In this document: positions 1 through 64,000 of the stretch, piece after piece | Numbering within the stretch: position 1 is the first letter of the stretch | How the letters are laid out: the number at the start of each line of letters is the position of its first letter | From: Zoogloea sp. | GTDB lineage: Bacteria > Pseudomonadota > Gammaproteobacteria > Burkholderiales > Rhodocyclaceae | DNA: 64,000 bases | Assembly: GCA_016703645.1 (NCBI GenBank) | Contig: JADJBR010000010.1 | Span: 310,001-374,000, forward strand | Reading direction: 5' to 3' | Notes under the pieces: model-generated | Told to the model about the DNA's origin: nothing | The model's input: only the letters and a program-made list of their open reading frames with translations | Database searches by the model: none | Translations under genes and position numbers: made by a program

Positions 1-96
1 CGAGGCAAGCGGCGCACCCTTGTGAAGATTGGCGTTAACCACCTTCACAACTGCGCGACGACCGGCAGACGTCGGCTTGACTTTAACGAGTGCCAT
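1..96 (-). CDS. rplB: 50S ribosomal protein L2 (5' fragment)
   Basis: Only the first 32 codons are present; the rest lies beyond the left edge. The N-terminus [20 protein letters not shown] matches the start of L2, a primary 23S rRNA-binding protein needed for subunit joining and peptidyl transferase activity. The ATG lies 5 bases after the rplW stop codon, and a GGGGAG Shine-Dalgarno overlaps the end of rplW. It continues the S10-type operon order rpsJ, rplC, rplD, rplW, rplB. Confidence 0.93.
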
Positions 97-101
97 GTTT
101 C

Positions 102-407
102 TTACTCCCCGGCCGCAAAGTTGATTTCCTGGCCCGGCTTCAGGCATACATATGCCTTCTTCCAGCCCTTGCGACGCCCGATCATCTTGCCAAAGCGCTT
201 TTCCTTGCCCTTGACATTCGCGACCTGAACAGCCTTGACCTCAACCTTGAAGAGCAGCTCAACGGCAGCCTTAACTTCAGGTTTGGTAGCATCGCTGGCA
301 ACACGAAAAACGATCTGCTCGTTCTTGTCGGCGATATAGGTGGCCTTCTCAGAAATCTGGGGCGCGAGCAGCACCTGCATCAGACGCTCTTCCTTGAATG
401 CGCTCAT
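102..407 (-). CDS. rplW: 50S ribosomal protein L23
   Basis: L23 binds 23S rRNA at the polypeptide exit and is the docking site for trigger factor and SRP. The product is 101 aa, the usual length, beginning [20 protein letters not shown] and containing the conserved rRNA-binding loop with [14 protein letters not shown] chose the ATG at 405-407 because it overlaps the rplD stop as ATGA, giving translational coupling; an in-frame TTG two codons upstream is less likely. It lies fourth in the S10-type gene order. Confidence 0.95.
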
Positions 408-1030
408 TGCCAAATCTCCTCCATCTTGGCGACCGCCCCCTTGGTGACAAGCACGTTGGGGAAGCGCACCAGGGAAACCGGATCAGTCTCGCTGACTTCG
501 AGAACAAGAACGTTCGGAAGATTACGGGACGACAGGTACAGGTTTTCGTCAAAAGCGTCGGTAATCACCAGAACAGGACCATCGCTCAGCCCCAGGCCCT
601 TAAGCTTCTGGGCCAGCAACTTGGTCTTCGGTGCCTCTACCGCAAAACCTTCAACAACCGACAGACGACCGTCACGGGCGAGTTGCGAGAGAATCGCTGC
701 AACACCAGCGCGGTACATCTTGCGGTTAACCTTGTGAGAAAAGTTCTCGTCGGGCTTGTTGGGGAAAGCACGGCCGCCCCCACGCCAGATCGGGCTGGAG
801 CTCATACCTGAGCGCGCGCGACCAGTCCCTTTTTGACGCCACGGCTTGTGGGTCGTATGAGCAACCTCATCGCGCCCCTTTTGAGCACGATTTCCAGAGC
901 GGGCATTGGCCATGTAAGCAACAACGACCTGATGAATCAGGGCTTCGTTGTACTCACGACCAAACAGCGCATCGGACGCCTCAAGGGTCGCAGAAGGCTG
1001 ACCCTGTTCGTTCAACAGCTTCAGTTCCAT
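404..1030 (-). CDS. rplD: 50S ribosomal protein L4
   Basis: L4 is an early-assembly 23S rRNA-binding protein that lines the exit tunnel; in E. coli it also represses its own operon. The 208-residue product has the typical extended-loop region with [25 protein letters not shown]. The start is the ATG at 1028-1030 with GGGAGG a few bases upstream; a GTG one codon further up would sit too close to that site. It lies 11 bases after rplC, and its stop overlaps the rplW start. Confidence 0.95.
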
Positions 1031-1041
1031 CACGCCTCCCG

Positions 1042-1686
1042 TCAGTTACCAGCCTTGACGGCCGGGCGAACAACCACATCGCCGCCATCATGACCAGGCA
1101 CACCACCCTTGATCAGCAAAAGGCCACGCTCAACATCAACGCGAACCACCTCAAGGTTTTGCACAGTGCACTTCGCCGCACCGAGATGACCGGTCATGCG
1201 CTTACCCGGGAAAACGCGACCAGGATCCTGCGCCATACCGATGGAACCCGGCACGTTGTGACTACGGGAGTTACCGTGAGTCTGACGACCGGAAGCGAAG
1301 TTGTGACGCTTGATGGTGCCGGCATAGCCCTTACCAATCGAGACACCACTCACATCAACCTTCTGACCGACAGCAAAGATATCAACACCGACGACATCAC
1401 CAGCCTTCAACGAAGACAGACGGTCGGGATCAACACGGAATTCCTTAAAGACATGACCCGCCTCGACACCCGCCTTGGCAAGATGGCCAGCAGCAGCCTT
1501 ATTGACACGACTGGCACGCCGAACACCAAAGGTCACCTGGACGGCAGAGTAGCCATCCGATTCAGCCGTTTTGATCTGGGTCACGCGGTTATTGGACACA
1601 TCCAGCACAGTCACCGGAATGGATTGACCATCCTCGGCAAAAATGCGAGTCATGCCCACCTTGCGCCCGACAAGGCCTAGACTCAT
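1042..1686 (-). CDS. rplC: 50S ribosomal protein L3
   Basis: L3 binds 23S rRNA near the peptidyl transferase centre and is among the first proteins to assemble. The 214-residue product begins [16 protein letters not shown] and carries the conserved [20 protein letters not shown] loop, where Q153-type methylation is known in E. coli. An AAGGAG Shine-Dalgarno precedes the ATG. A terminator-like hairpin and a possible promoter lie between it and rpsJ, so rplC onward may be expressed partly independently of the str genes. Confidence 0.95.
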
Positions 1687-1745
1687 TTTATTCTCCTTAC
1701 CCTGGTTGCGATTGACCAGGACCGATTGTCGTTACAAACTGCGCC

Positions 1746-1780
1746 AAAAAGCGCAAGGGCCGGATTATATCGGCCCTTGC
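1746..1780 (-). terminator. Intrinsic terminator or attenuator after rpsJ
   Basis: On the minus strand a 10-bp perfect stem (arms 1753-1762 and 1771-1780) with an 8-base loop is followed by CGC and five T residues (1746-1750). It lies 24 bases past the rpsJ stop and before rplC, so it can end or attenuate transcription coming from the str genes. The loop contains TATAAT, described in the next entry. Confidence 0.7.
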
Positions 1781-1793
1781 ACAATAAGCGCAA
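1764..1793 (-). promoter_or_regulatory. Possible sigma-70 promoter for rplC, nested in the hairpin
   Basis: On the minus strand TTGCGC (1788-1793), an 18-base spacer and a perfect TATAAT (1764-1769) are seen. The -10 lies exactly in the loop of the terminator. The -35 matches consensus at four of six positions. It would start RNA about 70 bases ahead of rplC. This is inferred from sequence match only. Confidence 0.4.
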
Positions 1794-1803
1794 TAGTTTT
1801 GAG

Positions 1804-2115
1804 TTACTGCAGCTTGATTTCTACATCCACACCCGCCGGAAGATCCAGCTTCATCAACGCATCAACCGTCTTGTCAGTCGGGTCAACGATGTCCATCAGA
1901 CGCAGATGGGTACGAATCTCGAACTGGTCGCGGGAGGTCTTATTGACGTGCGGGGAACGCAGCAGATCGAAACGCTCAATGCGAGTCGGCAGGGGGACGG
2001 GCCCACGCACAACTGCGCCGGTACGCTTCGCGGTATCGACGATCTCGAGGGCCGACTGATCAATCAGCTTGTAGTCAAAGGCCTTGAGACGGATACGGAT
2101 TTTTTGGTTTTGCAT
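1804..2115 (-). CDS. rpsJ: 30S ribosomal protein S10 / NusE
   Basis: S10 is a 30S head protein and, as NusE, part of the transcription antitermination complex with NusB and the NusG C-terminal domain. The 103-residue product begins [20 protein letters not shown] and has the usual length and the [17 protein letters not shown] loop. The frame is open further upstream, but family length fixes this ATG. It sits between tuf copy 1 and rplC, the join between the str and S10 gene groups typical of betaproteobacteria. Confidence 0.96.
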
Positions 2116-2171
2116 TTTTTCTTCCAAAGAGCAGACGGTGCGGCACACCATGCGCCGCACCCATTAGGTTC

Positions 2172-3363
2172 TTACTCGATAACCTTTGCAACGACGCCGG
2201 CGCCGACGGTACGACCGCCTTCACGGATGGCGAAGCGCAGACCTTCTTCCATGGCGATCGGCGCAATCAGCTTCACGGTCATGGAGATGTTGTCACCCGG
2301 CATGACCATCTCGGTGCCTTCCGGCAGGGAGATGGAGCCCGTCACGTCCGTGGTACGGAAGTAGAACTGGGGACGGTAGTTGTTGAAGAACGGGGTGTGA
2401 CGACCGCCTTCTTCCTTCGACAGCACATACACTTCACCCGTGAAGTGAGTGTGCGGCTTGATGGAACCCGGCTTGCACAGCACTTGGCCGCGCTCGACAT
2501 CTTCACGCTTGGTGCCACGCAGCAGCACACCGACGTTATCGCCAGCCTGGCCCTGATCCAGCAGCTTGCGGAACATTTCCACACCGGTACAGGTGGTCTT
2601 GACGGTTGCCTTGATGCCGACGATTTCGATTTCTTCGCCAACCTTGACGATACCGCGCTCGACACGACCGGTCACCACAGTGCCACGACCCGAGATCGAG
2701 AACACGTCTTCAATCGGCAGCAGGAAGGGCAGATCAACGGCACGCTCAGGCGTCGGAATGTACGAATCCAGCGCAGCAGCCAGACGGAAGATCGACGGTT
2801 CGCCGATTTCGGACTGATCACCTTCCAGCGCCTTCAGGGCCGAACCGTGAATGATCGGCGTATCGTCGCCCGGGAAGTCGTACTTGGAGAGCAGCTCGCG
2901 CAGCTCCCATTTCGACGAGCTCGAGCAGCTCGGCATCGTCGACCATGTCGCACTTATTCATGTACACCAGCACGTACGGCACACCGACCTGACGGGCCAG
3001 CAGAATGTGCTCGCGAGTCTGGGGCATCGGGCCGTCAGCGGCAGAACACACCAGGATCGCGCCGTCCATCTGCGCCGCACCGGTGATCATGTTCTTCACG
3101 TAGTCGGCGTGACCCGGGCAATCAACGTGTGCGTAGTGGCGATTCTCGGTCTCGTATTCGACGTGCGCGGTGTTGATGGTGATGCCGCGAGCCTTCTCTT
3201 CCGGCGCCGCATCGATCTGGTCGTAGGCCTTGGCCTCGCCGCCGAACTTGCGCGACAGAACGGTCGTGATCGCAGCCGTCAGCGTGGTCTTGCCATGGTC
3301 AACGTGACCGATCGTGCCAACGTTTACGTGCGGCTTTTTCCGCTCGAACTTTTCCTTAGCCAT
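2172..3363 (-). CDS. tuf: Elongation factor Tu, copy 1 (frameshifted here)
   Basis: EF-Tu delivers aminoacyl-tRNA to the ribosome as a GTP complex. This copy is almost identical to the intact copy at 18641-19831, but a C run reads CCC at 2906-2908 where the other copy has CC at 19375-19376. The extra base breaks the frame after LLELVEM, so neither half encodes a whole protein. Besides the insertion I see four substitutions, at 2720, 2763, 2799 and 2826. Both halves keep all other family features: [22 protein letters not shown]. The intact second copy could supply EF-Tu if the shift is real, but a sequence error is likelier. It follows fusA by 30 bases. Confidence 0.9.
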
Positions 3364-3393
3364 TCTCTAGCTCCTAATAAGTTGATTCGACAA

Positions 3394-5487
3394 TTATTTC
3401 TTGTTGATGATGGCTTCAGCGACGTTGCGCGGAGCTTCGTTGTAGTGCTTGAACTCCATCGAGTAAGTCGCACGCCCCTGGGTCAGGGAGCGCAACTGCG
3501 TGGCGTAGCCAAACATTTCGGCGAGCGGCACTTCCGCCTTGATCTCCTTGATGCCGCCGGGAAGATCATCCATGCCCTGCACGATACCGCGACGACCGGA
3601 CAGATCGCCCATCACGTTACCCATGTAGTCCTCAGGGGTTTCGACCACAACCGCCATCATCGGCTCAAGCAGAACCGGGCTCGCCTTGCGCATGGCATCC
3701 TTGAATGCCATGGAAGCGGCCATCTTGAAGGCGTTTTCGTTCGAATCAACATCGTGATAGGAACCGTCAAAGAGCGTGACCTTCACATCCACCACGGGGA
3801 AACCTGCAAGAACGCCGTTCGGCAGGGTCTCCTGAAGGCCCTTGTCGACCGCGGGGATGTACTCACGCGGCACAACACCACCCTTGATGGCATCAACAAA
3901 CTCGTAGCCCTTGCCAGCCTCATTCGGCTCAAGCTTGATCCAGACGTGACCAAACTGACCGCGACCACCGGACTGCTTAACGAACTTACCTTCCTGTTCA
4001 ACAGCCTTGCGGATGGCTTCACGATAGGCAACCTGCGGAGCGCCCACGTTGGCCTCAACGTTGAACTCGCGCTTCATGCGATCAACGATGATCTCAAGGT
4101 GAAGTTCGCCCATGCCGGAGATGATCGTCTGACCAGACTCCTCGTCGGTGCGAACACGGAAGGACGGATCTTCTGCAGCAAGACGCCCCAGAGCGATACC
4201 CATCTTCTCCTGGTCGCCCTTGGTCTTCGGCTCGACGGCAACGTGGATAACGGGATCCGGGAAAATCATGCGCTCAAGAATGATCGGAGCTGCAGGATCA
4301 CACAGCGTTTCACCCGTCGTCACATCCTTCAGACCGACTGCCGCAGCGATATCACCCGCGAGCACTTCCTTGATCTCTTCACGATCATTTGCGTGCATCT
4401 GCAGCAGACGACCAATACGCTCCTTCTTCCCCTTCACGGAGTTGAGCACGGTCGAACCGGACTCAAGAACACCGGAGTACACACGAATGAAGGTCAGCTG
4501 GCCGACGAAGGGGTCGGTCATGAGCTTGAACGCGAGCGCGGAGAACTTCTCGCTATCGAGGGCGTGACGCACGACCTCCTTCTCGTCGTCGTCGATACCC
4601 GCAACCGGCGGAATATCCACCGGCGAAGGCAGATACTGGATGACCGCATCCAGCATGCGCTGCACGCCCTTGTTCTTGAAGGCGGTGCCACACAGCATCG
4701 GCTGAATCTCACAAGCCAGCGTACGCGCACGCAGACCGGCAATCACTTCCTCTTCGGAGAGAGCGCCGTTCTCGAGGTACTTGTCCATCAGCTCTTCAGA
4801 CGCCTCTGCGGCAGCCTCGACCATCTTTTCACGCCACTCTTCCGACACGGACACCAGATCCTCCGGAATGTCGCGATAGTCGAATTTCATGCCCTGGGAT
4901 GCCTCATCCCAGAAAATGGCCTTCATCTTGAGCAGATCGACAACGCCGACAAAGGTGTCTTCTGCGCCAATCGGCAACACCACCGGCACAGGATTCGCAC
5001 TCAGTCGGGTGCGCATCTGATCCACAACCTTGAAGAAGTTCGCTCCAGAACGGTCCATCTTGTTGACGAACGCAAGGCGCGGAACCTTGTACTTGGTGGC
5101 CTGGCGCCACACGGTTTCAGACTGGGGCTGAACACCACCCACCGCACAGTAGACCATGCAGGCACCGTCAAGAACACGCATGGAACGCTCTACTTCGATC
5201 GTGAAGTCAACGTGTCCCGGGGTATCAATGATGTTGAAACGATGCTCAGGGAAGGACTGGTCCATGCCCTTCCAGAAACAGGTCACCGCAGCAGAGGTAA
5301 TCGTGATCCCACGCTCCTGCTCCTGGGCCATCCAGTCGGTGGTTGCCGCGCCGTCATGGACCTCGCCGAGCTTGTGGCTCACGCCCGTATAAAAAAGGAT
5401 CCGCTCGGTGGTAGTCGTCTTCCCGGCGTCGATGTGTGCGGAGATACCGATATTGCGATAGCGCTCGATGGGAGTCTTGCGTGCCAC
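3394..5487 (-). CDS. fusA: Elongation factor G
   Basis: EF-G is the GTPase that drives translocation and, with RRF, ribosome recycling in the cytoplasm. The 697-residue product has the G domain motifs [15 protein letters not shown] (G1), a switch with [17 protein letters not shown] (G3) and NKMDR (G4), then domains II-V ending in the usual [18 protein letters not shown] region. Translation starts at GTG (5485-5487), giving [12 protein letters not shown]; no nearby ATG fits. It lies between rpsG and tuf. The 117-base gap to rpsG holds two small GC-rich hairpins of unknown role. Confidence 0.97.
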
Positions 5488-5604
5488 AGCCCTAACCTTG
5501 CCTTCCTGAGTTTGCGAAACCGCGGGACATCCCGCAGATCCGTACTGATGCTTTACAAATAAATCGAGCCCCTTTCAGGGCCCGACTTGGATTTCGCCTG
5601 AGAA

Positions 5605-6077
<473 letters not shown>

Positions 6078-6110
6078 GCTTTACTCTCGCTATTCTTTGG
6101 TTGCCGACAA

Positions 6111-6488
6111 TTAAGACTTTTTCGGGCGCTTCGCACCGTACTTCGAGCGGGACTGCTTGCGATCCTTGACACCCTGAAGGTCAAGGGAACCACGCACAAT
6201 GTGGTAACGCACACCAGGCAAGTCCTTGACCCGGCCACCACGAATCAGAACGACGGAGTGCTCCTGAAGGTTGTGACCTTCACCGCCGATGTAGGAGATC
6301 ACCTCAAAGCCGTTGGTCAGACGAACCTTCGCGACTTTACGCAACGCAGAGTTCGGCTTCTTCGGAGTAGTGGTGTAGACGCGGGTGCAAACGCCCCGCT
6401 TCTGCGGGCATGCCTCGAGCGCGGGAACCTTGCTCTTGGAAACGGGCGCCTGCCGGCCCTTACGAACGAGTTGATTAATTGTTGGCAT
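6111..6488 (-). CDS. rpsL: 30S ribosomal protein S12
   Basis: S12 sits at the decoding centre and controls accuracy. The 125-residue product carries [13 protein letters not shown] and [14 protein letters not shown], so the two lysines that confer resistance when changed (K43 and K88 in E. coli) are wild type, predicting streptomycin sensitivity at this locus. The N-terminal part, [16 protein letters not shown], is the long loop typical of bacteria. It is the first gene of the str group, after the rpoC stop, a promoter-like site and a hairpin. Confidence 0.97.
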
Positions 6489-6503
6489 AGCTAAGAATTT
6501 CCC

Positions 6504-6537
6504 AAAACACCGAGGCAGCCCGAACGGACCGCCTCGG
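6504..6537 (-). terminator. Hairpin in the rpoC-rpsL spacer
   Basis: On the minus strand CCGAGGC (6531-6537) pairs with GCCTCGG (6510-6516), followed by TGTTTT (6504-6509). It can be the terminator for rpoBC or an attenuator in the rpsL leader, since the putative str promoter lies upstream of it. The stem is only 7 bp with a 14-base interior that could pair further. Confidence 0.55.
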
Positions 6538-6592
6538 ATGGTTATTCCGGCTGCGACTGACTACGATTGGCCAGTCCGCAAAAAGAGGCCGG

Positions 6593-6622
6593 AGTATATC
6601 TTTGTCGTCAAGCTTTCGTCAA
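6593..6622 (-). promoter_or_regulatory. Probable str operon promoter
   Basis: On the minus strand TTGACG (6617-6622), an 18-base spacer and TATACT (6593-6598) match sigma-70 consensus at five of six positions each. The -35 overlaps the TGA stop of rpoC. Transcription would begin about 100 bases before rpsL, leaving a leader that contains the hairpin at 6504-6537. Confidence 0.6.
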
Positions 6623-9600
6623 CCGATCTGCTGAGCGTTTTCGGCTTCGGATGCTTCGGTCTGCGGTGCCCAGGCATGTCCTTCGCCCAGATCCTCGCCT
6701 ACAGTCTGTGCCTTGCGGTTCCGATGGTAGGCAAGACCAGTGCCCGCGGGGATCAGGCGACCAACGATGACGTTCTCTTTCAAACCCCGAAGTTCGTCGC
6801 GCTTCCCGAGAATTGCCGCTTCGGTCAGAACGCGGGTCGTTTCCTGGAAGGAGGCGGCGGAAATGAAGGAGTCCGTCGACAAGGAAGCCTTCGTGATACC
6901 CAGCAGCAGGAAGCTGTAGCTCGCGGGCAATTTTCCTTCAGAGACAACCTTGTCATTCTCATCCAGTACTTCTGCACGCTCGACCTGCTCTTCGCGGATG
7001 AAGCCGGTATCGCCCGGATCGGTGATGACAACGCGACGCAACATCTGGCGAACAATCACCTCAATGTGCTTGTCGTTGATCTTCACGCCCTGAAGTCGAT
7101 ACACGTCCTGCACTTCGTCGATGATGTAACGCGCGAGCGCCTCGACACCCTGCAGCCGCAGGATATCGTGGGGATCCGCCGGGCCATCAACGATCAGCTC
7201 GCCCTTATTCACGACTTGACCGTCGTGAACCATGACGTGCTTGTCCTTGGGAATCAGGAACTCGTGGACCGCGCCGTCCGGCTCGGTGATCACAAGACGC
7301 TGCTTGCCCTTGGTATCCTTGCCGAAGGAAACGGTGCCCGTCACTTCCGCCAGTACGCCTGCATCCTTCGGAGCACGCGCTTCGAACAACTCGGCGACAC
7401 GCGGCAGACCACCGGTGATGTCACGGGTCTTGGCAGACTCCTGGGGAATACGTGCAAGCACGTCACCCACCGACACCTGCTGACCATCCTTTACGGTAAT
7501 CAGCGAGCCCACCTGGAAGGTGATGGACACGGCGTGCTCCGTACCCGCGATGCGAACCTCCTCGCCGCTCTCGGTCAGCAGCTTGACCTGGGGACGCACA
7601 CCCTTCGACGTGCTTGCACCACGACGCTTCGCATCAATCACGACGAGGGTTGACAGGCCTGTCACTTCGTCGATCTGCTTGGCAACCGTCACGCCCTCTT
7701 CGACGTTCTCGAAACGCACGATACCCGCGTATTCCGTGATGATCGGGCGGGTGTGCGGATCCCAGGTGGCGAGCTGGGTACCGGCCTTGATGGTGACGCC
7801 CTCATCGACCGACAGGGTTGCACCGTAAGGAATCTTGTGACGCTCACGCTCACGGCCCATTTCGTCAGTCACGACGATCTCGGCGGAGCGGGAGATGACG
7901 ATCTTCTCACCCTTGACGTTGGCCACGTACCGCATATTCTGCGTAAAGCGGATCACACCGGCAGACTTGGCCTCCACTGCGCTGGCTGCCGCCGCACGGG
8001 AGGCAGCACCACCCACGTGGAAGGTACGCATGGTGAGCTGCGTACCGGGCTCACCAATCGACTGGGCTGCGATGACACCGACAGCCTCACCGGCATTGAC
8101 CAACGAACCCCGCCCAAGATCACGGCCATAGCACTTTGCACACAGACCGTAGCGGGTTTCACACGACAGCGGCGTCCTTACGCGCACCTCGTCAAGCCCG
8201 ACACTCTCGATCAGATCGACCGCATCCTCATCGAGCATCGTACCCGCCTCGATCAGGGTCTCCTGAGTATCGGGATGGACCAGATCATCGGTGGTGACAC
8301 GCCCGAGGATGCGGTCACGCAGTGGTTCAACCACTTCCCCACCTTCGATCAGCGCCTTCATCACGAAGCCGCTCTTGGTGCCGCAATCATCCTCAATGAC
8401 CACCAGATCCTGCGTCACATCCACCAGACGGCGGGTCAGATAACCGGAGTTCGCGGTCTTCAACGCGGTATCCGCCAGACCCTTACGCGCACCGTGGGTC
8501 GAGATGAAGTACTGCAGAACGTTCAGACCTTCACGGAAGTTCGTGGTAATCGGCGTTTCGATGATCGAGCCATCCGGCTTGGCCATCAGACCCCGCATAC
8601 CGGCCAGCTGACGGATCTGTGCAGCAGAACCCCGGGCACCGGAGTCAGCCATCATGTAGATGGAGTTGAAGGACTCCTGCTTGACGGTGGCGCCGTGGCG
8701 ATCGACGACGTCTTCCTGACCAAGCTGGTCCATCATCGCCTTGGCGACCTGGTCACCGGCACGACCCCAGATGTCCACCACCTTGTTGTAACGCTCGCCG
8801 TCAGTCACCAGACCGGAGGTGTACTGCTGCGCGATTTCCTTCACTTCCTGTTCAGCGGCATGGATAAGCGGATGCTTGAGAGCAGGCACCAGCATGTCCT
8901 TCACCGCGATGGAGATGCCGGCACGCGTGGCCAGACCGAAACCGGCCTGCATCAGCTTGTCGGCGAACACCACGGTGGCCTTCAAGCCGCAACGGCGGAA
9001 GGCCGCGTTGATCAGCTTGGAGATTTCCTTCTTCTTCAGCGGCTTCTGCAGCACGCTGAAGGGCAGGCCGGCGGGAAGGATCTCGGAGAGGATCGCACGA
9101 CCAACGGTGGTCTCGTGGCGGGTGATCTTCTCGACGGACTCGCCCTCGGGACCGAGGTCCCATTCCTTCAGGCGCACGATGACCTTGGCGTGCAGGGAAA
9201 CCTGACCTGACTCGTAAGCGCGCTTGACCTCGCCCACATCGGCGAAGGCCATGCCCTCGCCCTTGGCGTTCACACCCTGGCGGGTCGCGTAGTACAGACC
9301 CAGCACGATATCCTGGGACGGCACGATGATCGGCTCGCCGTTGGCGGGGGACAGCACGTTGTTGGAGGCCAGCATCAGGGTGCGGGCTTCCATCTGCGCT
9401 TCCAGCGACAGCGGGACGTGGACGGCCATCTGGTCACCGTCGAAGTCGGCGTTGAATGCAACGCAGACCAGCGGGTGTAGCTGGATCGCCTTACCTTCGA
9501 TAAGGACCGGTTCGAAGGCCTGGATACCCAGACGGTGCAGGGTCGGCGCACGGTTCAGCATGACCGGATGCTCGCGGATCACCTCTTCGAGGATGTCCCA

Positions 9601-10830
9601 CACCACCGGCTCCTGGCCCTCGACCATCTTCTTGGCCTGCTTGATGGTGGTCGCGAGACCCATCAGTTCGAGCTTGTTGAAGATGAAGGGCTTGAACAGC
9701 TCCAGGGCCATCAGCTTGGGCAGACCGCACTGGTGCAGCTTGAGCTGCGGGCCCACGGTGATCACCGAACGGCCGGAGTAGTCGACCCGCTTACCCAGCA
9801 GGTTCTGACGGAAACGGCCGCCCTTACCCTTGATCATGTCGGCCAGCGACTTGAGCGGACGCTTGTTGGCGCCGGTCATGGCCTTGCCGCGACGACCGTT
9901 GTCGAGCAGGGAGTCGACGGACTCCTGCAGCATCCGCTTTTCGTTGCGGACGATGATTTCCGGAGCCTTCAGCTCGAGCAGACGCTTCAGACGGTTGTTA
10001 CGGTTGATCACCCGACGGTAGAGGTCGTTCAGGTCAGAAGTTGCGAAGCGGCCACCATCAAGCGGGACCAGCGGACGCAGGTCCGGCGGCAACACCGGCA
10101 GAACCTCAAGGATCATCCAGTCCGGCTTGATGCCGGAGGTCTGGAAGGCCTCGAGCACCTTGAGGCGCTTGGAGATCTTCTTGATCTTCGCTTCGGAGCC
10201 AGTGGTTTCCAGCTCGGAACGCAGCTTCTCGATTTCGTGGGGCAGATCCAGGCTGCGCAGCATCTCGCGGATGCCCTCAGCGCCCATCAGGGCGATGAAG
10301 TCATCACCGTATTCTTCAACCTTGGCCAGATAGTCGTCTTCCGACAGGATCTGGGCACGGTTGAGCGGGGTCATGCCGGGATCAGTGACCACGTAGGCTT
10401 CGAAGTACAGCACGCGTTCGATGTCGCGGAGGGTCATGTCGAGCACCATGCCGAGGCGGCTCGGCAGGCTCTTCAGGAACCAGATGTGCGCGACCACGGA
10501 GGCCAGCTCGATGTGAGCCATGCGCTCGCGGCGGACCTTCGACAGGGTCACTTCGACGCCACACTTTTCGCAGATCACACCGCGGTGCTTGAGGCGCTTG
10601 TACTTGCCGCACAGGCACTCGTAGTCCTTGACCGGTCCGAAGATCTTCGCGCAGAAGAGGCCATCACGCTCGGGCTTGAAAGTCCGGTAGTTGATGGTCT
10701 CGGGCTTCTTCACCTCGCCGTAGGACCAGGACCGGATAGTTTCCGGGCTGGCCAGGCTGATGGTGATGGCGTCGAACTCTTCTTCGTTCGGCAGGCTTTG
10801 CTTGAATAGATCAGCGAGCAAACTTTTCAT
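6619..10830 (-). CDS. rpoC: RNA polymerase subunit beta'
   Basis: Beta' carries the catalytic Mg-binding loop of RNA polymerase. The 1403-residue product has the N-terminal zinc site [19 protein letters not shown], the active-site motif [12 protein letters not shown], and the second zinc cluster with [11 protein letters not shown], and is of normal proteobacterial length. I chose the ATG at 10828-10830 ([12 protein letters not shown]); the codon just upstream is TTG. It lies 45 bases after rpoB. The frame is open throughout, unlike rpoB. Confidence 0.97.
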
Positions 10831-10875
10831 CAATCACTCCATCCAGGGTGAGCACTTATCGTCGACGTCTTCCGC

Positions 10876-13800
10876 TCAGTAGCGGTCGAGATCGATATCG
10901 ATGGCCAGAGAGCGAATTTCCTTGACCAGCACATTGAAGGACTCCGGCATGCCGGCATCAATCTTGTGCTCGCCCTTGACGATGTTTTCATACACCTTGG
11001 TCCGGCCGGTAACGTCATCCGACTTGACCGTGAGCATTTCCTGCAGGGTGTAGGCCGCACCGTAGGCTTCCAGCGCCCACACTTCCATTTCCCCGAAGCG
11101 CTGACCACCGAACTGGGCCTTACCACCCAGCGGCTGCTGGGTGACGAGGGAGTACGGGCCAGTGGAACGGGCGTGCATCTTGTCATCGACCAAGTGGTGC
11201 AGCTTGAGCACGTGCTTGTAGCCGACGGTTACCTGACGCTCGAACGGCTCGCCGGTACGCCCATCAAAGAGCGTAACCTGCCCACCCGCAGGCAGTCCTG
11301 CCAACTCCAGCATGCCCTGGATTTCCGACTCCTTGGCGCCATCGAAAACCGGCGTTGCAAAGGGCACGCCCTTGCGCAAGTTGTGGGCAAGCTCCATGAC
11401 CTCGACATCGGTAAAATCGCCCAGTTCCTCCGGCTTGCCGCTACCGTTGTAGATCTCTTCCAGCAGGCCCCGGACTTCATCGGCAGTCGCCTTCGCCCGG
11501 ATCATCCTGTCGATCTTGTTGCCGAGCCCCTTTGCCGCCCAGCCAAGGTGGGTTTCCAGCACCTGACCGATGTTCATCCGCGAGGGCACACCCAGCGGAT
11601 TCAACACGATGTCCATCGGCGTACCGTCTTCCATGTAGGGCATGTCTTCGACGGGGACGATCTTGGAGACCACGCCCTTGTTACCGTGACGACCGGCCAT
11701 CTTGTCGCCGGGCTGCAGGCGGCGCTTGACGGCCAGGTAGACCTTGACCATCTTCTGAACGCCCGGGGGCAGCTCATCGCCCTGGGTAAGCTTCTTCTTC
11801 TTGGCTTCGAATGCCAGGTCGAAGTCCTTGCGGGTCTTCTCGAGCGCCTCGCGAACGGCTTCCATCTGGGCAGCCAGTCCCTCGTCGGCCATCCGGATAT
11901 CAAACCAGGTGTAGTGGTCCAGACCGTCCAGATACTCCTTGGTGATCGCGACACCCTTGGCCAGACGCTTCGGACCGCCGTTGGCCGGTTGGCCGATGAT
12001 CATGCGTTCGATACGCTCGAAGGCATCGCGCTCCACGATCCGCATCTGGTCAGCCAGATCGGTCTTGAAGCCGCGCAGCATGTCGTCAATGATCGACTGG
12101 GCGCGCTTGTCACGCTCGATACCTTCGCGGGTAAACACCTGCACATCGATGACGATACCGTTCATGCCCGATGGCACGCGCAGCGAGGTGTCCTTAACGT
12201 CGGAGGCCTTTTCACCGAAGATCGCGCGGAGCAGCTTCTCTTCGGGGGTGAGCTGGGTCTCGCCCTTGGGCGTGACCTTGCCGACCAGCACGTCGCCGGC
12301 CTCAACCTCTGCACCGATGTAGACAATGCCTGACTCGTCCAGACGGGACAGTTGCGCTTCGCCCAGGGAGGCGATGTCGCGGGTGATCTCTTCAGGGCCC
12401 AGCTTGGTGTCACGGGCCACGACGGTCAGTTCCTCGATGTGGATCGAGGTGAAACGGTCGTCGGCAACCACGCGCTCGGAGATCAGGATCGAATCTTCGA
12501 AGTTGTAGCCATTCCAGGTCATGTAGGCGACCAGCATGTTCTGGCCGAGGGCCAGTTCGCCCATGTCGGTCGACGCACCGTCGGCAATCACGTCGCCCCG
12601 GGCGACCACGTCGCCCACCTTAACCACCGGACGCTGGTTGATGTTGGTGTTCTGGTTGGAGCGGGTGTACTTGATCAGGTTGTAGATATCGACACCGACC
12701 TCACCGGACACGGTTTCATTGTCATGAACCCGAATCACGATACGGTTGGCATCAACGTAATCCACCACACCGCCCCGACGCGCCTGCTCCGCAGTACCCG
12801 AGTCAACCGCGACGGTTCGCTCAATACCCGTGCCCACAAAGGGCTTCTCCGGACGCAGACAAGGCACGGCCTGACGCTGCATGTTCGCGCCCATCAACGC
12901 GCGGTTCGCATCGTCATGCTCCAGGAAGGGAATCAGCGAAGCCGCAACAGACACGATCTGCCCCGGTGCGATATCCATGTACTGCACCGTGTCAGCCGTC
13001 GCCAGGGTGAATTCACCCCGGTTGCGGCAGGACACCAGATCGCCGGTCAGCTTGCCCGTCTCGTCCACTTCGGCATTCGCCTGGGCGATCACGTACTGCC
13101 CCTCCTCAATGGCGGAAAGGAAGTCGATCTGCTCCGTCACGGCCCCCTCCGTCACCTTGCGGTAGGGCGTTTCCAGGAAACCGTATTGATTGGTGCGCGC
13201 GAACAGCGCCAAAGAGTTGATCAGGCCGATGTTCGGGCCTTCCGGCGTCTCGATCGGACACACACGACCATAGTGAGTGGGATGCACGTCACGGACTTCA
13301 AAACCGGCACGCTCCCGGGTCAGACCGCCCGGACCAAGTGCCGACACACGGCGCTTGTGGGTGATCTCGGCCAGGGGGTTGGTCTGATCCATGAACTGGG
13401 AGAGCTGGCTGGAGCCAAAGAACTCTTTGATCGCAGCACTGATCGGCTTGGCGTTGATCAGATCGTGAGGCATCAGATTGTCGCTCTCGGCCTGGCCGAG
13501 CCGTTCCTTCACCGCACGCTCGACACGCACCAGACCTGCACGGAACTGGTTCTCGGCCAGCTCGCCGACAGAACGAACACGGCGATTCCCGAGGTGATCG
13601 ATGTCATCAATCTCGCCACGACCGTTGCGAAGCTCCACCAGCACCCCGACAACTGCCAGGATGTCTTCGTTCGACAGGGTACCGGGCCCCTCTCCACCCT
13701 TCGGGCCAACCGTCTCGTACAAACGCTTCTGCCAATCCGGCGCCTTGTCGTCCAGCTTCTCCGGATAAGCACGACGATTGAACTTCATGCGGCCCACAAC

Positions 13801-15005
13801 TGACAGATCGTAGCGCTCGGGCAGATAGAAAAGCCCCTGGAAAAGCGCCTCGACGGCATCCTCCGTGGGCGGCTCGCCGGGACGCATCATCCGGTAAATC
13901 GCGACGCGGGCAGCCCACTGGTCTGCGGTCTCATCAACCCGAAGCGTCTGGGAAATATGGGGGCCCCGATCAAGATCGTTCAGGTACAGGGTGCGGAACT
14001 CGGTGACGCCTGCATCACGCAGCTTGTCGAGGACGTCTTCGGTGATCTCGTCGTTGGCCCGGGCAACCAGCTCGCCATCGGGACTGACCACATTGGTCGC
14101 AAGCACACGGCCAAGAAGAAAATCATCAGCCACTTCAACCATGTCGATGCCGGCATTGGCCAGCTCGCGGATGTGCTTGGCGGTGATCCGCTTGTCCTTC
14201 GTCACAATGACCTTGCCGGACGCATCCACGACATCAAACTTGGCCATCTCGCCGCGCAGACGATCAGGGACGAGCGCGAAGCGCGCACCCTCTGCCAGGA
14301 GCGTGAAGTTCTCGAAATCGTGGAACGTAGACAGGATCTCTTCCGGCGTCATGCCGATGGCCTTCAGCAGGATGGTCACCGGCATCTTGCGACGACGGTC
14401 CACGCGGAAGTAGAGGTAATCCTTGGGATCGAACTCGAAATCCAGCCAGGAGCCCCGATAGGGGATGATCCGGGCCGAGAACAGCAGCTTGCCGGAAGAG
14501 TGGGTCTTGCCGCGATCGTGCTCGAAGAACACCCCGGGAGACCGGTGCAACTGGGAAACGATGACACGCTCGGTGCCATTCACCACGAAGGAGCCGTTAT
14601 TGGTCATGAGCGGAATCTCGCCCATGTAAACTTCCTGCTCCTTGACTTCCTTGATCGTTTCCTTGGCCGCTTCCTTGTCGAGGATGACCAGTCGGACACG
14701 GGCGCGCAGGGGCGACGCAAAGGTCAGGCCGCGCTGCTGACACTCCTTCACATCGAAGGCAGGCTCACCGAGGTTGAACTGCACGAATTCCAGCCGGGCG
14801 TTGCCGCTGTGGCTGGAAATCGGAAAAATGGAATTGAAGGCAGCCTGAAGACCCTGGTTTGCCCTGGCTGAAGGCAAGGTTTCTGCCTGCAGAAAGGACG
14901 CATAGGACTCAAGCTGAGTGGCCAGCAGATAAGGCACATTCTGTACGGCTGCGCGCTTGGCGAAGCTTTACGGATGCGCTTTTTCTCGGTGTAGGAGTAC
15001 GCCAT
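10876..15005 (-). CDS. rpoB: RNA polymerase subunit beta (frameshifted near the start)
   Basis: Beta forms the active-centre cleft with beta' and is the rifampicin target. The start [13 protein letters not shown] (ATG 15003-15005, GGAG upstream) is in one frame and the rest, from about [16 protein letters not shown] on, in the next. One A is missing in the run at 14967-14969; restoring it gives [20 protein letters not shown], the normal beta N-terminus. As the gene is essential, a sequence error is likely. The rifampicin region [23 protein letters not shown] is wild type at the usual resistance positions. The intact protein would be close to 1376 aa. Confidence 0.95.
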
Positions 15006-15157
15006 AGATGCTCCGGGTCTGAGAAGTCGGACGTCAGATGACAAAAGACAGCATTTCGGACGCTTGATTCAACGCAATTTGCGCTCTAATCTGCATCGAA
15101 CGCTCTTTTTTGTCGTCTAGGGCCGCTTGGGGCTGAACTACGGAAAACAGAAAGCGC

Positions 15158-15188
15158 AAAAGGGCTGATGCCAAAATGGCATCAGCCC
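15158..15188 (-). terminator. Attenuator hairpin between rplL and rpoB
   Basis: On the minus strand a perfect 12-bp stem (arms 15162-15173 and 15177-15188) with a 3-base loop is followed by TTTT, just after the rplL stop. E. coli also has a partial terminator at this place that sets the ratio of L7/L12 to RNA polymerase; the same role is inferred here. Confidence 0.75.
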
Positions 15189-15205
15189 CCTGCACGGAAC
15201 CGAAA

Positions 15206-15577
15206 TTACTTGATTTCGACCTTCGCGCCTGCGTCTTCAAGCTGCTTCTTCAGAGCATCTGCATCAGCCTTGGGAATGGCTTCCTTGACGGGCTTCGGAG
15301 CGCCATCCACCAGGTCCTTGGCTTCCTTGAGGCCCAGACCGGTAACTGCGCGGACGACCTTGATGACTTCAACCTTCTTCTCGCCAGCGGCCAGAAGAAT
15401 GACGTTGAATTCGGTCTGCTCTTCAACAACAGCGGCAGCACCTGCGCCAGGAGCAGCCACAGCCATGGAGGCCGCGGAAACGCCGAACTTCTCTTCAAAC
15501 GCCTTGACCAGGTCGTTCAGGTCCATAACCGTCATCGCGCCAACGGCTTCGAGGATGTCTTCTTTGGTAATTGCCAT
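15206..15577 (-). CDS. rplL: 50S ribosomal protein L7/L12
   Basis: L7/L12 is the multicopy stalk protein that recruits translational GTPases. The 123-residue product has an N-terminal dimerisation region ([20 protein letters not shown]), an Ala-Gly-rich hinge and the C-terminal domain with [20 protein letters not shown]. The ATG at 15575-15577 gives the family length; the frame extends five codons further up without support. It follows rplJ by 50 bases and precedes the attenuator ahead of rpoB. Confidence 0.96.
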
Positions 15578-15627
15578 CTCAAAATACTCCAAATCTAATT
15601 TCGTATGAGTTGCCGGGGATCGACCAA

Positions 15628-16128
15628 TCAGGCCGCGGCTTCTTCTTCACGTTTCTTCGCAAGGGCAGCCAGCAGACCGGCGAAGCCGGACACCGGAGCC
15701 TGCATGACACCCAGCAGCTTGGCGAGCAGTTCTTCACGGCTCGGGATAGACGCAAGCGCTTGAACGCCGGCCTTGTCGAGTACCTTCCCTGCATAGGAAC
15801 CCGCCTTCAGGACCAGCTTGTCGTTGGTCTTGGCAAAGTCAGCCAGGACCTTCGCAGCGGCCACGGGATCAGCCGAAATGCTGTAAATCAGCGGGCCGGT
15901 CATCTGATCGGCCAGGTCGGCAAAAGGCGTATCCGCCACAGCGCGTCGAGCCAGGGTGTTCTTCAGCACACGAAGATAAACGCCAGATTCGCGGGCCTTC
16001 GCACGCAGCACGGTGAGATTGCCCACCTCGATACCTGCGTATTCAGCCACGACGATCGTCTGGGCATTTGCAACTTGTGCCGACACCTCAGCCACTACGG
16101 CTTTCTTGTCGTCGAGATTCAGACTCAA
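15628..16128 (-). CDS. rplJ: 50S ribosomal protein L10
   Basis: L10 anchors the L7/L12 dimers to 23S rRNA and, in complex with them, represses translation of its own mRNA. The 166-residue product begins (M)[15 protein letters not shown]. The start is a TTG (16126-16128): it has an AGGAGG Shine-Dalgarno seven bases upstream and gives the family length, and no in-frame ATG is suitably placed. The C-terminal helix that binds L12, ending [14 protein letters not shown], is present. Confidence 0.93.
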
Positions 16129-16357
16129 GGTCTTTCCTCCTATCAAGTCAACACGCGATGAACAGTTCATCGCACCTACGGCGACCTGGATCAGGAGCTT
16201 TGCCGTCCGTACGAAACGGAAAGCGGAAATCCTGTTCTGGGGCACCGTCTACGCAGGTTTTCAGTGATTAAGCGGCTCAGGCTTACAGCCCCCGCCGCAC
16301 CTGCGGTCTTTGACGATCCGACCGGAAAGCTTGCGCCTACCGGTCGTCCCAAAGTTC
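16129..16357 (-). promoter_or_regulatory. rplJL leader (L10 leader, autoregulatory)
   Basis: This 229-base untranslated stretch between rplA and rplJ contains CCTGCGTAGACGGTG (complement of 16243-16257), a segment highly conserved in bacterial L10 leaders, and an upstream CCGCAGG that can pair with it. In known cases the L10-L12 complex binds this RNA and blocks rplJ translation. The rplJL promoter may also lie here or in rplA, but I see no clear match. Confidence 0.7.
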
Positions 16358-17059
16358 TTACTGCTGGCCGCTCAGGGTCGAGGGCTCCACGCGGACACCC
16401 GCGCCCATGGTGGACGACACGGCAACCTTGCGCAGATACACACCCTTGGAGGCAGCGGGCTTAGCCTTGACCAGCGCATCGATCAGTGCGGCAACGTTCT
16501 GCTGCAGCGCTTCGACGGAGAAGGAGGCGCGGCCCACAGTGGCGTGGATCAGGCCGCCCTTGTCGGTACGGTACTGAACCTGACCAGCCTTGGCATTCTT
16601 GACGGCAGTGGTGACATCCATGGTCACGGTACCGACCTTCGGATTCGGCATCAGGCCACGGGGACCGAGGATCTGACCGAGAGCACCAACGACACGCATG
16701 GCGTCGGGCGTAGCGATACACAGATCAAAGTCGATCGTGCCACCCTTGACTTGCTCGGCCAGGTCGTCGAAACCAACGACATCAGCACCAGCGGCACGCG
16801 CAGCCTCAGCCTTTTCGCCCTGGGCGAACACGGCCACGCGAACGGTCTTGCCGGTACCCGCGGGCAGAACCACCGAGCCGCGAACGAGTTGGTCGGACTT
16901 CTTGGCGTCCACGCCCAGATTGACGGCGATGTCGACAGACTCATCAAACTTGGCGGTGGCGGACTCCTTGACCAGCGCAAGGGCTTCGGTCAGGGCGTAG
17001 GATTTGTTGCGATCAACCTTGGCACGCAGGGCCTGAACGCGCTTGGAAAGCTTTGCCAT
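16358..17059 (-). CDS. rplA: 50S ribosomal protein L1
   Basis: L1 forms the mobile stalk that helps release deacylated tRNA, and in E. coli represses the rplKA mRNA. The 233-residue product has the standard start [20 protein letters not shown] and the signature region with [18 protein letters not shown]. It starts 2 bases after the rplK stop, so the pair is probably translationally coupled. Confidence 0.97.
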
Positions 17060-17061
17060 GA

Positions 17062-17493
17062 TTACAGGCCCTCCACGGTGATGCCCATGCTGCGGGCGGA
17101 ACCAGCAATGGTACGGATGGCCGCTTCGACATCACCCGCAGTAAGATCCTTGACCTTGACCTTGGCAATCTCTTCGCACTGAGCCTTGGTAATCTTGCCG
17201 ACCTTGTCGGTATGGGGCTTCGGCGAACCCTTCTGAATGCCGGCGGCCTTCTTGATCAGGATCGTGGCCGGGGGAGACTTCATCACGAAGGTGAAGCTCT
17301 TGTCGGCAAACGCAGTGATCACGACGGGGATGGGCAGGCCGGGCTCAATACCCTGAGTCTGGGCATTGAATGTCTTGCAGAACTCCATGATGTTGAGGCC
17401 GCGCTGACCAAGCGCCGGGCCGATCGGGGGGCTGGGGTTGGCTTTGCCTGCAGGAACCTGCAGCTTGATGTAGCCAATAATCTTCTTTGCCAT
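17062..17493 (-). CDS. rplK: 50S ribosomal protein L11
   Basis: L11 binds the GTPase-associated centre of 23S rRNA and is needed for RelA activation. The 143-residue product begins [20 protein letters not shown] and has the proline-rich N-terminal segment [20 protein letters not shown] that contacts thiopeptide antibiotics. AAGGAG precedes the ATG. An intrinsic terminator lies between nusG and this gene. Confidence 0.97.
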
Positions 17494-17560
17494 CTGGCAA
17501 CTCCTTATCGAGTGCTAGCGCACGGCACAAGCCGCGCTCCTCTTTTTCCCTTGCGGGCAC

Positions 17561-17588
17561 AAAACGGGGTGTCATCACCAGACACCCC
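17561..17588 (-). terminator. Terminator after nusG
   Basis: On the minus strand GGGGTGTC and GACACCCC (17581-17588 and 17566-17573) form an 8-bp stem with a 7-base loop, followed by GTTTTG. It begins 7 bases after the nusG stop and separates secE-nusG from rplK, whose own promoter must lie in the short remaining spacer or depend on readthrough. Confidence 0.75.
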
Positions 17589-17595
17589 ACGAAGA

Positions 17596-18129
17596 TCAGG
17601 TCTTTTCCACCTGACCAAAATCCAGCTCCACGGGCGTGGCGCGACCAAAGATGGTTACCGACACCCGAATCTTGCTCTTCTCGTAGTTCACATCTTCGAC
17701 GGATCCGTTGAAATCCGTGAAAGGACCTTCCTTGACGCGAACCATTTCGCCAACCTCGAACAGCACCTTCGGACGCGGCTTGTCTACGCCTTCCTGCATC
17801 TGCTGCATGATCTTCTCGACTTCCTTCTCGGAAATCGGGGTCGGCTTGTTTGCCGTGCCGCCCACAAAACCGGTCACTTTGGGCGTCGACTTGATCAGAT
17901 GCCAGCTATCGTCGTTCATCTCCATTTCCACCAGCACATAGCCGGGGAAAAACTTGCGCTCGGAAATGCTCTTCTGACCGTTCTTCATCTCGATGACTTC
18001 TTCCACGGGAACGAGAATCTGCCCGAAGAAGTCCTGCATGCCAGCCCGCGCGATACGCTCGACAAGCGCGCGCTGAACCGACTTCTCAAAGCCGGAATAG
18101 GCGTGAACCACGTACCAACGCTTGCTCAT
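17596..18129 (-). CDS. nusG: Transcription termination/antitermination factor NusG
   Basis: NusG binds RNA polymerase through its N-terminal domain and Rho or S10 through its C-terminal KOW domain, linking transcription to translation. The 177-residue product starts [20 protein letters not shown], has the [12 protein letters not shown] strand and the KOW motif [20 protein letters not shown]. Its ATG overlaps the secE stop as ATGA. Confidence 0.97.
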
Positions 18130-18479
18130 GATTTTTTCCAGCCGAGGATCAGGTCATAAAGCGCCCACTCGAGCGTCTTGTCAGTAACCCACAGAAAGAC
18201 CGCCATGATCAGGACGAATGCAAACACGATGCCGGTCGTCTGAAACGTTTCCTTGCGGGAAGGCCACACGACCTTCTTCGCCTCGGAAACAGTTTCACCC
18301 GCAAAAACGGCGAAACGCTGCCCAGCCTCAGTCTTCCAGGCTACGGCAGCGCAAAGGGCAACACCTGCCAGCACCGACAGCACACGCAAAACCATTGCCT
18401 GTTCGGAGAGCAGATAGAAGCCCACAACGCCGGCCACCAGTAGAACCAGTGCCAGCGCAAACTTGATTTTGTCGGCCAT
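18126..18479 (-). CDS. secE: Preprotein translocase subunit SecE
   Basis: SecE stabilises SecY in the inner-membrane translocon. The 117-residue product has three hydrophobic segments (about 6-24, 30-48 and 85-105), as in the longer enteric type, and the conserved cytoplasmic amphipathic stretch [17 protein letters not shown] before the last one. It follows tRNA-Trp and overlaps nusG by four bases, the usual pairing. Confidence 0.96.
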
Positions 18480-18504
18480 TGAAACTTGAGTCCGGATGAA
18501 ACGG

Positions 18505-18580
18505 TGGCAGGGGCAGAGGGAATCGAACCCCCAACCTTCGGTTTTGGAGACCGACGCTCTGCCAGTTGAGCTATACCCCT
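18505..18580 (-). tRNA. tRNA-Trp (CCA anticodon)
   Basis: A 76-base cloverleaf starting AGGGGTATAGCTCAACTGGC, with anticodon loop CTCCAAA, GGTTCGATTC T-loop and an encoded CCA end. The acceptor stem AGGGGTA pairs with TGCCCCT. It lies between the tuf terminator and secE, as in other betaproteobacteria. Confidence 0.96.
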
Positions 18581-18594
18581 GCAGCAGAGACTAC

Positions 18595-18622
18595 AAAACA
18601 CCTCGCGGGGGCGAGGTGTTTT
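18595..18622 (-). terminator. Terminator after tuf copy 2
   Basis: A perfect 12-bp stem (arms 18595-18606 and 18611-18622) with a GC-only 4-base loop ends in TTTT on the minus strand and begins with AAAA, so it could act in both directions. It lies 18 bases beyond the tuf stop and ahead of tRNA-Trp. Confidence 0.8.
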
Positions 18623-18640
18623 GAGCACAACTATCGAAAA

Positions 18641-19831
18641 TTACTCGATAACCTTTGCAACGACGCCGGCGCCGACGGTACGACCGCCTTCACGGATGGC
18701 GAAGCGCAGACCTTCTTCCATGGCGATCGGCGCAATCAGCTTCACGGTCATGGAGATGTTGTCACCCGGCATGACCATCTCGGTGCCTTCCGGCAGGGAG
18801 ATGGAGCCCGTCACGTCCGTGGTACGGAAGTAGAACTGGGGACGGTAGTTGTTGAAGAACGGGGTGTGACGACCGCCTTCTTCCTTCGACAGCACATACA
18901 CTTCACCCGTGAAGTGAGTGTGCGGCTTGATGGAACCCGGCTTGCACAGCACTTGGCCGCGCTCGACATCTTCACGCTTGGTGCCACGCAGCAGCACACC
19001 GACGTTATCGCCAGCCTGGCCCTGATCCAGCAGCTTGCGGAACATTTCCACACCGGTACAGGTGGTCTTGACGGTTGCCTTGATGCCGACGATTTCGATT
19101 TCTTCGCCAACCTTGACGATACCGCGCTCGACACGACCGGTCACCACAGTGCCACGACCCGAGATCGAGAACACGTCTTCAATCGGCAACAGGAAGGGCA
19201 GATCAACGGCACGCTCAGGCGTCGGAATGTAGGAATCCAGCGCAGCAGCCAGACGGAAGATCGACGGCTCGCCGATTTCGGACTGATCACCTTCTAGCGC
19301 CTTCAGGGCCGAACCGTGAATGATCGGCGTATCGTCGCCCGGGAAGTCGTACTTGGAGAGCAGCTCGCGCAGCTCCATTTCGACGAGCTCGAGCAGCTCG
19401 GCATCGTCGACCATGTCGCACTTATTCATGTACACCAGCACGTACGGCACACCGACCTGACGGGCCAGCAGAATGTGCTCGCGAGTCTGGGGCATCGGGC
19501 CGTCAGCGGCAGAACACACCAGGATCGCGCCGTCCATCTGCGCCGCACCGGTGATCATGTTCTTCACGTAGTCGGCGTGACCCGGGCAATCAACGTGTGC
19601 GTAGTGGCGATTCTCGGTCTCGTATTCGACGTGCGCGGTGTTGATGGTGATGCCGCGAGCCTTCTCTTCCGGCGCCGCATCGATCTGGTCGTAGGCCTTG
19701 GCCTCGCCGCCGAACTTGCGCGACAGAACGGTCGTGATCGCAGCCGTCAGCGTGGTCTTGCCATGGTCAACGTGACCGATCGTGCCAACGTTTACGTGCG
19801 GCTTTTTCCGCTCGAACTTTTCCTTAGCCAT
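18641..19831 (-). CDS. tuf: Elongation factor Tu, copy 2 (intact)
   Basis: This is the intact 396-residue EF-Tu gene, with [10 protein letters not shown] (G1), [14 protein letters not shown] (switch I), [11 protein letters not shown] (G3) and NKCD (G4), then domains II and III ending AGVVAKVIE. It is cotranscribed with the tRNA-Tyr, -Gly and -Thr genes upstream from the promoter at 20230-20258, and a strong terminator follows. Its sequence is nearly identical to copy 1 at 2172-3363, as expected from gene conversion between duplicate tuf genes; flanking sequences differ. Confidence 0.97.
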
Positions 19832-19896
19832 TTCATCAACCCCGCAAAAAAATCAGGAAATCGGAACACTAATCTTGATCTGCCGCACCAGATCGG

Positions 19897-19971
19897 TGGT
19901 GCCCATGGGCAGGATTGAACTGCCGACCTCTCCCTTACCAAGGGAGTGCTCTGCCACTGAGCTACATGGGC
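19897..19971 (-). tRNA. tRNA-Thr (GGT anticodon)
   Basis: A 75-base tRNA starting GCCCATGTAGCTCAGTGGC, anticodon loop TTGGTAA, with encoded CCA. The acceptor stem GCCCATG pairs with CATGGGC. It is the last of three tRNAs ahead of tuf copy 2. Confidence 0.96.
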
Positions 19972-19984
19972 CTCACACACTCAA

Positions 19985-20058
19985 TGGAGCGGGTGAAGGG
20001 AATCGAACCCTCGTCATAAGCTTGGAAGGCTTCTGCTCTACCATTGAGCTACACCCGC
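19985..20058 (-). tRNA. tRNA-Gly (TCC anticodon)
   Basis: A 74-base tRNA starting GCGGGTGTAGCTCAATGG, anticodon loop CTTCCAA, with encoded CCA and a GCGGGTG/CACCCGC acceptor stem. It lies 13 bases upstream of tRNA-Thr in the same transcript. Confidence 0.96.
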
Positions 20059-20128
20059 TATACAACGCCACGACTCACAATCACCGCTCCGCCACAAAAC
20101 CCATGGACGGAGCGCACTGCCAAACCGG

Positions 20129-20214
<86 letters not shown>

Positions 20215-20229
20215 AAGCGAGAAGCGCGC

Positions 20230-20258
20230 ATTATAGGTAGCCAGATACGCACTGTCAA
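20230..20258 (-). promoter_or_regulatory. Consensus sigma-70 promoter for the tRNA-tuf operon
   Basis: On the minus strand TTGACA (20253-20258), 17 bases and TATAAT (20230-20235): both hexamers and the spacing are perfect. The following GCGCGC discriminator is GC-rich, the feature that makes stable-RNA promoters sensitive to ppGpp; that regulation is inferred. Confidence 0.88.
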
Positions 20259-20331
20259 ACGCATTTTTCAAAATGTCTTGTGGCCTGTGCTGTAATGTCG
20301 ATCTGGACGAAAGGCGGAACGGAAAGCGCAT

Positions 20332-21150
20332 ATGGACAAGGACGTGCTCATCGAAGCGGTACTGGCAAGTGGCGTGGTGCTTCCAGCGCCGGGGCCGGGA
20401 TTTGTCCGGCTGCAGGCAGCCGCAGCGGATGAGAATGCCGGGCCAAAAGAGCTGGCTGCTGCCGTCAGCCAGGATCCGGCAATCACCGGCGCCCTGCTGC
20501 GCGTAGCCAATTCTCCGGTCTTTCGCCCTCGCAGCGCTCCACGATCCGCGCTTGAGGCCATCAGCATGCTCGGGCGCACACGCACCATGGCAACCGCCGC
20601 GAGCACGGCGCTGCGGAGCCAGTTCAACGGCCTTGACGCCACCGCAGTGGAAGCGCTTTGGTCTGCCAGCGCCAAGGCGGCAGAGCAGAGCTATGCAGCC
20701 TGTCGCCAGACTCCATCGAAGGCACTGGCCGATGCAGCCTATCTCGCGGCGCTGATGCAGGACGCGGGGATCGCTGTCGTTCTCAAACGCAATCCCGAGC
20801 ACGCCGGCCTGTTTCATACCCAGGGTGAAGCACTCGAGGCGGGAGCAAGGGCCCTTGACGTGCTCAGCGGCACGGATCATGCAGCAGCATCCTATCTTGT
20901 TGCGCGCAACTGGAAACTGCCACCGGATGTATGCGACGCCATCCGCGCCCATCATGACCCCCGGGGAGCGCGGCGTCTCGCAGATGGACCACGGCGCCTG
21001 GCGATGCTGCTGGCGGTCGGAAGAAGGCTTCGGGACGGGCTGTCGCCCGACTGGATCGACTGGGCCGAGATGGTGGAGGCGGAACTTTCCCTGAACGAAG
21101 CGGAACTTGAAGAGCTGGCCAGCATCGCAGGCCACCGCGAAAGTCAGTGA
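20332..21150 (+). CDS. HDOD domain protein
   Basis: The 272-residue product resembles HDOD proteins, a non-catalytic relative of the HD phosphohydrolases used in bacterial signalling. Seen are an N-terminal helical part with LAAAVSQDPAITGALLRVANSP, the typical SALEAISMLGRTRTM segment, and later AAYLAALMQDAGIAVV and DAIRAHHDP. There is no signal peptide or membrane segment, so it should be cytoplasmic. It runs divergently from the tRNA-tuf operon and overlaps the end of the convergent LysE-type gene by 7 bases. Its partner or pathway is not shown by the context. Confidence 0.8.
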   Translation: MDKDVLIEAVLASGVVLPAPGPGFVRLQAAAADENAGPKELAAAVSQDPAITGALLRVANSPVFRPRSAPRSALEAISMLGRTRTMATAASTALRSQFNGLDATAVEALWSASAKAAEQSYAACRQTPSKALADAAYLAALMQDAGIAVVLKRNPEHAGLFHTQGEALEAGARALDVLSGTDHAAASYLVARNWKLPPDVCDAIRAHHDPRGARRLADGPRRLAMLLAVGRRLRDGLSPDWIDWAEMVEAELSLNEAELEELASIAGHRESQ

Positions 21151-21761
21151 CGGGAGCTCCCCGCCAGAAACAGTCCTGCACTGATGAATAGCCCACCAAA
21201 AATGCGATTTTGAAGAAGCGCAGCTCGCGATGTGGCGGTGACCCGCCGAAGACGGCTTGCGAGCAGGGCATAACAAGACATCACCATGGTATCGACCGTG
21301 CAAGTCGTGCCGGCAATGATCAGGAACTGGGGCAGCTGCGGCTCTGCCGGGTTGATGAACTGGGGGACGAGCGCAGCGATGAAGATGATGGCCTTCGGGT
21401 TGCCAAGATTGACCAGGATGCCCTGCCGGTAAAACCCTTCGGGAACATCGGGCTCCAGGGCAGGATCCCCCTCCTCCACCCGGGAATTCCATTTCCGGAC
21501 TCCGAGCCAGACCAGATAGCCCGCCCCGGCCAGTTTTACCGCCATGAAGGCAGCTTCCGACGCCGCCAGCAGTGCCCCCAGCCCCATTGCCACCAGGGCT
21601 AGCTGCATGAGCAACGCCGTCTGCAGGCCGGCAATGCCCTTCAGCGCGTGCCAATAGCCATGACGCATCCCTACACTCATGCTCAACACAGCGCCCGGCC
21701 CCGGCGAAAGCGCAACAACGAGCGTCGCGGCGAGGAAGCCCAACCACAGGTGCAAGGACAT
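21144..21761 (-). CDS. LysE/RhtB family amino-acid exporter
   Basis: The 205-residue product has five to six hydrophobic segments and the family motif LSPGPGAVLSMSVGMRHG near residue 20, followed by GAGYLVWLGVRKW and the conserved NLGNPKAIIFIAALVPQF. Members export amino acids such as lysine, threonine or homoserine across the inner membrane; the substrate cannot be read from sequence. GGAG lies six bases ahead of the ATG. It lies 40 bases downstream of the tonB gene on the same strand, but a joint function is not evident. Confidence 0.85.
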   Translation of the reverse strand: MSLHLWLGFLAATLVVALSPGPGAVLSMSVGMRHGYWHALKGIAGLQTALLMQLALVAMGLGALLAASEAAFMAVKLAGAGYLVWLGVRKWNSRVEEGDPALEPDVPEGFYRQGILVNLGNPKAIIFIAALVPQFINPAEPQLPQFLIIAGTTCTVDTMVMSCYALLASRLRRVTATSRAALLQNRIFGGLFISAGLFLAGSSRH

Positions 21762-21801
21762 TTCGTGCTCCAGATACAGTCAGATTGATGGCTCCGCCGG
21801 C

Positions 21802-22533
21802 TCAACCGCCGATGTCGCCTTCCAGGTTGAACCTCACCGGAACAACCACAGTCCCCTCGACGGGCTCCCCGCCACGACGGGCCGGCGAGAATCGCCAGTG
21901 CCAGACCGCTATCAGGGCAGCCTCATCAAGGGATTCATGCCCCGAGCTTTCTCGTATCTTCACGCCGGTTGGAATTCCTTCGGCGGACACCCGAACGTCA
22001 AGGCGCACCACACCTTCCAAGCCCCGCCGACGTGCCATCAGGGGATAGCTCGGCTTGGGATTGTGCAGGTAGCTGGCGCCGAAACCCGGTGGCGAATAGG
22101 CTGCCGACCCGGCTCCGGCGGACGGCCCGGCACCCGCCCGGCTCGACACGGCAGGCGCCGTCGTTGTGGCAGATTCGGATACGTCGGCAGTCGCCGACGC
22201 GCTCGGCGAGGACGGAGGCGCAACGAGCGCTGGCACAGTTGGTTCAGCACGCTGACTGACCATCGGGCGCGGCGTCGGCACAGGGCGCGGGACGGCCGCA
22301 GTGTGTGATGACCGGGCACGGTGGGCCGGCTCGGCGGCCGAGGCAACGGGCCGCGCTGCCTCGGAGCGGAGCGGCTCAGGTGACGAAGGAGGGGGAGGCT
22401 CGGCAACAAGCCTGGCCTCAAGGAGGCGCGGCGACTCCGACACGGGCGCACGCACCATGCCCCCGAACCCCAGCACAAGTCCGTGGACAAGGAGCGACAG
22501 CCCTAACGCATTCACCAACACCCGATTCATCAT
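21802..22533 (-). CDS. tonB: Energy transducer TonB
   Basis: TonB couples the inner-membrane proton gradient to outer-membrane TonB-dependent receptors. The product (243 aa from the first of two adjacent ATGs) has one N-terminal membrane anchor (VLVNALGLSLLVHGLVLGFG), a long Pro/Ala/Ser-rich periplasmic linker, and a C-terminal TonB domain with YPLMARRRGLEGVVRLDVRV and SLDEAALIAVWHWRFSPAR. No exbB or exbD is nearby. The next gene upstream on the strand is the nickel permease, 337 bases away, so use in nickel uptake is possible but inferred. The start is uncertain; the frame is open to a TTG at 22599. Confidence 0.85.
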   Translation of the reverse strand: MMNRVLVNALGLSLLVHGLVLGFGGMVRAPVSESPRLLEARLVAEPPPPSSPEPLRSEAARPVASAAEPAHRARSSHTAAVPRPVPTPRPMVSQRAEPTVPALVAPPSSPSASATADVSESATTTAPAVSSRAGAGPSAGAGSAAYSPPGFGASYLHNPKPSYPLMARRRGLEGVVRLDVRVSAEGIPTGVKIRESSGHESLDEAALIAVWHWRFSPARRGGEPVEGTVVVPVRFNLEGDIGG

Positions 22534-22870
22534 TGCAGATTCAGGCGTATGGGCACTCGCAGCAGGGCTTGCTCCCGCGCTCGAAGCGATTATTGACAAC
22601 AGGGATACTCGTGGACTTCAAGGGAGTCGTGGATCAGATCTGACAGAACCGGGCGGCTTGCCGTGCAATCAAGCGACGCGAAGGTGATTCGGAACGGCAT
22701 GGCCCATGCCGGACCAAACGCATGACCAAATTGCCGACGCTCAAGACCAAGGGTACGAATCGTACCGAATTGTTCCCGCTTCGTGGGGAACTGAAGGGCA
22801 TCTCAACCCTTGACGAGTCCATCCGCTCACCATCGCGGCCGTGGCAGCCTGACGGGACGGAGATTTCCGG
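22534..22870. other. Spacer with a 15-bp palindrome
   Basis: I see no gene in these 337 bases between the nickel permease and tonB. The only clear structure is a perfect 7-bp inverted repeat about one central base at 22752-22766 (GGTACGA A TCGTACC), which could be an operator. A plus-strand frame from 22722 has no recognisable product. Confidence 0.4.
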
Positions 22871-23692
22871 TCATCCCGGCACTTCCACCGCGGCACGACC
22901 CAGACGCAAACCAATGAAGAAGCTGGCGAAGATGACGGCCATCACCGACAGCCCGAGATATAGCGCCTTCCCTTCACCCCAGGCATCAAGGGAAGGTGCG
23001 AGCATCCGCATCATGCTCAAGGCAGCCACGAGCAAGCTGATGCCAGCCACCGCCAGCCCCATCACGCGGGAGGCAATCCGAGCCGTGCTATCGGCACGTG
23101 CGATCAGCCGGGCAATCCATAGGCCGTTCATTCCATCGGCAAGGAGCATGCCCCCCATGAAAGTCAGCCCGAGGCCTGCAGCCAGCCCCCAGCTCCCTGC
23201 CTGAACACCAGCCATTGCAAAGAGCGCTGCCTGACTGACGGTGTCAAAAGACAGGGCGAACAAGGCCCCCACGAGCGCGATCCCCCAAGGATGGGCTGCC
23301 CGCCCGAGACGCCCTGTCCAGCGCCCCTTGAGGCCGACGGGACGCACCATTTCATGGGGCTGAGCGGCATAAACGGCTCGCAAATTGAGCACCCCCAGCA
23401 GGACCAGGAAGCTGATCGATATCCAGGTGCCCGTGCTTTCCAGCCATTCCGGCGCAACCCAGCCCCGTGACAGCAGGCTCGCACCGATGGCGATGGCCAC
23501 CACTACCGCACCATGTCCGATGGAGAACAGGCTTCCGCAGAAGCGCGCCAGACGCGGTCTGAGGGGCGCGTTGTAGCGGGTCAGACCATCGATGGTGGCG
23601 AGGTGATCCGCATCGAAGCCATGCTTCAACCCCAGCATGAACACCAGCAGGGCGAACGCGAGGCTATCGGAGGGAAGATCGTGCACAGGCAT
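22871..23692 (-). CDS. Nickel/cobalt permease, NiCoT family
   Basis: The 273-residue product is a polytopic membrane protein with the NiCoT signature in its first segments, LGLKHGFDADHLATIDG (the HX4DH metal motif), and further family motifs FSIGHGAVV, LSFDTVSQAALFAM and GMLLADGMNGLW. NiCoT permeases take up Ni2+ or Co2+ with high affinity. nikR lies immediately upstream on the same strand, and a NikR-type operator lies 16 bases ahead of this ATG, so nickel is the likely substrate and nickel-dependent repression is expected. Confidence 0.9.
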   Translation of the reverse strand: MPVHDLPSDSLAFALLVFMLGLKHGFDADHLATIDGLTRYNAPLRPRLARFCGSLFSIGHGAVVVAIAIGASLLSRGWVAPEWLESTGTWISISFLVLLGVLNLRAVYAAQPHEMVRPVGLKGRWTGRLGRAAHPWGIALVGALFALSFDTVSQAALFAMAGVQAGSWGLAAGLGLTFMGGMLLADGMNGLWIARLIARADSTARIASRVMGLAVAGISLLVAALSMMRMLAPSLDAWGEGKALYLGLSVMAVIFASFFIGLRLGRAAVEVPG

Positions 23693-23707
23693 CTATCCGG
23701 ATGGCGA

Positions 23708-23734
23708 GTATGAAGTTAATAGTTTAGTTCATAC
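23708..23734 (-). promoter_or_regulatory. NikR-type operator ahead of the nickel permease
   Basis: GTATGA (23708-23713) and TCATAC (23729-23734) are the exact half-sites of the E. coli NikR operator; the arms extend one more base pair to 7 bp. The gap between half-sites is 15 bases, one less than the 16 of the E. coli site. It lies in the 81-base nikR-permease spacer and overlaps any promoter there, consistent with repression when nickel is plentiful. Confidence 0.8.
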
Positions 23735-23773
23735 GGTCGCCATGCCAAGTCTGAAACAGGCAGCAGGCACCCG

Positions 23774-24268
23774 TCAGCTTCTGGGCCGGTAATGCACGTG
23801 GGACGCCGAAGACGCACCTTCAGCCCCCGGTCGCCCATCGTGCGAATGGACATGGGGCGTACTGCGGCAGTCTGCGGTGACGAGATTGAGGGCGCCGTGG
23901 CGAACCCCGGGTTTGGCCATCAACGCTTCGGCGAATGCCCGCACGGCACCCGTGGCGCCACGCAGGATGACGCTCTCCATGCAATTGTCGTGATCCAGAT
24001 GAGCATGCAGGGTCGCCACGCACAGATCATGATGCTCATGCTGGGCATGCGTCACCCGCTCCGCCAGTTCGCGCTCATGGTGGTCGTACACGTAGGACAG
24101 GTTGGCGATGCAGTGGGGCGCGTCCTCCCTTGCCAGACGGCTGGCTTCAATATGGGTGCGCAGGATGTCGCGCACCGCCTCCGAACGGTTCGAATAGCCC
24201 CGGGCCACAATCAGGGCATCAAAGGCCCGGGCCAGGTCTTCATCGAGGGATATGGTAAATCGCTCCAC
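23774..24268 (-). CDS. nikR: Nickel-responsive regulator NikR
   Basis: NikR is a ribbon-helix-helix repressor whose C-terminal ACT-like domain binds Ni2+. The 164-residue product begins (M)ERFTISLDEDLARAFDALI, followed by RGYSNRSEAVRDILR (ribbon-helix-helix) and the metal-binding part HHDLCVATLHAHLDHDNCME, which keeps the His and Cys ligands. The start is GTG (24266-24268) with GGAGC upstream; the frame stays open to 24487 but family alignment ends here. The tail after the core is about 30 residues longer than in E. coli and His-rich (HVHSHDG, SHVHYRP), perhaps an extra nickel store. Confidence 0.9.
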   Translation of the reverse strand: MERFTISLDEDLARAFDALIVARGYSNRSEAVRDILRTHIEASRLAREDAPHCIANLSYVYDHHERELAERVTHAQHEHHDLCVATLHAHLDHDNCMESVILRGATGAVRAFAEALMAKPGVRHGALNLVTADCRSTPHVHSHDGRPGAEGASSASHVHYRPRS

Positions 24269-24397
24269 GGGCAGCTCCAGGGTCAGGACAGTCGAACCAT
24301 TCTGCCCGCGGCCGGAACGGCCGCAATTGGTCAGAACCCGGGCCTGACAGGCTGCGATAATCTCGGGACTCACTGAAACCACCCTTGCACAGACACC

Positions 24398-24829
24398 ATG
24401 GCCCGCATCCTCATCGACCTTCCCGAACACTTCGTCTTCTCGACCGAGATTCCCATCTACATCAGCCATATCAACTACGGTCACCACCTCGACAACGCGG
24501 CACTGGTCAGCCTCGTGTCAGAGTCCCGGGTACGTTTTCTCAATAGTCTCGGCTACACCGAACTGGACGTGGAGGGCGTCGGCATCGTTGTCGCGGACGC
24601 GGCCCTTCAGTACAAGTCCGAGGCGTTTCATGGTGAAACCCTGGTTTTCGCGATGGCGCCGGCAGACTTCAACAAGTATGGCTGCGACCTCGTTTGGCAG
24701 GCCACCGAGAAAGTGAGCGGCCGTGAAGTCGCTCGGGGCAAGACCGGCATCCTCTTCTTCGACTACCAGGCCAAACGACCCGCCAGTGTTCCCACCGGGT
24801 TCAAGGCCCGGACCGTAGGCTTGTCCTGA
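24398..24829 (+). CDS. Hotdog-fold acyl-CoA thioesterase family protein
   Basis: The 143-residue product fits the 4HBT/YbgC-like thioesterase group: FSTEIPIYISHINYGHHLDNAALVSL has the usual strand and the substrate-site region where the active Asp or Asn lies (HINYGHHLDN), followed by ESRVRFLNSLGY and a beta sheet ending GKTGILFFDY. Such enzymes cleave acyl-CoA or acyl-ACP; the substrate is unknown. It is transcribed away from nikR from a 129-base spacer. No obvious functional link to the nickel genes is seen. Confidence 0.8.
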   Translation: MARILIDLPEHFVFSTEIPIYISHINYGHHLDNAALVSLVSESRVRFLNSLGYTELDVEGVGIVVADAALQYKSEAFHGETLVFAMAPADFNKYGCDLVWQATEKVSGREVARGKTGILFFDYQAKRPASVPTGFKARTVGLS

Positions 24830-25284
24830 GTGGCCGGACGTTACAACCCACACTTCCGCGAGCCTCCCCCGGGCCCGACGACGACGCCAAGGACGGATAG
24901 GCGATGACCGCGCTCGCCCGAGACATCATCACCCGCACAATTGCGATTGCGAGCCTCGGCGTCACCGTACGCCCCAAGGCAAGTGCAGGATGAAAGGGTG
25001 CCCGGCTGGGGGAAGGGGCGCTGGCAACCCGTCCGTCGCTATTCGTTCGACTCCGATGTCATCCGGGTGGAGAGGACTTTCCCCTGACCCGGCCAACAAA
25101 TGGCAGGACATAACACCCGACCGATCACGAGTGCTTGCTTGCAGGTGCCGGCAAGCCCGGGGACAGGTTTCCCGCCCGGCGAAATCTATGCTTACAGTCC
25201 CGCGTCAGTCATTTTCCCGCCCAGGGGCGTTAATGGGCCATCGCAATGTATTCCCACCCGGCCACGGTCTCCGGTACATCCATC
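24830..25284. other. Spacer without a recognised gene
   Basis: These 455 bases contain a 29-codon frame at 24904-24993 and longer frames from 24990 and 25100, none with a family match or a convincing ribosome site. Codon use does not look like that of the neighbours. No clear terminator or riboswitch was recognised. Confidence 0.5.
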
Positions 25285-26070
25285 ATGCCCCTGCCTATCC
25301 TGCTCCGCACCCTGGCTCTTGCTGCCGCAGTGCTGCCCGTGGCGGCAGAAGCACACCCGGCGTATGTCACGGACCCCGTCCCCCTGCATGCCGGCCCCGG
25401 GCCTGATTACCCGCAGGTCTCGCTACTTCTCGCAGGAACGGAAATCGAGGTTACGGGCTGCCTCCAGGGTCACCAGTGGTGTGACGTGATAACGCCCCAT
25501 GGACTACGCGGCTGGGTTTGGAGCGGCACACTGAGCCTCTGGTGGTCGGGGGAGCCCCTGCCCCTGATCCAGTACGGCCCCTCTTTCGGGATCCCGGTGG
25601 TCAGCTTCATCATTGGCGACTACTGGTTCCACCATTACCGCGAGCGCCCCTGGTATGGCGACCGCCATCACTGGCGACCTGCTCCCCCGGCAATCCATCG
25701 CCATCCGGGACCGTCTCCGGGCTGGCAACCGGAATGGCACACGAGCCGGGACCATGCAGGTGAACCTCGCGGGCAGGATGGCTGGCGACGCGAAGGCCCG
25801 AGAGACTATCATCCGCCCCGCCCTGATCGTGCGCCCCGTCAGGAGCCGAGACCGCCCTCCCCGCCCACCGGCTCAACCCCGCCACCCACCCCGGGAGGCT
25901 GGGGCCCGTCGCAACACGCACCACGACACGGGGTGCCGCAGATGGACGTCCCGCGCGCGCCGTCCGAACCACCTTCGCGCTTCCGCCCTCCTCCATCAGG
26001 AGGGATGCGTGGCGAGAACGGCAACGGCCAGGGGCGAGGGCCGGAAAATCGATTCGGCGGACGCCAATAG
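25285..26070 (+). CDS. Secreted SH3-domain protein with Pro/Arg-rich tail
   Basis: The 262-residue product has a signal peptide (MPLPILLRTLALAAAVLPVA, cleavage near AEA-HP) and one bacterial SH3 domain (about residues 25-85): YVTDPVPLHAGPGPDYPQV, then WCDVITPHGLRGWVWSG. Two cysteines in that domain could form a disulphide. The rest, about 150 residues, is a low-complexity Pro/Arg/His/Gly-rich tail. Bacterial SH3 domains often bind cell wall or protein ligands; the role here is unknown. It converges on the chemoreceptor pseudogene. Confidence 0.7.
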   Translation: MPLPILLRTLALAAAVLPVAAEAHPAYVTDPVPLHAGPGPDYPQVSLLLAGTEIEVTGCLQGHQWCDVITPHGLRGWVWSGTLSLWWSGEPLPLIQYGPSFGIPVVSFIIGDYWFHHYRERPWYGDRHHWRPAPPAIHRHPGPSPGWQPEWHTSRDHAGEPRGQDGWRREGPRDYHPPRPDRAPRQEPRPPSPPTGSTPPPTPGGWGPSQHAPRHGVPQMDVPRAPSEPPSRFRPPPSGGMRGENGNGQGRGPENRFGGRQ

Positions 26071-26233
26071 GGCCGCAACGCTGAACACGCCCGAGCACAT
26101 CGTGATCGCCATATTTCCCGCCACCCACCCGGAAATCACCCGGCGCAGGCCAAGAAAGCGGACACCACGTGTCACACCTGGCGGCATGACGGCCAAAGCG
26201 GGCCTCCCCGGAAGACAGTGTGACCAGGACCGT

Positions 26234-28264
26234 TCAGGCAAGCCCCCGCTGGCTCCCGGTGAGGCGCTTGAGGGTGTCGGCAACGGATTTGGTGTGATCG
26301 GCCGTGCCAGCCGTCTTGCCACTGAAGGCCTCAATGTCGGACAACAAGCCCGACAGGTTTGAGACATCCCCCGCTTGACGCTCGATCTCTCCGGCAACCC
26401 TGCGGATCTCTCGCGCCAGGGTCGAAATATCGGCACCGATCTCGCCGGCGCTGGTACGGGACTTCTCGGCGAGTTTGCGCACCTCATCGGCCACCACGGC
26501 GAATCCCCGACCGGCTTCACCAGCACGGGCTGCTTCAATGGCGGCGTTGAGCGCCAGCAGGTTGGTCTGGTCCGCAATCTGCTAGATCACCTCAACGACC
26601 CCCTGGATACGCCCACTGGCATCCGCCAATTGACGAGCGCTGCCCGCGGCATCAGCCGCATTCCGTGTCAGCTCGCCGACAGTGTCACTGGCAGCGTGCA
26701 CCACCCTTCCCTGTTCGTCGATATGACCGGTAAGGCTACCCACGGAGGCATACAGATCGCCGGCACAGGACTCCAACTGCCGGGCGGTATCGTCACGGAT
26801 GTCATGGGCCTGCCGAAGCGTATGACCCAAAGTGTTCAAGCCATGCACGACCAGAGCAATGTTGTCGTCGAAACTGGACGGATCAAGCTGACTCTCGAAG
26901 ACCTCGGACTGATAGTCGGCGATCTGCTTCACGATAACCCGCGACAGGCCTGCAAGCTTGGCACTCTGACGACGAAGGAAGAAGGCCTTGAACTCACCGT
27001 AGTGGGCTACGAAATTGTCCACATAGTCATCGCGGAAAGGTGTCCCTTCCGGCACGCGGAAAAAAAACACCGCGGTAAGTGTCTGATTCAGGTTGAGGCC
27101 GAGGATTTCCCCAAAGGTCGAAAAACCAGCCAACTGCTTGCACGGCAGCGCGGCGCCAACTCTCGACAGCTCCTTGTCGTTATACAACCGGCGCAAAATG
27201 CAGTCATTGAGGATGCCGGCTACGGGGGGTCCTGATTTGTCCGCCATGAAGGCTCGAAAATCCCGTTCGGTACTTTGAATCAGGCTTGTGCGGCGCACCA
27301 GCATCAGATCCTCCCCGGGCGAGACATCGCAGTAGAAGTTCACCCTCCCTGCACTCGGATCGACGTTGACGACCGAGCGCACGTACATCTCCTTGCCCAC
27401 CTGGATCGCAAACGAATAGTCGGCCAGCTTGCCCTCCAGTTCCCCTGGCTGGCAGCCGAAATGGGCGCACAGCGCTTCCACGAAGGGCACGATGCGCCCT
27501 TCCGCATCGATCACCTGACTGACATAACGCTGCTCCAACGACGCACCGATGACAGGAAAATGCGGACCATCGGCGACGAAATTCTGGCTCTTGAGTACAC
27601 CAAAGCGCACCCCCCTTGGCACTTTGAGAAATGCAATCAGGGCATGGTTTTCCAGGCGTCGGCTGCCATCGTGGATCCACGTATTCTTGAAGTCGAACTT
27701 GCCACCGGCTGACCCTCCCACAAACAAACACGGAAAGCGCCCTGAATCATAGAGCGCCTCCATGAAGAAGGACTCGGACGCCGATAGACCGTCAAAGAGG
27801 ATGTAGGCCAGCGTGTCCCGGTAATCGATATCCACATCCAGGCGCACGGATTGGATATCCCGGGCAATCCGGTCCACTCGCTCCTTGGCAGAGACCTCCC
27901 GCAGCCCCCGACGCAGATCCTCACACCTCAGCGGTACGGCGACAACTTGGGCGCGGGCCACGAGAGAGGCATCGAAGCACTGGATCACCACGCGGTCCCA
28001 GCTATCGCCCGTGCGGCAGTACAGGCTCTCGCCGTCGCCACACAGCTCTCCGGCAGTAGAACACAGCATCACCGGCACGCCCGGAAAGCGCGCAGTGACT
28101 GCACGTGCAATGGGGTCAATGTCCACATGGGGTGACACATAACCACTGACAAAGGTGGGCGAGAGTGACGTCGACGCGAGGGTTGTCACGATCTCCGACG
28201 CCCTGCACTGCAGGACTTCTACGCCGGGCGCAGGCGCGCTGCGCAAACGCTTGAAGAGCTTCAC
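26234..28264 (-). pseudogene. FIST-domain soluble chemoreceptor, interrupted by TAG
   Basis: The gene encodes FIST N and C sensory domains (about residues 25-390, with AYILFDGLSASESFFMEALYD and LFVGGSAGGKFDF) followed by a methyl-accepting signalling domain, without membrane segments. FIST domains are thought to bind small ligands such as amino acids. Codon 561 is TAG (26582-26584), in frame, just before [19 protein letters not shown], the tip of the signalling hairpin; the frame then stays open to TGA at 26234. A truncated protein would lack the CheA/CheW contact region. The start is GTG with AAGGAG upstream, and a sigma-28 promoter precedes it. Either a recent nonsense mutation or a sequence error fits. 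Confidence 0.85.
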
Positions 28265-28306
28265 TCTGATGTCTCCTTGCAGGCCTCGAAACGGGCCCGT
28301 GGGCGC

Positions 28307-28333
28307 TTATCGGCCGCTAACCGGCAATGTTGA
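28307..28333 (-). promoter_or_regulatory. Sigma-28 (FliA) promoter for the FIST chemoreceptor
   Basis: On the minus strand TCAACATT (28326-28333), 11 bases and GCCGATAA (28307-28314). The -10 is the exact FliA consensus and the spacing is right; the -35 matches five of eight of TAAAGTTT. It would start RNA about 35 bases ahead of the gene and put it in the late flagellar/chemotaxis regulon. Confidence 0.7.
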
Positions 28334-28596
28334 GCCCATCTTGTAGAACGCCCCGCGGAGGCCCGAACGACACTGTCCCCTTTTGATACAAGCACTTGCG
28401 CCATGCGCGCCATCGCGCAGCAGCAGTAGAGTTTCACGAGGGGGGAGTACTTATAGCTGGCGCGTCCAGATGGATCTCCGCTCACAGAGTGAGTGATTTT
28501 GCGGTGCCGTCTGATCGGCCCTGCAGGCGGCTCGGCAGCAGGGCCGGAATTGATTTCACGCAGACGAAAGGACGATTGCGTCTCTCGGCCCCTGGC

Positions 28597-30975
28597 TCAG
28601 ACCAACCCTTGGCGCAGGGCCGCCCGGGCCACCCAAGCCTGACCCAATGCAAGCCCACCATCTCCGGGAGGCGCATGCTGCGCCTCGAAGACATGCAACC
28701 CGCGAGCCAGCAGCCTGTGGCGCAGACCCGCGGCAAGCAAGGCATTGTGCAAACAGCCACCGGCCAGCACCACACGACGAATGCCTTCGGCATGGGCCGC
28801 CTCACCGATCCACTGGGCAAGGGCCTCCACCAGCGTGGCATGAAAATGGGCAGCACCCCGAGCGGCATCATCCTCATCAGCAAGCTGCGCGAGCAAGGGA
28901 TAGAGATTGAGCACAGACAAGCCACTCTCGGCCCGGGTATCGATGTAATACCCCCCGGGCAGGGGCAGACAGGCACCAAAACGACGCGCAAGAACTTCAA
29001 GCAGCATGGCTGCCTGACCTTCGAAGCTCATGTCCTCGCAGATGCCCAGTAGTCCGGCGGCCGCATCGAACCAACGACCGAGACTCGTGGTTGGCGGACA
29101 GCGTGCACCGCGCAACAGCATGCCAAGCACCTGCTCCACGTTCGGGCGAGCCGCAAAACGCTCGATCGCCTCGTCACGACGCCCAAGTGCATGCAGTACG
29201 CCACAGGCCATACGCCAGGGCTCACGGGCGGCACGATCTCCGCCGGGCAGGGGCAGCGGGCTCAGATGCCCCAGGCGCCGGAATACCGCCCCCTGCACGT
29301 GCAGGAGCTCCCCGCCCCAGGGCATGCCGTCGGAGCCCAGCCCGACCCCATCGGCAGCCAGGCCGAGCACCGGTTCATCGATCCCATGCTCGGCGCACAC
29401 GGCCGCAATGTGGGCGTGATGGTGCTGCACCGGAATGGCGGGAATCTCAAGCCGCTCGGCCAGAGCAAGTGCGGCCCGGGTCGAGTAATAATCCGGGTGG
29501 GCATCGTGCGCCAGGGCCTCGGGTCGCACGGCAAGAATGGTCTGAAGGTGCTCGGCCGCCTCATCAAGGGCTGCACATGCCGCCGGGTTGTCAAGCCCGC
29601 CGACATGCTGGGAAAGGAAAGCCTCCCGACCACGGACCATGCACACGCTGGCCTTGAAGTGGGCGCCGAAGGCCAGTACGGCGGGCCCCACGCCCCTCAG
29701 GGGCAGCGAGAGCGGCGTAAAACCCCGGGCGCGGCGCAAGAACTGGATGCCACCGCCCGAACTCGCTCCCGGCCCCGTGGGCAGATCGGGCCGCACGCGC
29801 AGCACCGAGTCATCGCAGCGCACCACGATGTCCCGATCATGCATGAGCAACACATCGGCAATCTCGCCCAGACGCTCAAAGGCCTCGTCGTTCCCCTGCA
29901 CAAGGGGCTCCCCATGGGGGTTGGCACTGGTCATCACCAGAGTGAGAGGTTGGGCATCGGCCAGCCAGGCAATGCCAGCGGGACGGCCGGCGGCCTCATG
30001 AAACAACAGATACTGCAAGGGGGTGTAGGGCAGCATCATGCCGACCTCATCCAGCCCCGGAGCCACTCCAGGCAAAACGGAATCGAAATCGGCCTGCTTG
30101 CCAAGCAGCACGATCGGTCGTTCGGGACTCTCTAGGCTTGCCGCCTCGGCAGCAGACAGTTGCGCCCAGCGTGCCACGCTGGGTAGATTCGCGCACATCA
30201 GTGCGAGGGGTTTGTGGGGACGCCGCTTGCGTGCGCGCAGACGCGCAACACTATCCGGCTGCGACGCATCGCAGGCCAGGTGAAAGCCGCCCAGGCCCTT
30301 GATTGCGACAATCTCCCCAAGCTTCAGACGACGCACCGTTTCGGCCACGGGATCCCGGGCCAGGGCGCGCACGCCGTGGGGCTCGAAAAGGCTCAAATGA
30401 GGGCCGCAGGCGGGGCAAGCGTTGGGCTCTGCATGGAAACGCCGGTCTCCCGGATGACCGTACTCGGCCTCGCAACCCGGACACTGCGTGAATCCGGCCA
30501 TGCTGGTACGTGCCCGGTCATAGGGCAACGTCCGGGTGATCGTGTAGCGCGGGCCACAATGGGTGCAGTTGATGAAGGGATAGCGCCAGCGTCGGTCATC
30601 CGGATCGAACAGCTCGGCCAGACAGGACGGGCACACCGCCACGTCCGGGCCAATAGCCGTGGCCACCGCGCCTTCCACACTGGGCAGGATCACGAAACCC
30701 TTGCACGACAGGTCGGGCGGAATGACCTCAGGTTCGATCACATCCACCCGGGCAAGGGGTGGCGCCTCCGTGGCAAGGCACTGGGTAAAGGCGTCAAGCA
30801 CCGGCTCACTGCCATGGATCTCGATTTCCACACCGCCACCGTCATTGCGCACCCACCCGGCGAGACCAAGATGCGTGGCAAAGCGATACACAAAGGGCCG
30901 AAAACCCACCCCTTGCACCACGCCACGAACCCGCAGACGTCGGGCGACTCGGGTTGGATCGACAAGCATCAACAT
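28597..30975 (-). CDS. hypF: Carbamoyltransferase HypF
   Basis: HypF makes the thiocarbamate on HypE that becomes the cyanide ligands of [NiFe] hydrogenases. The 792-residue product has all domains in order: acylphosphatase (RVRGVVQGVGFRPFVYR), two zinc-finger pairs (CPSC, CTHC, CPGC, CPAC), a YrdC-like part (RLKLGEIVAIKGLGGFHLAC), and a Kae1-like carbamoyltransferase with HHHAHIAAV metal ligands and DGVGLGSDG. The start at 30973-30975 is chosen by family alignment; the frame is open to 31047. No other hyp or hydrogenase genes are in the window, but nickel uptake genes lie about 5 kb away. Confidence 0.95.
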   Translation of the reverse strand: MLMLVDPTRVARRLRVRGVVQGVGFRPFVYRFATHLGLAGWVRNDGGGVEIEIHGSEPVLDAFTQCLATEAPPLARVDVIEPEVIPPDLSCKGFVILPSVEGAVATAIGPDVAVCPSCLAELFDPDDRRWRYPFINCTHCGPRYTITRTLPYDRARTSMAGFTQCPGCEAEYGHPGDRRFHAEPNACPACGPHLSLFEPHGVRALARDPVAETVRRLKLGEIVAIKGLGGFHLACDASQPDSVARLRARKRRPHKPLALMCANLPSVARWAQLSAAEAASLESPERPIVLLGKQADFDSVLPGVAPGLDEVGMMLPYTPLQYLLFHEAAGRPAGIAWLADAQPLTLVMTSANPHGEPLVQGNDEAFERLGEIADVLLMHDRDIVVRCDDSVLRVRPDLPTGPGASSGGGIQFLRRARGFTPLSLPLRGVGPAVLAFGAHFKASVCMVRGREAFLSQHVGGLDNPAACAALDEAAEHLQTILAVRPEALAHDAHPDYYSTRAALALAERLEIPAIPVQHHHAHIAAVCAEHGIDEPVLGLAADGVGLGSDGMPWGGELLHVQGAVFRRLGHLSPLPLPGGDRAAREPWRMACGVLHALGRRDEAIERFAARPNVEQVLGMLLRGARCPPTTSLGRWFDAAAGLLGICEDMSFEGQAAMLLEVLARRFGACLPLPGGYYIDTRAESGLSVLNLYPLLAQLADEDDAARGAAHFHATLVEALAQWIGEAAHAEGIRRVVLAGGCLHNALLAAGLRHRLLARGLHVFEAQHAPPGDGGLALGQAWVARAALRQGLV

Positions 30976-31532
30976 GGGTTGCTCACTCTCCGTCCAGGTT
31001 TTCGCTTGCCAATGCGGCATTGGCGCAAGCACCGCCGCAACACACACGCCTCAACATCCGCCGGGGCTTCCAGGCACAGATCTGTCCCGCCCCCGCCTCC
31101 CGATCATTGATGAAAGTTCGACCAACCTTGCCGCAATAGTCTTTACGCATATCTCAACACCGTGACCGCAACTTCTGCACTACCATCCCTTCCGACCGCA
31201 CTCCGGAAGGGGCCACTTCCCGGACAATCCGGGGAGCACCCTCCGAATGCCAACTCGAGTACGCTCAGCGACCAATAAACGGCCCCCTCAGACCTGGACA
31301 TCCTTACGATACGCCTTTCCCGGTCCAATTGGCGAGCCAGCCTCCCGGGAGACTCGACGGCCTGGAAGGGGCCGTGCCCGAAGAAGACCGCACACGGATG
31401 CGAACGCCATATGAAAATGCGCCAGCCGAGCATCTGAAGTCACTGAAAGACAACAACAGCATGACTTTTGTCGCATGATGGAAAACATTCCGCTACACGT
31501 TTGAAAGCCTGCTGTTTTATCTTGCAAGGATC
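30976..31532. other. Divergent spacer between hypF and the W-repeat gene
   Basis: These 557 bases separate two divergent genes. I recognise no gene, RNA or clear promoter. Minus-strand frames at 31143-31433 and 31288-31527 have no recognisable product. An AAGGA ribosome site for the plus-strand gene lies at the right end. Confidence 0.5.
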
Positions 31533-32597
31533 ATGAAAGTATTCTTGACCGCCGTTTCGGCATTCGCCCTGTTCGCGACCCCTGCCCTTGCGCAGACTCC
31601 GCCATCCGCCCCGGCACAGACCGCCGTGCAGGGCGGCAGCCCCACCGCCGATGGGGCACTTCCCGCGCCCCCCAAGATCACGCGGTGGGAAAACACCGGC
31701 ATGACGCCTCTGGAGGCGCGTGAATGGCAGACCTACAACCACACGCCGAACGAGGCAACCAACTGGAAGCGGGCCGGCTTCACACCCCTCGTGGCCCGCA
31801 CCTGGTCGGACAAGGGCTTCGATCCGGACGAGGCGAGGGAATGGCTCGATTCTGCCAAGACCAGCCGCAGCCTGATGTCGGAGCTGGACCAGTCCGATCC
31901 GAGCCAATGGAAGCGGGAAGGCTTCACCCCGAATGATCGCCTTGCCTGGTGGGAAGCAGGCTTCGTCTTCGAAGACGCCCTTCTGCTGGCCCGTGCAGGC
32001 ATGTCACCGGCAGATGCCGCATGGAACGGCCACGAAAAACTCAAGCAGATCAAGGGTGGCACAGCAGAGCCCGCCAAGGTCGAAACAACATCGGCCAGCC
32101 TGGCCACCCCGAGCCTGGCATCGGTGTGGGGCGTGGTCGGCCCCTACGTCACCGTCGGGATGGCGATCTTTGTTGCCTTCATTGCAGGCGGCTTCGCCTT
32201 TTTCCTGTTTCGGCGCAGGCAGATCAACCGTCAGTTGAAGAAGGCTGACGAGGGCGCCGGCCCCGAGAGCGAAATCCCTGCGCCCACTACGGAAGGCACC
32301 TCTCCGCGCACGCCGGGCCAGGATCCGCCCAAGCGCCGGCCGGCACGCCGCTTTGCACTGACCAGGCCCGCGAGCCCCCACTGCCTCCATTGCAAGAGCC
32401 TTGACGTACGTCCTTCGCGCATGCACCCGCACCGCTTTGCCGGCATCAACTTCACCGAGTATTTCCGCTGCCGCAAATGCGGTCGGCACTTCGCCATTGT
32501 CAGCTACACGCCCATCCTTGCCGCGGGTGGTGCCGTTGTATTGGTCTTGACCTTCCTGACCTCGGGCTTCATCTACACCTTGTCCCTGATCCACTAG
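31533..32597 (+). CDS. Membrane protein with 13-residue Trp repeats and a zinc ribbon
   Basis: I do not recognise this 354-residue protein as a named family. A signal peptide (MKVFLTAVSAFALFATPALA) leads into a repeat region: tryptophans at residues 52, 65, 78, 91 and 104, then 126 and 139, are spaced by exactly 13, with the unit W-x3-G-F/M-T/D-P-x-E-A-x2. A membrane segment follows (about 202-221), then a charged linker, a four-cysteine zinc ribbon (CLHC at about 288 and CRKC at about 322) and a C-terminal hydrophobic segment. So the repeats should be periplasmic and the zinc ribbon cytoplasmic. AAGGA precedes the ATG. The GNAT gene follows by 15 bases. Confidence 0.75.
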   Translation: MKVFLTAVSAFALFATPALAQTPPSAPAQTAVQGGSPTADGALPAPPKITRWENTGMTPLEAREWQTYNHTPNEATNWKRAGFTPLVARTWSDKGFDPDEAREWLDSAKTSRSLMSELDQSDPSQWKREGFTPNDRLAWWEAGFVFEDALLLARAGMSPADAAWNGHEKLKQIKGGTAEPAKVETTSASLATPSLASVWGVVGPYVTVGMAIFVAFIAGGFAFFLFRRRQINRQLKKADEGAGPESEIPAPTTEGTSPRTPGQDPPKRRPARRFALTRPASPHCLHCKSLDVRPSRMHPHRFAGINFTEYFRCRKCGRHFAIVSYTPILAAGGAVVLVLTFLTSGFIYTLSLIH

Positions 32598-32612
32598 GAC
32601 ACAACCACAGCC

Positions 32613-33098
32613 ATGTCTCCCCCAGTGATCCGGCCGGTCGATTTCGACAACCCCGCCTGCACGGCGGATTTTCTCGACCTGCTCGATCACTACATGCGCG
32701 GCCCCAGCGGCAGCGGTCAGGCCATGACTGCCGCACTGCGTGCCCGCCTGCCTGCAGAGCTGCGCCGACGCCCCACCGTCGTGAGCTTCATTGCCTACGC
32801 GGGCGATCGGGCTGCCGGGCTGATCACTTGCGTCGAAGGGTTTTCGACTTTCGCCGGGCGTCCCCTTTTCAACATTCACGATATCGTCGTGCATGACGAC
32901 TTCCGCCGCCAGGGCATTGCCAAAGCGCTACTGGTCCATGCCGAACATGTCGCACGGGAGCGAGACTGCTGCAAACTGACACTGGAAGTCCTCGAAGGCA
33001 ATACCGGTGCGCGCCTTGCCTACGAGGGATTTGGCTTTCAGGGCTACCAGCTCGACCCGGCCATGGGGAAAGCACTCTTCATGGAGAAGAAGCTGTAG
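32613..33098 (+). CDS. GNAT family N-acetyltransferase
   Basis: The 161-residue product has the GNAT fold signature: after the N-terminal helices, NIHDIVVHDDFRRQGIAKALLVHAE holds motif A with the acetyl-CoA-binding R-x2-G-x-A turn, and LTLEVLEGNTGARLAYEGFGF holds motif B. The acceptor is unknown. It starts 15 bases after the W-repeat membrane protein gene, so the two are probably cotranscribed, and ends at a long bidirectional hairpin. Confidence 0.88.
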   Translation: MSPPVIRPVDFDNPACTADFLDLLDHYMRGPSGSGQAMTAALRARLPAELRRRPTVVSFIAYAGDRAAGLITCVEGFSTFAGRPLFNIHDIVVHDDFRRQGIAKALLVHAEHVARERDCCKLTLEVLEGNTGARLAYEGFGFQGYQLDPAMGKALFMEKKL

Positions 33099-33118
33099 CG
33101 CCTCAAATCCTGTCCTTT

Positions 33119-33176
33119 CCACCCGTCCAAATGAAAGAACCCGGCTTGAGCCGGGTTCTTTCATTTGGACGGGTGG
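33119..33176. terminator. Bidirectional terminator, 27-bp perfect hairpin
   Basis: Arms 33119-33145 and 33150-33176 are exact inverted repeats with a 4-base loop (TTGA). The inner core AACCCGGC/GCCGGGTT is flanked by A-rich sequence on the left and T-rich on the right, so it can end both the GNAT and ilvD transcripts, which converge here. The stem is far longer than a usual intrinsic terminator. Confidence 0.75.
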
Positions 33177-33183
33177 CAGAAAC

Positions 33184-35025
33184 TCAACGCTGGACCTGGG
33201 TCACATCCCGCACAGCCCCCGTATCGGCACTGGTAGTGAGGGCAGCATAGGCCTGCAAGGCCGCCGATACGTGGCGCACACGGTTGGCGGGCTTCCAGCC
33301 CCGCGCATCCTGCGCAGCCCTGCGCCGGGCCAGTTCGGCGTCGGGAACTGCAAGCCGGATGCTGCGATTGGGAATGTCGATCTCGATCACGTCTCCCTCC
33401 TCCACCAGCCCGATGGCACCACCGCAGGCTGCTTCGGGCGAGGCGTGCCCGATGGACAAGCCCGAGGTACCGCCGGAAAAGCGGCCGTCAGTGAGGAGCG
33501 CGCAGCTCTTGCCGAGGCCCTTTGACTTCAGGTAACTGGTCGGATAGAGCATCTCCTGCATACCCGGGCCCCCCTTCGGGCCTTCGTAGCGGATCACCAC
33601 GACGTCACCCGCCACAATCTGATCGGCGAGGATGCCTGCCACCGCATCTTCCTGACTTTCAAATACACGGGCACGGCCGGTAAACGTCCAGATGGACTCA
33701 TCCACACCGGCCGTCTTCACGATACAGCCCTTCTCGGCGATGTTGCCGTAGAGCACGGCGAGACCACCGTCCTGGCTGAAGGCATTGGCCTTGTCGCGGA
33801 TCACGCCCTTGCTGCGGTCCATGTCAAGCTCGTTCCAGCGCCGATCCTGGCTGAAGGCCACCTGGGTGGGAACGCCGCCCGGCGCGGCCTTGTAGAAGTT
33901 GAACACACCGCTGTCGTGGGCTTGCATCACGTCCCAGCTGGCCAGAGCCTCGGCCATCGTCCTGGTGTGAACGGTGGGCAGGTCCGTGTGCAGCAGCCCG
34001 GCGCGATTGAGCTCGCCGAGGATGGCCATGATGCCGCCGGCACGGTGCACGTCTTCGATATGCACTTCGGCCACCGCGGGCGCCACCTTGCACAGGCAAG
34101 GTACCTGGCGCGAGATACGATCAATGTCCTTCATGGTGAAATCAACACCGGCTTCCTTGGCCGCAGCCAGCAGGTGCAGCACCGTGTTGGTGGAGCCCCC
34201 CATGGCCACATCAAGGCTGATCGCGTTCTCGAAAGCCCTGAAACTGGCGATGGAGCGCGGCAGGACGGATTCGTCGTCCTTCTCGTAGTAGCGGCGGGCC
34301 ATCTCTACGATGGTACGGCCGGCTCGCAGGAAGAGCTGCTCGCGATCTGCGTGGGTGGCCAGCACCGTACCGTTGCCCGGCAGGGACAGGCCAAGGGCTT
34401 CGGTCAGACAGTTCATGGAATTGGCGGTGAACATGCCGGAGCAGGAGCCACAGGTCGGGCAGGCGGAACGCTCGATGGCGTCCACCTCTTCGTCCGAGCA
34501 GCTACTGTCGGCGGCCTTGACCATGGCGTCCACCAGGTCGAGGGAGATCACCTTGGCCTCCCACTTGACCTTGCCGGCCTCCATCGGGCCGCCGGACACG
34601 AAGATCGCCGGGATGTTGAGACGCAGCGCGGCCATCAGCATGCCCGGCGTGATCTTGTCGCAGTTGGAGATGCACACCATGGCATCCGCCGTGTGGGCGT
34701 TGCACATGTACTCCACGCTGTCGGCGATCAGGTCGCGGCTGGGCAGGCTGTAGAGCATGCCGCCATGGCCCATGGCAATGCCGTCATCGACGGCGATGGT
34801 GTTGAACTCCTTGGCGACACCACCCGCCTTCTCGATCTCGCGCGCCACCAGCTGGCCCAGATCCTTGAGGTGTACGTGACCGGGAACGAACTGGGTGAAG
34901 CTGTTCACCACCGCGATGATCGGCTTTTCGAAATCGCCGTCCTTCATGCCGGTGGCGCGCCAAAGGGCGCGGGCGCCGGCCATGTTGCGACCGGCGGTGG
35001 AAGTGCGGGAACGATACTGGGGCAT
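33184..35025 (-). CDS. ilvD: Dihydroxy-acid dehydratase
   Basis: IlvD dehydrates dihydroxy acids to 2-keto acids in valine and isoleucine synthesis, using an Fe-S cluster. The 613-residue product begins [20 protein letters not shown] and has the family motifs [35 protein letters not shown] and [20 protein letters not shown], with the three cluster cysteines present. The ATG at 35023-35025 gives the family length; the frame is open 16 codons further. It is divergent from the liv-type operon. Confidence 0.96.
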
Positions 35026-35132
35026 CTCGAGGACTCCGTCTTGAAACGAATGAATGTGTTGCCAGCCTTCCATTCTAGCTCGACAGAAGGACCGGTGCCG
35101 CCACTCGCTACTTGCCGGTACAGCCGGGGGAG

Positions 35133-35148
35133 CTTACGCGAGCGTAAG
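35133..35148. promoter_or_regulatory. Palindrome in the ilvD-liv spacer, possible operator
   Basis: CTTACGC GA GCGTAAG is a perfect 7-bp inverted repeat in the 301-base divergent spacer. The TTACG...CGTAA core resembles, as I recall them, the sites described for LiuR/LiuQ-type regulators of branched-chain amino acid use. No promoter hexamers are clear around it. The rest of the spacer shows nothing I recognise. Confidence 0.4.
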
Positions 35149-35326
35149 TTCGGGTAATCCCCCATTGGCCGCCAGCGACGATGGCCCCTTAATAGGCTTG
35201 CATAGAGCAACACGCACAACGCTCCTGCCCCGAGCGCAGCCGCACCATTCGTTACATTTGAGAAAAGGTTTGGACACGCTGGGGCACTAGGCTTGGCGCA
35301 ATAAGAAACACAACGGAGACCTCGCA

Positions 35327-35464
35327 ATGAGCCCATTGCCCATCCTGGCCTTGATCCTCACGGTCAGCCTCACCCTCGCCGTTGCGCACAGACTTGTAGC
35401 TGCCCGCCGGCAGCGCGCGCGCCTGCGCAAACAGCCCCTCTCCTCCACCCGGGCGAAGCACTGA
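35327..35464 (+). CDS. Small single-pass membrane protein, 45 aa
   Basis: ATG at 35327 with GGAGA 8 bases upstream opens a 45-codon frame: one hydrophobic helix (LPILALILTVSLTLAVAH, residues 3-20) followed by a strongly basic tail rich in Arg. It ends 24 bases before livG and is probably the first gene of that operon. I know no family for it. A ribosome site, composition and position support that it is real, but it could be a leader peptide. Confidence 0.5.
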   Translation: MSPLPILALILTVSLTLAVAHRLVAARRQRARLRKQPLSSTRAKH

Positions 35465-35488
35465 TTTCGCCCCCAACCGGGAAGTCCC

Positions 35489-36256
35489 ATGAGCGAGTTC
35501 ATCCTGGAAACTGCCGGCCTGACGAAGGAGTTCAAGGGCTTTGCGGCAGTATCCAACGTCGATCTGAAGGTCCGTCGCGGCCATATCCACGCCCTGATCG
35601 GCCCCAACGGCGCCGGCAAGACCACCGTATTCAACCTGCTGACCAAGTTCCTGCCACCCACCCGCGGCAGCATCGTCTTCGATGGACAGGACATCACCCG
35701 TGAGGCGCCAGCAGTCACAGCCCGCAGGGGGCTGGTCCGCTCCTTTCAGATCTCGGCAACCTTTCCGCACCTGACCGTAATGGAGAACGTGCGGATCGGG
35801 CTGCAGAGGAAGCTGGGCACCGAGTTCCATTTCTGGCGCTCCGAGAAGAGCCTGGATGTTCTCAACGAGCGTGCCATGCAGCTACTCGAATCCGTGGATC
35901 TGGGGAGCTTTGCCGACACGATCACGGCGGAGATGCCCTATGGCCGCAAACGTGCCCTGGAGATCGCCACAACCCTGGCTCTCGAACCGACGATGATGCT
36001 CCTGGACGAACCCACCCAGGGCATGGGTCACGAGGACATCGGAAGGGTGGTCGAGCTGATCCGCAAAGTGTCCGCCAACCGCACCATCCTGATGGTCGAG
36101 CACAACCTCTCGGTGGTGGCCAACCTGTGCGACCGCATCACCGTGCTTCAGCGAGGCAGCATATTGGCGGAAGGCCCTTACGAGGAGGTCTCGAAAAACC
36201 CGCAGGTACTCGAAGCCTATGTGGGCTCCAGCGACATGAACGACGCCCACCACTGA
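35489..36256 (+). CDS. livG: ABC transporter ATPase, LivG type
   Basis: The 255-residue product is a LivG-like ATPase of the branched-chain amino acid (HAAT) ABC family. Walker A GPNGAGKTT (residues about 38-46), the signature region in MPYGRKRALEIATTLALEP, Walker B MMLLDEPTQGM and the switch histidine MVEHNLSV are all present. The usual LivG insertion before the signature is there. It forms an operon with livF, livK, livH and livM; the true ligand, an amino acid, amide or aromatic acid, is not settled by sequence. Confidence 0.92.
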   Translation: MSEFILETAGLTKEFKGFAAVSNVDLKVRRGHIHALIGPNGAGKTTVFNLLTKFLPPTRGSIVFDGQDITREAPAVTARRGLVRSFQISATFPHLTVMENVRIGLQRKLGTEFHFWRSEKSLDVLNERAMQLLESVDLGSFADTITAEMPYGRKRALEIATTLALEPTMMLLDEPTQGMGHEDIGRVVELIRKVSANRTILMVEHNLSVVANLCDRITVLQRGSILAEGPYEEVSKNPQVLEAYVGSSDMNDAHH

Positions 36257-36269
36257 CCGGAAGCGATCC

Positions 36270-36992
36270 ATGACCAGCGCCTTCGACCCCAAGCCCGAAA
36301 TGTTGCGGATCCACGATCTGCATGCCTTCTACGGCGAATCCCATATCCTCCACGGCATCGACCTGCATGTCGGTCGCGGTGAATGCATCACCCTCCTTGG
36401 CCGCAATGGCTCCGGCCGCTCCACCACACTCAAGTCCATCCTCGGCCTGGTGGGCCGACGTACCGGATCGATCATGGTGAATGGCAAGGACGTCATTGCC
36501 GAGCCCACTCACCGCATGGCCCGCTACGGCATCGGCTACGTACCCGAGGAACGCGCCATCTTTGCCTCCCTCTCCACCGAGGAGAACCTGATGCTGCCCC
36601 CCCAGGTGGCCAGCGGCGGGATGAGTGTGGACGAGATCTACGGGATGTTCCCCAACTTGCTGGAGCGCCGCAGTAGCCCCGGCACCAAGCTGTCCGGCGG
36701 CGAGCAGCAGATGCTCGCCATGGCGCGGGTACTGCGCACCGGCGCAAAGCTGTTGCTCCTCGACGAGATCACCGAGGGTCTGGCACCGGTCATCGTCAAG
36801 AAACTGGGCGAAGTCATTGTAGAACTCAAGAAACGTGGCTTCACCATCGTGCTGGTGGAGCAGAACTTCCGCTTCGCCGCCCCCCTGGCCGACCGTCACT
36901 ACGTACTGGAGCACGGCGAGATCATCGCCACGATCACCAAGGAAGAACTACCCGGAAAGATGGACTGGCTGCACCAAACCCTCGGCGTCTGA
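36270..36992 (+). CDS. livF: ABC transporter ATPase, LivF type, with Walker A Arg
   Basis: The 240-residue product is the second ATPase of the transporter. It has the signature LSGGEQQMLAMARVL, Walker B LLLLDEITEGLAP and the switch histidine region replaced by LVEQNFRFA as is common in LivF. Walker A reads GRNGSGRST: the invariant lysine is Arg at residue 50 (CGC, 36417-36419). This would be expected to weaken ATP binding or hydrolysis, making the pair functionally asymmetric with LivG. It starts 13 bases after livG. Confidence 0.92.
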   Translation: MTSAFDPKPEMLRIHDLHAFYGESHILHGIDLHVGRGECITLLGRNGSGRSTTLKSILGLVGRRTGSIMVNGKDVIAEPTHRMARYGIGYVPEERAIFASLSTEENLMLPPQVASGGMSVDEIYGMFPNLLERRSSPGTKLSGGEQQMLAMARVLRTGAKLLLLDEITEGLAPVIVKKLGEVIVELKKRGFTIVLVEQNFRFAAPLADRHYVLEHGEIIATITKEELPGKMDWLHQTLGV

Positions 36993-37024
36993 GCCGGCTC
37001 GACACAACAAAGAAGGAGAGAGAC

Positions 37025-38239
37025 ATGACCATGAAAAAAGCGATTTCCATCGCCTGTACCACCGCCCTTGCCGCCTTGTCTGGCGGCGTGCAAGCGCAGG
37101 TGTCAGGTGGTGTGGTGAAGATCGGCGTGCTGACGGATCTATCCGGCACCTATTCCGACGTGGCTGGCCCCGGCGCAGTGCAGGCCACGAAGATGGCCAT
37201 TGAGGATTTCATTGCCAAGGAGAAGCCCGACTTCAAGATCGAGATGGTCAGCGCCGACCACCAGAACAAGGCCGACATCGCATCGAACAAGGCGCGCGAG
37301 TGGTTCGAGCGCGAAGGCGTCGACACCGCCACCGAGTTGGTCACCACCTCGGTGGCCCTGGCGGTCATGAAGATCGCCAAGGAAAAGGACCGCATCGCGC
37401 TGATGAGCGGCCCCGCCTCCACCCCGATCACCAATGAGCAGTGCAACGACGTCACCGTCCATTACACCTATGACACCTACGCCCTGGCCAATGGCACGGC
37501 CAAGGCCGTGACCAAGCAGGGCGGCAAGAGCTGGTTCTTCCTGACCGCCGACTACGCCTTCGGTCAGGCCCTGGAGAAGGATGCGTCGGCGGTGGTCACA
37601 GCCAACGGGGGCAAGGTGCTGGGTTCGGTCCGCCACCCCTTCCCCGGCTCCGACTTCTCCTCCTTCCTGCTCAAGGCCCAGTCCTCCGGCGCGCAGGTGA
37701 TCGGTCTCGCCAATGCGGGGGCCGACACCACCAACGCCATCAAGCAGGCCGCCGAATTCGGCATCACCCCGACCCAGTCCCTGGCCGGCCTCCTGATGTT
37801 CATCACCGACGTGCACTCCCTCGGTCTCAAGGCCACCCAGGGCATGTACCTGACTGACGGCTTCTACTGGGATCTGAATGACGAAACCCGTGCCTGGTCC
37901 AAGCGCTTCTTCGGCGTGCAGAAGAAGATGCCGACCATGGTCCAGGCCGGTCAGTACTCGTCGGTCTATCACTACTTGAAGGCCGTCAAGGCTGTCGGCA
38001 CGGACGACACCAAGAAGGTCATGGCCCAGATGAAGAAGACGCCGATCAACGACTTCTTTGCCAAGAACGGCCAGATCCGCGAAGACGGCCGGATGGTCCA
38101 TGACATGTACCTGATGCAGGTGAAGAAGCCCGCCGAGTCCAAGTACCCGTGGGATTACTACCATGTGCGTCAGGTGATTCCGGCAGCCGAGGCCTTCCAG
38201 CCCCTGGCGCAGTCCCGCTGCCCGCTGGTCAAGAAATAA
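37025..38239 (+). CDS. livK: ABC transporter substrate-binding protein, LivK type
   Basis: The 404-residue periplasmic protein has a signal peptide (cleaved near GVQA-QV) and then a Leu/Ile/Val-binding-protein fold starting VVKIGVLTDLSGTYSDVAGP. Later segments such as WFFLTADYAFGQALEKDA and AGADTTNAIKQAAEFG fit the two-lobed receptor family. At this length it is nearer the group that binds diverse ligands (aromatic acids, amides) than classical LivJ. AAGGAGAG precedes the ATG. Its place inside the operon, after both ATPases, is common in betaproteobacteria. Confidence 0.9.
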   Translation: MTMKKAISIACTTALAALSGGVQAQVSGGVVKIGVLTDLSGTYSDVAGPGAVQATKMAIEDFIAKEKPDFKIEMVSADHQNKADIASNKAREWFEREGVDTATELVTTSVALAVMKIAKEKDRIALMSGPASTPITNEQCNDVTVHYTYDTYALANGTAKAVTKQGGKSWFFLTADYAFGQALEKDASAVVTANGGKVLGSVRHPFPGSDFSSFLLKAQSSGAQVIGLANAGADTTNAIKQAAEFGITPTQSLAGLLMFITDVHSLGLKATQGMYLTDGFYWDLNDETRAWSKRFFGVQKKMPTMVQAGQYSSVYHYLKAVKAVGTDDTKKVMAQMKKTPINDFFAKNGQIREDGRMVHDMYLMQVKKPAESKYPWDYYHVRQVIPAAEAFQPLAQSRCPLVKK

Positions 38240-38297
38240 GCCGCTGCAACCACGATCCCCGGAGCGGCCCTGCGCCGCTCCGGCCCTGGAGTGACCC

Positions 38298-39179
38298 ATG
38301 GAAATATTCGGCGTCCCATCCGCCCTGCTGGGCAGCCAGTTGCTGGTCGGGCTGATCAATGGCTCGTTCTACGCCATCCTCAGCCTCGGGCTGGCGATCA
38401 TCTTCGGCCTGCTCAACATCATCAACTTCGCCCACGGCGCCCAGTACATGATGGGTGCCTTCATCGCCTGGCTGGCCTTGACCAAGTTCAACGTCAATTA
38501 CTGGGTGGCCCTGATTGCCGCCCCCCTGCTGGTCGGCCTGTTCGGGGTCATCCTCGAACGCACCATGCTGCGCAAGCTGTACAAGCTCGACCACCTCTAC
38601 GGGCTGCTTCTGACCTTCGGTCTGGCCCTGATCATCGAGGGCGTCTTCCGTGATCAGTTCGGCATCTCGGGTGAGTCGTACGACGTTCCGGATGCCCTCG
38701 CCGGCGGCATCAATCTGGGCTTCATGTTCCTGCCCATCTATCGGGCCTGGGTCATCGTCGCATCCCTCACCGTGTGCTTCGGCACCTGGTACATGATCGA
38801 GAAGACCCGCCTGGGCGCCTATCTGCGTGCGGGCACCGAGAACTCCCAGATCGTCCAGGCCCTGGGCATCAACGTGCCCTTGTTGATCACCTTCACCTAC
38901 GGCTACGGCGTCGCCCTGGCAGCCTTCGCCGGCGTACTGGCGGCCCCCGTGTTCCAGGTCAATCCGCTGATGGGCTCCAACCTGATCATCGTCGTGTTCG
39001 CCGTGGTGGTCATCGGCGGCATGGGCTCTATCCTGGGCTCCATCGTCACCGGTATCGGGCTTGGTCTGATCGAAGGCCTGACCCGGGTCTTCTACCCGGA
39101 AGCCTCCGCCGTCGTCGTCTTCGTCATCATGGTCATCGTCCTGCTGGTACGGCCTGCGGGTCTGTTCGGCAAGGCCTGA
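38298..39179 (+). CDS. livH: ABC transporter permease, LivH type
   Basis: The 293-residue inner-membrane permease has about eight hydrophobic segments and the LivH signature at the start, GLINGSFYAILSLGLAIIFGLLNIINFAHG, plus the cytoplasmic loop GAYLRAGTENSQIVQALGINV that contacts the ATPases and VVIGGMGSILGSIVTGIGLG near the end. It lies between livK and livM. Confidence 0.93.
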   Translation: MEIFGVPSALLGSQLLVGLINGSFYAILSLGLAIIFGLLNIINFAHGAQYMMGAFIAWLALTKFNVNYWVALIAAPLLVGLFGVILERTMLRKLYKLDHLYGLLLTFGLALIIEGVFRDQFGISGESYDVPDALAGGINLGFMFLPIYRAWVIVASLTVCFGTWYMIEKTRLGAYLRAGTENSQIVQALGINVPLLITFTYGYGVALAAFAGVLAAPVFQVNPLMGSNLIIVVFAVVVIGGMGSILGSIVTGIGLGLIEGLTRVFYPEASAVVVFVIMVIVLLVRPAGLFGKA

Positions 39180-39190
39180 AAGGACACTCC

Positions 39191-40147
39191 GTGAGCACAA
39201 CCAAGCAACCCTCCGCGCTGATCAAGACCGAGGCCTTGTACACCGCCCTGTTCGTCGTCGGGCTCATTGCGCCCTTCGCGATCTATCCGACCTTCCTGAT
39301 GAAGTTGTTCTGCCTCGCCCTTTTCGCCAGCGCCTTCAACCTGCTTCTTGGCTTTGCCGGCCTCCTGTCCTTCGGTCACGCGGCCTTCCTGGGTACGGCC
39401 GGCTACGTCTGCGGGCTGATGGTGCGCGACATGGGCGTCACGCCGGAAGTGGGCATCATCGCGGGTACCGCAGCAGCCGGCCTGCTCGGCTGGCTGTTTG
39501 GCGTACTGGCCATTCGACGCACAGGCATCTATTTCGCGATGATCACCCTGGCCCTGGCCCAGATGGTCTACTTCATCGTGCTGCAGGTGAAGGCAACCGG
39601 CGGTGAAGACGGTCTGCAGGGTGTCCCCCGCGGCCACCTCTTCGGCCTGGTGGACCTGTCCGACAATGTTGCCATGTACTACCTGGTCTACGCCGTGTTC
39701 AGCATTGGCTTCTTCATCATCTACCGGACCATCCATTCACCTTTTGGCCAGATTCTCAAGGCGATCCGCGAAAACGAACCAAGGGCGATATCCCTGGGTT
39801 ACGACGTGAACAAGTTCAAGCTGATGGCCTTTGTGATCTCCGCGTCGCTGGCCGGCCTGGCTGGCGCCACCAAGACCCTCGTGTTCCAGCTCACATCCCT
39901 CTCGGATGTCCACTGGCACATGTCGGGCGAAGTGGTGCTGATGACGCTGCTGGGTGGGCTGGGCACCATTCTCGGCCCGGCAGTCGGATCGGCCACCATC
40001 GTCACCCTGCAGAACGAACTGGCCGACAAGGTCGGCTCCTGGGTGACAGTGATCATGGGCTTGATCTTCGTCGTCTGTGTGCTTGCCTTCCGGCGTGGCA
40101 TCGTCGGCGAAATCCAGGCCTTGATCCAGCGCGCGGGCATCCGCTGA
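39191..40147 (+). CDS. livM: ABC transporter permease, LivM type
   Basis: The 318-residue second permease has the LivM pattern NLLLGFAGLLSFGHAAFLG, the coupling region FGQILKAIRENEPRAISLGYD, and EVVLMTLLGGLGTILGP. I start it at GTG 39191, 11 bases after livH, with AAGGA upstream; a much longer frame upstream overlaps livH in another frame and is not real. A strong terminator follows. Confidence 0.93.
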   Translation: MSTTKQPSALIKTEALYTALFVVGLIAPFAIYPTFLMKLFCLALFASAFNLLLGFAGLLSFGHAAFLGTAGYVCGLMVRDMGVTPEVGIIAGTAAAGLLGWLFGVLAIRRTGIYFAMITLALAQMVYFIVLQVKATGGEDGLQGVPRGHLFGLVDLSDNVAMYYLVYAVFSIGFFIIYRTIHSPFGQILKAIRENEPRAISLGYDVNKFKLMAFVISASLAGLAGATKTLVFQLTSLSDVHWHMSGEVVLMTLLGGLGTILGPAVGSATIVTLQNELADKVGSWVTVIMGLIFVVCVLAFRRGIVGEIQALIQRAGIR

Positions 40148-40178
40148 GCCGCGCTGCGGGGCTTGCCCCGAACAATAA

Positions 40179-40204
40179 ACGGACGGCCAAGGCCGTCCGT
40201 TTTT
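40179..40204 (+). terminator. Terminator of the liv-type operon
   Basis: A 10-bp perfect stem ACGGACGGCC/GGCCGTCCGT with a 2-base AA loop is followed by TTTTCTT on the plus strand. It lies 31 bases past livM. The convergent chemoreceptor gene ends 13 bases further on and may share it weakly. Confidence 0.88.
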
Positions 40205-40216
40205 CTTGACTTGGCG

Positions 40217-41839
40217 TCAGACCCGGAACCGGGAGACAGTCTGATGAAGCTGGGTGGCCAGATCTTCCATGTCGTGTGCCGCGACCGCGGTGGACTCGAC
40301 AGCCTCGGTATTCTCCCGCGCCATCGCCGCAATGGACTCGATGCTATCCGCGACCGCGGCGCTGGCCGTGCGCTGCCGCTCAGTGGCATCGGCAATTTCA
40401 TCAAGGCCGCGCCCGACATCCGCCACCGACTCATTGGCTGCAGCAATCGCGCTCGACACCGAGGCCACCGCGGCGCGGCTTGAGCCCAGGTGGCCCAAAC
40501 CCTCATCGATCGCCTTGCGCACAGCGACCGATTGCCGGGACAGTTGCGATGTCACGGCGTCGATCTCGCCTGCCGAACGGGCCGACTTCTCCGCCAGCTT
40601 GCGGACTTCGTCCGCCACCACGGCAAATCCGCGCCCCTGCTCACCGGCTCTGGCGGCCTCGATGGCCGCATTGAGCGCAAGGAGGTTGGTCTGTTCGGCA
40701 ATCTCCCTCACCTCCTGGGTCATTGAGGTGATGGATGACGTGGACTGGACGAACTCCTCGACGGAAACGGCCATCTGACGCACCGCATCCTCGGCAAGCC
40801 CCACCTCGGCCACCAGCGATTCGAGTGTCCGCCCCCCCTCCTCGGCCCTCCGCAAGCTTTCCTGCGAACGCTGATGCACCCGCTCGGCACTGCCCGCCAC
40901 GTTGGCGATATTGGTCGCCATGTGCTCAACGGCCGCTGCGGCACTCACGGACTGATCATTCTGCCGCCGCGATCCTTCCGCGACGCGTCCCGCGCTCGTT
41001 GCCAGTTGATGGGCCGAACCGGTCACCCGGGAGGCCGACTCGGACACATGGCGCACCAGCTTGGCAATGGTCCCGAGCATCTCGTTGAACGTGGCAGCCG
41101 TCTGACCGATCTCGTCCCTGCCGGCCACCTCGAGGCGACGGGTCAGATCGCCCTCGCCTTTGGCAATCTCGCCAAGGCTCCGATTCATCTCGGCCAGGGG
41201 GCTGACGACGAACTTGCGGATGAAAAAGACCACGAAGGCGATCAGGGGAAGCGACAGGGCCAGGGCGCTGACGATGCTTTTCCACATGAAGGAATCGACT
41301 GCAGCGTTCACCTTGTCGAGGGACACCTTCATGCTCACCAGTCCGAGTGTGCTTCCCACCGGAACCTGGTGGCAGCCAACGCAGTTCTTCCCCAGGTAGT
41401 TCTCGGATGCGAGGGCAGGCTTGACGACCCGCAGATACTCTCCAGCCTGGAGGTCACGCTCCACGCGCACGAGCTCCTTGCCGCTGGCCATCACGGCCTT
41501 TTCGTCCACATCCAGTGGCGGAGGTGGTCGATTCCCGGCGCCAAACTGCTGCGTGACGGCGTCGCCCCGGATCACCACCAGATCCTTGATCACCGATAGC
41601 TGCTTGATCTGGTCGAGAAAGACCTCGCGCTGCCCGACCGTTCCGGTGATCATCATTCCGGTCAGACCCGCCATGGTCATTTCGTGGATGGAGTGGGCGA
41701 AATCCTCCGCCTGATCTATGGCTGTTTCCCGATTGACCCGGGTCTCCCAAGCAATCATGCCGCCCCAGGCGATGATCAACATCAGCCAGATGGCCCCGGT
41801 CAGTCGTAACCAGATGGGCGTGTTGGCGAGTTTGCGCAT
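40217..41839 (-). CDS. Chemoreceptor with periplasmic c-haem motif
   Basis: The 540-residue methyl-accepting protein has one N-terminal membrane segment (about 15-32), a periplasmic sensor, a second membrane segment (about 190-210), HAMP, and a signalling domain with the tip [35 protein letters not shown]. The sensor holds CVGCH at residues 153-157 (DNA 41369-41383), a covalent haem-binding motif, so a redox or gas signal is likely, as in haem chemoreceptors of Geobacter. The ATG at 41837-41839 has GGAGGGA just upstream. The terminal residues lack an obvious CheR/CheB pentapeptide. Confidence 0.92.
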
Positions 41840-41898
41840 GGTGTGTCCCTCCATACAGCCAGGATCGCAACGTCCCGGTCTGTGATACCAGTGGGCGG

Positions 41899-41925
41899 TC
41901 TACGGCAGGGACATTGTGCGCCTTA
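41899..41925 (-). promoter_or_regulatory. Possible sigma-28 promoter for the haem chemoreceptor
   Basis: On the minus strand TAAGGCGC (41918-41925), 11 bases and GCCGTAGA (41899-41906). It has the FliA layout, but matches are only four and five of eight, much weaker than at 28307. Confidence 0.3.
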
Positions 41926-41944
41926 AGGCAGCGGCGGGAAAATA

Positions 41945-42532
41945 TCAGGCGGGTGCCGCACGGGCATTGAGGCGCTGGGTAGCGGCGTTCCAGTCGGCCC
42001 GGGCCAGCAGGGGCCAGGCCAGGAGGGCACGATCGAGGGAAGCGTCGATCAGGGCGGACTCTTCCCGCCGAGGCGGCTTGAGGACGAAGTTGACCACTTC
42101 ATTGCGGTCACCGGGGTGGCCGATACCCACCCGAAGACGCCAGAAGTCCTGGGTGCCCAGATGGGCGGTGATGTCCTTGAGGCCATTGTGCCCCCCCAGA
42201 CCACCACCGAACTTGAGCCGGAGCTGCCCGGGCGGAATGTCGAGTTCGTCATGGACGACAAGGATTTCCGCAGGGGCAATGCGATAGAAACGCGCCAGCG
42301 CGGCCACCGACTGGCCGGAACGATTCATGAAGGTCTGGGGCATCAGCAGCCACACCCCGTCGGCGCGCGCGTTGGCGGCCAGACCATGAAAACGGGCTTC
42401 CTTGCTGAACGCCGTACCCAGTTCACGGGCAAGGCGCTCACAAAACCAAAACCCGGCGTTATGCCGGGTTTCAGCGTACTCGCTCCCCGGATTACCGAGG
42501 CCAACGATAAGCTTTGGTGCAGGCTGGCTCAT
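41945..42532 (-). CDS. pth: Peptidyl-tRNA hydrolase
   Basis: Pth frees tRNA from peptidyl-tRNAs dropped by ribosomes. The 195-residue product begins [19 protein letters not shown] and has the catalytic His in ETRHNAGFW, the conserved [13 protein letters not shown] and [11 protein letters not shown] with the catalytic Asp, and [12 protein letters not shown]. It lies 30 bases after rplY, a pairing common in proteobacteria. Confidence 0.96.
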
Positions 42533-42562
42533 CGTTCAGTGGCCTCGCTATCCGCGGAGAAA

Positions 42563-43159
42563 TCAGGCAGCCGGGGTTTCCTCGGCAGCATCGTCGCTAC
42601 CACGGACAGCCAAGACGGTCGCCACAACCGGGTCTTCACCGTGGGTCAGGGCCTTCACGCCCTTCGGCAGGGTCAGGGCGGAAACGTGGATGGAGGCACC
42701 GGTCTTCAGATCCTTCAGGTCCACTTCGATGAACTCGGGCAGATCGCCCGGCAGGCACTCGAGGTCGAGTTCGGTCATCGGATGGGAAACCATGCCGCCT
42801 TCGAGCTTGACGCCCGGCGCGATGTCGGCATTGATGAAGTGCAGGGGCACCTTCACGTGGATCTTGTGGGTTGCATCCACGCGCTGGAAATCCATGTGCA
42901 GAACCTGCTGCTTGTACGGGTGCCACTGGGTGTCCTTGAGGATCACGGACTGGTTGGCACCATCGAGGACCATGGTCAGCACGGAGGCGTGGAAGGCCTC
43001 GTTGCGCAGGGCATGGAAAATCTCGTTGTGATCCACTTCGATCTGGGCGGGAGCGCCAGAACCGTAGACGATGGCGGGGACACTGCCAGCGCGACGCAGG
43101 CGGCGGCTCGCACTCGTGCCCTGCAGAACGCGCGTCTTGGCGTTGAATTGAATGGTCAT
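42563..43159 (-). CDS. rplY: 50S ribosomal protein L25, long (Ctc) form
   Basis: L25 binds 5S rRNA. The 198-residue product is the long form with an N-terminal L25 domain ([17 protein letters not shown]) and a C-terminal TL5/Ctc beta domain, ending in an acidic Ala-rich tail [10 protein letters not shown]. The ATG at 43157-43159 gives [13 protein letters not shown] and fits the family. It lies between prs and pth. A hairpin terminator lies upstream, after prs, so it may have its own promoter. Confidence 0.95.
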
Positions 43160-43203
43160 TTTCACTACTCCGGTTGATGGGCCCGTCCGCGACCAGACGG
43201 GCG

Positions 43204-43234
43204 AAAAAGCCGGCGGGCTCGCACCCGCCGGCTT
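43204..43234 (-). terminator. Terminator after prs
   Basis: On the minus strand an 11-bp perfect stem (arms 43207-43217 and 43224-43234, 6-base loop) runs into a T tract ending at 43204. It lies 13 bases beyond the prs stop and before rplY. A second GC-rich hairpin (43181-43202) follows in the rplY leader. Confidence 0.8.
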
Positions 43235-43247
43235 GAAAACAGATGTC

Positions 43248-44198
43248 CTACTCGTTGAACAGAGAGCTGACAGACTCTTCGTTGCTGATCCGCAGAATGG
43301 TATCGGCGAGGAGTTCGGCAATCGACACGAAACGGATGCGCTTGCAGGCCTTGGCCTCATCGGAAAGCGGAATGGTGTCGGTCACCACCAGCTCATCCAG
43401 GTCGGATTCATTGATCCGGCTGATGGCGGGGCCGGACAGCACGGCATGCGTACAGTACGCCATCACACGCTTGGCGCCGTTTTCCTTGAGTGCCTGGGCC
43501 GCCTTGCACAGGGTGCCGGCGGTGTCGACGATGTCGTCCATGATCACGCAGGTACGGCCCTCGACTTCACCGATGATGTTCATCACCTCGGACACATTGG
43601 CCTTGGGACGGCGCTTGTCGATGATGGCCAGGTCGCACTCGAGGCGCTTGGCGAAGGCACGGGCCCGCACCACGCCGCCCACGTCCGGCGATACGACCAT
43701 CAGGTCTTCGTACTTCTGCTTTTCCAGGTCATCGAGCAGCACGGGCGCCGCGTAGATGTTATCCACTGGAATGTCGAAGAAACCCTGGATCTGGTCGGCG
43801 TGGAGATCGACCGTGAGCACACGCTGCACACCGGCGGCCTGGAGCATGTTGGCCACGACCTTGGCGGTGATGGGCACACGGGCCGAACGGGGGCGCCGAT
43901 CCTGACGGGCGTAACCGAAATAGGGAATCGCTGCAGTGATGCGACCAGCGGAAGCCCGCTTCAGCGCATCCACCATGATCAGCAATTCCATGATGTTGTC
44001 GTTGGTGGGAACGCAGGTCGGCTGCAGGACGAATACATCCTTGCCACGCACGTTCTCGAGAAGTTCGACATTGACTTCGCCGTCCGAGAAACGGCCAACC
44101 GTGGCCGAACCCAAAGACTTCCCAAGGCGGCGCACCACATCTGCGGCCAGTTTGGGGTTGGCGTTGCCGGTGAAAACCATCAGGCTGCCCGAAGCCAT
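43248..44198 (-). CDS. prs: Ribose-phosphate pyrophosphokinase
   Basis: Prs makes PRPP from ribose 5-phosphate and ATP for nucleotide, His and Trp synthesis. The 316-residue product has [20 protein letters not shown], the flexible-loop segment [22 protein letters not shown] with its catalytic residues, and the PRPP-binding loop [17 protein letters not shown] start at ATG 44196-44198 ([17 protein letters not shown]), not the GTG two codons upstream. It follows tRNA-Gln and its terminator. Confidence 0.96.
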
Positions 44199-44237
44199 GA
44201 TCACCTCTCGTTACTGCGAAGTAGAACCGCTTGAAAC

Positions 44238-44264
44238 AAAACGGGCAGGTTTTTGACCTGCCCG
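44238..44264 (-). terminator. Terminator after tRNA-Gln
   Basis: On the minus strand CGGGCAGGT/ACCTGCCCG (arms 44256-44264 and 44242-44250) with a 5-base loop is followed by TTTTG. It lies just past the tRNA and ahead of prs. Confidence 0.8.
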
Positions 44265-44271
44265 CTGAATT

Positions 44272-44349
44272 TGGCTGGGGAAGAAGGATTCGAACCTTCG
44301 AATGCCGGAATCAAAATCCGGTGCCTTGACCAACTTGGCGACTCCCCAA
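44272..44349 (-). tRNA. tRNA-Gln (TTG anticodon), with an extra base
   Basis: The tRNA starts TGGGGAG, has anticodon loop TTTTGAT and an encoded CCA end, and its acceptor arms pair. Between the acceptor stem and the D stem there are three bases (TCC) instead of two, so it is 78 rather than 77 bases long. The extra G lies in GG at 44340-44341. It is the expected tRNA between ispE and prs in betaproteobacteria; a one-base sequence error is likely. Confidence 0.9.
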
Positions 44350-44364
44350 TATCGTCATCACAAC

Positions 44365-45228
44365 CTACACAAGCCATCCCTGCAACGGATGCCTGTCCAG
44401 CCCTGAGGCCACCCAGACCACCCAACCCTGCGGGGCTGCTGCAGCAACCTGATCCGCTTCCTCCTTCGAGTCGAAGGGGGCAAAGATGCAGGCACCTGAA
44501 CCACTCATTCTTGCTGCCCCATGCTGCGACAACCAGACCAGCGCTTCAGCCACTTCGGGAAACCGTCTGCAGACCGTTGGCTGCATGTCGTTCCGCGTTG
44601 TGTGTGTTGCGAAGGCGCGCATTATTATGGGTTCGGTGTCCCGCGTCAACTCTTCGGCCGAAAATATTTCCGCGGTCGGCACCGCAACCTCGGGCGCCAC
44701 CATCACATACCAGGCCGGCGCCACTTTCAAGGGCTGGAGCGCCTCTCCGACGCCCTCGGCGAAAGCGGTCTCGCCAAAGATGAAGAAAGGCACATCGGCC
44801 CCCAGGGCCAACCCCAGCTCCCGAAGGCGCTGCCCGGGGAGGTTGCAGCCCCACATCCGGTTCAGGGCGATCAATACGGTGGCCGCATCCGAACTGCCGC
44901 CACCCAGCCCGCCGCCCATGGGGATCCGCTTGCATACCCCGATGTCGACCCCCTTCGTTGAACCCGTGGCCTGCTGCAGGGCACGGGCTGCACGGACGAC
45001 AAGATCCGCCTCGGGGGCCACCCCGGGCACATCCGTGGTGCGCAGGATGCGCCCGTCGGGACGGCACCTGAGATGGATCTCGTCACCCCAGTCCAGCATG
45101 CGAAAGGCCGTCTGGAGCAGATGGTAACCATCGGGACGACGGCCGACGATGTGCAGGAAGAGATTGATCTTGGCGGGCGCCGGCAGACGCAGGTCCGTGG
45201 CCGCCGGATCGAAGGCAATGGGGTGCAT
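44365..45228 (-). CDS. ispE: 4-diphosphocytidyl-2-C-methyl-D-erythritol kinase
   Basis: IspE is the kinase of the MEP isoprenoid pathway. The 287-residue GHMP kinase has the substrate Lys in LPAPAKINLFLHIVGRR, the ATP loop IPMGGGLGGGSSDAATVL, the catalytic Asp in LGADVPFFIFG, and the C-terminal ARMSGSGACIFAPF. It starts two bases before the lolB stop region (1-base gap), forming the usual TPR-lolB-ispE operon. Confidence 0.96.
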   Translation of the reverse strand: MHPIAFDPAATDLRLPAPAKINLFLHIVGRRPDGYHLLQTAFRMLDWGDEIHLRCRPDGRILRTTDVPGVAPEADLVVRAARALQQATGSTKGVDIGVCKRIPMGGGLGGGSSDAATVLIALNRMWGCNLPGQRLRELGLALGADVPFFIFGETAFAEGVGEALQPLKVAPAWYVMVAPEVAVPTAEIFSAEELTRDTEPIIMRAFATHTTRNDMQPTVCRRFPEVAEALVWLSQHGAARMSGSGACIFAPFDSKEEADQVAAAAPQGWVVWVASGLDRHPLQGWLV

Positions 45229-45229
45229 G

Positions 45230-45793
45230 TCAGGGATTCCAGGAATCGACGATCAGGCGCAGGCGCGTATCGCCACGATGGATGTCAATTTTGCGGGGCA
45301 GGTCATCCGGCGCCTCGCCCACGTAATCGACGTAGTCGATGGTCCAACCACCGTCGATGACCTTGAGAGGGCGCCCAAGAGCATCAAGCGCACGCACCTC
45401 CGCATGGGGCCGGACACGTGCCGTCACCCAGCGGGGAAGCTCCGCCAGGGGCGCACCGACGCCCAGCACGCTCTCCGCAAGCTCGGCGGCCGTACCGGCA
45501 CTGACCTGGCTGCCGTCGGACAGGATCATCCGCGCGCCCCCTCCTGCCTTGCTCTCGATGCGGGCCAGCCCTTGCCCCAGGGGCCCCGTGAACAGCCAGG
45601 AATCAAGCTCCGGCGCATGCTCCCAATACACGCCGACAGCGGCGCTACGCTCGCCGTCCCGCACCTGCAGACGGCCTTCAAGTTGAAAACGCGGAAGCTC
45701 GGGGGCACCCCGCAGCGCCAAGGCGGGCTGCGAGTCCGGCACAGTGGCACAGGCGGCCAGAGCCATCACACACACCAGGAGAAGTGCTCTCAA
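45230..45793 (-). CDS. lolB: Outer-membrane lipoprotein receptor LolB
   Basis: LolB accepts lipoproteins from periplasmic LolA and inserts them in the outer membrane. The 187-residue product has a lipoprotein signal (MRALLLVCVMALAAC, cysteine 15) and the LolB beta-barrel sequence FQLEGRLQVRDGERSAAVGVYWEH with DSWLFTGPLGQGLARIE. Its ATG overlaps the TPR gene stop by four bases. Confidence 0.92.
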   Translation of the reverse strand: MRALLLVCVMALAACATVPDSQPALALRGAPELPRFQLEGRLQVRDGERSAAVGVYWEHAPELDSWLFTGPLGQGLARIESKAGGGARMILSDGSQVSAGTAAELAESVLGVGAPLAELPRWVTARVRPHAEVRALDALGRPLKVIDGGWTIDYVDYVGEAPDDLPRKIDIHRGDTRLRLIVDSWNP

Positions 45794-47517
45794 GGCTTGA
45801 ACTTCTTGATCACGTCGGCGAGCACCGTGCTGTCGGGATGGGCCTTCGCCGCATCCTTCCAGGTGCGGGCGGCTTCGTCACGCCGCCCCATCATCCACAG
45901 CACCTCCCCGAGGTGCGCAGCGATCTCCGGGTCTGCGCGCAGCGCGAAGGCGCGCTGAAGCTGTACCAGGGCTCCGCCGAGATCTCCACGCCGGTAAAGG
46001 GCCCAACCCAGACTGTCGAGGATGAATGCATCATTCGGGGCAATTTCGAGACCCTTGCGGATCAGGCGCTCCGCCTCATCGAGGCGCATGTTGCGATCGG
46101 CCAGCGAGTAACCCAGGGCATTGTAGGCATGTGCGTGATCGGGCTTGATGACGATCAGCTTGCGCAAGCGGCCCTCCATCACCTCGGGACGTCCGATCCT
46201 TTCTGCCATCAGGGCCGACTCATACAGAATCTCGACGTTGTCCGAATCGCGGCGCAGTGCTTCATCCAGCACGTTGAAGGCCTCTTCATTGCGACCGGCT
46301 TCCCGCAGGATCTGCGCTTCCGCAAGGACAAACTGCTGGCTCTCGCCCGGCGCAGCATCGCGCGCCAAGGCCTGCAGATGCTGGCGTGCATCCGGGATCC
46401 GCCCGCTGACCACCATAACCTGTGCAACCCGCACCTGGGCCGCGACGAAGCGGCTGCCCGGCGCCACGGACTTGTACCAGCCAATGGCCTCATCGTAGCG
46501 CTTCGCCTCCTCGGCGATCTGCCCCAGATAGGTGCGGATGCTGTCCGGCTCAGCGAACCCCAGATCGAGCAAATGCCGGAAATGCGCCTCGGCGGTGACC
46601 CTGTCACCAAGCTGCATGGACAGCAGACCCGCCGCATGGATGGCATCCTTGTCGTCCGGCGCCCGCTGGAGGATCTGCTCAAACTGCGCCCTGGCAGGCG
46701 CAAACTGCTTGGCCGCCACCAGCAGGCGAGCCAGGGTGATGCGCGGCTCGCGCGCCTCCGGGTGTTCATCAACATACATCTGCAGCGCCCGGATGCCGGA
46801 ACCCGGCGCGGTCTCCTCCTGGAACTGGGCCTTCAGCACCACGGCCTGCTCCCAGTCGGGACGCAGACGCAAAGCTCCGTCCAGCGCGTCCGACGCTGCA
46901 GTGTTGTCACCGCCAACAAAAGCCGCGTTGGCACGGGCGAACCAGGCCTCCGGGTGAGCCAGATAGGGCTCGGTCAACTCACTCACCAAGCGGAGGATCA
47001 ACGCCTTGTCGGGAATCCGGGCCAGCCCCCGGTTCAGTCCCATCAGGGCCGGCCCGATGGCATCGCCCTGACGGGCCAGGGCGTCGGCCAGGTGGGTGCG
47101 CAACTCGTCAATCCGGGCCCCACTGGCAAGCGTGCCCGAAGCCAGCTGCTGGGCCTGCACCGAGCCGGGCTCAAGCTCAAGCCAAAGCCGGGACGCTTCG
47201 CCGGACATTTCGGCGTCGCGGGCAAACAAGGCCATCTCGGCAGCGCGGCGGGCAATGCGCCCATCCCGGGTACGCCGCGCCAGGTCCAGATAGGAGCGGG
47301 CAGCCATGACCGTCTGCCCCCTGGCTGCCGCCACCTCGGCAAGCATCATCTGGTGAAGGATCTGGGGGGTCAGCTCCTGGGAAGGGTAGATCGGCTTTGC
47401 CGCCTCATCGCCGGCCCCATCCTGTTGAGCCTGGGCAAGGCCCGAATGCAGGCTGGCCGAAACAAGCAGGGCAGCCAGCAAGCGGGCCGGCTGAGCAAGG
47501 CGGAAAATAGGTTTCAT
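45790..47517 (-). CDS. Periplasmic TPR-repeat protein
   Basis: The 575-residue product has a signal peptide (MKPIFRLAQPARLLAALLVS, cleaved near AQA) and about ten TPR-like helical repeats, clearest in the C-terminal half (LNALGYSLADRNMRLDEAERLI-type units with DSLGWALYRRGDLGGALVQL). It is the usual betaproteobacterial neighbour of lolB, starting the lolB-ispE operon, so a role in envelope protein traffic is plausible but unproven. The ATG at 47515-47517 is chosen for the signal peptide; the frame extends 23 codons further up. Confidence 0.85.
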   Translation of the reverse strand: MKPIFRLAQPARLLAALLVSASLHSGLAQAQQDGAGDEAAKPIYPSQELTPQILHQMMLAEVAAARGQTVMAARSYLDLARRTRDGRIARRAAEMALFARDAEMSGEASRLWLELEPGSVQAQQLASGTLASGARIDELRTHLADALARQGDAIGPALMGLNRGLARIPDKALILRLVSELTEPYLAHPEAWFARANAAFVGGDNTAASDALDGALRLRPDWEQAVVLKAQFQEETAPGSGIRALQMYVDEHPEAREPRITLARLLVAAKQFAPARAQFEQILQRAPDDKDAIHAAGLLSMQLGDRVTAEAHFRHLLDLGFAEPDSIRTYLGQIAEEAKRYDEAIGWYKSVAPGSRFVAAQVRVAQVMVVSGRIPDARQHLQALARDAAPGESQQFVLAEAQILREAGRNEEAFNVLDEALRRDSDNVEILYESALMAERIGRPEVMEGRLRKLIVIKPDHAHAYNALGYSLADRNMRLDEAERLIRKGLEIAPNDAFILDSLGWALYRRGDLGGALVQLQRAFALRADPEIAAHLGEVLWMMGRRDEAARTWKDAAKAHPDSTVLADVIKKFKP

Positions 47518-47675
47518 GTGACTCTCTGGAAAGGCTTGCGGGTTCCGGTCGGCCACCGTCCCGACAAGCTCGCAACGGCGCGACATGCTCTTGGATCGCG
47601 CGGCTACAATAGGGTTCGCCGGATGTTAGGCGGTTTCCCCAAGCCCAGCAAGCGAGCCTCTCGGCCCCCCTTTTC

Positions 47676-48485
47676 ATGCCCGAATTGCCCGAAGTCGAAA
47701 CCACCCGCCGGGGAATCGCCCCGGCGCTGATCCATCACGCCTGCACCGGCGCCATCGTTCGCAACCCCCGTCTTCGCTGCCCCGTACCGGACGATCTGGA
47801 CACCCTCCTCCGGGGCCAGGAGCTCCAGGCCGTGGAACGCCGCGCCAAATACCTGCTCCTGCACTTTGCCACCGGCAGCCTGCTGATCCACCTGGGCATG
47901 TCGGGAAGCCTGCGCATCGTGCCTGCCCAGGCAGCGCCGGACAAACACGACCACCTCGACATCCTTTTCGACGACACCGCCCTTCGCCTGCGCGACCCAC
48001 GCCGCTTCGGGCTGGTGCTGTGGCAAGACGGCCCGGTGCCGCACCCACTGCTTGCCAAACTCGGCATCGAACCCCTGAGTGACGGCTTTGACGGCCCCTG
48101 GCTGCAGCGGGCCGGGCGCGGACGCAAGACGCCGGCCAAACTCTTCCTGATGGACGGGCACCAGGTGGTGGGCATCGGCAACATCTACGCCTCCGAAAGC
48201 CTCTTCAGGGCGGGCATCGACCCGGTGACACCCATCGGTGAGCTGGGGCCGCGCCGCTGCGCACGCCTTGCCGCCTGCATCCGCGACACCCTCAACGACG
48301 CCTTGGCTGCCGGCGGCAGCACCCTGCGGGACTTCGTCGGCAGCGATGGCGCCCCCGGCTACTTCCAGCAGCAGTACTTTGTCTATGGGCGGGAGGGCGA
48401 ACCGTGCCGGAAATGCACCACCCCCATCCGCAAACGCATCATGGGGCAACGGGCCAGCTTCTACTGCCCCCGCTGCCAGCGTTGA
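47676..48485 (+). CDS. mutM: Formamidopyrimidine-DNA glycosylase
   Basis: MutM removes 8-oxoguanine and cuts the abasic strand. The 269-residue product begins MPELPEVETTRRGI, so the catalytic Pro after Met and the Glu are present; the conserved Lys lies in ERRAKYLLL, and a C-terminal zinc finger has CRKC and CPRC. VVGIGNIYASESLFRAGI is the helix-two-turns-helix segment. It is divergent from the TPR-lolB-ispE operon. Confidence 0.96.
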   Translation: MPELPEVETTRRGIAPALIHHACTGAIVRNPRLRCPVPDDLDTLLRGQELQAVERRAKYLLLHFATGSLLIHLGMSGSLRIVPAQAAPDKHDHLDILFDDTALRLRDPRRFGLVLWQDGPVPHPLLAKLGIEPLSDGFDGPWLQRAGRGRKTPAKLFLMDGHQVVGIGNIYASESLFRAGIDPVTPIGELGPRRCARLAACIRDTLNDALAAGGSTLRDFVGSDGAPGYFQQQYFVYGREGEPCRKCTTPIRKRIMGQRASFYCPRCQR

Positions 48486-48588
48486 AACGGTTTCGGTCGG
48501 CCTCGTTCCCGTTTATGCTAACCATCTTGACGATTTCCGCCGGCTTAGCGGCTCCCATCCAGGAATGAAGCCCGTGAAGGACGCACAC

Positions 48589-50547
48589 ATGCTTGCCGAA
48601 CACTTCTCTGCCTATACCCAATGGCGGGGAAATGTCGCCTCCGGTATCGGAGAACTGCGCAAATGGCTGCAACTGAACGAGATCGGTGACGCCCAATCCG
48701 ATCTGCGCCTGCAATACCTCCTCGACCGCCTGCGCGAGGACAAGCTGATCGTCGCCTTCGTCGCGGAGTTTTCGCGGGGCAAGTCCGAACTCATCAACGC
48801 CGTCTTCTTCGCCGGCTACGGCAACCGCATCCTGCCCTCCAGCGCCGGACGCACCACCATGTGCCCGACCGAGCTGCAGTGGAAGGAGGGCGACAAGCCG
48901 GAAATCCGCCTGCTGCCCATCGAGAGCCGCAAGACCAACGCCAGCATCACCGAACTCAAGCGCTACCCCGAGGAATGGCAGATCCGCCCCCTTGACACCA
49001 GCTCGGCCGAAAGCCTGCAGCAGGCCCTCGCCCAGGTCGGAGAAACCCGGCTGGCCAGCCTGGCCGAGGCGGAAGAGCTGGGCTTTCCCATCGACGCAAG
49101 CGGTGATCACGGCATCCGCCCCGATGCGGAAGGCCGCCTGGAGATCCCGCGCTGGCGCCACGCCATCATCCAGTTTCCCCACCCGATGCTGGAACAGGGC
49201 CTGGTGATTCTCGACACGCCGGGCCTCAATGCCATCGGCGCCGAGCCCGAGCTTACCCTCAACCTGCTGCCCAACGCCCACGCCGTGCTGTTCATCCTGG
49301 CCGCCGACACCGGCGTCACCCAGAGTGATCTGGCCGTATGGCGGGAGCACGTCAATGCCGGGCGCCGGCAACGGGGGCGCATCGTCGCCCTCAACAAGAT
49401 CGACGGTCTGTGGGATGGCCTTCGCAGCGAGGAGGATATCGAGAGGGAGATCTCCAATCAGGTCAATAGCGTCGCCAGCACACTGGAAGTCGATGCATCC
49501 CAGGTCTATCCGGTATCGGCCCAGAAGGGCCTGGTGGCCAAGGTCAATGACGATCAGGAACTGCTGGAGCGCAGCCGCATCGTCGGCCTCGAACGGGCCC
49601 TATCCACCGAACTGCTCCCCACCAAGCGCGACATCGTCCGCGACAACACCCATGGTGACGTCACCGACATTGTCGGCCGCAGCCGCGAGTTGCTGAACGC
49701 ACGCCTCACCGGTCTGCGCGAGCAGCTTCAGGAACTCACCGACCTGCGCGGCAAGAACCAGAACGTCATCGAATACATGATGCGCAAGGTGCGCTCCGAG
49801 AAGGACGAGTTCGAGCAGGGCCTGCAGAAGTACTACGCCGTACGCAGCGTCTTCTCCAACCTCTCCAACAACCTCTTCGGCCACCTGGGTCTTGACGCCC
49901 TGCGCGATGAAACCCGCCGCACCCGCGAAGCCATGCTCGATGCAGCCTTTTCCCGCGGCCTGCGGGAAGCGATGAAGGGCTTCTTCGCCCATCTGCGCGG
50001 CAACCTGAAGAAATCCACCGACGAGATCGGCGAGATCTCCAAGATGCTCGACGCCATGTACAAGCGCTTCACCGTCGAGCATGGCCTCAAGCTGGCTGCC
50101 CCTACCGCCTTCTCGACCCTGCGCTACGAAAAAGAGATCGAACGCCTGGAAGAAGCCTTCAACAACCAGTTCAACACGGTGCTGACCATCGTCACCACCG
50201 AAAAGCACACCCTTACCCAGAAGTTCTTCGAAACCGTGGCCGTCCAGGCCCGCCGCACCTTCGAAGTGGCCAACCGGGATGCAGAACAGTGGCTGCGTGC
50301 CGTCATGGCCCCCCTGGAAACCCAGGTGCGCGAGTACCAGCTCCAGCTCAAGCGCCGCCTCGAAAGCGTGAAACGCATCCATCAGGCCACCGACACCCTC
50401 GAAGACCGGGTGCGGGAACTGCAGCAGGCGGAAGATCTGCTCGTCCAGCAGGTCGCCCAGCTCAATGCCCTGGCAGAACGCATCGAACGGGCCCTCGAAA
50501 TGCCGACGGAGGGGGTGGACGCACCACCCTCCGCCCTGGCGGCCTGA
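48589..50547 (+). CDS. Dynamin-like GTPase
   Basis: The 652-residue product is a bacterial dynamin-type GTPase. G1 is AEFSRGKS (residues 59-66; the first Gly of GxxxxGKS is Ala), G2 lies at MCPTEL, G3 is DTPG and G4 is LNKID. The C-terminal half is long helices with coiled-coil character. Bacterial dynamins remodel or protect membranes; the role here is unknown. I start at ATG 48589, which has AAGGA seven bases upstream; an ATG at 48565 has worse spacing. The frame continues into mutM upstream, but in another frame from it. Confidence 0.85.
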   Translation: MLAEHFSAYTQWRGNVASGIGELRKWLQLNEIGDAQSDLRLQYLLDRLREDKLIVAFVAEFSRGKSELINAVFFAGYGNRILPSSAGRTTMCPTELQWKEGDKPEIRLLPIESRKTNASITELKRYPEEWQIRPLDTSSAESLQQALAQVGETRLASLAEAEELGFPIDASGDHGIRPDAEGRLEIPRWRHAIIQFPHPMLEQGLVILDTPGLNAIGAEPELTLNLLPNAHAVLFILAADTGVTQSDLAVWREHVNAGRRQRGRIVALNKIDGLWDGLRSEEDIEREISNQVNSVASTLEVDASQVYPVSAQKGLVAKVNDDQELLERSRIVGLERALSTELLPTKRDIVRDNTHGDVTDIVGRSRELLNARLTGLREQLQELTDLRGKNQNVIEYMMRKVRSEKDEFEQGLQKYYAVRSVFSNLSNNLFGHLGLDALRDETRRTREAMLDAAFSRGLREAMKGFFAHLRGNLKKSTDEIGEISKMLDAMYKRFTVEHGLKLAAPTAFSTLRYEKEIERLEEAFNNQFNTVLTIVTTEKHTLTQKFFETVAVQARRTFEVANRDAEQWLRAVMAPLETQVREYQLQLKRRLESVKRIHQATDTLEDRVRELQQAEDLLVQQVAQLNALAERIERALEMPTEGVDAPPSALAA

Positions 50548-50573
50548 AGCCACGGCCGGCCACGCTCAGCCGT

Positions 50574-50628
50574 CAGAAAAGAAGAGAGCCTGGCACCCCA
50601 TCAGGGTGCCAGGCTCTCTTCTTTTCTG
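50574..50628. terminator. Bidirectional terminator, 25-bp perfect hairpin
   Basis: Exact inverted repeats 50574-50598 and 50604-50628 with a 5-base loop lie between the convergent dynamin and ferredoxin genes. The left arm begins CAGAAAAGAAGAG and the right arm ends in TCTTCTTTTCTG, so each strand has a T-rich exit. It matches the build of the hairpin at 33119-33176. Confidence 0.82.
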
Positions 50629-50643
50629 CTTGTGCCGGACCGC

Positions 50644-51973
<1,330 letters not shown>

Positions 51974-51977
<4 letters not shown>

Positions 51978-53311
51978 CGGGCGGCTCCACCACGGGCAGC
52001 GGGTTTGTCCCCATCCCCACCCACCACCACGGTCACCAGGCGCTCGGGCGACACATGACGCCGGAAGGCATCGCGGATCTGGGCCGCCGTGACAGCGGAA
52101 ACCTTGGTCCGATAGGTGTCCAGATAGTCGAGGGGCAAACCGTAACTGCCGATTACCGCCACCTGCTCCAGCATCTTGCGGTTGGAGTCGAGACGCAGGG
52201 CGAAGCCATTGATCAGGTTCTCCTTGGCCGCCTTCAGCTCGCTCTCTGTCGGCCCGTCCTTCACGAAGGCGGCCAGGGTTTCGGAGACCACCTTGAGGGC
52301 ATCATCGGTCTGGCTGCCCTTGGTCTGCAGCCCGATCTGGAAGGGGCCGACACTGCGCTGCGGCGAGAAATAGCTATACACACTGTAGGCGTAGCCACGC
52401 TTCTCCCGCACTTCCCGGGTCAAGCGCGAAACGAAGCCTCCCCCACCCAGGATGTAATTGCCCACCACGAGCGGGAAGAAGTCCGGATCACCGCGACGGA
52501 TGCCGGGTTGGCCCACGGCGATGTGCGCCTGCGCCGACGGATTCGGCACACGGATCGTGCCGCCCGCGGGGGGTGCAGCATCGACGGGTGGCGCGGGCAG
52601 CACGCCCGCTGGCAGCGCGCCCGTGAGTCGGACCGCGATGGCCTCGGCGTCACTGCGCGAGACATCGCCGACGATGCTGACCACCGCCCCGGCCGCCGTG
52701 TAGTGCCGACGATGGAAATCCACCAGATCTTCACGGGTGAGGGAGGCCATGGTGTCCACCGACGGCAGGCGCCCATAGGGATGATCGGAGAACACGGCCG
52801 CCGCAAAGCGCCGCGACAGGATCGCATCGGGCTGGGTGTCGGACTCCTTCAACCCGGCAATACTGCGCGCCTTCTCGCGTTCCACCGCAGGCGCCGGAAA
52901 GGTGGGTTGCTGAATCAGGGTGGCCAGCAGGTCCACCGCCCCCTCCCGTTCGGCCGCGCTGCTGAGGGTCCGCAGGGACACCGACGCACGATCCATGTCG
53001 ACACCGCCGCCGATCTGCGCCCCCAGGTCGGCCACCCGATTGGCGATGGCGTCCTCGTCAAGATTGCCTGCACCCGCATCGAGAAGGCCGCGTGCCAGGC
53101 CCGCAAGCCCCGCCTTGCCCACGGGGGCCTCGGCGCCACCGGCACGGAAGTCCACCTGCACGTCCACAATCGGCAAGGCCCGGCTCTCGACAAAGTACAC
53201 CCGGACGCCATTGGCTGTCGTCCAGTTCTGAATGGTCAGCCCGGCATGGGCCGATAGCGTTGCGAAGGTCAGCGCAAGGGCCAGCCCCACACGTTTGCAT
53301 TGGGAAATCAT
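51974..53311 (-). CDS. M16 family peptidase-like subunit without zinc site
   Basis: The 445-residue periplasmic M16 protein has a signal peptide (MISQCKRVGLALALTFATLS, cleaved near AHA) and the two-domain fold, but the HXXEH zinc motif is absent at the expected place (GLAGLARGLLDAG). It does have the C-terminal R-G-Y region EKRGYAYSVYS needed for substrate binding in heterodimeric M16B enzymes. It forms a pair with the active subunit encoded 25 bases upstream. Both precede rsmD, as often seen in betaproteobacteria. Confidence 0.9.
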
Positions 53312-53336
53312 CGATCAACCTCGAATTCAGGAGCGG

Positions 53337-54710
53337 TCAGTGGCGGTGGGGGGCTACGGTCTTGGCGCGGGCCTGGGGATCCACCGGCAAGGGGTCGAGC
53401 TGGGCGACGGTCAGGGTCTCGTCGCGGAAATACTTGCGCGCCACCGCCTGCACCTCGGCAGCCGTCACGGCGCGGATGCGCTCCAGCATCAGGGCGTCGT
53501 CTTTCCAGGAATGGCCGACCATCTCGTCCATGCCGATCTCCATGGCCTGCCCCATCAACGAATCACGCTTGTACACCTGACCCGCCACCGCCTGGGCCTT
53601 GACCCGGCGCAGTTCGTCCTCGGACACCCCTTCGTTCTGGATGCGCTCAATCTCGGCTTTCAGGGCCGCTTCCACATCGGCCGGCGTCCGGCCCGCAGCC
53701 GGCGCGCCATCGAGATAGAACAGGGACTCGCCGCGGGCCGTCCCGTCGTAGCCGGCCCCCGCCGTCACGGCAATCCGGCTGCCGCGCACGATGTTCTTCG
53801 CCAATCGGGCACCTTCGTAGCCGTCCAGCACGGCAGCCAGCACCTGCAAGGCGTAGAAATCGCTGTCCGCCTTCACGTCCCGCAGACTGGGCACGCGCCA
53901 GGCCAGGGCCACGTAGGGCAGCTCCGCCGGCGCCTTGACCACGGTACGGCGGGAGCCGGTCTGCTCGGGCTCGATCAGGGGCTTGCGCACCGGCAGGGGC
54001 CGCGCCTTGACCCGCCCGTAGGTGGCCGCGGCCTCCTTGAAGACCGCCTGGTGATCCACATCACCCACCACCACCAGGGTGGCGTTGTTGGGCACATACC
54101 AGCGCTGGTACCAATCGCGCGCGTCCTGGGCCGTCATGTTCTCCAGGTCGCTCATCCAGCCAATGACCGGCCGGCGGTAAGGGTGCGCCTGGAAGGCCGT
54201 GGCCATCAGCTGCTCAACGACCAGGGAGCGGGGCTTGTCATCCGTGCGCAGGCGGCGCTCCTCCTTAACCACCTCGATTTCCTTCCTGAACGACGCTTCA
54301 GTGATCTGCAGGTGGGCCATGCGATCGGCCTCCAGGGCCATCATCCGGCCGAGGGCCTCCCGGGGCACCTGCTGAAAGTAGGCGGTGTAGTCGTGGCTGG
54401 TGAAAGCGTTGTCCCGCCCCCCCGCCGCGGCAACCTGCTTGTTGAACTCCCCCGGGCCGAGCTTCTTCGTACCCTTGAACATCATGTGCTCAAGGAGGTG
54501 GGCAACCCCCGAGGTGCCATCCACCTCATCCATCGCCCCCACCCGATACCACACCATATGCACCACGGACGGTGCCCGGCGATCTTCCTTGACGATGAGC
54601 TTCATCCCGTTGGGAAGCGCCGTCTCGAAGGGATTGGCCCACACCGGTCCGGCAAGGGCCGCGGCAAGGGCAAGGGCGGTACGGGCAACCCGCAATCTGC
54701 GATTCATCAT
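53337..54710 (-). CDS. M16 family zinc metallopeptidase, active subunit
   Basis: The 457-residue product has a signal peptide (VARTALALAAALAGPVWA-NP) and the inverted zinc motif HLLEH with a distal Glu (EVVKEERRLR). It is thus the catalytic partner of the zinc-less M16 protein encoded just downstream; together they probably form a periplasmic peptidase like the two-chain M16B enzymes. Two adjacent ATGs (54708-54710 and 54705-54707) are possible starts. It is divergent from ftsY, the usual arrangement. Confidence 0.92.
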   Translation of the reverse strand: MMNRRLRVARTALALAAALAGPVWANPFETALPNGMKLIVKEDRRAPSVVHMVWYRVGAMDEVDGTSGVAHLLEHMMFKGTKKLGPGEFNKQVAAAGGRDNAFTSHDYTAYFQQVPREALGRMMALEADRMAHLQITEASFRKEIEVVKEERRLRTDDKPRSLVVEQLMATAFQAHPYRRPVIGWMSDLENMTAQDARDWYQRWYVPNNATLVVVGDVDHQAVFKEAAATYGRVKARPLPVRKPLIEPEQTGSRRTVVKAPAELPYVALAWRVPSLRDVKADSDFYALQVLAAVLDGYEGARLAKNIVRGSRIAVTAGAGYDGTARGESLFYLDGAPAAGRTPADVEAALKAEIERIQNEGVSEDELRRVKAQAVAGQVYKRDSLMGQAMEIGMDEMVGHSWKDDALMLERIRAVTAAEVQAVARKYFRDETLTVAQLDPLPVDPQARAKTVAPHRH

Positions 54711-54869
54711 AGGCTCTTGAAGCATCTGGTAAAATTCGAAAACGGTGGCCACTGGCCGGCGTGTGGCGCGGCATCATAGCGGCATTCCGGCGGCTCGGCC
54801 AACCGGGCAAAGCGGGGGGATTCCCCCCCGGCCTCGTCCCGATCGACCCACTTTCAGACTCACCACTCC

Positions 54870-55976
54870 ATGTTTGGTTTCCTCAAGAAAGCCCTGAAAC
54901 CGGGCGATGCGCCCGCGCCAGAGCCCGAAGCCCCGGCAAGCGCCCCAGAGCTCCCCGAGGCTGCTCCGGTGCCGGCTGCCGCGGCCCCGGCGCCTTTGCC
55001 CGTGGCCAGCCCCCCCGAGCCCGAAAAGAAACGCTCCTGGATGGACCGGCTCCGTGCCGGCCTTTCCCGCACCCGGGAGCAGATCGGCGGTGGTCTCGGC
55101 GGCCTGACCAGCCTGTTCAGCCGCCGCAAGATTGATGAAGACCTCCTCGAAGAGCTGGAAACCACGCTGCTGATGGCCGACTGCGGCGTCGAGGCCACCC
55201 AGCACCTGCTCAAGGAGCTGCGCCTGCGCTGGAAGCGTGACAAGCTGGAAACGGCCGACCAGCTGCAGGGCGCGCTGTCGGAGGGCTTGCTGAACATCCT
55301 CGCCCCCCTCGAAAAGCCCCTCGAGATCAATGGCCCCAAGCCCTACATCATCATGATCGCGGGCATCAACGGATCCGGCAAGACCACCTCCATCGGCAAA
55401 CTGGCCAAGCACTTCCAAAGCCAGGGCAAGAGCGTGCTGCTGGCCGCTGGCGACACCTTCCGGGCCGCCGCCCGTGAACAGCTGATGACCTGGGGCGAAC
55501 GCAACGGCGTGTCGGTGATCGCCCAGGAATCCGGCGACCCGGCCGCCGTGGTCTTCGACGCCATCAGCGCCGCCCGCGCCCGCAACATCGACATCGTGCT
55601 GGCCGACACCGCCGGCCGTCTGCCCACCCAGCTACACCTGATGGAGGAAATCGCCAAGGTACGCCGGGTGATCCAGAAGGCCGAACCCAGCGGCCCCCAC
55701 GAGGTGCTGCTGGTGCTCGACGCCAATATCGGCCAGAACGCCATCCAGCAGGTCAAGGCCTTCGATTCGGCCATCGGCGTCACCGGGCTGGTGCTCACCA
55801 AGCTCGACGGCACCGCCAAGGGCGGCGTGGTGGCCGCCATTGCCCGCCAATGCCCCAAGCCCCTGCGCTTCATCGGTGTCGGCGAACAGATCGATGATCT
55901 GCAAGTGTTCCGCGCCAGGGAGTTCGTGGATGCCCTGTTCACCCCAATCGGCGGCAGCACCGACACCCCGGACTGA
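54870..55976 (+). CDS. ftsY: Signal recognition particle receptor FtsY
   Basis: FtsY docks SRP-bound ribosomes at the membrane. The 368-residue product has a short acidic/Pro-Ala-rich A domain, then the NG domain with GINGSGKTTSIGKLA (G1), DTAGRLPT (G3) and TKLDGTAKGG (G4). It is divergent from the M16 pair. A GC-rich hairpin without a T tract (55992-56012) lies past its end, so readthrough into the next operon is possible. Confidence 0.96.
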   Translation: MFGFLKKALKPGDAPAPEPEAPASAPELPEAAPVPAAAAPAPLPVASPPEPEKKRSWMDRLRAGLSRTREQIGGGLGGLTSLFSRRKIDEDLLEELETTLLMADCGVEATQHLLKELRLRWKRDKLETADQLQGALSEGLLNILAPLEKPLEINGPKPYIIMIAGINGSGKTTSIGKLAKHFQSQGKSVLLAAGDTFRAAAREQLMTWGERNGVSVIAQESGDPAAVVFDAISAARARNIDIVLADTAGRLPTQLHLMEEIAKVRRVIQKAEPSGPHEVLLVLDANIGQNAIQQVKAFDSAIGVTGLVLTKLDGTAKGGVVAAIARQCPKPLRFIGVGEQIDDLQVFRAREFVDALFTPIGGSTDTPD

Positions 55977-56135
55977 AGCCTGCCCACCCGGCCGCGGGGC
56001 GATGTCCCGCGGCACCCTACCCTTCCCAGGCATGCCATCCGGGCGTGCATCGCCCCCCCCATTCGCTTATGCTTGCGCAATGAAGGGGCGACACAGCTTT
56101 CAATGCATCCCGCCTCCTCACCAGGAGCGTCGTGG

Positions 56136-58412
56136 ATGTCATCCCCAGTCAGCCCCCCACCCCCCGCATCGACAACAACCCGGTCGCTTCCTCCCGCCCG
56201 CTGGCTGCGCATCGGCCTCCTGCTCTTTGCCGCTCTGACCCTGGCCCTCGGCCTGCAAGCCCTGCTGCTGGTCCACAAGGAGGGCGAGCTACTCAGCGCA
56301 CTCACCGCCTCACGCATCGGCATCGCCGCGGATGAAGTCAACGCCACCTTCAGCCGCGGGGCGACCAACGGCCTGACCCTTTCCGAGTCCCGGGGAATCG
56401 GGCGGATGCTGCCCCGCCTGGCCGCCAACGACAGGGACATTACCGCGATCCACGTCTTCGACCCCCAGGGCCAGGTTCATTTTTCCGTCGGCGCCGATAC
56501 GCCGCCAGCCGTCACCACCGTCACGATGCTCCTGCGCAGCGCAGGCCTCTGGCTCCGCTGCGACGCGGGCCATCCCCTCCTTGTCGGCCAGCCCCTTCGC
56601 GATGAACAGGGCCAGCTCGCCGGCAGCGTGCTGTTCACGGTACAAAGCGACGCCCTTGAAGCCCGGCGGCTCGCCGCCCGGAATGCCACCTTCGAACGCC
56701 TGGGGCTCACCCTCGTGGCCGTCGCGCTGGCCCTCCCGCTGCTTCTCACCGCGGCTGCCCGCCTGGGCCGGCGCTTTGCCCTGCGCCTGAGGCTCCTCGC
56801 GGCTGCCCTGGTACTGGCGTGCACGAGCAGCCTCACCCTCAGCCTGCAGGCCCTGCCCGGTTTTTCCGAACAGCTCGCGCCCGCCCTTGACGCCAAGGCT
56901 GCCGCTCTCGGCCGATTTCTGGCCGGCCGCGTCGACAGTGCGCTCGCCCTGGGCATTCCCTTCGGCGGCCTTGCCGGGGTTGATGAGTATTTCCGCGACA
57001 CCCTCACTCGCCATCCCGAGATCCTCGCCCTGCACCTGGACGGCCCCGGCCGCAGCCTGAGTGCCAGCCGCCCCGGCCCCCCCGGCAACGAGGTCGACAC
57101 GCCCCTTGCCCATCAACCCGGCGCCCACGTCCGCGTGATCACGGCCGGCGACGTGGTGGCGCGGGAGCTGCACAGCCTGGCCCTGGATCTCGCCATCGTG
57201 TTCGTCGTGGCCGTCGTGCTGTTCAACGAAACCCTGGGGGCCATCCTCGCCCGCAACGAACTGGCGCCGGCCAGCAGCCGTGCCAGCCTGGGTCTTGCCC
57301 GGCTGGCGCTGTTCCTGCTGATCCTGTCCGAAGAGCTCACCCGTGCCTTCCTGCCCCTGCACATCGCCAGCCTCGCCCCGGCGGGGGGCACCGCCATCGG
57401 CTTGCCGATCTCCGCCTACATGCTCAGCTTTGCCGTGTTCACCCTTCTTGCCGGGGGCTGGGCCGGGCGCTACGGGGTGGGTCGCCTGTTCGCCGCGGGC
57501 GCGGTGCTTTCAACCGGTGGATTTCTGTGGGCAATGGCGGGAACCGGCTACTGGTCCTTCGTGGCCGCCCGCTGCACATGCGCCGCCGGCTATGCAATGG
57601 GGACGATGGCCATGCAACAGTACTTCCTCGGCGCCGCCGTGGCCGGCGAACGCACCCGCGCCCTCGCCCTCTACGTGGGCGCCCTGCAGACAGCCGCCGT
57701 GTGCGGCTCGGCCATCGGCGGCCTGCTGGCCGAGCGCTTCGGTGCCACCGTGGTATTTGCCGGGGCCGCCGGACTGGGGCTGCTGGCCCTCGTCATCCAG
57801 CGCTTCGACAACAGCCGGCTGGCGCCCCCACCTACACTCGCCGCCCCACTGCGCCCGATGCTCGCCCGCGCACGGATATGGATGCCCATCCTCGGCGCAG
57901 CCTTGCCGGCCAAGCTGGCCCTTGCCGGCTTCCTCTTCTACCTGGTCCCCCTCGCCCTCCATGAGGAAGGCTACGGCAGCAGTGCCACCGGGCGGGCACT
58001 GCTGCTCTACTTCCTTCTCGCCGCGGCCACCAACCCGCTCGGCTCCTGGCTCTCGGACCGCTTTGGATGGAACCGCCGCCTCGTCATCGGCGGTGGGCTT
58101 CTGATCGGTGCCGGTGGCCTGACCGGACTGCTGGGCGGGCCAGGCGCGCTGGTGGTGGGGATCATCACCCTGGGTATCGGCACGGGACTGGGTGCCGCGC
58201 CCCTTCAGTCGATGATCGGGCGTGACGGTGCGCCAGCCCTGGTGCTGCTGCGCACCGGGGAACGTCTGGGGGCCGTGGCCGGCCCGCTGTTTGCGGGCAG
58301 CCTGTTCGGCATGTTGGCATATGGCGGTACGATGGCGGCAATCGGCGCCGTGGTGTTTACGGCCATCCTGGTGCTTGCCCTGTCCTGGAACCAGAAGGAC
58401 TCCACCCCATGA
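56136..58412 (+). CDS. Sensor-MFS fusion transporter
   Basis: The 758-residue membrane protein joins two parts. The N-terminal half has an anchor (about residues 25-46), an extracytoplasmic domain resembling PDC/Cache sensors (ITAIHVFDPQGQVHFSVGAD), two more membrane segments and a second extracytoplasmic domain (ILALHLDGPGRSLSASRPG). The C-terminal half is a major-facilitator transporter with about 11-12 segments, including GGWAGRYGVGRLFAAG and GSWLSDRFGWNRR. I start at ATG 56136, which has AGGAG eight bases upstream; longer starts exist from 56073. Its stop overlaps the next ATG (ATGA). Substrate unknown. Confidence 0.8.
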   Translation: MSSPVSPPPPASTTTRSLPPARWLRIGLLLFAALTLALGLQALLLVHKEGELLSALTASRIGIAADEVNATFSRGATNGLTLSESRGIGRMLPRLAANDRDITAIHVFDPQGQVHFSVGADTPPAVTTVTMLLRSAGLWLRCDAGHPLLVGQPLRDEQGQLAGSVLFTVQSDALEARRLAARNATFERLGLTLVAVALALPLLLTAAARLGRRFALRLRLLAAALVLACTSSLTLSLQALPGFSEQLAPALDAKAAALGRFLAGRVDSALALGIPFGGLAGVDEYFRDTLTRHPEILALHLDGPGRSLSASRPGPPGNEVDTPLAHQPGAHVRVITAGDVVARELHSLALDLAIVFVVAVVLFNETLGAILARNELAPASSRASLGLARLALFLLILSEELTRAFLPLHIASLAPAGGTAIGLPISAYMLSFAVFTLLAGGWAGRYGVGRLFAAGAVLSTGGFLWAMAGTGYWSFVAARCTCAAGYAMGTMAMQQYFLGAAVAGERTRALALYVGALQTAAVCGSAIGGLLAERFGATVVFAGAAGLGLLALVIQRFDNSRLAPPPTLAAPLRPMLARARIWMPILGAALPAKLALAGFLFYLVPLALHEEGYGSSATGRALLLYFLLAAATNPLGSWLSDRFGWNRRLVIGGGLLIGAGGLTGLLGGPGALVVGIITLGIGTGLGAAPLQSMIGRDGAPALVLLRTGERLGAVAGPLFAGSLFGMLAYGGTMAAIGAVVFTAILVLALSWNQKDSTP

Positions 58413-59428
58413 AACCACTGGCTGCACACCTCCTCCTCCTGCTCTCGCTCACGGGCCTGCTCCCCCTGCCGGCCAGGGCCGAAGCGCCCACCCCACGCAT
58501 TGCCATGCTGCTGTTCCGCGGCTGCGAAGAAGCCTGCCGTGGCTTCCAGGGCTACTTCCGCCAGCGGGGCATCGCCGCGGAGTTCATCCTGCGGGATGCA
58601 GCCCAGGACAAGCGGCGGATTCCCGGCCTGGTGGACGAGATCCGTCGTCTGAAACCCGATCTGGTGGTCACCTGGGGCTCCTCCGTCACCCTGGCAGCGG
58701 TCGGCCCCTGGAATGGCGCCGATCCACGCCGCCATATCACCGATCTGCCCGTGATCTTCATGATCGTCTCCGACCCCGTAGCCCTAGGGGTGATCGAAGC
58801 GCCCGACAAGCCCCGCCGCAACGTCACCGGCACCCTCTACCTGCTGCCGATGGAAACCCAGATCAAGGCAGCCCGCAGCTACCTGGATTTCAAACGGGTG
58901 GGCTACATCCTCAACGAGACCGAACCCAACTCGATCACCGCCCGGGACGATCTGCGCAGACTCGCCACAGCCCAGGGCTTCATCCTGGTGGAGCGCAGCC
59001 TGCCGGTGTCCCAGGCCGGCGCGCCGGACGCCCGCGCCATCCCGGGCATCCTCGATGCCTTCAGGCAGGAGAGGGTGGACCTGATCTACCAGGGCCCCGA
59101 CACCTTCCTCAACAGCCGCCGCGAGCAACTCACCGACGGCGCCCTGGCCCTCGGCATCCCGGTCTTCGCCGCCGCCGAAAACCCGGTACAGACCGCCCGC
59201 GCCCTGCTCGGTGTGGTCAACAAATATGAAGACGTGGGCCGCTTCACCGCGGCCCAGGCCCTGCGCATCCTGCGCGACAAGACACCACCCGACCGCGTGC
59301 CCGTGGAATTGCCACGCAACTTCTCCTATCTCATCAACCTGCCGGTGGCCCTGCAACTGGGGCGCTATCCGCCCCTCAAGCTGCTCGACGTGGCCGAGAT
59401 CGTCGGCGTGCAGTCGGAGGATCGCTGA
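58409..59428 (+). CDS. ABC-type periplasmic substrate-binding protein
   Basis: The 339-residue product has a signal peptide (LLLLLSLTGLLPLPARA-EA) and looks like the ABC substrate-binding family of PF04392 type: IAMLLFRGCEEACRGFQGYF, LVVTWGSSVTLAAVGP, DLPVIFMIVSDPVALGVIEA and DLIYQGPDTFLNSRREQLTDGAL. Such proteins often act as sensors for kinases or transporters when no permease is near; none is here. It overlaps the MFS gene by 4 bases and the next gene by 1. Its ligand is unknown; it may present it to the sensor-MFS protein. Confidence 0.8.
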   Translation: MKPLAAHLLLLLSLTGLLPLPARAEAPTPRIAMLLFRGCEEACRGFQGYFRQRGIAAEFILRDAAQDKRRIPGLVDEIRRLKPDLVVTWGSSVTLAAVGPWNGADPRRHITDLPVIFMIVSDPVALGVIEAPDKPRRNVTGTLYLLPMETQIKAARSYLDFKRVGYILNETEPNSITARDDLRRLATAQGFILVERSLPVSQAGAPDARAIPGILDAFRQERVDLIYQGPDTFLNSRREQLTDGALALGIPVFAAAENPVQTARALLGVVNKYEDVGRFTAAQALRILRDKTPPDRVPVELPRNFSYLINLPVALQLGRYPPLKLLDVAEIVGVQSEDR

Positions 59429-60276
59429 TGCGCATCCTGGTGTGCACCAAGCTTGATCTCCACGGTGCCCATTTCGCCAACCGCCTGTTGCCTGCCCTGG
59501 CCGGGCACGAGGTGCTGGGCCTGTGGCTGGCCGACAAGGAGCGTCCGGCCGAAGGCCACATCGAGGCACTCACCGAACTACGCTTCATCGAGCACCAGCT
59601 CCCGGTGGAACTGCTGTTTCCATTGATCGATGCCCTGCCCGTCCAGCTCGCTGAAGGTGCCCGGGACGCCACCTTCGCCGGCCTCGGGCGGCGTCACCGG
59701 ATCCCGGTGGAAACCATCACCGCCTTCGATGCCCCCACCCGCGCCCGCTTCGCTGCCCTGGCGCCGGATCTCGTCATCGTCGCCCGCTTCAGCCATCTCT
59801 TCGACCGCGCCAGCATCACCGTACCGCGCCACGGCATCCTCAATGTCCATCCCGGCCGCCTGCCCGAGCTGGCCGGCCTGCACGCCCCGCTGCGGGCGGT
59901 GATCGGGGGTGCCGACGCCTTTGGCTGCAGCATCCACTGGATCACTCCCGGCATTGATGACGGCCCGCTGCTCGGCGTCATCGACCAGCCCATCGACCTC
60001 GCCGACACCCTCCTCGACCAGACCACCACCCTCTACCCGCTGGCCATCCCCACCCTGCTCACGGTCATCGAGGCCTGCGCCGCCGGGCACCGCCCCCCGG
60101 GCACCCCCCAGGACCTGCGCCTGCGGCGCTATGCCTCGATGCCGGGCGAAGCGCATTTCACGGCCCTGCGCCAATTGGGCATGCGACTTTGGCAACCGGA
60201 TGCGCTGGCCAGCCGGTTGAAGGGCTTCCTCCCCCCCGGCATCGCCTTGCCGCCGCTGCCCGGAGCCCTGCGATGA
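59428..60276 (+). CDS. Formyltransferase-like enzyme
   Basis: The 282-residue product fits the formyl-THF-dependent transferase fold of Fmt, PurN and ArnA. It has a Rossmann start (MRILVCTKLDLHGAHFANRL), then NVHPGRLPELAGLHAP with the catalytic Asn and His, GADAFGCSIHWITPGID and DDGPLLG with the catalytic Asp. So the active-site triad is intact, but the N-terminal and tail sequences differ from all named members. It overlaps the SBP stop by one base (TGATG) and the TIR gene by four. The acceptor substrate is unknown. Confidence 0.8.
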   Translation: MRILVCTKLDLHGAHFANRLLPALAGHEVLGLWLADKERPAEGHIEALTELRFIEHQLPVELLFPLIDALPVQLAEGARDATFAGLGRRHRIPVETITAFDAPTRARFAALAPDLVIVARFSHLFDRASITVPRHGILNVHPGRLPELAGLHAPLRAVIGGADAFGCSIHWITPGIDDGPLLGVIDQPIDLADTLLDQTTTLYPLAIPTLLTVIEACAAGHRPPGTPQDLRLRRYASMPGEAHFTALRQLGMRLWQPDALASRLKGFLPPGIALPPLPGALR

Positions 60277-61760
60277 ATTTTGCCCGGCAGGTATTCATCA
60301 GCTATGCACACCTGGACAACCAGCCCCTCGGCGCCGACCAGACGGGCTGGGTCAGCCTCTTCCACACAACCCTGCAGACCCTGCTCAGCCAACGCCTCGG
60401 CAGCGTCGCGGACATCTGGCGCGACGACAAGCTCCACGGCAACGACGACTTCTCCGATGAAATCCTCGACCAGCTTGCCGGCACCGCGGTGTTCGTCTCC
60501 ATCCTGACCCCCCGCTACCTCAAATCGGATTGGTGCAAGAAGGAAATCCGCAGCTTCTGCCAGCAGGCCGAAGCCGGGCACAGCCTGACGGTGGGCAACA
60601 AGGCCCGCGTCATCAAGGTGCTCAAGTTGCCGGTCGATGAAGGCTCGGAGCTGCCGCCCGTCGTCGGACGCCTCCTTGGCTACGACTTCTACGAGGTGGA
60701 CGAGGAGCATGTGCCCCATGAGCTTGACCCGGCCTACGGCGACCGACCGCGCCAGGCCTTCCTGCGCAAGGCCAACAAACTCGCCTGGGATCTCGCCGCC
60801 CAGCTCACCGAACTCCAGCGCCCGCATCCGGATGCCGGAAAGGCCGACGACGCGCCCGGCACCAGGCCCGCCGTGTTCCTGGCCGAATGCAGCCGCGACC
60901 GCCGGGAGGCCCGCGACAGCATCGCCAGCGAGCTGGCCTGTTGCGGCTTCCGCGTGCTGCCCGAAACGCGCCTGCCCGACGACGAGGACGAATACCTCAC
61001 GGCGGTAGGCGCGCTCCTCGAAACCTGCGTGCTGTCTGTCCATCTGGTCGGCAGCGGCCACGGCCGGGTGCCCGACGGCGACCGCCAACAATCCGTCGTC
61101 GTACTGCAGAACGAACTCGCTGCAGCCCGCAGCCGCAGCCACGGACTGCGCCGGGTGATCTGGCTGCCCGCCGGCATCACCTCGGCCCAACCCGCCCAGC
61201 AGGCCTTCCTCGACGCCCTCCAGACCGACGCCGCGCTGCAGTTCGGGGCAGATCTGGTCAGCGGCGACCTGGAAACCGCCAAGTCCGCGATCCATACGGC
61301 CCTCAAGCCCCCCGCCCCATTGCCCTCCCCGTCCCTCGACGGGGCGGCCCGGGTCCACCTGGTATGCGATGCCAACGACAGAAAGTCGGTCGTCCCCCTC
61401 ATCAAGCAGCTCCGCAGCCGCGGTCTTGAAGTCAGCCTGCCGGCCTTCGTCGGCGATGCAGCCCAGGTCCGCGAGACCAACCGTCAGCTCGCCCTCGACT
61501 GCGACGCCATCCTGCTTTACTACGGCGCCGGCGATGAAGCCTGGAAGTTCCACCAGCAGAACGATCTGCGCAAGCTCCTCGGCAGCCCCCGCGGCCGCCC
61601 CCTCAAGGCCAGCCTGACCCTTCTTGCCGCCCCCCCCAGCGACGACAAGGACGTGCTGCAGGCCCTTGCCGAACCCGACGTGCTCGACGCCCTCGACGGC
61701 ATCCGTGACGCCACCCTCGCCCCCCTTTATGCGGCCCTCGGCCTGTCGGAGACGCCATGA
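60273..61760 (+). CDS. TIR-domain protein with two further TIR-like segments
   Basis: The 495-residue cytoplasmic protein starts with a TIR domain (residues 5-130): VFISYAHLD, the WRDDKLHGNDDF loop and a WCKKE motif whose Glu91 is where TIR NADases have their catalytic glutamate. Residues about 199-345 (AVFLAECSRDRREARDSIA to ETCVLSVHLVGSGHG) and about 359-455 (VHLVCDANDRKSVVPLIKQL, CDAILLYYGAGDEAW) repeat the TIR-like pattern without that glutamate motif. I infer one active and two degenerate modules. The ATG overlaps the formyltransferase stop and the stop overlaps the next ATG (both ATGA). NADase activity is unproven. Confidence 0.85.
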   Translation: MNFARQVFISYAHLDNQPLGADQTGWVSLFHTTLQTLLSQRLGSVADIWRDDKLHGNDDFSDEILDQLAGTAVFVSILTPRYLKSDWCKKEIRSFCQQAEAGHSLTVGNKARVIKVLKLPVDEGSELPPVVGRLLGYDFYEVDEEHVPHELDPAYGDRPRQAFLRKANKLAWDLAAQLTELQRPHPDAGKADDAPGTRPAVFLAECSRDRREARDSIASELACCGFRVLPETRLPDDEDEYLTAVGALLETCVLSVHLVGSGHGRVPDGDRQQSVVVLQNELAAARSRSHGLRRVIWLPAGITSAQPAQQAFLDALQTDAALQFGADLVSGDLETAKSAIHTALKPPAPLPSPSLDGAARVHLVCDANDRKSVVPLIKQLRSRGLEVSLPAFVGDAAQVRETNRQLALDCDAILLYYGAGDEAWKFHQQNDLRKLLGSPRGRPLKASLTLLAAPPSDDKDVLQALAEPDVLDALDGIRDATLAPLYAALGLSETP

Positions 61761-64000
61761 GCGATCTGCCTGCCAGCCCCTACCCCGGCATCCGCCCCTT
61801 CCGCGAAGAAGAGGAATACCTGTTCTTCGGCCGCGAAGCCCAGGTGGACGCCATGGTGGACACTCTCGCCCGCGGGCGCTTCCTGGCCGTCATCGGCAGC
61901 TCCGGCTGCGGCAAGTCATCCCTCGTCAATTGCGGCTTGCGCCCGGCCCTGCACCGGGGCCTCCTCACCCGCGCCGGCAGCGCCTGGCGGATGGCAAGCT
62001 GCCGGCCCGGTGGCCACCCCCTGCGGGCGCTGGCTGAAGCCCTCGCCGCCCCCGGCGCCCTGCATCGCGAGATGGATGACGGCCCCTTCACCCTCGCGGA
62101 GTTCATCGAAACCACCCTTGCCATGAGCCGCCGGGGCCTGGTCGAAACCTGGCAGCAGGCGCGCCTGCCCGAAGGCACCCAGCTATTGGTGATCGTGGAC
62201 CAGTTCGAGGAACTGTTCCGCTACCGCCAGCTTGCCGACGCCAGCCCCGCCGACGAGGACCCGGCCACCGCCTTCGTCAACCTGCTGCTCCAGGCCCGCA
62301 ACGAGGATGTTCCGATCCACGTCGTGCTGACCATGCGCTCGGACTTCCTGGGCGACTGCGCCCGCTTCGCCGGCCTTCCAGAAGCCATCAATGGCGGGCA
62401 ATACCTGGTGCCACGGATGAGCCGGGACGACCGCCGCGCCGCCATCCTCGGCCCTGCCCGGGTATGCGGCGCCGACATCGAGCCCACCCTGCTCACCCGC
62501 CTCGTCAATGACGTGGGTGACGATCCGGACCAGCTCTCCCTCCTCCAGCACGCCCTCGCCCGCTGCTGGGCCCACTGGCAGACAAGTGGCGAGCCCAGCC
62601 CCATCGAAGCCCGTCACTACGATGCAGTGGGCACGCTGGCCCATGCCCTCAACCAGCACGCCGAAGAGATCTTCACCCTCCTTCCCGCCGCCCACCAGTT
62701 ACGCTGCGCCGCCACCTTCCGGGCCCTCACCGACACCAGTACCGACGCCCGGGGCATCCGCCGCCCAACCCGCTTCAGTGAGCTGGACGCCATCACCGCC
62801 GGCTGCGCCGAGGCCGCCGCGGCGCCCCTGCAGGAGGTCCTCGCCCCCTTCAGAGCCCCCGGCGCCGCCTTTCTCATGCCGCCTGCCGGCGAAGGACTTG
62901 CCGCCGACACGGTGATCGATATCTCCCACGAAAGCCTGATGCGCATCTGGGACCGCTTGCGGGACTGGGGCGAGCGGGAGGCCGATGCCGCCCGCATGCT
63001 GCGCCGTCTGGCCGACGCCGCCGAGCTCCACGCTGGCGGCCAGGCCAGCCTGTGGCGCGACCCGGAGCTCCAGCTAGCCCTCGACTGGCGCGCCCGCAAC
63101 CACCTCACGCCAGCCTGGGCGCGCCAGTACGGGCGCACTCTCGCCCCGGCCCTGGCTTTTCTCGACGCCAGCACCAGGGCCCGTGACGAAGCCCTCGCCA
63201 CGGAAGCCGCCCGCCTCGAAGCAGCGCGCGCGGCCGAAGCCGAGCGCATCCGAAGCCGCCGCGTCGGGCGTCTCACCCTCGCTGCCGTCATTGCGGCAAC
63301 CCTGGTGGCCGGCGCCACGGGCGTGCTCTGGCAACGGGCCGAACATGCCTCAAAAATTGCCGTATCGCGGCAGTTTGCCGCCCAGTCGGCGGCCGAGCTC
63401 ACCAGTGGAAACCTGCCCAGGGCGCTGCAGCTGGCCGCAGCCGGCTACACTCACCAAGCCAGTTTCGAAGCCCGCGACAGCCTCCTCGCAGCCCTGTCCG
63501 ACGCCCCCCTGGACTGGCGCCACGCCGGCCAGCGGGGTGTGCTGGCCCTCGCCGTCGGCCCGGAGGGCATGCTCGCCAGCGGCGGGCGGGATGGCAGCAT
63601 CCGCTTCTTCTCCGACACCACGGCCGCCGTCCCGGCGCATCAGGAACAGGTGCTTGCCCTGGCATTCAGCCCCGACGGAAGCCTCCTCGCCTCCGCAGGC
63701 ATCGACCACCGGGTGATCCTGTGGCGGAGCGCTGATCGACAGGTAGTGGCAAGCCTCGATGACCACGAAGGCCCGGTGCTGGCCCTGGCCTGGAGCCCGG
63801 ATGGCAAGACCCTCGCCAGCGCTGGCGCCGACCGCCGCATCGTGCTGCGTGACGGCAGCACCGGCGCCCCCGTCGGCCCCGCGTTGACCGAGCACACCGA
63901 TACCGTCACCGGCCTCGCCTTCAGCCCCGACGGCAAGACCCTCGCCTCCACCGGCTACGATGGCAACCTGATTCTGCGGACACTTGGCGACGCCCGGCCC
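61757..64000 (+). CDS. nSTAND NTPase with WD40 repeats, membrane anchored (3' cut)
   Basis: The first 748 codons of a gene cut by the right edge. The N-terminus PYPGIRPFREEEEYLFFGRE, Walker A GSSGCGKSS (residues 47-55) and Walker B LVIVDQFEELF (144-154) mark an nSTAND1-type NTPase. After a helical region one membrane segment follows (about 504-524, LTLAAVIAATLVAGATGVLW), then WD40 repeats from about residue 595, with VLALAFSPDGSLLASAG and two similar units before the edge. STAND proteins oligomerise on ligand sensing, and WD40 parts usually sense. It overlaps the TIR gene by four bases. Confidence 0.9.
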   Translation, partial: MSDLPASPYPGIRPFREEEEYLFFGREAQVDAMVDTLARGRFLAVIGSSGCGKSSLVNCGLRPALHRGLLTRAGSAWRMASCRPGGHPLRALAEALAAPGALHREMDDGPFTLAEFIETTLAMSRRGLVETWQQARLPEGTQLLVIVDQFEELFRYRQLADASPADEDPATAFVNLLLQARNEDVPIHVVLTMRSDFLGDCARFAGLPEAINGGQYLVPRMSRDDRRAAILGPARVCGADIEPTLLTRLVNDVGDDPDQLSLLQHALARCWAHWQTSGEPSPIEARHYDAVGTLAHALNQHAEEIFTLLPAAHQLRCAATFRALTDTSTDARGIRRPTRFSELDAITAGCAEAAAAPLQEVLAPFRAPGAAFLMPPAGEGLAADTVIDISHESLMRIWDRLRDWGEREADAARMLRRLADAAELHAGGQASLWRDPELQLALDWRARNHLTPAWARQYGRTLAPALAFLDASTRARDEALATEAARLEAARAAEAERIRSRRVGRLTLAAVIAATLVAGATGVLWQRAEHASKIAVSRQFAAQSAAELTSGNLPRALQLAAAGYTHQASFEARDSLLAALSDAPLDWRHAGQRGVLALAVGPEGMLASGGRDGSIRFFSDTTAAVPAHQEQVLALAFSPDGSLLASAGIDHRVILWRSADRQVVASLDDHEGPVLALAWSPDGKTLASAGADRRIVLRDGSTGAPVGPALTEHTDTVTGLAFSPDGKTLASTGYDGNLILRTLGDARP

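What the first reader, a model, noticed from the sequence alone, without database searches (positions are those of the whole stretch)
56136..64000. Five-gene coupled cassette joining transport/sensing genes to a TIR and an nSTAND-WD40 protein
Sensor-MFS, periplasmic binding protein, formyltransferase, TIR protein and membrane nSTAND-WD40 are chained by ATGA, TGATG, ATGA and ATGA overlaps, so they are translated as a unit. TIR and STAND proteins are known parts of bacterial immunity and cell-death signalling. I know no described system in which they are coupled to an MFS sensor, an SBP and a formyltransferase. It may be a defence system, or a ligand-triggered stress response. It lies straight after ftsY.
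Basis: partly seen in the sequence, partly recalled or inferred. Interest (0 to 1): 0.75.

Follow-up and report, generated by a model that had tools for sequence, protein, structure and literature searches.

The report
TIR–STAND pair fronting an injection machine
The five overlapping genes are real, but in Zoogloea bacteria they are the front end of a 27-kilobase island that also carries a phage-tail-like injection machine just past the window edge, which puts an immune-type TIR–STAND gene pair directly beside a molecular syringe.

Summary
The five genes and four overlaps are confirmed; gene E ends at window-equivalent 65365. They are not a general five-gene system but modules: A-B(-C), sensor/MFS, binding protein and formyltransferase; D-E, a TIR protein and membrane nSTAND1-WD40; and, 130 bp past E, an 18-gene contractile injection system (CIS). 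D-E lacks A-B-C in 9 of 16 judgeable relatives. A-B lacks D-E in 10 of 11 other-genus loci mapped. The full order was seen only in Zoogloea-type loci. There A-E plus CIS is one gain/loss unit: two congeners without it have ftsY next to wecB, a third by eye. All 7 of 249 family genomes with a strong sheath match have full-length D, but 6 are one genus. A conserved promoter-like block, unique in the genome, separates E from the sheath gene. Best reading: D-E is a ligand-gated NADase death switch acting as the death arm of the CIS. Linkage is shown; function is inferred. I found no described CIS with a TIR-STAND module.

The parts
56136..58412 (+). Gene A: membrane protein with two extracytoplasmic sensor-like segments (about 47-188 and 239-344) fused to an MFS transporter half
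   Evidence: MFS_1; model, mean pLDDT 62; sCache_3_2 in 3 of 12 homologues; hydropathy
58409..59428 (+). Gene B: binding protein, ABC_sub_bind/TrpX-like, signal peptide by eye; next to A in every mapped locus that has A
59428..60276 (+). Gene C: formyltransferase-fold protein; an optional member of the A-B module
60273..61760 (+). Gene D: TIR protein, TIR domain about residues 5-140 with Glu91 in SxWCxxE invariant in 17 of 17 aligned, followed by two further alpha/beta (TIR-like) domains
61757..64000 (+). Gene E: nSTAND1 NTPase (Walker A at residue 47), one TM (503-521), C-terminal WD40 repeats; continues to window-equivalent 65365
56044..56135 (+). Candidate promoter region of A-E (conserved CGTGC...TATNCT...ATGANG blocks and ribosome-binding site) in 8 aligned loci
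   Evidence: conservation only; the generic promoter scan found none
54870..55976 (+). ftsY: left boundary of the island; in congeners without the island it lies next to wecB

Best explanation
The five genes are the regulatory and effector front of one 27-kb Zoogloea island (between ftsY and wecB, G000:C10:365977-393041) whose other half encodes a contractile injection system (CIS). Proposed mechanism: A and B sense an extracytoplasmic ligand or stress (inferred from the Cache, MFS and binding-protein parts). The signal reaches E, a membrane-anchored nSTAND1 protein whose WD40 repeats act as sensor and brake. On activation E oligomerises, as APAF-1 does, and brings together its partner D. D's TIR domain then cleaves NAD+ (catalytic Glu position conserved), killing or arresting the cell or making a signal nucleotide. 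In Zoogloea this switch serves as the death or release arm of the CIS, in which no lysis gene was recognised and which appears to have its own promoter. Shown: gene content, overlaps, modular history, presence or absence as one unit, conserved catalytic-position and Walker motifs, conserved promoter-like block. Inferred: ligand sensing, NADase activity, cell death, and the functional link between D-E and the CIS.
For: D-E is a near-obligate pair: E follows D in 16 of 17 loci; the 17th (L034) has a broken D beside a transposase-like gene. Outside Zoogloea-type loci the D-E overlap is -4 in 10 of 12 pairs mapped. Glu91 is invariant in 17 of 17. Walker A and at least one TM segment are present in 8 of 8 E proteins examined. 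Fold matches include RUN1, RPP1, SARM1 and PdTIR. In two loci scanned, D-E lies near conflict-type genes: CHAT/TPR-S (L032) and patatin/TPR-S (L036). One unit: D and sheath lie 3.4-3.8 kb apart on one strand in 6 of 6 genus genomes with full-length D; A, full-length D and sheath are jointly absent from G332, G455 and G503, where ftsY is followed by wecB (G332 by eye). All 7 of 249 family genomes with a strong sheath match have D. Precedent for CIS-linked death: Streptomyces (PMC10066040, abstract and passages).
Against: D-E occurs without this CIS: G321 (L023) and G483 have D-E but no strong sheath match, and in G377 the two are on different contigs. The D-sheath association rests essentially on one genus, so the Fisher value (3e-12) is not phylogenetically corrected. 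The CIS has a separate promoter-like block, which argues against simple co-transcription. 'No lysis gene' is weak: 10 of the 18 CIS products have no Pfam match at all, and the peptidoglycan-binding protein could act on the wall. The Foldseek list for D also holds many unrelated alpha/beta enzymes above or among the TIR hits, and the TIR part of the model has pLDDT of about 50-80; the A model is poor overall. No activity was measured.
Confidence: 0.38

Rival explanations
1. D-E is a stand-alone antiphage (abortive infection) module that happens to share an island with the CIS; A-B supplies an extra input, and the CIS is an unrelated neighbour.
For: D-E occurs without A-B-C in 9 of 16 judgeable loci and near conflict-type genes in the two loci scanned, L032 and L036. 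DUF4062 TIR-like NADases act in antiphage defence, and human TEP1 joins one to a NACHT and WD40 repeats (PMC13174449, passages). The CIS has its own promoter-like block.
Against: Presence or absence of the whole island as one unit and invariant order in the genus. D has no PADLOC match. The Zoogloea site lies between ftsY and sugar-nucleotide genes (by eye), not among defence genes.
Confidence: 0.27
2. A-E is the signal-transduction unit of the CIS: ligand binding at A-B activates E, and the TIR product acts as a second messenger that triggers CIS expression, membrane docking or firing rather than death.
For: A-B recurs next to other membrane signalling proteins: Ser/Thr kinases with dCache and HAMP in L101, L102 and L103. 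The CIS promoter-like block holds a short dyad, CTG...CAG in 8 of 8 rows.
Against: No transcription factor or nucleotide receptor was recognised in the island. L023/G321 has A-B-D-E without a CIS.
Confidence: 0.17
3. D-E is a guard that watches CIS or phage-tail proteins (its own misfiring machine or incoming tails) through the WD40 repeats and kills the cell when it sees them.
For: WD40/STAND proteins sense proteins by analogy with APAF-1; KpSwz was assayed with a phage portal as its trigger (PMC13174449, passages). Tight linkage to tail genes.
Against: Most D-E loci have no tail genes in reach, and E's C-terminal part varies: no Pfam WD40 at 1e-5 in 5 of 7 relatives tested.
Confidence: 0.08

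Closest known systems
TIR / STAND-NTPase conflict systems (nSTAND1 clade; PMC8195603, PMC7159879, passages)
   Same: TIR effector plus STAND NTPase switch plus repeat sensor; in two other loci near CHAT, patatin and TPR-S genes
   Different: Effector and switch are split into two overlapping genes, E is membrane-anchored, and in Zoogloea the pair is joined to a sensor/MFS module and a CIS
Swarozyc / TEP1 (DUF4062 TIR-like NADases; PMC13174449, passages)
   Same: TIR-like NADase logic; TEP1 combines a TIR-like domain, a NACHT and WD40
   Different: D's match to DUF4062 is below the curated cut-off (15 against 24.7 bits); its main domain is TIR_2; two polypeptides here
Cytoplasmic CIS of Streptomyces (PMC10066040, abstract and passages) and thylakoid CIS of Anabaena (PMC8894136, passages)
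   Same: Chromosomal phage-tail-like injection machine without a capsid; Streptomyces CIS mediates stress-induced cell death
   Different: The Zoogloea sheath profile has no PDB sequence match at 0.001; hub-like and spike are separate genes; linked to TIR-STAND, while term searches of the two main texts found no TIR
FxsC TIR-like protein (NCBIfam NF040588)
   Same: D residues 8-144 match its model (3e-16)
   Different: 60 bits against a cut-off of 130

Membership tests
TIR-STAND (NLR-like) conflict module | TIR domain with catalytic Glu in the SxWCxxE motif (motif recalled) | tested here: met
   TIR_2 2.1e-10; Glu91 invariant in 17 of 17; TIR structures among the fold matches, with unrelated folds too
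TIR-STAND (NLR-like) conflict module | STAND NTPase with intact Walker A | tested here: met
   nSTAND1 1.4e-91; Walker A in 8 of 8 examined
TIR-STAND (NLR-like) conflict module | C-terminal repeat sensor | tested here: met
   WD40 in own E, L023 and L026; not found in 5 of 7 other E proteins tested
TIR-STAND (NLR-like) conflict module | NADase activity, cell death or phage protection | not testable with these tools
   needs experiment
Named antiphage systems in PADLOC v2 | profile match of D | tested here: not met
   0 families for A, B, C, D and sheath; E has three low-coverage matches
Swarozyc (DUF4062) | DUF4062 domain above cut-off | tested here: not met
   15 bits against 24.7
eCIS (Afp/PVC type) | sheath, gp25, baseplate J and gpV-type spike genes in one cluster | tested here: met
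   (gp25 is below its Pfam cut-off but matches phrog_975 at 2.8e-18); spike matches Afp8, Pvc8 and All3320 chains
eCIS (Afp/PVC type) | AAA+ ATPase (Afp15; recalled) in the cluster | tested here: not met
   no ATPase family in 18 of 18 cluster products, one scanned as 243 of 258 aa; three of them at 1e-5 only
eCIS (Afp/PVC type) | fused hub-spike Afp8 (recalled) | tested here: not met
   hub-like 345 aa and spike 212 aa are separate genes; the Afp8 chain matched is 529 aa
eCIS (Afp/PVC type) | eCIS-specific Afp12, 13, 14 or 16 | not tested
   no profiles at hand; criterion seen in PMC8213781 (passage)
Prophage | capsid, portal, terminase, integrase genes in the cluster | tested here: not met
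   no such Pfam match in the 18 products (10 have no match at all); one weak PHROG match named major head protein for the tube-like protein, 2.5e-4; no sheath relative in phage records or, for close relatives, IMG/VR
Type VI secretion system | T6SS membrane-complex and sheath families in the cluster | tested here: not met
   only generic spike/VgrG similarity in the cluster; the rest of the genome was not searched

The most novel reading that the evidence does not exclude
An NLR-like TIR-STAND switch, gated by a Cache/MFS-binding-protein receptor, controls the deployment of a contractile injection system: immune-type death signalling and a molecular syringe act as one machine, travelling as a single island.
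Probability: 0.3. Interest if true: 0.85.

Novelty: new variant of a known kind. Interest (0 to 1): 0.62.

Why it matters
How cell-associated injection machines are triggered, and how a cell commits to dying while using one, is open; the Streptomyces CIS shows that a CIS can serve regulated death. A conserved island that places a membrane-anchored TIR-STAND switch and a likely receptor directly in front of a CIS gives a directly testable candidate for that trigger, with natural island-free congeners as controls; Zoogloea is culturable and floc-forming (recalled). It also shows A-B as an exchangeable input module, next to kinases in some genera and to TIR-STAND in others.

Tried and rejected
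Rejected: a self-contained five-gene defence system. Rejected: prophage (no capsid, terminase or integrase family among the 18 products; no sheath relative in phage records, nor, for close relatives, in IMG/VR). Not supported: plasmid-borne module (two weak TIR hits in plasmids). Led nowhere: PDB searches with the sheath and D profiles (none) and with the tube-like protein (none); generic promoter scan (0 found, 0.5 expected); D in viral contigs (none); FxsC literature (nothing relevant listed); the sheath outside the family (only the own genome strong among 321 class genomes, five weak). Foldseek for A showed only MFS proteins in the 50 rows listed apart from no Cache hit, so the sensor fold rests on sCache_3_2 in 3 of 12 homologues and predicted secondary structure.

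Rows left out of counts: L028 from the upstream count (its contig starts 197 bp before D), so 16 of 17 judged; four weak sheath genomes (G308, G484, G525, G537; best E 1e-14 to 4e-17) and 12 weak D genomes among 249, by a cut at 1e-100. Of the 21 other-genus genomes with A I mapped 11.

Full report
Observation. The window is bases 310001-374000 of contig C10 of a 4.99-Mb genome. After ftsY the five genes are present with overlaps of 4, 1, 4 and 4 nt, and E is cut by the window end; in the genome it is 1202 aa and stops at window-equivalent 65365. The organism is inferred to be Zoogloea: the closest named loci are Zoogloea sp. MAG.512 (L020) and 1C4 (L025), D 84-85% identical, and LCSB751 (L033), with the same gene order around ftsY. 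L021, L022 and L024 are unnamed Proteobacteria MAGs with that same order; L024's contig has the length of a same-genus contig, G523:C6. I call these Zoogloea-type loci.

What lies beyond. 130 bp after E, on the same strand, begins an 18-gene cluster (window-equivalent 65496-82946): sheath (Phage_sheath_1, 5.3e-11), a 130-aa tube-like protein, a VgrG/hub-like protein (weak), a DNA_circ_N/hub protein, a peptidoglycan-binding protein, a gpV-type spike, a PAAR-like protein by eye, gp25, baseplate J (5.2e-23), a gpI-like protein by position, two fibres (one with Peptidase_S74, 4.4e-14) and others; then wecB and dTDP-sugar genes by eye on the other strand. No capsid, terminase, integrase, lysis or ATPase family was recognised among the 18 products, but 10 of the 18 have no Pfam match at all, and the tube-like protein has a weak PHROG match named major head protein (2.5e-4) besides a minor tail one (2.4e-5). 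The spike resembles chains from Afp, PVC, Anabaena and T6SS; baseplate J is nearest to phage baseplates and to CD1371. I read it as a tail-derived contractile injection system that is not a canonical eCIS.

Modularity. With three D orthologues as query, 17 loci were found in the 84,980-species collection. E (NTPase part) follows D in 16 of 17; L034 has D broken off near a transposase-like gene. Upstream, A-B-C is present in 6, A-B without C in 1 (L023, which matches G321), none in 9, and one cannot be judged. The sheath is present in 6, all with the full order. In the family sample (249 genomes) full-length D (E<1e-100) is in 9, this sheath (E<1e-100) in 7, A (E<=1e-20) in 27; weaker matches exist in 12 more genomes for D and 4 more for the sheath. 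All 7 sheath genomes have full-length D; D occurs without it in G321 and G483; in G377 the two are on separate short contigs. Six of the seven are one genus, so the Fisher value (3e-12) overstates independence.

A-B history. In ten loci without D-E, A and B are adjacent; C is adjacent in L098 and L099 and nearby in L100 and L109. In L101 a Ser/Thr kinase with dCache and HAMP follows A-B directly, and L104 has a gene of the same length with a like start there (not scanned); in L102 and L103 such a kinase is divergent to A. Trees of A and B place L097 (A-B-D-E) as sister to the Zoogloea-type set (88/92 for A, 96/92 for B), with A-B-C-only loci next: A-B appears to have joined D-E once. Several long branches were flagged.

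One island. Three congeners lack A, full-length D and sheath (G332, G455, G503). In G503 and G455 ftsY is followed within about 80 bp by wecB; in G332 wecB was not found by search, but the contig end about 350 bp after ftsY reads as wecB's tail by eye. The 27 kb is thus present or absent as one unit. G503 has instead a distant D/E-like pair elsewhere (26% and 33% identity; L112).

Regulation. Between E and the sheath gene, 19 of 36 columns just after E's stop are invariant in 8 loci against 16 of 105 in the rest (Fisher 2.5e-5); the 8 loci are closely related. The block begins with TTGACA overlapping E's stop codon, has TANNCT 16 nt on, and a short dyad (CTG...CAG in 8 rows, CTGA-GTAA-TCAG in 4). 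The pattern has one match in the genome with up to 3 mismatches and none in the reversed control. A generic scan did not call it. I read it as a promoter of the CIS genes; this is unproven.

Protein evidence. D: AlphaFold2 mean pLDDT 76 (TIR part about 50-80, later domains mostly 80-94); Foldseek hits include RUN1, RPP1, SARM1 and PdTIR, but also many unrelated alpha/beta enzymes. NCBIfam gives FxsC_Nterm at 3e-16, below its cut-off. E: nSTAND1, one TM, WD40; no WD40 recognised at 1e-5 in 5 of 7 relatives tested. A: mean pLDDT 62, with the two sensor-like segments at about 80-90; MFS hits only in the rows listed; sCache_3_2 in 3 of 12 homologues. Neighbours of D-E outside Zoogloea were scanned in two loci only: L032 (CHAT, TPR-S, DUF7379 above cut-off; DUF4062 and VMAP-M20 below cut-off) and L036 (patatin, TPR-S). 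The Nitrosomonas-type loci lie among housekeeping genes by eye.

Literature. Seen: search listings and passages of PMC10907252, PMC13174449, PMC8213781, PMC7159879, PMC10066040, PMC8894136, PMC12998442 and PMC8195603; in PMC12210884 none of the five terms occurred, so no passage was seen. None of the passages describes a TIR-STAND pair with a CIS. The search contractile injection system + TIR domain + antiphage returned one review, seen only in the listing; Zoogloea + contractile + phage tail returned none. Only open-licence papers are searched, so absence is weak.

Verdict. The natural unit in Zoogloea is a receptor plus TIR-STAND plus CIS island. The linkage is solid; the functional coupling is the open and interesting question.

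Noticed in passing
L004:11363-11400 (window-equivalent 65362-65399): Conserved TTGACA-N16-TANNCT block whose first hexamer contains E's stop codon; one match in the genome.
   Followed up: partly
L112:7670-11379: Same-genus genome G503, which lacks the island, carries a distant D/E-like overlapping pair (26% and 33% identity) elsewhere.
   Followed up: partly
L101:5249-12132: The A-B pair lies directly upstream of a membrane Ser/Thr kinase (Pkinase-dCache-HAMP) and an alpha/beta hydrolase; L104 has the same layout by length and start.
   Followed up: partly
L099:2272-9638: A-B-C without TIR-STAND lies near an AAA/NACHT-TPR gene and another weak AAA gene.
   Followed up: no
L032:2281-14064: In a Rubrivivax MAG, D-E follows a CHAT/TPR-S/DUF7379 protein; a protein with sub-threshold VMAP-M20 and DUF4062 matches lies next to that.
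   Followed up: partly
L034:9992-12305: In a Nitrosomonas MAG chromosome D is broken off and followed by transposase-like genes (by eye); no E was found.
   Followed up: no
L033:11488-14718: E of Zoogloea LCSB751 is called as 1076 aa against 1173-1203 in seven other Zoogloea-type loci, suggesting a change in WD40 repeat number.
   Followed up: no
L106:8695-11553, L016:9142-11307, L035:11524-14079: E relatives keep nSTAND1 and a TM segment, but no WD40 is recognised in their C-terminal part: the sensor end seems to be swapped.
   Followed up: partly
L107/L108 and L111 (G539, G523): These CIS clusters hold one more gene (158 aa) between the gpI-like and first fibre genes than the window genome does.
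   Followed up: no
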